Shown in pieces: positions 1 through 30,163 of a DNA stretch of 30,163 nucleotides. The position numbers and the translations under genes are program-made. The stretch comes from a virus: IMG/VR virus record IMGVR_UViG_3300025112_000110, positions 1-30,163 of that record, one strand, 5' to 3'. The notes below the pieces were generated by a model. The model did not search any database. It was not told the origin of the DNA and saw only the letters and a list, made by a program, of their open reading frames with translations. Each line of letters starts with the position of its first letter. Position 1 is the first letter of the stretch.

Positions 1-247
1 ATTCTTTGAGGTCGTAAAGTATAACAAAACATTGTTTGTCTATTAATATTTTGAATAAATTGCTAATAAAATTTTTTTGGTCAAGAATTTTATCTACAAT
101 GAAAAATATTTCATCTATGACAAAACCTATAGAAATAATTTTTGATAATTCATGATCAGGCTTTAATGATAAAATGATATTCTTATCTTTAGCTTCATAT
201 ATTTTATTTAAAAGTAAAATTTCATTGTAGTTATGTATAATTTCCAT
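1..247 (-). CDS. hypothetical protein, 3' part cut by window edge
   Basis: An open frame starts at ATG 247-245 and runs off the left edge with no stop, giving at least 82 codons. It begins MEIIHNYNEILLLNKIYEAK. The visible part alternates hydrophobic and charged residues (for example IGFVIDEIFFIVDKIL), as in a small soluble alpha/beta protein. No signal peptide or catalytic motif is evident and I do not recognise the family. An AAGG ribosome-binding sequence lies about 8 nt before the ATG. It is on the same strand as, and 67 nt downstream of, the last fibre gene, so it may be the next gene of the same late operon. Coding character is good (no stop in 82 AT-rich codons), but the function is unknown. 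Confidence 0.55.
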   Translation of the reverse strand, partial: MEIIHNYNEILLLNKIYEAKDKNIILSLKPDHELSKIISIGFVIDEIFFIVDKILDQKNFISNLFKILIDKQCFVILYDLKE

Positions 248-279
248 AATAAAACCTTAAAGTATAGAGTAGTTTATTA

Positions 280-297
280 CCTTCCCCCTTCCCTCTT
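280..297 (-). other. purine-only G-rich tract in an intergenic gap
   Basis: Within the 67-nt gap 248-314 the minus strand carries an uninterrupted 18-nt purine run containing GGG and GGGGG blocks, AAGAGGGAAGGGGGAAGG. This stands out in DNA that is otherwise very AT-rich. It sits about 35 nt before the ATG at 247, too far to act as that gene's ribosome-binding site. There is no inverted repeat next to it, so it does not look like an intrinsic terminator. Its role is unknown; a protein-binding, pausing or triplex-prone element is possible. Confidence 0.3.
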
Positions 298-314
298 AGG
301 ATTTTAAACCAGCT

Positions 315-1493
315 TTACCCTATTTTTAAACTATCATGTATTGCCATCGATGGTATTGTTCCCAAATAATTCATCATCATTTCATTTGCAGATAATGGTC
401 TATTGAATATTCTTGTCATACCAACCGTACCTGTAATTCCTGAACTTGCTAAATCTAAATCTTTTCCTATGAGCAATCTTGTATCAGAATTAACTGCTGG
501 AAATGAATTTATAGAGGCACTAAAAGAGGCACTATTTCCGTTAATATAAACAAAACCACCTGATTCACTACCTGTAGTATTATGAACAACAGCCCCAATA
601 TGATACCATCTGCCAATATCCATAAAACCAGCAGTTACTGAACTAGCTCCAACTTTTAATCTAACTGTTCCGCTCTCTTCCTTAAGTGAAATTACTTCTG
701 TACCGCTGCTGCCAACAGATAAAATATTTGTGTTTCCTGTAGCTGCTAATTTAATATGGGTCATTACAGAAAATCCATTTGCAGTAGATGCATTAAAATG
801 ATGACTGCTTAAGCTTTCAATCCAAGAAGTACCATCTAATCTAAAACCACCATCGCATGGAGAATATGTAAATCCTGTAATTGTTGCGCTTGTTCCATCC
901 CCAGATGCCGTTCCTTTAATATCTGCTGAAATAGAATTATTTGATCTATCTTCAATTCCAGTTATTTGAGAAGAAAGTTCTTGCCTATTATATGTGTATA
1001 ACAATACCTGACTTTTACCTGTAGTTCCATCAGGAGGTGTTTGTTCAGGGGCAGGTCTAAAACCTGTACCAATATAATTCAAATCATTATTTATTTTTGT
1101 TAAACCTGTTATTGAAATATCACCAACATTAATGTTATTATCTTTAATAATAACATCTACCCTATTAGATTTTGTTATTACTGTAGATATTGTATATTGA
1201 TTTTGAGATGCAGTTGTTGTATTTGCAGCTGTCCCAATACCACCTGTTATAGACTCTGGAAGAAGTTCTTTTGAACCAGTTGTGCTATTTAAATTTGCTG
1301 ATGTTCCCCAATGAAAACTAAGCAAGCCAGAAGCAGCTTCATTTTTTTCTTTTACTATTCTAGATATAGCAACAAATTCATTTCCTGTAAGAGATTTGTT
1401 TGTTACTAAGACAAATACTGGCTGTTCATTATAGTCACCAGCATTTGTTAAAAATTTTACCTTATTTTCAATGAGAAAATTTGTCGTATCCAT
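315..1493 (-). CDS. Virion appendage protein with C-terminal LamG-like lectin domain
   Basis: This is a 392-aa structural protein and probably a tail-fibre or baseplate-appendage component. The N-terminal ~200 residues are Ser/Thr/Asn/Gly-rich and beta-like. From about residue 215 to 370 there is a LamG/concanavalin-A-like jelly roll: GGFRLDGTSWIES opening, NGFSVMTHIKL, RWYHIGAVVH (the usual 'W-H-hydrophobic' core strand), GGFVYINGNSASF, and the closing VGMTRIFNRPLSANEMM strand-turn typical of the fold. Such domains bind glycans or other surface polymers, which fits host recognition. It is the last of a run of similar proteins, 8 nt after its neighbour, with AGGAAT before the ATG. Fold assignment is fairly secure; the position in the particle is inferred from gene order. 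Confidence 0.75.
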   Translation of the reverse strand: MDTTNFLIENKVKFLTNAGDYNEQPVFVLVTNKSLTGNEFVAISRIVKEKNEAASGLLSFHWGTSANLNSTTGSKELLPESITGGIGTAANTTTASQNQYTISTVITKSNRVDVIIKDNNINVGDISITGLTKINNDLNYIGTGFRPAPEQTPPDGTTGKSQVLLYTYNRQELSSQITGIEDRSNNSISADIKGTASGDGTSATITGFTYSPCDGGFRLDGTSWIESLSSHHFNASTANGFSVMTHIKLAATGNTNILSVGSSGTEVISLKEESGTVRLKVGASSVTAGFMDIGRWYHIGAVVHNTTGSESGGFVYINGNSASFSASINSFPAVNSDTRLLIGKDLDLASSGITGTVGMTRIFNRPLSANEMMMNYLGTIPSMAIHDSLKIG

Positions 1494-1501
1494 TTAAATT
1501 C

Positions 1502-3001
1502 CTAATCTAATATAGGCCAAATCATTTGACCTGATTTTCTTGTTCTGCTTGCACCTACAAATGATGATGAATAATCACCTTCTGAAACTTGAAGACCATC
1601 AATTTGCCATAATGAACCAGCATTGTTACTAGCATTTAAACCTATCACTGTTACTTTTCCAGTTAATGTAGCTCCACCCAATGTATTTCTAACTATAATT
1701 GGTTCCCATGTTGTAGCATTAGAAACTGCTGTAATTGATGTTGAAGAATTACCTAAATCAAATGTTACTCTAGCTGATACTGATCCAGAAATAGTTCTAT
1801 ATCTAAGACTTAAAGAATATGTATTATTTTGATATAATAATGCTGAATTTGAAACATTTATAGAGGCACCAGTATCAGCAGATACTGTGTTAATTTTAAT
1901 TCCTGATGCACCATAAAAAATGTTATTGTTTTCTTGAGTTATTGTAACATTACTACCTGTTGTTGCCCAGGAATTAAACTCATCCTTGATTAAATTTTCG
2001 TTACCTATTTCTAATTTTAGAGTATTATCTTGAGGATCTAATACTAATAATCCACCATAATCTTGATTACCGCCTAATAAATTCTTTAAATCACCAGAAG
2101 CTGATAACCCATTTATGATTGTTGTTTCAGAGGAAATATTATCTGACCCTTCAAATCCTGATGGTGTTCCATGATGACTATTCGGTGTTGAGTCCACTAT
2201 TGATGCAGATATTGCAGAAAATAATTGAAATGCAGACACTGTTTCAAAACGCCACCATGCAGCCAATGTATCAGCCGAAGGTTGAAATTCATTTAATGGT
2301 GGAGATAAATCTTCAGGAGCTTGACCAATTGCAGTTACAGCACCAATTTGCCCATATGCTGTTGTAGAACCTGTATCAAGCCATAATCTTACTTCATCTA
2401 ATCTACCACCAAAATTTATAGCTCTTTCACCAAGAAGAGTTCCTGTTATAGATGATGCGGTAGGTAATTGTATTGTTTGAGTTTTATCAAGAACTCTATT
2501 TATGTATATTTTTGCTGTTTGGGCACCTGATGCATATTCACAAGCAATATGATGCCAATCAGTTGTATTAATACTAGCATCTGAAGTTACAACAAAAGAG
2601 TGATCTTGGTCATGATTTATTCTGAATTCTATATAATGCAATCCACCTGTTAAAATAACACTTCCAATATAAAAACCATCAAAACCAGAAGTAGTTGCAC
2701 TATTAGATCTCATTATAGATACGTCAAAAAAAGTACTTCTAGCTGCACCAGTAACATTATGCTTAATAAATGCATCAAATGAAACATTATTTGCAGAAGC
2801 ACCAGATACACCAATATCTTGCGCAAGTATGATATTACCAAATGTTAATGAATCATCAATAGCATCAAGCGGAATAGATACATTTGATAATGGTCCTGGT
2901 GTATCGCTATTTAAATCTATAGTTTCAGGATCCTCAATTAATCTATTGAATAATGTTTGATATTCGCCAGTAGCCCCGACGTTTATAAACTTAAAAGCCA
3001 T
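1502..3001 (-). CDS. LamG-like virion protein with second carbohydrate-binding-like module
   Basis: This is a 499-aa probable tail-fibre or appendage protein. Residues ~70-215 look like a LamG/concanavalin-A-like domain: VSFDAFIKHN, GGLHYIEFRIN, TDWHHIACEYASG, AKIYINRVLDKTQTI and GRLDEVRLW, in the canonical order of that fold. A following AAWWRFE segment (~250) is common after LamG domains in phage proteins. Residues ~330-490 form a second beta module (ENLIKDEFNSWATTG, YGASGIKI, WEPIIVRN, LWQIDGLQVSEG), resembling CBM4/9-type carbohydrate-binding jelly rolls. A clear AAGGA ribosome-binding site precedes the ATG. Two possible glycan-binding modules in one chain suggest adhesion to a polysaccharide surface. 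No hydrolase motif is visible. Confidence 0.75.
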   Translation of the reverse strand: MAFKFINVGATGEYQTLFNRLIEDPETIDLNSDTPGPLSNVSIPLDAIDDSLTFGNIILAQDIGVSGASANNVSFDAFIKHNVTGAARSTFFDVSIMRSNSATTSGFDGFYIGSVILTGGLHYIEFRINHDQDHSFVVTSDASINTTDWHHIACEYASGAQTAKIYINRVLDKTQTIQLPTASSITGTLLGERAINFGGRLDEVRLWLDTGSTTAYGQIGAVTAIGQAPEDLSPPLNEFQPSADTLAAWWRFETVSAFQLFSAISASIVDSTPNSHHGTPSGFEGSDNISSETTIINGLSASGDLKNLLGGNQDYGGLLVLDPQDNTLKLEIGNENLIKDEFNSWATTGSNVTITQENNNIFYGASGIKINTVSADTGASINVSNSALLYQNNTYSLSLRYRTISGSVSARVTFDLGNSSTSITAVSNATTWEPIIVRNTLGGATLTGKVTVIGLNASNNAGSLWQIDGLQVSEGDYSSSFVGASRTRKSGQMIWPILD

Positions 3002-3010
3002 TATTTTTCC

Positions 3011-3829
3011 TTATATATCAAGTTGAACTCTAATTGTTACGGGGATGTCAGTTGATTTTCTCATTGGTCTTGTTAATTTTCCCACTGCTAATAAATTATT
3101 ATCATCATCGTATAATCCTATTGATGAAATATGAGGTTGCCAAGCAATACCACTTGAAACTAAATCTGGAAAGAATTCAGCATTATTTGAGCTACCTGTC
3201 AATCCACCAGTCATATAATTTCCACCGGCAGTAATATTAAATGCTGAAGGATTTAAAGTAAAATTCATTTCATTTGGTTGGCATTTACAAAATACGCTTA
3301 ATTCTGTATTTTGAACAATTGCTCTATATTTTAATGATGTAATTGATTGAACTATGCTTGTCAATGATGATGATGCAGATGTAACAACAAACATTCCTTC
3401 ATCATTAAGAAATGCGCCATAAGTAACACCATTGCTCTTTCTTACTAATGCTCCAGAACCAGAATCATAATAATCATCTGCATGTGCGCCAGTTACTGCT
3501 GCAGTTAATGATCCATTTTTTATCTTAACATCAAAAAATCTTTTTTTCAATTGATAGATTCCAATATTACCAGTAAGACCCGTATAGCTTTCTTCAAAAC
3601 CCCTATTGAATAATGTCATTCTTGTAGAATAATATGAACTAGAATTGCTGCCAGTTAAGCTTGCAGTTACTGAACAAACAGATGTAGCTAATGTATCAGC
3701 AGTCGTTATTGTCAATAATCTTGATGTTTCAAAATCAGTGTAAATAACATCAGAAGCCTGTAACGAAACATAAGCATTTTCAATATCTTTGTTCGTTATT
3801 ATAGGTAATGTTGGAGGTCCTAAAGCCAT
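3011..3829 (-). CDS. Virion protein sharing a C-terminal domain with two neighbours
   Basis: This is a 272-aa structural protein. The C-terminal part (~185-272) contains NEMNFTLNPSAF, then ISSIGLYDDDNNLLAVGKL, then a basic RPMRK segment and a final beta strand ending VQLDI. The same signature ends the products of 4371-6545 and 6565-7431. An upstream GAFLNDEGMFVV strand is also shared. I know the signature from virion structural proteins of large marine phages; its exact role is not established. The N-terminus differs from its paralogs. The ATG overlaps the stop of the 2H phosphoesterase gene (TAATG), so the two are probably translationally coupled. It is likely a fibre or baseplate-edge subunit. 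Confidence 0.7.
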   Translation of the reverse strand: MALGPPTLPIITNKDIENAYVSLQASDVIYTDFETSRLLTITTADTLATSVCSVTASLTGSNSSSYYSTRMTLFNRGFEESYTGLTGNIGIYQLKKRFFDVKIKNGSLTAAVTGAHADDYYDSGSGALVRKSNGVTYGAFLNDEGMFVVTSASSSLTSIVQSITSLKYRAIVQNTELSVFCKCQPNEMNFTLNPSAFNITAGGNYMTGGLTGSSNNAEFFPDLVSSGIAWQPHISSIGLYDDDNNLLAVGKLTRPMRKSTDIPVTIRVQLDI

Positions 3830-4350
3830 TATAGTTTTATCTTTATTTTTTTTCCATCGCTAGATGAAAATATGATTGTTTTAACTAAAAATTTTCTATC
3901 TCTAAATTCATCAATTCCTACGTATTTTTTTCCTATTCCTGGTTGAACATATCCTATTGTAACATGCGGCTTATAATCAGGCCAACTATTTTCATTTTTT
4001 ATATTTTTATCTAAGGTATAATGCATTTTATGTAGCATTTCACCATGAACATCAATTTTTATAACATCGTAATTATCAGCATTAAAAATTGATAATTTAC
4101 CAAGAAATACTTCAAATGGTTTAAATTTCTTTAATATCTGTCTTGTTTTTATTGGCTCTTCTTCATGCAGGCCATATAGCACTGTACAATGAATATCATC
4201 TTCTCTTCCATAAGAATCATCTTGGGGATCTTCATATATTTCATTATTAGGAATATTATCATTTCCCCATTTTATCAATTCTCTTGCAAAATTTAATGGA
4301 AAATTTGCTTGTGTTGAACTATAACTATAACTACCTTTCATTTTTTTCAT
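3829..4350 (-). CDS. 2H phosphoesterase-like protein (2'-5' RNA ligase fold; possible Acb1-type)
   Basis: This is a 173-aa soluble protein with the two histidine motifs of the 2H phosphoesterase superfamily: H54-C-T56 in DDIHCTVLYGLH and H129-V-T131 in YKPHVTIGYV. They are about 75 residues apart, the usual spacing. The strand before the second motif (DYDVIKIDV) fits the duplicated fold. Family members hydrolyse 2',5'- or 2',3'-cyclic phosphodiester bonds; T4 Acb1 (57B) uses this fold to destroy CBASS cyclic-nucleotide signals, and others process tRNA or RNA ends. The gene sits between fibre genes and is coupled (TAATG) to the next one. It is out of place functionally, which suggests an accessory or counter-defence cargo gene. 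The enzyme class is well supported; the substrate is not. Confidence 0.8.
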   Translation of the reverse strand: MKKMKGSYSYSSTQANFPLNFARELIKWGNDNIPNNEIYEDPQDDSYGREDDIHCTVLYGLHEEEPIKTRQILKKFKPFEVFLGKLSIFNADNYDVIKIDVHGEMLHKMHYTLDKNIKNENSWPDYKPHVTIGYVQPGIGKKYVGIDEFRDRKFLVKTIIFSSSDGKKIKIKL

Positions 4351-4370
4351 TCAACTTTCTTAGTTTCATG

Positions 4371-6545
4371 TTAAAAATCCAATTTTGTTTGTATTTCTAC
4401 TTTACTTGTTTCATCTTTTCTAACTGGCACTGATAATTTTCCAATAGCTACTAATTCACCTGTATCATTGTATAAGCCAACAGACGTAATATAACCAGCA
4501 GGTTCATCTAATATTGTTCCACCACTTTCAACATCTACACCAGCTGGATTTTCAGTAAAATTAAATTCATTTCCTTCACCAACAGCATTTAATAATAATC
4601 TACCTCTGTTATCTATTGAATTAAATACAAAACGTTCAACATTTAATGCAGCGTTATTAGTTCCTGTTACTGAAAAACCAAAATCACCAGTTGTCCCAGA
4701 TGCTGGCCATAAAAAATTCATTCTAGCATTAGTATCATCAGCATCTAAAACTATAACACCTAAATCATAATAAATTATACCTACTCTAATTTGTGTACCA
4801 TCTGCAGCCCTTCTAATTATTCTTCCTTGCTTAAGATCATTATCAATAACATTATTTTCTGGGATGTCTATGTATAAATATGTTCTTGGATTTGCAGATA
4901 AGGATGTATCAACTATTGTATTTCCTTGAGCAGTTACAGTGAAATCTGTATAATCAAATAATTCAATTTTTGATTCACCTATCAAGCTACCAGTATTAGA
5001 ATTTTGTGATACATCTGCAGCAGTTATAGTATTTCTTTTATTAAAATTCCACCAACCAATTAAATTAGTACCTAATGTGCCTGTTAATGAATTATCCTTG
5101 AAATTATTAAATGATAAACCTGCTGAGCTTGTAGCATTTACAATTTTTTCAACCGATTGCTTAATTCCAGTAGTTCCATCTGTAAATCTTTGATTCCATA
5201 TTCTTATATGTTGTATTTGACCATCAAAACCACCTTCAATACGAGGATTATTAGCATTTAATAATGAGCCTCTATCTCCAATCGTATCTTCTTTGCCATC
5301 TCTATTGAAATTTGATATACCAAAATACAGATTATTACCAGAAGGTGAAGCATCTTGAGTATCAACATATTCTATTGCACTTGTTCTAATTGGTATTCTT
5401 TGTTCAAACATATTTGCTTGAATAACAGGGCCACCAGCAGAATCAGCACCACCTCTTCTTGGATCTACTTGTTCTTTGTTAAGTAATTTAAATCCATCAA
5501 TATAGCCAAATACTGCTCCAGCACCAGATTCAATTGTTGTGCTTTTATCAACTCCTGAAATTCCCCAAGAAACTATTAAATGATGAAATCTTCCATCAAA
5601 TAAATTTATTCCTACGTCACTTGGAATGAATAAACCTGATGCTTGAATATCATTTTTTGCAAAATCTTCTGAAAATGTATCATTAGCTGTAACTGATCTT
5701 ATATAGAATCTAAATGCATTTTGAACATTATCTGCTGATTTTGTTAACTCTAATTTTAAAAATGAATTTTGTGTTTCTACAGTTGCACCAGCCCAAGCTT
5801 CAGAAGAAAGTCTTCTCCATAATATAACTGAATTTTCTTTGTATGGTCTAATTATAGCTTCAATTGTTAAACCACTTGTCGCAGTATCTAAACTTGTGCT
5901 TTCAGCCCAAGGAACACCAAAAAATGATTTATCGGTTGTCCCAATATCACCGCCAAATGGATTTTTTAGATCTAATGCAGTAACTAATCCTGTTGATGCA
6001 CCTGCAACAATTCCTGTTGCAGAAGTATTAGAAAGATTCATTTCCATTCTAACAGAATTAGGTTCTATAGATGATCTAAACAAATCCCTTCTTAACGTAA
6101 TTAATCTAATAACTGAAATACTTGACGCTGTGCTTGTGCTTTGTAATGCAGTTATACCTGCAACATAAGAATTATCGTTCCTATATAAATATCCATGAGT
6201 ATAATTGAATATAGATTGATGAGATGCTGTAGCTGCATTATTGCTTGAACTTTTAAATTCTTGATCTGGGGCAGAAAGAAAAATACCTGATGTTCTTTCT
6301 GCTGTTAACGAACTACCTGGAACTGTTGATTTATCAAATAAAAATTGATACTTAAGTTCTTTAGTTAATGTTAAACCAAATGATGGAGGTGTATCAACAT
6401 CGAAGAATGAAATCTTCCCTAATGAACGAATTCCAGTAAAAAAATGAACATGCGTCGCAGTAGGACTTCCAGTAGAAATACTCAAGTTTTGCCTATTATC
6501 AAATGAAATAGGTACAATATCTGAATCGCTGAATGCTTTAAACAT
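4371..6545 (-). CDS. Large LamG-containing virion protein with shared C-terminal domain
   Basis: This is a 724-aa probable tail-fibre or appendage protein. The region ~215-500 is an enlarged LamG/concanavalin-A-like domain: SGLTIEAIIRPYKE, NSFLKLELTKS, RFHHLIVSWGIS, VFGYIDGFKLLN, GQIQHIRIWNQRF, then LIGWWNFNKRN. An insertion of roughly 70 residues (DPRRGGADSAGG and on) lies between its strands. The C-terminal ~130 residues (IIYYDLGVIVLDADD, NEFNFTENPAG, ITSVGLYNDTGELVAIGKL, VPVRK, final KLDF) match the domain in the neighbours at 3011-3829 and 6565-7431. An AAGG ribosome-binding site lies before the ATG. No enzymatic residues are evident. Recognition of a glycan or surface polymer is inferred from the lectin fold. 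Confidence 0.75.
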   Translation of the reverse strand: MFKAFSDSDIVPISFDNRQNLSISTGSPTATHVHFFTGIRSLGKISFFDVDTPPSFGLTLTKELKYQFLFDKSTVPGSSLTAERTSGIFLSAPDQEFKSSSNNAATASHQSIFNYTHGYLYRNDNSYVAGITALQSTSTASSISVIRLITLRRDLFRSSIEPNSVRMEMNLSNTSATGIVAGASTGLVTALDLKNPFGGDIGTTDKSFFGVPWAESTSLDTATSGLTIEAIIRPYKENSVILWRRLSSEAWAGATVETQNSFLKLELTKSADNVQNAFRFYIRSVTANDTFSEDFAKNDIQASGLFIPSDVGINLFDGRFHHLIVSWGISGVDKSTTIESGAGAVFGYIDGFKLLNKEQVDPRRGGADSAGGPVIQANMFEQRIPIRTSAIEYVDTQDASPSGNNLYFGISNFNRDGKEDTIGDRGSLLNANNPRIEGGFDGQIQHIRIWNQRFTDGTTGIKQSVEKIVNATSSAGLSFNNFKDNSLTGTLGTNLIGWWNFNKRNTITAADVSQNSNTGSLIGESKIELFDYTDFTVTAQGNTIVDTSLSANPRTYLYIDIPENNVIDNDLKQGRIIRRAADGTQIRVGIIYYDLGVIVLDADDTNARMNFLWPASGTTGDFGFSVTGTNNAALNVERFVFNSIDNRGRLLLNAVGEGNEFNFTENPAGVDVESGGTILDEPAGYITSVGLYNDTGELVAIGKLSVPVRKDETSKVEIQTKLDF

Positions 6546-6564
6546 TTATTTTTTTACCTTAAAA

Positions 6565-7431
6565 TCAATACTGTAATTGGACGCCGAGTGTTAACTCATC
6601 TGCAAAGGTCTTCTTAATAGGCGCTGAAACTTTTCCAACTGCTAATAAAGAACCATCATCGTGGTATAAACCAACTGTTGTAACCCATGTTCTTGGATTG
6701 GCAGTTAATGATCCAGTGATTGTTCCTTCTACGGCATTAGAAATTGCAGTAGGATTATTGGTATAATTCATTTCCTTATTAAACGCTCTGCAATAAAAAG
6801 TTGTTCTTTTTAAAATGTTTAAAGATTTCCATGATAATGAAGTACAAACTATCTTACCGGCGCTAGCTGATCCAAATGTAAATCCTGAAGCAGATTCAAC
6901 TAAGAAATGAGGCCATCCAGTTCCACCATGAAAAATCATAGAACCAGATTCATAAAACACTGTTCCTACTATATTGGATGTATTTCCTTGAGATACTAAT
7001 GCACCTTTTCTGCCAACTGATGCAGTAATACTTGTTTCTGGAATATCAATATAAGTATTATTTCCAGATGTTCCAAATGCAAATACAGCTGTCAATGTTC
7101 CTGAAACAACTGCATCATCCATTGTTGTCCTGCCAATCTGAATAGCTCTTGTTATTCCAGTTGTAGTAGTTTGATCATGTGCAACTGGTACTACATTTCC
7201 TCCAGTTGATGAAAAATAGTAATGTGAAATATGTCTGATTGTAGAGCTTAATGGAATTGTCGTAGCTGTTCCTTGTGCATTTGCTAAAAATCCTGTACTA
7301 GAGTTTTCTGATACAAATGCTGAAACATTTCTATTTTGTGCTGCAGACAATGCAGTAATTTCAAAAGCAGTTTTTGTTTCTACTGTTTCATCTGCAACAT
7401 CTTTATTTGTATCTAATTGTACGAAAGACAT
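6565..7431 (-). CDS. Virion structural protein with shared C-terminal domain
   Basis: This is a 288-aa protein rich in Ser/Thr/Ala/Gly beta segments. Its second half matches two downstream neighbours: VGTVFYESGSMIFHGG (~154), NKEMNYTNNPTA (~217), TTVGLYHDDGSLLAVGK (~250-267), APIKK and a terminal VQLQY strand. It lacks a recognisable LamG domain, so it may represent the minimal form of this family. AAGGGG lies about 10 nt before the ATG. It follows 7446-8006 by only 14 nt. It is probably a baseplate-peripheral or fibre protein. The domain similarity is visible by eye; the particle location is inferred. Confidence 0.7.
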   Translation of the reverse strand: MSFVQLDTNKDVADETVETKTAFEITALSAAQNRNVSAFVSENSSTGFLANAQGTATTIPLSSTIRHISHYYFSSTGGNVVPVAHDQTTTTGITRAIQIGRTTMDDAVVSGTLTAVFAFGTSGNNTYIDIPETSITASVGRKGALVSQGNTSNIVGTVFYESGSMIFHGGTGWPHFLVESASGFTFGSASAGKIVCTSLSWKSLNILKRTTFYCRAFNKEMNYTNNPTAISNAVEGTITGSLTANPRTWVTTVGLYHDDGSLLAVGKVSAPIKKTFADELTLGVQLQY

Positions 7432-7445
7432 TATTAATTCACCCC

Positions 7446-8006
7446 TTAACTTGCGCTTGCGCTAACTGTTAATTCAAATTCTGCTCTAGCACCAGTGTTA
7501 ATACCTGTTACATCTATTTTTACGAGGCCTGATTTAGAACCAGCATTTACGCCTGTTAAAATTTGAAATGTACCTATTCCATCTTCAGGTTCAGCCTTTG
7601 AATTATTTAATTTGCTAATATCAGAATCTCTTGATACCGCTGTCCATCCTTGAAGATCTTCACCATTATTAGTTGAAACAGTTAATGTCACTGTGTCACT
7701 GAAATCTGATGTTGCTTTAGATGGGCTAAGCGTTAATGTTGCTATTTTAAGTGAACCTTTTGGCAATGAAATTAGCCTATATAATAATGCAACTGATTCA
7801 TTTGAAACAGGTTCTAATAATGGAAGATTATTAACATCAGCATCTGGATCTGAAGCATTTGCATCATAAAGTTGATAATTAATTTCATCATCTCCAAATG
7901 CGAATTTAGATATTTTAAATGAGCCATCATTTTTTGCTAATAGCTCTCTTCCTTTTCTTGTTAAAATAGCATCAATTACTGCAGTGCTGCTGTCCAGAAA
8001 TGCCAT
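7446..8006 (-). CDS. Virion structural protein (GDDEI family) with Ig-like C-terminus
   Basis: This is a 186-aa protein. Residues ~10-50 carry a pattern I recognise from virion proteins of large aquatic phages: AILTRKGRELLAKNDGSF, then KISKFAFGDDEINYQLYD. The C-terminal ~100 residues alternate short hydrophobic strands (LKIATLTLSPSK, VTLTVSTNNG, GLVKIDVTGI, AEFELTVSA), consistent with an Ig-like or BIG-type beta sandwich as often found on phage surfaces. A strong AAGGAG ribosome-binding site lies 7 nt before the ATG, and a TATAAATA sequence lies just upstream. It is the first gene of the fibre block, so it may be the adaptor joining wedge and fibres. That role is inference. Confidence 0.7.
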   Translation of the reverse strand: MAFLDSSTAVIDAILTRKGRELLAKNDGSFKISKFAFGDDEINYQLYDANASDPDADVNNLPLLEPVSNESVALLYRLISLPKGSLKIATLTLSPSKATSDFSDTVTLTVSTNNGEDLQGWTAVSRDSDISKLNNSKAEPEDGIGTFQILTGVNAGSKSGLVKIDVTGINTGARAEFELTVSASAS

Positions 8007-8016
8007 TATTTACTCC

Positions 8017-8508
8017 TTATTTATAAACGTATAAAGCTACTGAAGGTTTACCAGCTAATTGTCTTAATTTTGCTTCTGCAGCTTGTACATATTTTAATTG
8101 AACATGCCCTAAAATTGTTCCACGACCAATTTCTTTTCTGTTTTGATCATGAATAAAACTTCGTTCATCACCTATCTTATGATTAGATGCATCGCTACCT
8201 TTTGATGGATCGCCAGCTCCTGCAATAGCTATTGTTTTATCTTTTTTAATTGCACCATATGGGTCAGCCTTAAATTTGACAAGCGTAATCCACCCACCAC
8301 CCTTACTATCGCTAAGCCAATCACTTACAAATTCATTTTTTTCTGGCTGAGCAAATTTTAAAGAAGATCTAGTAGTTAAAATAGGATCACCCTTATCGGT
8401 AAACGCATCCCATCTTTCCCGTCTTGGTTTACCAGGTCTTTCATTTAACATTTTCTCTTTAAGTACTTCCTTAATCAATGCTTTAATTTCTGATTTTTTA
8501 ATTTTCAA
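8017..8508 (-). CDS. Hypothetical protein with capsid-targeting-like N-terminus, TTG start
   Basis: This is a 163-aa protein of unknown function. The start is TTG at 8508-8506, chosen because a perfect GGAGG (8519-8515) lies 6 nt upstream and no ATG does better. The first ~25 residues form a basic amphipathic helix, MKIKKSEIKALIKEVLKE, followed by LNE. This resembles the cleavable leaders that send internal proteins into T4-like proheads, with L-x-E sites for the gp21-type protease. The rest is Lys/Gly/Asp-rich (WLSDSKGGGWITLVKF, AIAGAGDPSKGSDASN), ends in VALYVYK and has no membrane segment. I do not recognise the main domain. The position between tail genes plus the leader suggests a packaged accessory protein, which is an inference. 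Confidence 0.65.
   Translation of the reverse strand: MKIKKSEIKALIKEVLKEKMLNERPGKPRRERWDAFTDKGDPILTTRSSLKFAQPEKNEFVSDWLSDSKGGGWITLVKFKADPYGAIKKDKTIAIAGAGDPSKGSDASNHKIGDERSFIHDQNRKEIGRGTILGHVQLKYVQAAEAKLRQLAGKPSVALYVYK
8018..8025 (-). promoter_or_regulatory. candidate T4-type late promoter (TATAAATA)
   Basis: The minus strand reads TATAAATA exactly, the -10 element recognised by T4-type late sigma factors, 11 nt upstream of the ATG of the structural gene 7446-8006. A gp55-like sigma factor is encoded in this window, which makes such a promoter plausible. The caveat is that the element overlaps the stop codon of 8017-8508. Its expected start site would fall at or inside the ribosome-binding site, leaving almost no leader. 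The octamer is also likely by chance in AT-rich DNA. Confidence 0.3.
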
Positions 8509-8514
8509 TTTATT

Positions 8515-8519
8515 CCTCC
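8515..8519 (-). promoter_or_regulatory. strong ribosome binding site fixing a TTG start
   Basis: The minus strand reads GGAGG, six bases before TTG at 8508. It is among the strongest Shine-Dalgarno matches in the window and supports initiation at this non-ATG codon. A TATAAT hexamer lies immediately upstream (8528-8523) and might serve as a -10 element, but no convincing -35 is seen. Confidence 0.6.
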
Positions 8520-8542
8520 AGTATTATAAATATCAATATGAT

Positions 8543-9193
8543 TTACTTTTCTTCTTCTTTAGACTTTTTAGTTTGTTGTTTTTTTGATTGTCTTTTTGCA
8601 GGTTCTTTTTTTTCTACAACAATATTAGATGTTTTATAATCTACTATACCGAAGCTATTTTTAAAACCTGCATCATCTACAGTTTCTATAATATGACTAT
8701 CATGTACTTTTGCTAAATTTTTATATACTGAAGGCGTTTTCATAGCAGTTGCTGACTTGCATTCTACACAATGCAGAACTATTAAGCAATCATCTAATTT
8801 TTTTGATATTGCATCCCAAATTTTATCTGTTCTATCATGATTTTCACCAATGAATATCATTTTCTTATTAGCAACAACATCAGACAAAACTTTATTTAAC
8901 ATTTTTGCATCACTTACAAATACAAATTCTACATTTTCACTTAAGTGATTAAGATTAACCATATCTTGCGCAGTTGGTTCAATATCTCTTCCAAAATCTA
9001 CAGATGTAACATTTCCTTCTATATCAATTAAATCTTTAGTAGCCTGGGCAAGCCATAATGTTGCAAAGCCACCAAATGTACCTACTTCTAAAATATTATC
9101 GCATTTATTTTCTAATGCAATACCGTATAATGTTTGCCCTTCTTCAATTGTAATTTGTCTTGCTGATTTAAACTTTAAATCTGGATAGTTCAT
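8543..9193 (-). CDS. Class I SAM-dependent methyltransferase
   Basis: This is a 216-aa protein with a Rossmann-type methyltransferase fold. Motif I is ILEVGTFGGFATLWLAQA (E36, G38, G41, G42), the S-adenosylmethionine loop. Motif II is VTSVDFGRDIEP, whose acidic residue would bind the ribose. NVEFVFVSDA and MIFIGENHDRTDKIW follow as later core strands, then LIVLHCVE. The arrangement resembles O-methyltransferase / Methyltransf_24-type enzymes. The last ~20 residues are a lysine-rich, probably disordered tail (KRQSKKQQTKKSKEEEK). It is preceded by AAGGAG and lies 10 nt after the 1002-aa baseplate gene. The substrate is unknown: a virion protein, a glycan or a small molecule are all possible. 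The fold call is strong and the biological role is open. Confidence 0.82.
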   Translation of the reverse strand: MNYPDLKFKSARQITIEEGQTLYGIALENKCDNILEVGTFGGFATLWLAQATKDLIDIEGNVTSVDFGRDIEPTAQDMVNLNHLSENVEFVFVSDAKMLNKVLSDVVANKKMIFIGENHDRTDKIWDAISKKLDDCLIVLHCVECKSATAMKTPSVYKNLAKVHDSHIIETVDDAGFKNSFGIVDYKTSNIVVEKKEPAKRQSKKQQTKKSKEEEK

Positions 9194-9203
9194 TTAAACT
9201 CCT

Positions 9204-12200
9204 TTATGTGTTTATTTTTTCCCCGCCTTGGCCACCAGCTAATTCATCAAATAATTCTTGCCTATTACCAATAGCCACTCTTAAAATTCTTATGCTGTTA
9301 TTGAACAAATTTGTAACATTTATATTCACTATACCAATTTCACCTGAAAGTGAATTTGCGTCAGCAGTAAATGATTTTACAACATCTGCTAATTGTAATT
9401 TCATTTGTATTTTCTTTGTATCAATTTTTGTTGTAAATTCTGTATCCTTTCCTTCTATTACTCTGCCTTTTCCATTGTCAATATCACCAATTACCGCTTT
9501 AAAATAATTTGTTCCATCTGCAGAAGATGGGAATTCAAATTTAAGGGCTGGAACTTGTGTTAAGAATGGTTTTCCAGATTTCAATAAAGTTATTTCGCCA
9601 TTTATATTTGCGTTAATAGCTGAGGCACCAGCAGTTGGTGAAATAAGTAATCTACTTAATGTAATTTGAACATCTGTTTCAGCAGTATTAGAAGGTGTAA
9701 CTTTTGCAGGTAAAAATCTGCCTATTCTTGTTTGCGAAAATCTTGGTATGCTGAATGAATCACCATTTCTATTTGATAATGTCTTAATTGCTTGGCTGCC
9801 AGTTAATGACCTGTTAATAAATTTTTGAATCCTATCTTTTTTTTGGAACCCTTGAAAATTTGCAGTTGTAGATGCAGAGGCTGCAGTAGTGTCTAATTCA
9901 AGAAAATGTGTGTTAATTTTTACTGATGTTGGCGATATTGTATTTATTCCATATTCTTGCCTTTCTTCTTTTGGCCTATGTAAAATATGAGGTTCAATTA
10001 AAATACCTTCAGATAATATGACAGATTTAGCAGGTAAAAATTGTCTCATAAATGGAAATATGCTACACATCACATCATTGAAATTATCCATAACATCAAT
10101 AAATGTATTAAAATCACCAATATGCTGTGCTGCAGCTGAAAGACCAGAGCCTGACTCTAATCCTTCAGACATAACAGTTCCATATCTTGTCATAACATCA
10201 TTTAATGTAGCTGTAATAGGGCCATTATATCCAGGCTTATACAAATCTGCTGGATCACCCATTAATTCTTTAATATTCAATTCTTGAATTGTATTTCTTA
10301 TGTCTCTATTTATTGCATTTACTGGGGTCATGTGCATAGATATATTGCCGCTATCTGCAATATCATTTTCAGTATCAGTTTGTCTTACTTTATCATTATC
10401 AACAGTAAGTCCAGTAGGATACCAACTTGAAATTTTAGGCATATTAGAAAAAACTCTATACCTTTTATCAGTTTGGTTAGCAAAATTAATTGGTGTTGCA
10501 GTATTAGCTGCAGTAGTAGAATCTACAATAAAATTATGACTTGCTGGAATAACTCTATTTTCCTTTAATTTGTAATGTGCTGATAAACTACCATATGTTG
10601 CTGATAATGATGCAGTTGAATTACAAAAAGATGCTGATTCAAAATTCCTTGTTTGTTCTCTTAAATCTTCAGGATCTAAAGCAACGCTCCAAATTCTTAC
10701 TTCATGCATATAGCCACTAAATGAACCAGATCCAGGAAAATAACCACCAAATGCTGAAGCACCTGCTGATGAATAAAATGATTCATCTCTCATGCTACCA
10801 GTTGAGCCTGAATTCATTATAACTACATCATCACCGCCTGAACCAGACCCAGAAACAACCATTGCATAAACTTTCACTGTAGCGTCATCTCTTGTAACTG
10901 CTACATTCAAAAATTTATCTTTAGTTTGAATAAATGAAGATATTGAACTTTGTGTTGTGCTAGCAGTTGTTGTTCCTGTTGTAATAAAATGAACATTTCC
11001 AGATGCATCTAATTTTATTTTATACAATGGGTGAACAAATAGCATATGCTCAGTAGCTGAAGTAGCTGAAACCCTCATTTGTATTGTAAAATTAGCGGAT
11101 GGTGCAAAATCAAATGCTGATAATGTTCCTGTAGGGGCTTGTACATAAACATCCCCTGTTGAAAATAATGTAGGAGTATCAACTTCCTCTCTAACTTTTA
11201 CTAAGCGATCTCTATTTAAAAATGAATATTCATCAACCTTCAAGAAGTTATGATCTATACCATATATTCTGCCAATGGCATCAATTACTTCTTTTGTTCC
11301 CTTTCTTTTAAGAAGATAAATGAGGTTATTTAAAATTCTATTCCATAAATCGAATGCTATTTCTTGTTTTGGAGCACCAGTTGTTGATTTAGTAAAAAAT
11401 GATTCAATAGCACTATTCACTGCAGATTGATATAATGTTATACCAAAATGTGCAGCTAAGACTGGAAGAAACTTATTAGGGACTCTATTAACGTCTTCAT
11501 AACTTGTATGTTTAATATGGGATAACTGATCTGCAAATCCTTTTAGCTCATCCAAAAGATCACCAAATGATTGAAGTAATTTTTCTAATACTTCATTATC
11601 ATCACCAAAAAATAATACTTCAGGAAGCATATTTTTAAGTTTTGGGCTTCTTGATATTGTTGTTTCTGCAGTAAGCGGATAATCTATATGGTCATTTGAA
11701 GAGCCAGAAGTTTTTGTAACAATATCAATATTTTGTTCTTCAAAATCAACTGCTTTACCTGAAATAGAATCTACCACTGCTGCTTGAGATCCTGTTATTG
11801 TATTGCTATGTGTTCTATTTACAAATGTAAGAAATATAGTATCACCATCATTATTTGTAGCTGCAGCAGTTAATGTATTTGTTAATGATAATTCATCAAG
11901 TACAAATAAATCAAAGCCAGAGGCTTCTTTTTTCCATTTATCAACTGCAAAAATATTCGCAGAAGATAACGATGCCGTATCACCTGCAGAAAGGCCGATA
12001 GGATATGTATTTTCTATTTTCTTTAATGTGTTTCTATATTTTCTTAAACCATCACCAAAAAATACATGGTTTGAAAAAAGGTTGTAGTCAATAGATGGCC
12101 TAATTCTTTGTCTTTCACCAGTTACTGATAATTCAGCTAAGTTTGAACTTAATGATCCAAACCCTGATAATGATTTTATTAGACTATTAAATGATTGTCC

Positions 12201-12212
12201 TACTTCTGGCAT
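9204..12212 (-). CDS. Large baseplate protein (tail protein I/gp7-like core) with inserted LamG domain
   Basis: This is a 1002-aa protein. Residues ~200-320 are helical: FFGDDNEVLEKLLQSFGDLL, then RVPNKFLPVLAAHFGITLYQ, then LLKRKGTKEVIDAIGRIYGI. This pattern is known from tail protein I-type and wedge proteins near gp6/J in many myoviruses. Residues ~355-530 look like a LamG/concanavalin-A-like domain (FDFAPSANFTIQMRV, FLNVAVTRDDATVKVYAMV, GYMHEVRIWSVALDPEDL). The C-terminal third has DRIQKFINRSLTGSQAIK and a final beta region (LTQVPALKFEF, VNINVTNLFN). It begins one base after the stop of 12214-13587. It probably joins the central baseplate to peripheral parts, and the insert may add a surface-binding patch. 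The assignment rests on motif recall and gene order. Confidence 0.68.
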   Translation of the reverse strand: MPEVGQSFNSLIKSLSGFGSLSSNLAELSVTGERQRIRPSIDYNLFSNHVFFGDGLRKYRNTLKKIENTYPIGLSAGDTASLSSANIFAVDKWKKEASGFDLFVLDELSLTNTLTAAATNNDGDTIFLTFVNRTHSNTITGSQAAVVDSISGKAVDFEEQNIDIVTKTSGSSNDHIDYPLTAETTISRSPKLKNMLPEVLFFGDDNEVLEKLLQSFGDLLDELKGFADQLSHIKHTSYEDVNRVPNKFLPVLAAHFGITLYQSAVNSAIESFFTKSTTGAPKQEIAFDLWNRILNNLIYLLKRKGTKEVIDAIGRIYGIDHNFLKVDEYSFLNRDRLVKVREEVDTPTLFSTGDVYVQAPTGTLSAFDFAPSANFTIQMRVSATSATEHMLFVHPLYKIKLDASGNVHFITTGTTTASTTQSSISSFIQTKDKFLNVAVTRDDATVKVYAMVVSGSGSGGDDVVIMNSGSTGSMRDESFYSSAGASAFGGYFPGSGSFSGYMHEVRIWSVALDPEDLREQTRNFESASFCNSTASLSATYGSLSAHYKLKENRVIPASHNFIVDSTTAANTATPINFANQTDKRYRVFSNMPKISSWYPTGLTVDNDKVRQTDTENDIADSGNISMHMTPVNAINRDIRNTIQELNIKELMGDPADLYKPGYNGPITATLNDVMTRYGTVMSEGLESGSGLSAAAQHIGDFNTFIDVMDNFNDVMCSIFPFMRQFLPAKSVILSEGILIEPHILHRPKEERQEYGINTISPTSVKINTHFLELDTTAASASTTANFQGFQKKDRIQKFINRSLTGSQAIKTLSNRNGDSFSIPRFSQTRIGRFLPAKVTPSNTAETDVQITLSRLLISPTAGASAINANINGEITLLKSGKPFLTQVPALKFEFPSSADGTNYFKAVIGDIDNGKGRVIEGKDTEFTTKIDTKKIQMKLQLADVVKSFTADANSLSGEIGIVNINVTNLFNNSIRILRVAIGNRQELFDELAGGQGGEKINT

Positions 12213-12213
12213 A

Positions 12214-13587
12214 TTATATTACCCTAAATTTATGTTTATCAGGTTCATCAATAATTATAGTTTCACCACGCATTTGTAATTTAAGAACAGGTTTATAATC
12301 AACACCTATGTAAAGATTGTTTGTATCTAATTCAACAAAATTTCCATTAGAATCATGTGATATTTGATAAGCTGGAATTTCTATATCATCTGTTTGCAAT
12401 TCTCTAAATTCTATTGTACCATCAGTACAGATGAATGTACTTACTGCAGTTGATGCAGCTGTTAGGGCTGTAAATGTTGTTTTATCATCTTTGATATGAA
12501 TTCTTAGTCTTGCTTTAGCGCCTTTTTCATAGGTTCTTTGAAGATTCTTATATGTTATTCTGTACTTGGATGTTTGAAAATCACTAAATCCTGATGCAGG
12601 ATCAATCGCAGTAAATACATGAGTATAATTTGCAGTTGGAGATGCTGAAATAAACCAATTATCTTTAAATGATGCATAGTCACTTCCAGTAAGAGGCATT
12701 GTTCCAATATTACATTTATATAATCCCTTAGCATGTCTTGCTGCAGTTAATGCAGTATGCAATGCTGAAACTGAAGCGTCACCAGAAACACCGCTAAGTG
12801 TAACATTGCCAGGAAATGGACCAGTTCCGTTTAAATCCTGCAGCTGATTGTTTACAATATTATAGAACCATAATTGACCTGTACTATTAAATGAAATTGC
12901 TGATCTATCATCCTTAATTTGACCTGGCCATTCAAGCTGAATGTAAGATCTTTTTCTTGTATTTGTTTCTTTTCCATAAAATTTCTTTGTAAATATGCTT
13001 GTTGCTGATAATGCACCAGTTTTGATTTCTTGGTTATCAGTCATTTTAATCATGACACCAAAATTTCCTGTATTTCCAGCAAGCCATTCTTTAAACATAT
13101 TTGTTATATCAACTTTTAAATCTTCTTCACCATGATCAAAAGTTTGTGTAGCAGAATTTGAATCAACTTGAAAAGTTCCACCTGTTGTTGTCCATGCAAC
13201 TGTTGATTGAGCTGAAACTGCACTTGCATAACCAGTTTGAGATAAGTTATCATTATCTAAACCATCACCTTCATCCCATTCTTGTGTAATTGGATGTACA
13301 TTAAGATTAAATGACTTTGCTTGTTCATCACCATGTTTAGCATTAAACATATATAAATATGCAGTTACTGTTGTATCAGTTCTTGGATCAACAAGATTAC
13401 CAGCAGAAATATCAGCTGTCAATGCAGAAAGATTATAACTTGCAACTATTCTAGCAAATTCTTTTCTTCCTTTTATAGAATCAAAAATATTCCACGTTTC
13501 AAGAATAGGAGAACCACCAAAATTAGCAGTTAAACTTTTTTCAGTAATCCATGCATCTTTATTTACATATGCTCTTCTTACACTCAT
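12214..13587 (-). CDS. Baseplate-associated virion protein with CBM96/DNRLRE-like domain
   Basis: This is a 457-aa structural protein. The first ~230 residues fit the DNRLRE/CBM96-type beta sandwich: an opening AWITEKSLTANFGGSPIL, then VHPITQEWDEGDG (~106), AWTTTGGTF, and DITNMFKEWLAGNTGNFGVM (~160-180), in the order seen in that family. The remainder is beta-rich with a conserved-looking end (MRGETIIIDEPDKHKFRVI). Family members bind polysaccharide or act as stalk modules, and phages use them in tail structures. The ATG overlaps the stop of the broken gene upstream (TAATG). It lies in the wedge/periphery block next to the 1002-aa protein, suggesting that they assemble together, which is an inference. 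Confidence 0.65.
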   Translation of the reverse strand: MSVRRAYVNKDAWITEKSLTANFGGSPILETWNIFDSIKGRKEFARIVASYNLSALTADISAGNLVDPRTDTTVTAYLYMFNAKHGDEQAKSFNLNVHPITQEWDEGDGLDNDNLSQTGYASAVSAQSTVAWTTTGGTFQVDSNSATQTFDHGEEDLKVDITNMFKEWLAGNTGNFGVMIKMTDNQEIKTGALSATSIFTKKFYGKETNTRKRSYIQLEWPGQIKDDRSAISFNSTGQLWFYNIVNNQLQDLNGTGPFPGNVTLSGVSGDASVSALHTALTAARHAKGLYKCNIGTMPLTGSDYASFKDNWFISASPTANYTHVFTAIDPASGFSDFQTSKYRITYKNLQRTYEKGAKARLRIHIKDDKTTFTALTAASTAVSTFICTDGTIEFRELQTDDIEIPAYQISHDSNGNFVELDTNNLYIGVDYKPVLKLQMRGETIIIDEPDKHKFRVI

Positions 13588-13812
13588 TATATTTTCTCAA
13601 AATAATATATGCCTGGCGTTGAATCTTGCATCTTAGCATAGCCATATTTTTTAGCAATCATTTCTGCGAATCTTTTATACAATCTTTGTCTTGTTTTTTC
13701 TCTTGCTGAAAAACCAAACGTAATCAGTATCAAATATAACTTGAATATTATCAGGTGTATCTGTTGTAACTTTATATGGGTAAGGGTTATCTAATACTTC
13801 TTTTAAATACAT
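13587..13812 (-). pseudogene. Frameshifted small phage gene, probably an internally shortened remnant
   Basis: The gap between two baseplate genes holds one coherent small protein in two frames. Frame 1 starts at ATG 13812 (MYLKEVLDNPYPYKVTTDTP, on to IFDTDYVW) and stops after 45 codons at 13677-13675. The +1 frame continues FSAREKTRQRLYKRF, AEMIAKKYGYAK, and ends GIYYFEKI with TAA 13589-13587, which overlaps the next ATG. Joining them at a five-T run (13709-13713) would give about 74 residues. Both halves match a family I recall from aquatic phages (NPYPY start; 'SR-LY-R...A...GY' end), whose members are longer and have a middle segment with GDAFR-like residues. That segment is absent here. 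It could be decay, a programmed shift or a base-call error in the T run. Confidence 0.6.
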
Positions 13813-13820
13813 TATTCACC

Positions 13821-14360
13821 TCATATTTTTGGTTTACCGAATAATTGTTTGACTACTTTTAACGATCCACCAACAGTTCTTTCATATTTACCATTATCAT
13901 CAAGCCATTTTATTTTTTTGCCAAGAACCTTTTCAACTTTTTCTTGAGTATCAACAATGTTTATGTTATTGTCTACAAAAATTTCAGCTAAACGATGAGA
14001 TGCTTCTACAAACCAACCTGATTTTTTTAAGCTGGATAATTTGTGCTTAACCAAGGCGCTCTTTCCTTCTCTGCCGCCATCAGTTCCAGCAAGTACCATT
14101 TTATTACCGAATCGTGTTTCTTTATAGATCGTGAATGCATCAGGCATTGGATCTTTATCTACATCTATCAATAAAGAAACCTTATATTTTCCTGTTAGCT
14201 CACTCAGGCTTTTTACTATCAGGCCAATGGATTTATATGTATGTTCATACATATCCCATATTTCATTAAGAACATCTTGATCTAATTCTGATAGTTTTTT
14301 GATCACCCATTTCTTTTTAGGAACATTGAAATCTTCATTTAGTACTTGTCTTAATTTCAT
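13821..14360 (-). CDS. Phage accessory protein with capsid-targeting-like N-terminus
   Basis: This is a 179-aa soluble protein. The N-terminus MKLRQVLNEDF is a short basic/hydrophobic leader with an L-N-E site, like T4 internal-protein leaders. The body has WVIKKLSELDQDVLNEIWDM, then a strand pair (KVSLLIDVDKDPMPDAFTIY), AGTDGGREGKSALVKHKL, GWFVEASHRLAEIF and VLGKKIKWLDDNGKYERTV, ending QLFGKPKI. I recognise this arrangement as a recurrent family in T4-like aquatic phages; the central part may be acetyltransferase-like but no catalytic signature is certain. The ATG overlaps the stop of the gp6-like gene (TAATG), so it is translated with the baseplate genes. It is probably a virion-internal or early-acting accessory protein rather than a baseplate part. 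Confidence 0.6.
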   Translation of the reverse strand: MKLRQVLNEDFNVPKKKWVIKKLSELDQDVLNEIWDMYEHTYKSIGLIVKSLSELTGKYKVSLLIDVDKDPMPDAFTIYKETRFGNKMVLAGTDGGREGKSALVKHKLSSLKKSGWFVEASHRLAEIFVDNNINIVDTQEKVEKVLGKKIKWLDDNGKYERTVGGSLKVVKQLFGKPKI

Positions 14361-16162
14361 TATATTACTCTACCAATAATATCAAAATCTAAAAAGCGTG
14401 TTTCCCAAATTGCATATTCAGGAAATCTTAAGATTCCGTTGTTTGTATGCGCTGCAATATTAAATGCAACATTTGAATATGTTCTTCCATCTAAACTACC
14501 TGTTATATTTGTTATATTGAATGATGCTACTGATCTAATTTTGTCAATAGATTGAATTCTTGAAACAATATCAGGTATGACTATAAAATCATTAAAGTTA
14601 GAATTGGTTATATCAAATACTCTTCTAAGTTTTAATAATGCTTCTAATAATGCTTCATTTCCATTTACATTTGGTTCTGGAACAATTGAAAAATCTGTTT
14701 TGATATTTATTATCTTACCATCTGATAGTTTTACTGAATCAGAAAATGATTTAAATTTGTTTATGTATACACCAATATTATTTTTCAGCGTACCACCAGG
14801 AGCCATTAAACGATTATCTGTATCTCTTGATATAAGGAATAATTCTACGCCTAAAGCATTTTCAGGATCTTTTCTTGAATGGGCTCTAAATACTGAACCA
14901 AAGCATGCAGGTAAACTTCTTACTAAAACTTGATAGTCTTGTAACGTTACTGCTCTATTTTGTGCGCTAAAGAATGCTGCTGCATTTTCTCTCATCTCTT
15001 CTAAAGATTCTCTTTCCGAACCACCAGTAGCTTGTTCTGCATTTGATACCTTCATGTTATGTTCAATAACATTTACTTCTTCTGCAGATAATGATTCAAA
15101 ATTAGCAGTCTTATATGTTACTGTTCTTTCTCTAAATCTTGTAAGTTGGTTTGAACCAACATTAGTTTCTAAACCTCCACCAAATCTGTAATTAACATCT
15201 AATGAAATATTTGCTGGTGCAAAACCTAAACTTTTTGTATCAAGAAATTGAGCTGCGTTAATAGCAGGTGGAGTAAATCCTGATGCAGATCCCCTTAATG
15301 TAGGAGGTAAAACAAAATCTTCTGGATTGATTATAACTTCTGAATCTTCTAATGTTAATTTTCCAGAACCAAATCTTATAAGAGTTCTACCAGCAGTCTC
15401 TCTTTCAACTGTATATCTTCTTGGTACCCTCTTTGCTTTAAGAACAAATGGTGTATTGCCTGATGTTGATGTATCATTATTTTCGCCAAACATAATTGTA
15501 TCTTGCGCTAAATGGTCTACTTCAGTCCATTCATTTCCATCAGAACTAGTAATTGAAATAACTTCAGTAATATCTTCATTTGGTAATTCAATTTCTAAGA
15601 ATGACTTACCAGCACCAACAGTATATACAAATGTTCTTGATTGTCCTGCAACTGCAGAAACTCCTGAAATAGATGCTGTAACAAATGTAGCATCGCTTGT
15701 TACTGTTCTATTTGCTGTTAACGAAAAATCAACATCTTCTATGATTTCAAAACTAACGGCAGGTTCTAATTCAGTAGAAACTCTTGTACCTTTATTTATT
15801 ACAAATAATGATTGCGCAGATGTTGCTTTAGTCATAACGGCACTAATAGAAACATCAACAGTTGCTGGAGTAACAAATCTTGGTTTTCTACCTAATGTTT
15901 TTGAAAGTCCTATTATATTTTTTTCTTCAACAGCTCTATTGATAAATGTTTCATTAGCTTGTCTATCAATATGGAATGACATTAAGTCACCAACATACGC
16001 AAGCATTTCTAAAAGAGCCATACCGCCTGAAGCTTCATTAAAATCCTGAAAATCATTTGGAAAGTTTTGCTGAATAAATTCCATTAAATTCAGTTTTATA
16101 CTATCAAAATCTTTTGATAGATAATTTACATTACGAACTTCTTTGAGTTTTTGTGTAGCCAT
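14360..16162 (-). CDS. Baseplate wedge protein gp6-like / baseplate J family
   Basis: This is a 600-aa protein. The N-terminus has the family hallmark: VNYLSKDFDSIKLNLMEFIQ, then FNEASGGMALLEMLAYVGDL, MSFHIDRQANETFINRA and GLSKTLGRKPRFVTPAT. The middle is beta-rich (TLIRFGSGKL). A later region, SLEEMRENAAAFFSAQNRAV with TLQDYQVLVRSLPACFGSV, is the conserved baseplate-J core. The C-terminal ~100 residues contain LLEALLKLRRVFDI. In T4, gp6 dimers form the inner ring that links wedges around the hub. It lies 10 nt after gp25, the standard order, and is followed by an overlapping gene. The length is close to T4 gp6. The call is secure. Confidence 0.9.
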   Translation of the reverse strand: MATQKLKEVRNVNYLSKDFDSIKLNLMEFIQQNFPNDFQDFNEASGGMALLEMLAYVGDLMSFHIDRQANETFINRAVEEKNIIGLSKTLGRKPRFVTPATVDVSISAVMTKATSAQSLFVINKGTRVSTELEPAVSFEIIEDVDFSLTANRTVTSDATFVTASISGVSAVAGQSRTFVYTVGAGKSFLEIELPNEDITEVISITSSDGNEWTEVDHLAQDTIMFGENNDTSTSGNTPFVLKAKRVPRRYTVERETAGRTLIRFGSGKLTLEDSEVIINPEDFVLPPTLRGSASGFTPPAINAAQFLDTKSLGFAPANISLDVNYRFGGGLETNVGSNQLTRFRERTVTYKTANFESLSAEEVNVIEHNMKVSNAEQATGGSERESLEEMRENAAAFFSAQNRAVTLQDYQVLVRSLPACFGSVFRAHSRKDPENALGVELFLISRDTDNRLMAPGGTLKNNIGVYINKFKSFSDSVKLSDGKIINIKTDFSIVPEPNVNGNEALLEALLKLRRVFDITNSNFNDFIVIPDIVSRIQSIDKIRSVASFNITNITGSLDGRTYSNVAFNIAAHTNNGILRFPEYAIWETRFLDFDIIGRVI

Positions 16163-16172
16163 TAATTATTCT

Positions 16173-16586
16173 CTATCCGCTTATTCTTAATTGAATTGAA
16201 TCGTTAGCTGTTTCAGCTCTAGTTAATTCATAATCCATCTTTATTAAAATATCATTAGGCTTGAGACTTGGGTCATCATCATCAGTTATGACAGTAACCT
16301 TTGTTAAATTAACATGCGGCATCCATTCTCCTAATACTGATCTAATTTCATTTGTTATTCTAAGCCTCATTTCTGCTTTATTTATCTGCCTAAATAGTTC
16401 ACCTCCATAAGCGGCAATATTTGTTCCTATTCCTGAATTAATAACACGCTCACCTTTTCTAGTAAGGAGCAATATTTTTATGTCCTCTCTTACAGCAGCT
16501 AATGTTGTATCATTACCAGCAAAAAAACCTCTATTATGAGCTCTGAGCGGGAATTTAAAATTTATTTGTCCTGGATTATGTGGCAT
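16173..16586 (-). CDS. 25: Baseplate wedge protein gp25
   Basis: This is a 137-aa protein, close to the length of T4 gp25. The central motif LLLTRKGERVINSGIGTN corresponds to the family's 'GER-x-x-P-x-x-G' loop, here with N-S-G-I-G replacing the usual Pro-containing turn. It is followed by RLRITNEIRSVLGEWMPHV, and then a C-terminal strand pair (KVTVITDDDD, ILIKMDYELTRAE). gp25 is a lysozyme-like-fold wedge subunit; with gp6 and gp53 it forms the wedge core and helps start sheath assembly. The order spike-like gene, gp25, gp6/J is typical. AGGAAAAT precedes the ATG. Confidence 0.9.
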   Translation of the reverse strand: MPHNPGQINFKFPLRAHNRGFFAGNDTTLAAVREDIKILLLTRKGERVINSGIGTNIAAYGGELFRQINKAEMRLRITNEIRSVLGEWMPHVNLTKVTVITDDDDPSLKPNDILIKMDYELTRAETANDSIQLRISG

Positions 16587-16592
16587 ATTTTC

Positions 16593-17753
16593 CTAATTTA
16601 TATATTGATGCTTGCTTAAATGATTTGTTATTTCTGTTTTCAGTTCTTGAACTGCTACCTTAGAATCATTAATTCTACCTTGAATTGCAGCAATATCAAA
16701 AAATAATGTTTGCGGACCACTTGTATTTCTTTCTGGTATGTCTACTGTAAGATTGAAAGATTCAGTTTCACCTGATGGACCTGTTGATACAGTTATTGTA
16801 TCTGTATTTACAGTTATTGCTGGAACTGTATGAATATGTGAAAATAATACAAAAGTTAATAGCAAATTAAGATTAATTGAACCATCAATGGCATCTAATA
16901 ATTTATTAAGCCATTCATTTTGTTTTTCACCCAATACTAATTTTTGAAGTATTTCTTCTGAATCTTCCTTATTTGAAACATTTGCTATAATATCTGCAGC
17001 ATTTACAACAACATTACCAATATCATCTTCACCAGTTAAACTTCTTCCTGTTATTTTTTGAATTTCTGTATTTGCAACATGAATACTTTTAGTTAATGTA
17101 TCACCTATCGATGCGCTATTAGATGCATTATAATGACGTCTTTCTTTTATTCCAGATTCAAGAACACCACTTTCATTATTTTCTCCATCAAACGAATGTC
17201 TAACAAATGAATCACTTCTTCCTTGCTGAACAACATCCCCTGGTTTTAATGGAACTGAAAAAACTCTTTTCCTTGTTTGTGTAACTGGTTTTTGAATATT
17301 TTCAACTTTAAATGGAAATTGATATCTATCTTGAGGACTTTGATCTGAATTGACTTCCCTTGCTAATGTTTTACTTAAAAAATCTGTATCTTGAACTTTA
17401 GATATCCAAAATCCTTGAGATTTTCTTGTGCTACTTTCTCTCATTATCCATACTTCTTCACCAATTTCTGGAAGTACTATATTATGAATTGACATTAACG
17501 GTGGATACCAATCTAATGTATCTGAATAAGGATCATTGCTACTTACGTTTTCACCTATAATCTTTACTTGTAAGCTTCCAGGCGGAATTATAAAAGAACT
17601 TTGTCCGTTATTAGTATTTACATCTACCCTTATAACAATACTTCTTCTTAAAATGAATTGAGCATTTTCATGCTTTTCCCAACCTAACGCAGAAGCATAT
17701 GTTTTTTTTACAAATTTCTTACCAGGATAATATATTTCATCTAGTTTAGGCAT
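16593..17753 (-). CDS. Spike / hub OB-fold protein (gp5 or gpV-like)
   Basis: About 386 aa from the ATG at 17753-17751. A TTG three codons earlier is possible, but AGAGA lies too close to it and is well placed for the ATG. Residues ~85-125 fit an OB-fold barrel: WYPPLMSIHNIVLPEIGEEV, WIMRESSTRKSQGFWISKV. KPGDVVQQGRSDSFVRHSF resembles the segment after the OB domain in T4-like spike proteins. Near residue 305 there is an SHIHTVPA sequence, an H-x-H pattern like the iron-binding tips of gpV-type spikes. The C-terminal ~50 residues look helical (NDSKVAVQELKTEI). It overlaps the small coiled-coil gene by 8 nt and precedes gp25. It probably forms the membrane-piercing centre of the baseplate. Confidence 0.55.
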   Translation of the reverse strand: MPKLDEIYYPGKKFVKKTYASALGWEKHENAQFILRRSIVIRVDVNTNNGQSSFIIPPGSLQVKIIGENVSSNDPYSDTLDWYPPLMSIHNIVLPEIGEEVWIMRESSTRKSQGFWISKVQDTDFLSKTLAREVNSDQSPQDRYQFPFKVENIQKPVTQTRKRVFSVPLKPGDVVQQGRSDSFVRHSFDGENNESGVLESGIKERRHYNASNSASIGDTLTKSIHVANTEIQKITGRSLTGEDDIGNVVVNAADIIANVSNKEDSEEILQKLVLGEKQNEWLNKLLDAIDGSINLNLLLTFVLFSHIHTVPAITVNTDTITVSTGPSGETESFNLTVDIPERNTSGPQTLFFDIAAIQGRINDSKVAVQELKTEITNHLSKHQYIN

Positions 17754-17943
17754 TTTCTTCAATCTCTTTTATTTTTACACCCTTGCTATTTAAATCTTTT
17801 TCTAAAGACATAATTTCATTTTCAACTCTTATCATAGCTTCTGATGTTGATTGAAAAACTTCTAATAGCTCTTGGTAAATTTGTAATCTTTCTACATAAC
17901 GTTCAGCAATTTCTTTTGTGTTATTAGCGTTTAATGAACCCAT
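17746..17943 (-). CDS. Small coiled-coil protein
   Basis: This is a 65-aa protein, almost entirely helical and charged: EIAERYVERLQIYQELLEVF, then EAMIRVENEIMSLEKDLNSK, with a heptad-like hydrophobic pattern. There is no cysteine and no membrane segment. The ATG follows the sigma-factor stop directly (TAAATG) with only a weak GGTAA ribosome-binding sequence, so it probably depends on translational coupling. Its end overlaps the spike-like gene. Small helical proteins at this place might be assembly chaperones for the spike, or sigma-factor partners comparable in role to T4 gp33. Neither is shown by sequence. The gene is real by coding pattern; its function is unknown. Confidence 0.6.
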   Translation of the reverse strand: MGSLNANNTKEIAERYVERLQIYQELLEVFQSTSEAMIRVENEIMSLEKDLNSKGVKIKEIEENA

Positions 17944-18624
17944 TTAATAGTTACCGTAATAATCTTCCTTAAGATCGCAATATACATTTTTTAGTTTATT
18001 CAATGTTCTTGTAATTTTTCTAGATTCTAAACCTGTGCCCTCTTTTATGTACACGTATATTTGTTTCTTTTTATAAATATCCATTGACTTATAATTATGT
18101 AGAAGATTAGATACAATGCTTATAACAGCCTTATCGTCATTGCTAAGATTGACTTTGCTATCCATCAAAGCACTCACGCTTTCTGAAAGTAATTTTATAA
18201 ATTCAATATCTTCTTCAGATTTTTTCTTTACCTTGTATTCATTAATGCTAAGCGTTTGTATCAAACCAATTTGGGCATCTTCATCTATATGAATTTTCTT
18301 TTTTGCAGCATTGGTTCTTTGTATAAACCAATTTTTTACTGTTGTACCAAAAAATGAAAATGATTTTGTACCTCTTTCAGGTTTAAATTTACATATTCTT
18401 TCATAAAGATGAATTAAGAGATCATGCTCTATGTTTTCCTTATCGCCAAGTATTTTGTTAAAATTAAATGTATAGAATATGTTTTCTATCAATTTTTTAA
18501 ATGCATCTTGGATGATGTTTATATAAATATCATGTCTTTCAGTTATACTATCAGATGCTATATAGTCTTTTATAGCTTGTTCTTGGGGCTGAGCCCAATA
18601 CATATTTTTTCTTTGTTTTTCCAT
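17944..18624 (-). CDS. 55: Late-transcription sigma factor, gp55-like
   Basis: This is a 226-aa sigma70-superfamily protein. Residues ~42-107 fit region 2: FKKLIENIFYTFNFNKILG, then NIEHDLLIHLYERICKF, KPERGTKSFSFFG, and TVKNWFIQRTNAAKKK. These supply the core-binding helix and the aromatic/basic -10-binding helix seen in T4 gp55-type factors. A linker (~108-150) and a second helical region (DKAVISIVSNLLHNY, GTGLESRKITRTLNKLK) follow, perhaps a reduced region 4-like part. T4 gp55 ends in a hydrophobic/acidic sliding-clamp-binding tail; here the end is DLKEDYYGNY, acidic and aromatic but different. It redirects host RNA polymerase to late promoters. It lies inside the baseplate cluster, with a possible own promoter and a mini-ORF just upstream. 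Confidence 0.8.
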   Translation of the reverse strand: MEKQRKNMYWAQPQEQAIKDYIASDSITERHDIYINIIQDAFKKLIENIFYTFNFNKILGDKENIEHDLLIHLYERICKFKPERGTKSFSFFGTTVKNWFIQRTNAAKKKIHIDEDAQIGLIQTLSINEYKVKKKSEEDIEFIKLLSESVSALMDSKVNLSNDDKAVISIVSNLLHNYKSMDIYKKKQIYVYIKEGTGLESRKITRTLNKLKNVYCDLKEDYYGNY

Positions 18625-18658
18625 GTAATTCCCTATTTTTTAATGTTTCCTTAATACT

Positions 18659-18664
18659 ATTATA
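18659..18664 (-). promoter_or_regulatory. candidate -10 box before the sigma-factor gene
   Basis: The 59-nt gap between the mini-ORF stop and the sigma ATG contains a perfect TATAAT on the minus strand, about 35 nt before the ATG. About 17 nt further upstream is a weak -35-like TTAAAC (3 of 6 matches). A separate promoter would let the sigma factor be made before late transcription. The box lies in a short palindrome (TATTATAATA), so direction is uncertain. Confidence 0.35.
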
Positions 18665-18683
18665 ATAAAGGGGAAAATTAAGT

Positions 18684-18752
18684 TTAAACTATATGATCAA
18701 ACTTTTTAACACGATAAGTTGCACTATCGAAATATGCCAAAAACCATTTCAT
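18684..18752 (-). CDS. 22-codon mini-ORF between hub and sigma genes
   Basis: The ATG at 18752-18750 opens a short frame MKWFLAYFDSATYRVKKF ending in DHIV and TAA (18686-18684). A GGAG ribosome-binding sequence sits 7 nt upstream, right after the hub gene's stop, as good as those of the known genes. The peptide is aromatic at its start and basic in the middle. It may be a real microprotein or a leader peptide that couples ribosome flow to sigma-factor translation. It could also be chance in AT-rich DNA. I recognise no family. Confidence 0.4.
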   Translation of the reverse strand: MKWFLAYFDSATYRVKKFDHIV

Positions 18753-18767
18753 CACAATTCTCCAGTT

Positions 18768-20777
18768 CTATATAAATAATTCTGAGTTATGTTCTTCATT
18801 AACATGTTTTGAATACAATTGTTTTTTGCTAGTATTGAATGGTTTTTTTAAGCCAGCTTCTATTACTGTTATAAAAGAGTCTTTATTTAATTGTTCAGTT
18901 ACAGTCAATATATTATACACACCTTCTAATTTTTTTATTACACCACGAATACCTATCAAATTATAAGCATTTATTCCAACCGTGCCATGAATGGTTATTG
19001 AAGTTCTTTTTAAATAAAGACCTAATAATTTACCGAATGTATCTGCATCTTTAGATAATGCTCTTAATATCCTTCTGTAATTTCTAGTATCTTGTGATAC
19101 AAGTTTATCAATAACTGAAGGCGCATCTATTGTAACTGCTTTGCCATCTTTTGGTTTTGCTTCTTCAATTATTTTTAATATGTCATCATCTAATCCTTCT
19201 CTTCTAAACGCATCCGCATATTTTCCAGTTGTTAGATCTTCTATAGTGTCATTTAATGGAACAGGTAATTTATAAAGTTCAAAAGCATTTGGGTCTAATT
19301 TAGATGACAAATCCATTGAATAACATAATGAATTAGATACACCAAAATTTATAAACATTGTTGAATCTGCAGACCTATCATTTAAATTGCTTTGTCTCTC
19401 TATTTCTATTTCTAAGCCATCAACATTAACGCTTGGTACAAAAACATGTAAAACTCCATCAACTGTTTTAGTTGACACCTGTACATTTGGTACTGCAACT
19501 ATAGAACTATCAGTAACTGATCTAATCATATCTAAAACAGGTAAATCAGGGGTATCTATGATTAGATCTACTGCAGCCTTATCTAATGGCAATTGAAAAA
19601 CATTGAATAGGCTTTTTGATGCAGTAGTTTTTGAATCCCCTTCTGGATCATAAAATTTTTGATAATATGTAGCTAATGCATTGTTTTGTTCTATATCTTG
19701 ATAAGCAAGACTAACATTAATATTTTCGCCATCTCTTGATACAGCGTCTTTTAATGCCTCTAAAACCCAGCCAAGATGATAATATGTATCTTTACTTTCT
19801 CTTGATGAACCAGTCCTTACTTCTGTTTTAAGTTCTTTTCTCTCCTCATCAGTCATATCATCAATAGTTGTTTGAGAAACTTCGTTTCCATTAGAATCTA
19901 CAGTTATTGTTTCTTGCGTCTTTCTGTCTATAAATACTTGTATCTTAGGTTTTTTTAAATTAGGGTCTTTAGCAATTAGTTTCTCAATTTTTACTGGACG
20001 CACATTTGGATCATTTGAAATTCTTTTTGAATCAGAATTTAATAATTCTGATGGTATTGTTTCAGAATCGAGAAACTGTTTAATTCTTATAGCTACACCA
20101 GAACTTTTAATAAATGTTAATGCTGCATTATTAGGAGTTGAAAATGTAAGTGATGTATCAATATGGCCTTTATCATCAAATGAAAAATCAAATTTATATA
20201 GTTTACATAATTCACCTTTCCAAAAACCATTATTTTTAGATTTAAGATCTATTATATTAGTTCCGAGTGTCTTAAATAGCGGAGGCCCAGTAAACAATCC
20301 AGATTCAGCTGCTGTCCAACCATACATTAAAAGATATACTGAATTTAATGAAATTAGTTGCCCATATGTTGGATCAAGATCAAATATATCTGGATTCATT
20401 ATAGTCATTTTCATGCTATATCTAATGTTAAATGCTTCCTTTGTGCCCCTTGTTATTTCTAATGAATTAATACCTGCTCCACCTTTTTGATTACCGGATT
20501 GTAATTGAGACTCTATCTTACCAATAACTGCACCCTTTATACTAGTATTAGCATTTGTATCGCTAAATACACTTGACCTATTATTTTTAAATTTGAAATC
20601 AAGTAAATCCATTTTATTTTTTTCTGGATCAGTATAGCTTTCTAAGTCATTATTATCAAACAATGCTACTAAATTAACAAATGGCACAAGCTTAGAGAGT
20701 TCTAAACTACTTGAATTTATTCTACTATTCCACCCATGTATTATTTCTTCTTCTACGTTAAAAATTGTTGAAGACAT
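18768..20777 (-). CDS. Baseplate hub protein
   Basis: This is a 669-aa structural protein that I read as the hub. The key segment (~100-165) is GINSLEITRGTKEAFNIRYS, then MTIMNPDIFDLDPTYGQLIS and SVYLLMYGWTAAE, a pattern seen in the gp27-position proteins of large T4-like phages. The middle (~260-330) is charged and probably flexible (IEKLIAKDPNLKKPK, TVDSNGNEVSQTT). The C-terminal ~100 residues (DADTFGKLLGLYLKRTSITI, GTVGINAYNLIGIRGVIKKL, YNILTVTEQLNKDSFITVIE) resemble the closing beta domain of gpD/gp44-type hubs. It follows the LysM-like gene with a TAATG overlap, matching the usual LysM-to-hub order. It would form the ring on which the spike sits. Confidence is moderate since the match is by pattern only. 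Confidence 0.6.
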   Translation of the reverse strand: MSSTIFNVEEEIIHGWNSRINSSSLELSKLVPFVNLVALFDNNDLESYTDPEKNKMDLLDFKFKNNRSSVFSDTNANTSIKGAVIGKIESQLQSGNQKGGAGINSLEITRGTKEAFNIRYSMKMTIMNPDIFDLDPTYGQLISLNSVYLLMYGWTAAESGLFTGPPLFKTLGTNIIDLKSKNNGFWKGELCKLYKFDFSFDDKGHIDTSLTFSTPNNAALTFIKSSGVAIRIKQFLDSETIPSELLNSDSKRISNDPNVRPVKIEKLIAKDPNLKKPKIQVFIDRKTQETITVDSNGNEVSQTTIDDMTDEERKELKTEVRTGSSRESKDTYYHLGWVLEALKDAVSRDGENINVSLAYQDIEQNNALATYYQKFYDPEGDSKTTASKSLFNVFQLPLDKAAVDLIIDTPDLPVLDMIRSVTDSSIVAVPNVQVSTKTVDGVLHVFVPSVNVDGLEIEIERQSNLNDRSADSTMFINFGVSNSLCYSMDLSSKLDPNAFELYKLPVPLNDTIEDLTTGKYADAFRREGLDDDILKIIEEAKPKDGKAVTIDAPSVIDKLVSQDTRNYRRILRALSKDADTFGKLLGLYLKRTSITIHGTVGINAYNLIGIRGVIKKLEGVYNILTVTEQLNKDSFITVIEAGLKKPFNTSKKQLYSKHVNEEHNSELFI

Positions 20778-21100
20778 TATGAATCATCTACCTTTGTTTG
20801 AATATGATTTAAGATATTATTGATGTTGGTTGGTATTCTTAATTTTGTTCCTGGAAGTACTGTAGAACCAAAAGGAAGATGAATATCATTTAATAAGCAT
20901 ATCGCCCACCAGTATCTTCCATCGCCTAAATATTGTGCAGCTAATTGGTCTAATTTTTGTCCATCTTGAAAATTTATAATTACATCATTATTATCATCTA
21001 TTAAATCAACTGCTTTTATAGGTGGAAATGTTTCTAATCTTGGTTTTCTTTTTTTTCTATCTCTTACATTAAGAAATTTTTCGTATCTTGATATGGCCAT
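20777..21100 (-). CDS. 53: LysM-like baseplate protein (gp53/gpX role)
   Basis: This is a 107-aa protein. Residues ~45-90 carry a LysM-like pattern: FQDGQKLDQLAAQYLGDGRY, WWAICLLNDI, and STVLPGTKLRIP. The 'YLGDGRYWW-I---N' core is typical of T4 gp53 and of the LysM tail proteins that couple hub or wedge to the tube. In the baseplate it locks gp25 and gp6 around the hub rather than binding cell wall, although the LysM fold can bind peptidoglycan. The N-terminus is basic (RDRKKRKPR). It is linked by TAATG overlaps to both neighbours, so the three genes are probably translated in a fixed ratio. Confidence 0.72.
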   Translation of the reverse strand: MAISRYEKFLNVRDRKKRKPRLETFPPIKAVDLIDDNNDVIINFQDGQKLDQLAAQYLGDGRYWWAICLLNDIHLPFGSTVLPGTKLRIPTNINNILNHIQTKVDDS

Positions 21101-22911
21101 TATCCTTTCCTTCTAAGAAAGTCAACATAAGATTCAGATTCAGTTCCTTTATCGCCAGATGGTTGAGATATTAATTGACCGCCATCTTCTTTTGTAGTAG
21201 TAACACCTGCTTGAAGGCCCCAATAAAAATCAAAATTCCTATCTGGAAGCGCTGCATGGATAACTTGATAGCTTAGTTGTGCTTGACATGTTACTGGCAT
21301 TCTTACACCCTTTGTTAATTCCCATTTACCACCTGCACCTCCATGATCCCAATTATAAGTAAGGCTCCTAATATAACCAGGAATCCTGCTAAATATATCA
21401 CCAATTGTAAGTCTAAGTAACGGTCCAGTTTTTACTCTATTCACATTAAAATCTGTATCAATATCAAATTGCCCATAACATTGTTGTGCTAACCAATTTG
21501 TTCTTTCATATACATTTTGCAATTCTCTCATTGAATTAGCAAAAATAACAAACTGAATATCTAATGTTCTATCAGTTTCAGAATATGTATAAATCTTTTC
21601 TGTCCTTCCAAAAAAAGACTTAGGTGTCCAGTTTGGTTGAAAACCTTCTTGCATTTGATTTAATGTTGCCTGTAAAAAACAATATTGTTTAAAATCACCA
21701 TCTCCACCCCTATTCTCTGTTTCAAACATAAATGGAAAATATTGATTTTCTGCATGGCCAATAGATTCAATTGCACCAGGAGCATTAGCATCTTCCGAAC
21801 TTAGAAAGTCTAAAAATCGGGCAAAATCTCCGTGGAATTTGTTGAAAACTCCACTGGTGATGTCTTGTGTAAGTGCTTGTTGATTTGAATTTATTACTGC
21901 TGGATTTAATTTATCAGAATTAACATTTATGTTATTTGTAAATCCTCTGTCATGCTTATCAGAATTTAAATATGCTTCATCATCTGAAAATTTAAATGCT
22001 TTTGTACCATATATATCAGGCTCTTGAATTTCTCTAATTGAAGTTCCGCCCATTACGCCTTCTGGAATTGATGGGTCATTTCCAGCATTGTTGTTATTAA
22101 TGTATGTATTTTTAAATGTATCTACATTAGATAAGTTATCTCCTGGTAGTAATAAATTTTGTTGCAACATAATATCTAATGATTCTTTTTTTCTTATTGG
22201 CGTTGGAGGCCTATTAAATGCAGATGAATATGCGGTAGTCAATGCTCTTGATTGAGAATTTGTAGTTAGATAATCTATGAAGTCCCAAAAACCTAATCTA
22301 CCTCTTTCTATCCCAAGTAAAACTTCATCAATGCCAGATGAAAAATAAGATTTCGCTACATTAGCAGGACTACCAAATGCTGGTCCTAAAATTTGCCCTA
22401 AATTAAATGTTAATGCTGCACCGTCTTCTATATTTTCAAAACTTGGTTGATCACCTGGAAACCCTTCAACTTTTGAAAACGCTCTATCATATGTATTTTT
22501 ATCATTAAACTTGGAAACATTAGGATTATTTTCAGGAGAATTTAATCGAGGTGACATTGGGGGCGAAGAATCTGGAGGTCTTGTTATAGTTGCCTCTTTA
22601 CCAGCTACAACTGGACCTGTATTACCCATAACAGAATCTTTGTATATTGATTCTAATAATTTCTTGTTGGCTTTATTCACATTAGATATATAACTTAAAA
22701 ATGATATAAAACCACCACCTTCTGCGAATGCTTTTTTAGACCCTTCTTTCAATTCTTCATGAGAAAGATATTCTGCAAATCCTTTATACGGGCTTGCAGA
22801 AGTATATGTATCAAATTCATTTACGGCAGTAATTAAATTACTTTTATGCTCTTCATAATTTTTGATTATGCTATTTTTCTTTGTATCTAACAATAATCTT
22901 GATGTTCCCAT
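21100..22911 (-). CDS. Tail-tube cap / baseplate hub-associated protein
   Basis: This is a 603-aa protein directly after the tape measure. The N-terminal ~420 residues are variable, Asn/Pro-rich and partly disordered (RPPDSSPPMSPRLNSPENN). The C-terminal region (~430-575) is the conserved part: SFFGRTEKIYTYSETDRTL, DIQFVIFANSMRELQNVYER, LLRLTIGDIFSRIPGYIRSL, GKWELTKGVRMPV, then AQLSYQVIHAALPDRNF. That pattern recurs in large phages at the gp48/gp54 or gpU-like position, where the protein caps the end of the tube on the baseplate and contacts the tape measure. It overlaps the LysM-like gene (TAATG). The role is inferred from position and the C-terminal domain; T4 identity cannot be assigned. 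Confidence 0.55.
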   Translation of the reverse strand: MGTSRLLLDTKKNSIIKNYEEHKSNLITAVNEFDTYTSASPYKGFAEYLSHEELKEGSKKAFAEGGGFISFLSYISNVNKANKKLLESIYKDSVMGNTGPVVAGKEATITRPPDSSPPMSPRLNSPENNPNVSKFNDKNTYDRAFSKVEGFPGDQPSFENIEDGAALTFNLGQILGPAFGSPANVAKSYFSSGIDEVLLGIERGRLGFWDFIDYLTTNSQSRALTTAYSSAFNRPPTPIRKKESLDIMLQQNLLLPGDNLSNVDTFKNTYINNNNAGNDPSIPEGVMGGTSIREIQEPDIYGTKAFKFSDDEAYLNSDKHDRGFTNNINVNSDKLNPAVINSNQQALTQDITSGVFNKFHGDFARFLDFLSSEDANAPGAIESIGHAENQYFPFMFETENRGGDGDFKQYCFLQATLNQMQEGFQPNWTPKSFFGRTEKIYTYSETDRTLDIQFVIFANSMRELQNVYERTNWLAQQCYGQFDIDTDFNVNRVKTGPLLRLTIGDIFSRIPGYIRSLTYNWDHGGAGGKWELTKGVRMPVTCQAQLSYQVIHAALPDRNFDFYWGLQAGVTTTKEDGGQLISQPSGDKGTESESYVDFLRRKG

Positions 22912-22920
22912 TTTTTTCCT

Positions 22921-25900
22921 CTATTGTCTTGACATTTCTTCAAAATTTTCTGCAACAACATCTGATACTTTTCTTCCATCCATATGAACTTCTACTGGAC
23001 GATTTTCAAGCCCGTTAATTGCAGTTCTTAATTGACGTATTTCTCCTAGCAATGCACCATCACCTTGTGTATTAGTTGTAGAATTAAATGAGCTACTTTG
23101 TTGTGGCGTTGCAGCAACTCCTCCACCAGAAAATGCCCTTGCCGATGTCACAACCGCCCCAGGGGTTTCGGCGAATTCTTTAGCACGTTCCATCATACCA
23201 CTAATTCCGCCACCGCCGAATTTGGCTTGGAAAGACGCCCTTCCCTTACTATTACCACCACTACCCCTGCTTGCCATAATTTCTTGTGATTTTTGTAATG
23301 ATTCAGCTGGACTTCTTCTTCTATCAGCTTTTTCTTCCGCACCTTTCATATCATAGAATGAAAAACCGTCTTTGGTTCCTGGTGCTTTTTCTTTTCCGAA
23401 TATTTGCATATTTAATGCTTTTATTTCATCCTTTGGAATTTTATCACCAGGCTTACCACCACTAGCATACAGTTGCTCTAAGATTGCAGGGTGCCATGCA
23501 GATTCTATTTTTGCACCTTTCCCAAATGACAGCACCTTCCCAATTGCTTTACTGGCAGCTCCAAGACCTAACATCTTACCCATGCCTTTTAATTTACCCA
23601 TTGCTTTACCGGCAGCTCCAAACATTTTACCAACTCCCGGAATCTTTTTGGCAAGCCCCATAGCCCCGCCTTTTAAGAGTCCCATTGCTTGCCCAGCAAC
23701 GCCCATTACTTTTTTCATCCCTGGTATTTTGCCCAATACTTTAGCACCCAATTTATCAAGCATATCTCCTACAACTGGTATACTACGAAATGTATTGATC
23801 ATCGGGCCGATTCCAGGAATAGCATTTATTGCCATTCCAACTGGATCAGTAAACTTGCCTGCCCATTTACCCATCATTTTTCCAATACCGGTATTCCCCA
23901 GCATTTTACTTATTCCACCTTTTTTGAATAGATTTCCAACACCACCCAAGGCACCACCTTCTCTAAACATTCCACCAACACCACCCAATGCACCACCTTC
24001 TGCGAATGCACCTGTAATACTTTTCTTAAAATTATCAGCTTTTTCTTTTAATGCTTCTCTAAACCCTGCGGGGCGAGCCTGCCCTGTAGCGTCGGCTTCC
24101 ATCGCATCGGGAACGCCATCACCATCGGTATCCACACCTGGGACATCAGCAACCATGGTATCAAGTGAACTCCTAAATTCTGGCATTGATTCATCTAGTG
24201 GCAAGTTAGCCATGTCTGAAACTGATGGTTTATTTAACTCGTAGCCCGCAAATTCAGCTTCCATTTCTGGAGTCCATTTTGGCAATATTTCTTCTTCATG
24301 AACTATTTTAGGTAAATGATCAACGCTTGGTATATCAACTGTTGGCTTATTCATCGCAGCAAATTCAGCTTCCATTTCTGGAGTCCATTTTGGCAATATT
24401 TCTTCTTCGTGAGCTATTTTAGGTAAATGATCAATGCTTGGTATATCAACTGTTGGTTTATTCATCGCAGCAAATTCAGCTTCCATTTCTGGAGTCCATT
24501 TTGGCACTATTTCTTCTTCATGAACTATTTCAGGTAAATGATCAATGCTTGGTACCTGAACTAGTTCAGGTATATCTGCCCATGGGTCATCTGGCATATC
24601 TTCATCTGGTGGAACTGTAATATTAACTGTTGGTCTGCTGCCATCTGATGGAACTGTAACATCACTATCGCGAAGATATTCTTCGTAATCTGTTGCAGAT
24701 GCAGGACTCCTATCATTTGAAACTAACCTTCTTAAAAATCCACCTTTGTCTTCAGATCTAGCAAATCTATTTATTACACCTTCTGAACCAACAGATTGAG
24801 CTAAAGCACCTTGCCAACCACCTCTTGCATAGGCTCGACCCATTCCACCAAAGTTTTTTGCAATTGCTGTATCACCAAAAGCGCCACCTTCACCCAATAT
24901 TCCACCTTCACCAAATACATTACCTGCCAAACCTCTGAATCCACCCTTTTTATACGCCTGATATGCATTAGCACCTTGACCAAATGCACCACCAGCACCT
25001 TTGAAATGTTCATCCAATACATTTGCTAATAAATTTATAGTATCATTGCTATTAATACTTTTGATATAATCACCAACACCTCCTATAAATCCTTGCGTGC
25101 CTGATCTAAATTCTTTTACACCACGAGCAAATTTTTCACTATTTTCTTGTTCTCTTTGCCATACTTTTCTTTCATCCTTCTTAAGCTCTTCCCTATATTG
25201 ATTTGCAGCTGTCATCATTGCTTGTTGTCTTGCTCTTCTTGTAACAGGATCACCTGCAGCAGAAGTAGTTCCAACATCTGATGCAACACCAGCAGCTGCA
25301 GCAGCACCACCTCTCATGTTTAATGGAATTACAAATCCACCACGTGCAAATTTTAATGGGCCAGATCCAGGATTGCCATCCATTTTTCTGCCATTTAATG
25401 GAAGTACTAATTCAGGGCCAGCTTCACCAATGATTGCTTTAGTAGGCTTAGTAATTAATCCACCTCTAAACTTAGGTTTTGTATTACTCTTCTTCAAAGT
25501 TTCTATTGCCTCAGAAAATTTAACAAAAAAGTCGTTTTCCATGAGCTTTTTTTCAAGGTTATCGTAACCCCGCGGGTCAATGCCCAATTTTTTGGCCCAT
25601 GTTGATCTATTATCATTATACATAGAACCAGTTTGCCTAATTCTTTGTTCTTCTTCTTCTGCAGCTTGCCTAATTCTTTGTTCTTCTTTCTTCTTAAACT
25701 TTTCCCTGATGTTATCACCAAAGGAGGTATCTTGCTCAAACAAACTGTCTACATCAAACTCTATTTGCCATCCCTTTATAACCTTCGCCCACTGCTCCGG
25801 GCTCATTTTGCCAGCGCCGCCTGGCTTGCTCGATGGTTCATCTGGTATATGTTCATCTGGTGGAACTGTAATATTAACTGTTGGTCTGCTGCCATCTGAT

Positions 25901-28035
25901 GGAACTGTAATATCACTTCGAGGCGGAGGAGGAAACAGCTTGTCCATTTCACGCGATTGATCTGGCGACGCAGTTTTATAATCCATTCCTGTTGCAGTTC
26001 TATCTATCGCTGTCTTAGTAATACCAATACCATTACCATTACCATTATCTTCTATTGTTTGTCCAGTTGAGTTATTGGGCGGTCGAGTGTCATCTGCACC
26101 TAAGAGCCAACCCAAAAACCAATTCCTTTTGGCAGCAGCATCTAATGCATAACATAAAGCATCTGCTAAACCAGTCTTTATGTTAATCCATAATGCCGAA
26201 AGCCTATCTGAAATAGCATCAACACCAGATGCTTGGCCCTCTGGGAACCATTCATGAATCTTCTCTCTTATTTTATCTGCCCATGGGTTTATTTTATCTG
26301 TTAGCCATAAACCAATTTGATTTAATAATGGTAAACCAACAGATTTTATTGAATGCCAAATTTTACCCCATGTTGTTCTATTATCATCTAACAGCTCCTG
26401 CATATGCTTCATCTTTTTATCATTTTTATCCCATTGAATCCAACCATCTTTAGCTGCTTGATTTAGTTTTTTAGCAAAATCAGCTGAAATACCCATCTTT
26501 TTTATAAAGTCTTGTCTTTCACCATATCTCATTTTATCCCATTTACTATTTTTAGCCATTGCATTACCAATTAGCTTATTTATTTCTAAAGTTTTGCCAT
26601 TCATTGCTAAGTCATACAACGTGTTTGCATTTATATCAGCACCTAATCTCTCATTCATCAATCTTGCCTTTTCCATAGCTGTTTCATAGTCAAGCAATGA
26701 ATTAGTTAAACCTACTGATTCTTCTAATGAAACACCTATCTTTCTAGCCTGCAATGCCGCTTCAGCTAATTTATCACCAGTACTACCGGAATAAAGTGCA
26801 AGTAAATTAGCATCTTTTGTAATATCTCTCATTACAATGCCTAATGAAACACCATGGCGTGATGCATTAGCGGCTACATTTGCTTCAAAATCTTTCAATT
26901 CAGCATTAGTCATCCCCATCGATCTTGTAAGAACTTCAACCATTTGAGCCGCTTCATCAACACCAATGCCAAATGCTAAAGACCATTTAGTAGTCGTATC
27001 AACCATTTGACCAGTAACTTGCCTTATATCTCCAAATTTAGAAATAAGCGCAACCATAGATGCATCTATTTCTGCTTGCGCCGCACCAACTCTAATCAAA
27101 CCTCTTTCAAATTTAGCAGTATCATTTATCAATGGCCTGAATTGTTTTCTAGTAAGACCTGTTGCTTTAGATAATCCAGCCATTCTAGTTTCTGCTTTCA
27201 TAAATAATTTTATAATGACCAAAATAGCAGCTGCAATAGCACCCCACACTCCTAATTTCAATAAATTACTAGAACCACCTTTTGCCATTCCTCCAAAACC
27301 CATTTTTCCACTTATTTTTCCAAACAAATCAGAGCTAATTATTTTTTCAAATTTTTTGGTCATCATTGGCGCAAGCTCACCTATACCTTTACTTAGCATT
27401 TTACCAACCATAGGTATTCTTTCTGCAAGATTTTTAAATGGATCTAACAATCTTTGTGTTGCATTTTCAGATGATTTTGCTATTTTCTTTCTTTCTTTTA
27501 ACTCTGCAATCCCTTCTTTTAAAGTATTTTGGTTATGCTTTAATTCTTTTTTAGCCTGGCTCATCTCTAGCTTAAAATTTTTGTCTATTTCTTTTGTTCT
27601 TCTATCAATTAATTTTTGTTGCTTTCTTGAAAAATTAAATTCACCTTGTAATTGTTTTTCTTTTTTCTTTCCAAGCTCAGATATTTTTTTTCCAATAGAC
27701 TTTTCATCCTTTTCTTTCTTTTTACTTACCTTAAATTGATTAGCTATTAATTTTTCAAAATCTTTTGTTTCTTGTTTTTTCTTTGTTTCAAGATCTTTTT
27801 GCAATTTATCAAAATTATTATTACTTTTCTCTTGTGTAGAAACAAGTTCATTTATTGCATTATCCCAATCATCTGCAGTTAATCTTTGTTGCTTAGTTAT
27901 TTTATCTAAATCATCAACATTTTTAACAACACCGCGCATCGCATTATTAAGCAATTTAGTTTCTTGATCAACTAAATTTAAATGATCTGTAACATTTTTC
28001 ATTACATCATTTAATTCTTGTGAAAAATCAGGCAT
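22921..28035 (-). CDS. Tape-measure protein
   Basis: This is a 1704-aa protein. Residues ~1-200 form a lysine/glutamate-rich coiled coil (KKKQETKDFEKLIANQFKVS). A hydrophobic helix lies at ~258-281 (LGVWGAIAAAILVIIKLFMK). The central helical domain (~285-540; DASMVALISKFGDIRQVTGQ, DEAAQMVEVLTRSMGM) is typical of tape measures. IGEAGPELVLPLNGRK (~870) is a known tape-measure motif. There follow long Gly/Met/Lys linkers, two copies of a PSDGSRPTVNITVPPDE segment, three 37-residue repeats (~1151-1262) and VDTDGDGVPDAMEAD (~1301). The end (VEVHMDGRKVSDVV) is also typical. It sets tail length and is ejected with the DNA. Local GC-rich patches in the linker half contrast with the rest and suggest assembly from foreign or repeated pieces. 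Confidence 0.92.
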   Translation of the reverse strand: MPDFSQELNDVMKNVTDHLNLVDQETKLLNNAMRGVVKNVDDLDKITKQQRLTADDWDNAINELVSTQEKSNNNFDKLQKDLETKKKQETKDFEKLIANQFKVSKKKEKDEKSIGKKISELGKKKEKQLQGEFNFSRKQQKLIDRRTKEIDKNFKLEMSQAKKELKHNQNTLKEGIAELKERKKIAKSSENATQRLLDPFKNLAERIPMVGKMLSKGIGELAPMMTKKFEKIISSDLFGKISGKMGFGGMAKGGSSNLLKLGVWGAIAAAILVIIKLFMKAETRMAGLSKATGLTRKQFRPLINDTAKFERGLIRVGAAQAEIDASMVALISKFGDIRQVTGQMVDTTTKWSLAFGIGVDEAAQMVEVLTRSMGMTNAELKDFEANVAANASRHGVSLGIVMRDITKDANLLALYSGSTGDKLAEAALQARKIGVSLEESVGLTNSLLDYETAMEKARLMNERLGADINANTLYDLAMNGKTLEINKLIGNAMAKNSKWDKMRYGERQDFIKKMGISADFAKKLNQAAKDGWIQWDKNDKKMKHMQELLDDNRTTWGKIWHSIKSVGLPLLNQIGLWLTDKINPWADKIREKIHEWFPEGQASGVDAISDRLSALWINIKTGLADALCYALDAAAKRNWFLGWLLGADDTRPPNNSTGQTIEDNGNGNGIGITKTAIDRTATGMDYKTASPDQSREMDKLFPPPPRSDITVPSDGSRPTVNITVPPDEHIPDEPSSKPGGAGKMSPEQWAKVIKGWQIEFDVDSLFEQDTSFGDNIREKFKKKEEQRIRQAAEEEEQRIRQTGSMYNDNRSTWAKKLGIDPRGYDNLEKKLMENDFFVKFSEAIETLKKSNTKPKFRGGLITKPTKAIIGEAGPELVLPLNGRKMDGNPGSGPLKFARGGFVIPLNMRGGAAAAAGVASDVGTTSAAGDPVTRRARQQAMMTAANQYREELKKDERKVWQREQENSEKFARGVKEFRSGTQGFIGGVGDYIKSINSNDTINLLANVLDEHFKGAGGAFGQGANAYQAYKKGGFRGLAGNVFGEGGILGEGGAFGDTAIAKNFGGMGRAYARGGWQGALAQSVGSEGVINRFARSEDKGGFLRRLVSNDRSPASATDYEEYLRDSDVTVPSDGSRPTVNITVPPDEDMPDDPWADIPELVQVPSIDHLPEIVHEEEIVPKWTPEMEAEFAAMNKPTVDIPSIDHLPKIAHEEEILPKWTPEMEAEFAAMNKPTVDIPSVDHLPKIVHEEEILPKWTPEMEAEFAGYELNKPSVSDMANLPLDESMPEFRSSLDTMVADVPGVDTDGDGVPDAMEADATGQARPAGFREALKEKADNFKKSITGAFAEGGALGGVGGMFREGGALGGVGNLFKKGGISKMLGNTGIGKMMGKWAGKFTDPVGMAINAIPGIGPMINTFRSIPVVGDMLDKLGAKVLGKIPGMKKVMGVAGQAMGLLKGGAMGLAKKIPGVGKMFGAAGKAMGKLKGMGKMLGLGAASKAIGKVLSFGKGAKIESAWHPAILEQLYASGGKPGDKIPKDEIKALNMQIFGKEKAPGTKDGFSFYDMKGAEEKADRRRSPAESLQKSQEIMASRGSGGNSKGRASFQAKFGGGGISGMMERAKEFAETPGAVVTSARAFSGGGVAATPQQSSSFNSTTNTQGDGALLGEIRQLRTAINGLENRPVEVHMDGRKVSDVVAENFEEMSRQ
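24251..24583 (-). repeat. three tandem 111-bp repeats in the tape-measure gene
   Basis: Three near-identical 111-bp units start at 24251, 24362 and 24473 on the plus coordinates. Each encodes 37 residues containing HLP, HEEE, PKWTPEMEAEFA and NKPTVDIP or a variant. The period is a multiple of three, so the frame is kept. The copies differ by only a few bases, which indicates recent duplication. The unit is acidic, with one Trp and Pro at both ends, and is likely an extended linker. Confidence 0.95.
24590..24666 (-). repeat. 77-bp direct repeat, copy A (tape measure)
   Basis: This 77-bp stretch matches 25841-25917 with three mismatches by eye. It encodes VTVPSDGSRPTVNITVPPDE plus MP. It adjoins the triple 111-bp repeat, so the two repeat families may have spread together. 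A 24-bp piece of the same sequence also occurs outside the gene at 28051-28074. Confidence 0.9.
25841..25917 (-). repeat. 77-bp direct repeat, copy B (tape measure)
   Basis: This is the second copy of the 77-bp segment, about 1250 bp from copy A and in the same reading frame (TVPSDGSRPTVNITVPPDE followed by HIP). The strong identity across a region that otherwise differs points to gene-internal duplication or conversion. Recombination between the copies would remove about 417 codons in frame. Confidence 0.9.
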
Positions 28036-28050
28036 CTATAATCTCTTATT

Positions 28051-28074
28051 TCTGGTATATCTTCATCTGGTGGA
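28051..28074 (-). repeat. 24-bp fragment of the tape-measure repeat at a gene junction
   Basis: The sequence covering the last codons and stop of the small gene 28063-28272 and the gap before the tape-measure ATG matches the first 24 bp of copies A and B with one mismatch each. It is in a different frame (S-T-R-stop instead of P-P-D-E). A repeat fragment therefore seems to have replaced the native 3' end of the small gene. Confidence 0.75.
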
Positions 28075-28272
28075 TTTGAATAAATTGTCTAGCATTTCAT
28101 CAAAAGAAGCTTCTTTACCATTTATAGTTATTTTTTCTTTACTTAATTTTACTAATGCATTTCGTGCTTTTTTTAATTTGTCTAAATCTGGAGTAGAATC
28201 ATCGTCTACTGCCCCAAGTTTTTTTATTATGCTTGTAAAAATACCTTCATCAAGTATATCTTTTAATTTCAT
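28063..28272 (-). CDS. Small protein with capsid-targeting-like leader, upstream of tape measure
   Basis: This is a 69-aa protein from the ATG at 28272-28270, chosen because GGAGAG lies 7 nt upstream. A longer frame from 28326 would start inside a hairpin and has no ribosome-binding site. It begins MKLKDILDEGIF, a leader with an L-D-E/G site that fits the gp21-type protease rule (I/L-x-E then G/A/S). The rest is a short helical domain (DLDKLKKARNALVKLSKEKI, then FDEMLDNLF). Similar small MKLKxxL proteins sit before tape measures in other aquatic T4-like phages as I recall them. Its C-terminus ends within a stray tape-measure repeat fragment, so it may be shortened. Function unknown; a packaged internal protein or tail chaperone is possible. 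Confidence 0.65.
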   Translation of the reverse strand: MKLKDILDEGIFTSIIKKLGAVDDDSTPDLDKLKKARNALVKLSKEKITINGKEASFDEMLDNLFKSTR

Positions 28273-28296
28273 ATTATCTCTCCATTTTATATAAAT

Positions 28297-28327
28297 ATTG
28301 CCCCTACAAAATATTCGTAGGGGCAAT
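28297..28327 (-). terminator. perfect 11-bp hairpin between genes, probable terminator or mRNA-end hairpin
   Basis: An 11-bp perfect inverted repeat (ATTGCCCCTAC / GTAGGGGCAAT) with a 9-nt loop lies between the gp26-region stop at 28331 and the ATG at 28272. It is the only strong GC-rich hairpin noticed in this AT-rich window. On the minus strand it is followed by ATTTATAT, an incomplete T-tract; on the plus strand a T6 run comes some bases later. It may attenuate read-through into the tape measure or protect an mRNA end. Confidence 0.6.
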
Positions 28328-28330
28328 GCA

Positions 28331-28495
28331 TTATTTTTTCTTATTCATTTCATCAACTTCTTTATTAGATCTATTAATCCACCACTTTCTTAACCATACA
28401 GGCATGTTAAATGCTTCTGTAAAAGTTAATTTACAATGATAAGTTAATGAGAATACTTCTTCATATATGTAACTTTTATGTGTATCATTCAGGCC
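28331..28495 (-). CDS. Start-less +1-frame extension of the gp26-like gene (tail-assembly chaperone-like)
   Basis: The frame +1 relative to the gp26-like gene is open from 28495 to the TAA at 28333-28331, giving 54 codons. Text includes SYIYEEVFSLTYHCKLTFT, EAFNMPVWLRKWWINRSNK and a basic end NKKK. The 'EA-N-MP-W-LR---I' pattern recalls small proteins encoded right after gp26-type genes in T4-like phages. There is no ATG, GTG or TTG before this core: an in-frame TAG lies upstream and the only ATG near the start is deep inside, at MPVW. Expression would therefore need a shift at the seven-T run (28496-28502), joining it to residue 282 for a 336-aa product. Alternatives are a CTG start or a base-call error in the run. 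Confidence 0.6.
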   Translation of the reverse strand, partial: GLNDTHKSYIYEEVFSLTYHCKLTFTEAFNMPVWLRKWWINRSNKEVDEMNKKK

Positions 28496-29342
28496 AAAAA
28501 AACTCTACCGTAATTGGTAAATCTACCTCCTGGCGTTGACCACAAGAAATACATTCAAACATTTGTTTCATAACAATATCTGGTTCATTATCATCAACAA
28601 ATTTTCTGAATTCTCTTGAGTCCCTTACCGGCATAGAATCTACATAATCACTAATTACTTTAGGGCTGATATTACCATTTATTGAAAGAATTTGCTTTTT
28701 AAGTCTTGTTGTTACATTCCTATCAACTTGGGCATATTGTCCCCCAGCTCTTTTTATGTTAGCTTGATATTCTGATATTTCTTTTTGTTCACCTGAAGTA
28801 AGCAATTTAAATTCAATTTCATTATTTGACTTAGTCTTATATGTAAATTTATTTTCACCTTCTTCAATAGGATCTAAATTAAGTTCATTTACATCTAAAT
28901 TAGATAAATCAAATTCAAAATCAGCTTCTTCTGAACAACTTGGACATGTTACTGAAATATTGTAATCTGCACCATATCCACTAACTCTTAATGCCATCAT
29001 AATAGCATTTTTATCACCAGATAAAAGATCATCAACATTAACAGCTTTATTACAAACACATCTTGAAACGACCATATCAACAGCTTTGCCACTTCTAATT
29101 AATGATCTTGATGTTAAAATATCTTCTTCAGCTGCTGTCATTTGCCTTACTTCAATTTCTTCTGCCTTATACAACGATGAAACTTTAGAATATATTTTGC
29201 CTTTTGATGGAAGCTTAACATATTCTCTTGGAATTTGAAATCCTGCAGCTTGATCTTGTTTTGTTGGTTCTGCTACCTTTACAGGTATTTCATTATCACC
29301 TTCAGCCTCAAATGTAATTTGTGGCTTCTTTGGTTCTGCCAT
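28485..29342 (-). CDS. 26: T4 gp26-type baseplate hub assembly protein
   Basis: This is a 285-aa protein of the T4_baseplate family. Signatures are YVKLPSKGKIYS (~41-52), EIEVRQMTAAEEDILTSRSL (~62-81), and an ending VDLPITVEFFWPE typical of the family. Four cysteines form a likely zinc ribbon: C133-P-S-C136 and C264-I-S-C267. In T4 the gp26 group aids assembly of the central hub. TAGGAGG gives a strong ribosome-binding site before the ATG. The start overlaps the end of the homing endonuclease by 35 nt. The end holds a T7 run through which a +1 shift would extend it by 54 residues; this resembles tail-assembly chaperone genes that sit just before the tape measure and use frameshifting. The family call is good; the number 26 is by analogy. 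Confidence 0.8.
   Translation of the reverse strand: MAEPKKPQITFEAEGDNEIPVKVAEPTKQDQAAGFQIPREYVKLPSKGKIYSKVSSLYKAEEIEVRQMTAAEEDILTSRSLIRSGKAVDMVVSRCVCNKAVNVDDLLSGDKNAIMMALRVSGYGADYNISVTCPSCSEEADFEFDLSNLDVNELNLDPIEEGENKFTYKTKSNNEIEFKLLTSGEQKEISEYQANIKRAGGQYAQVDRNVTTRLKKQILSINGNISPKVISDYVDSMPVRDSREFRKFVDDNEPDIVMKQMFECISCGQRQEVDLPITVEFFWPE
28496..28502 (-). promoter_or_regulatory. candidate frameshift site (seven-T run)
   Basis: The minus strand reads GAG TTT TTT TGG near the end of the gp26-like gene. A +1 slip (or -2) at the T7 run lets a Phe tRNA re-pair perfectly and enters the 54-codon open frame. The alternative -1 slip meets TGA after two codons. The zero frame ends three codons later. 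Transcriptional slippage on the homopolymer is equally possible. Confidence 0.5.
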
Positions 29343-30163
29343 GAATCCTCCTATTTTCTAACATTTTTTTTATTTTTAATGGTGAATGTTTTACATCATT
29401 TTCCCATACAATAATTACTTTATAACCACATTGTTTTATTTCATCTATTCTAGCAATATCATTTTTTCTTTTATCTAATGCAGAACAATTAATTTGTTCT
29501 ATAATAAAATTATCTTCATATTTATCTGGATTGCCATGCCAATAATCACCATAATATTCTATGACTGTATCGAATTTATTTAATGTAGAAACTATAAAAT
29601 CTACTACATGCCCATTAATCCATTGCTGTTGCTTAATATGATCTGTATTAAATATAGGAATTAAAAATTCTTCATAAAATTTAATTTCTTGTTTATTGAA
29701 TTTATATTTAGCTCTATATTTTTGAACATTGCAACCCAATTTTTTCCATTTTTCAGAATTATTTTTTACAGTATTTTTAATAGACTTAGTTAAATTGTCT
29801 TGATGTTTTTTTGTTCTATTAGAAGCATAATTAGATAATTTATCTTTCCAAGTTATTTCTCTTCCAATCATTTTTTTAGATATTGCCATTAATGCTGGAT
29901 GATTTTCTTTAGTGAGACCTTTATTCCATACTTGTAATTTTCCTTCAGCCCTTAATTTATTTTGTGTTTCAACTGCTTTCTTTCTAGCATTTTCATTATG
30001 ACCCCAATTATTTTTTATTCTAGATGCATGCCCTTGCTGATAAGAATTTTTAAAACCTAGTTTTATATTTCTAGTTTGCGGGCGTTTTAATTTATTACCA
30101 CAACCGCAAGAACATAATGGCCATTGGCCATTAAAATAAAAATTAACATAAAATTGCTCAGTA
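29308..30163 (-). CDS. Free-standing homing endonuclease, Vsr-like (EDxHD) type, 5' end cut by edge
   Basis: The frame stays open from 30162 to the TGA at 29310-29308, so the ATG at 29889 is internal and the gene begins outside the window. N-terminal: a CSCGCGNKL cysteine cluster with a later QGH (a zinc-finger pattern seen in phage homing endonucleases). It is followed by a NUMOD3-like DNA-binding segment, VWNKGLTKENHPALMAISKK. C-terminal nuclease: INGHVVDFIV, then TVIEYYGDYWHGNPDKYE, then RIDEIKQCGYKVIIVWENDV, the order of the very-short-patch-repair fold. It would cut a related phage lacking the gene and spread by repair. It lies in front of the gp26-like gene and overlaps its first codons, so it is probably translated with late genes. 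Confidence 0.8.
   Translation of the reverse strand, partial: TEQFYVNFYFNGQWPLCSCGCGNKLKRPQTRNIKLGFKNSYQQGHASRIKNNWGHNENARKKAVETQNKLRAEGKLQVWNKGLTKENHPALMAISKKMIGREITWKDKLSNYASNRTKKHQDNLTKSIKNTVKNNSEKWKKLGCNVQKYRAKYKFNKQEIKFYEEFLIPIFNTDHIKQQQWINGHVVDFIVSTLNKFDTVIEYYGDYWHGNPDKYEDNFIIEQINCSALDKRKNDIARIDEIKQCGYKVIIVWENDVKHSPLKIKKMLENRRIHGRTKEATNYI

Follow-up and report, generated by a model that had tools for sequence, protein, structure and literature searches.

Gene layout and frame relation at the locus

The window considered here is the whole stretch of 30,163 nucleotides (positions 1 to 30,163 of the IMG/VR virus record IMGVR_UViG_3300025112_000110), and the features described below lie on its minus strand. 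A gp26-like gene (28485..29342) encodes a short form of 285 aa, which corresponds to the N-terminal part and zinc-ribbon-like core of a predicted tail assembly chaperone (matches to PF12322 and phrog_150, and those of an AlphaFold model). The predicted frameshift site, TTT TTT TGG CCT, lies near the end of this gene (28491..28502); within it, the proposed P-site codon UUU occupies 28497-28499, the A-site codon UGG 28494-28496, and the skipped base would be the U at 28496. An ORF of 54 codons and a stop in the +1 frame (28331..28495) would provide the C-terminal (T-like) domain of a 336-aa long form, as suggested by its +1 coding signature, its homologies, a sub-threshold match to DUF6760 and a predicted two-helix hairpin.

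A strong terminator-like hairpin (28297..28327; -21 kcal/mol, z -6.1) is found just past the stop of the small ORF. It is the sole terminator-like site within 28000-29400, and about one quarter of the relatives carry terminator-like hairpins at the same place; located between the chaperone and tape measure genes, it may lower expression of the tape measure. Only one ORF (28063..28269, 68 aa, without family match) separates the gp26-like gene and its long form from the presumed tape measure gene (22921..28035). The 1704-aa product of the latter gave no match in the family search and was assigned from its length, its glycine-rich and coiled-coil-like make-up and its place after the chaperone genes; the gene at this position is annotated as tape measure in Flavobacterium phage immuto and Listeria phage LIS04, which have the same gene order. 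On the other side, a VSR/DUF559-like endonuclease ORF (29308-30162), open at the window end and perhaps of the homing type, shares 35 bases with the start of the gp26-like gene. An RNA ligase-like protein (3829-4350; phrog_755, 2e-12) is encoded amid the tail and baseplate genes.

In the zero frame, the gp26-like gene ends as GTA GAG TTT TTT TGG CCT GAA TGA, encoding V E F281 F282 W P E and a stop, and includes a run of seven T (28496-28502). The +1 frame is closed by a TAG at 28505-28507 and is open from 28504 as AGT TTT TTT GGC CTG. Past F282 it encodes 54 residues, GLNDTHKSYIYEEVFSLTYHCKLTFTEAFNMPVWLRKWWINRSNKEVDEMNKKK, and ends at a TAA (28331-28333), so that the long form would have 282 + 54 = 336 aa. 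No ATG, GTG or TTG is present ahead of the conserved core of the small ORF, the first in-frame ATG being inside that core (NMPVW). The -1 frame at the site ends two codons on (TTG GCC TGA), which sets the site apart from the -1 X_XXY_YYZ class seen in lambda and cyanophages. A sequence-only reading of this DNA had described a 54-codon frame without usable start, one base out of register with the gp26-like gene, and a long form of 336 aa; coordinates, lengths and frame are all as described. The long form's tail had also been called basic and Trp-rich, of which the second term holds (3 W in 54 residues) and the first applies only mildly (9 K/R for 7 D/E).

Conservation of the site and of the +1 frame

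Homologous loci were drawn from IMG/VR in searches with the N-terminal part of the protein, and two isolate phages were added. Because of this choice of query, the selection of loci is independent of the frameshift site. The comparison set comprised 105 loci with 94 distinct small ORFs, whose cores form 90, 66, 39 and 18 clusters at 90, 70, 60 and 50% identity, respectively. The conservation and substitution counts given below include related sequences and cannot be treated as independent trials; the pattern is nonetheless uniform.

An in-frame YTT TGG near the gene end, with the small ORF in the +1 frame, was found at all 105 loci, among them a contig of identical sequence in another record (L001) and the genomes of the isolates immuto and Mel-JY01, the latter a Microcystis phage. 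Among the distinct small ORFs, the P-site codon is TTT in 84 and CTT in 10, and never TTC, although 25% of Phe codons in these genes are TTC; TGG fills the A site in 94/94, and the next codon is CCT in 90/94. Conservation peaks at TT(T/C)(T/C)TTTGGCCT, with third positions of the zero frame fixed in the site and nearly free around it. Substitutions in the small ORF, counted by codon position 1/2/3 of the +1 frame, amount to 3506/2356/8712, and the Gly-Leu codons directly after the slip are conserved. The frame relation, the invariant site, the selection on coding in the +1 frame and the homology of both parts to T4 gp26/gp51 (see below) can be read directly from the sequence.

The site occurs in three forms among the 105 loci: TTTTTTTGG (89), TTTCTTTGG (10) and TTCTTTTGG (6). 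The run of seven T, to which the sequence-only reading had drawn attention, is the commonest form (78 of the 94 distinct small ORFs); it is not essential, being broken in TTCTTTTGG and TTTCTTTGG, and TTC TTT TGG or TTT CTT TGG is found in the other 16/94. Of 11 phage-like contigs assigned to bacterial or archaeal genome bins, 10 have T7GGCCT, and the eleventh has T8CCCT. Two variants were noted in which the small ORF is still in +1: TTT TTT TTC CCT (L215, 4700-4760) and TTT CTA TTC CCT in a 484-kb phage (L027, 3200-3250). To judge from these two sequences, UGG at the site is not strictly required.

Start codons of the small ORF were compared in the same way. ATG, GTG and TTG are all absent up to codon 15 in 35/94 small ORFs, and ATG is absent between codons -12 and +15 in 65/94. 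Homologs with a normal start codon for the small gene had been named as an outcome that would speak against a frameshift; in the comparison, the small ORF has no conserved start codon.

Reading of the site

The gene is very probably a tail assembly chaperone gene of a T4-type contractile-tailed phage, whose short and long forms would be produced by a predicted +1 frameshift. Four other explanations of the frame relation were weighed. The first is slippage of RNA polymerase on the seven T, giving mRNAs one U short that encode the fusion. It would suit the predominance of the T7 form, yet TTCTTTTGG and TTTCTTTGG are non-slippery and keep the same frame relation, and selection acts on the YUU UGG codons rather than on the length of the run; we regard it as very unlikely.

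Of similarly small probability is independent expression of the small ORF as a gene of its own, through re-initiation or a non-AUG start such as the CTG at 28490-28492. An ATG is found at codon +6 in some relatives and just past the gp26 stop in many cyanophage relatives, and the small ORF appears as a gene in some records. Against this stand the 65 small ORFs without ATG in the region searched, the occurrence of an SD-like sequence ahead of the ATG in only 5 of the 36 ATG-bearing small ORFs, and the conservation of the Gly-Leu codons right after the slip; moreover, both parts are joined in a single protein in T4 gp51 and at two bacterial injection-system loci.

Ribosomal frameshifting by -2, as in Mu, would reach the same frame with one extra Phe, and on the T7 of the window UUU re-pairs at -2 as well as at +1. 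In the relatives with TTC TTT TGG or TTT CTT TGG, however, the P-site tRNA would meet TCT or TTC at -2, which is mismatched, whereas at +1 it always meets UUU. The analogy with the Mu -2 shift, drawn in the sequence-only reading, is disfavoured in that TTCTTTTGG and TTTCTTTGG permit cognate re-pairing only for +1, and this explanation appears extremely improbable. An artefact of sequencing or assembly, or the decay of a fused gene, has next to no probability: homopolymers are error-prone and a run of six T would have meant a simple fused gene, but the same frame relation recurs in 105 loci from many samples, including L001 and the isolates immuto and Mel-JY01, over which sequencing error is untenable.

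The simplest mechanism for the predicted +1 frameshift would be for the tRNA in the P site to slip by +1 from YUU onto UUU, because TTCTTTTGG and TTTCTTTGG break the T run and the YUU nevertheless lands on UUU. We infer ribosome shifting, its frequency, the identity of the tRNA and the binding partners as follows. Most ribosomes would terminate at the TGA and yield the 285-aa short form. A minority would stall over UUU UUU while UGG occupies the A site; the tRNA(Phe) in the P site would then move one base forward, from UUU to UUU, GGC would be read next, and the 336-aa long form with its C-terminal two-helix domain would result. If lambda G/GT is taken as the model, the core common to both forms would cover the tape measure, the additional domain of the rare long form would bring in tube subunits, and neither chaperone form would remain in the virion.

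No SD-like match of at least 4 bases was found within 20 nt upstream of the +1 site in 79/92 loci, and RNA structure downstream is weaker than in control stretches (mean z -0.26). Since neither an SD-like sequence close upstream nor a downstream structure was found, the efficiency of the shift may be low. A GGAGGT-like, SD-like sequence lies about -45 to -25 from the +1 site at many loci (L092-type). It was considered as a stimulator and rejected, being too distant for known roles; it falls on Glu-Val-Pro codons, which probably explains it.

The +1 frameshift of bacterial prfB (RF2) takes place at CUU UGA, with an in-frame stop in the A site and an adjacent SD-like stimulator. The window shares with it the re-pairing of a P-site YUU with UUU one base on and, as predicted, a slow A-site event, and YUU followed by U, which allows cognate +1 re-pairing, is present in 94/94 distinct loci. 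It differs from prfB in that the A site holds a sense codon (UGG in 94/94) instead of a stop and that no SD-like sequence is adjacent.

Product identity and related systems

The gp26-like protein matches PF12322 (T4_baseplate) with 67.3 bits for a cut-off of 24.5, residues 43-283 aligning with positions 8-219 of the 219 of the profile, and phrog_150 (baseplate hub) at 1.5e-22. The same family is matched by T4 gp26 (208 aa) over 1-206 and by T4 gp51 (249 aa) over 1-201; T4 gp51 can therefore be described as the core followed by a 48-residue extension. In profile comparisons, the frameshift domain of cyanophages matches the C-terminal extension of T4 gp51 (P 2e-11) and the +1 domain of the window's clade (P 6e-8), while comparing the latter directly with the T4 gp51 C-terminus gives a weak match (P 0.003). 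PHROG 150 spans both parts, with the gp26-like core at 10-233 and the cyanophage domain at 236-281, and the cores of cyanophages and of the window align up to a common Phe-Phe end (P 7e-8).

The +1 domain matches DUF6760 (PF20546) with 19.9 bits, below the cut-off of 27, and related members reach E 6.9e-7; no DUF6760 was found in the genomes that bear the phage contigs. In two bacterial loci (L302 and L303, both 859-1623), the gp26-like core and DUF6760 are fused in-frame in a single 255-aa ORF with FF at the junction, and in a third (L301) a DUF6760 ORF without ATG overlaps in the -1 frame. All three are contractile-injection-like operons with adjoining sheath and tube genes. This suggests that, in cellular injection systems, DUF6760 plays the part of the T-like domain.

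The short form and the small domain were modelled separately. The AlphaFold model of the short form has a pLDDT of 84, and its alignment with 743 chains using VIA-align ranked HK97 gp13 first (Z 6.1, 82 residues) and YqbN second (Z 5.7, 84 residues); both are phage tail assembly chaperones, and these Z values are middling (under 8), so that kinship is not provable by Z alone. Foldseek of the same model against the PDB returned nothing significant. A sequence search of solved structures gave no match for the core and chance matches only for the small domain, which is predicted to form a two-helix hairpin. Because of the homologies, the chaperone-like model matches and the place before the presumed tape measure, the best reading of the product is a tail assembly chaperone of the lambda G/GT kind, the chaperone function being assigned here by homology.

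Like lambda G/GT and other tail assembly chaperone (TAC) frameshifts, the window would make short and long products from overlapping frames before the tape measure, with a T-like domain in the second frame; this arrangement, proposed in the sequence-only reading, is supported at every homologous locus of the clade. Lambda and most other TAC genes differ in shifting by -1, and no sequence homology of the window gene to lambda G/GT was found. T4 gp26 (short) and gp51 (long) belong to the same PF12322 family and form the same pair of products, core alone and core with C-terminal domain, but are encoded by two separate genes on opposite strands, gene 26 ending without a frameshift, whereas the window has one gene with a +1 site. 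As both T4 proteins match PF12322, T4 by its sequence has a separate gene for each of the two forms.

The gp26 genes of Kyanoviridae cyanophages and of jumbo phages share with the window the core, the domain in an overlapping frame and the Phe-Phe position, and differ from it in a predicted -1 shift at T_TTT_TTC. In the cyanophage type, a -1 small ORF follows T_TTT_TTC in all 79 readable loci (T_TTT_TTT in one), an SD-like GAGGG or GAAGGG is found 8-9 nt upstream, and the small ORF is called gp51 in many GenBank records. In jumbo phages (relatives of Munch, PA5oct and Atu_ph07), the -1 site is present in 60/61 distinct loci. A tree of 79 cores, in which the root is not fixed, groups the -1 cyanophages with T4 gp26 and gp51 (support 98), the -1 jumbo phages separately (support 92), and the window's +1 clade as a third group. 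The predicted direction of the shift has changed at least once within the gp26 family. A frameshift at the end of a T4_baseplate-family gene, which the sequence-only reading had held to be unusual, looks normal there, with +1 in the window's clade, -1 in cyanophages and jumbo phages, and split genes 26/51 in T4.

We consider it moderately probable that a distinct +1 signal, YUU_UGG_CCU, without stop codon, adjacent SD or RNA structure, serves the long chaperone of a whole T4-type lineage, that the direction was switched between +1 and -1 within one family while the Phe-Phe place and the products stayed constant, and that T4 escaped the need for a shift with two genes.

G-T frameshifting has been described as widely conserved in long-tailed phages "except T4", and a +1 shift as very likely in the haloarchaeal myovirus HSTV-2 (PMC5009743). 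The long-listed exception of T4 was later explained by its two genes; here, T4-type phages are predicted to frameshift. According to papers citing Vladimirov et al. 2022, some T4-like phages have a short chaperone gene together with a fused long one in place of a frameshift (PMC10885494), and poly-T -1 signals occur in T4-like chaperone genes (PMC12846349); a -1 site is described for Vandenendeviridae (PMC12846349). As far as these citing papers convey it, the chaperone identity of T4 gp26/gp51 and the -1 poly-T arrangement in T4-like phages are already known. No description of the +1 class, of the uniform YUU UGG signal or of a switch of direction within the family was found, Vladimirov et al. 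2022 being known through the papers citing it, and with that scope the +1 class looks to be the new element.

The +1 signal is conserved over proteins less than 50% identical and stands beside -1 relatives, so that a single protein family can serve to test how the direction of frameshifting evolves; the many natural variants of this simple +1 signal are also a resource for studies of mechanism. The gene, which commonly carries the label "baseplate hub", receives a corrected annotation, an unannotated small ORF gains a likely role, and DUF6760 gains a lead.

In the tree of cores, Streptomyces and SP-15-type phages, which are +1 by frame, fall outside the window's +1 clade. In phages SP-15, LIS04 and SagM (L030, L031, L032; ~3190-3230), the small ORF is also in +1 and a conserved NCC CGA TTY, perhaps another +1 site, lies near the end of the gp26-like gene. 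In the Streptomyces phages LuckySocke and BRock (L035, L036; ~3200-3230), the small ORF is in +1 after TTT CRS GAA CTC TRA.
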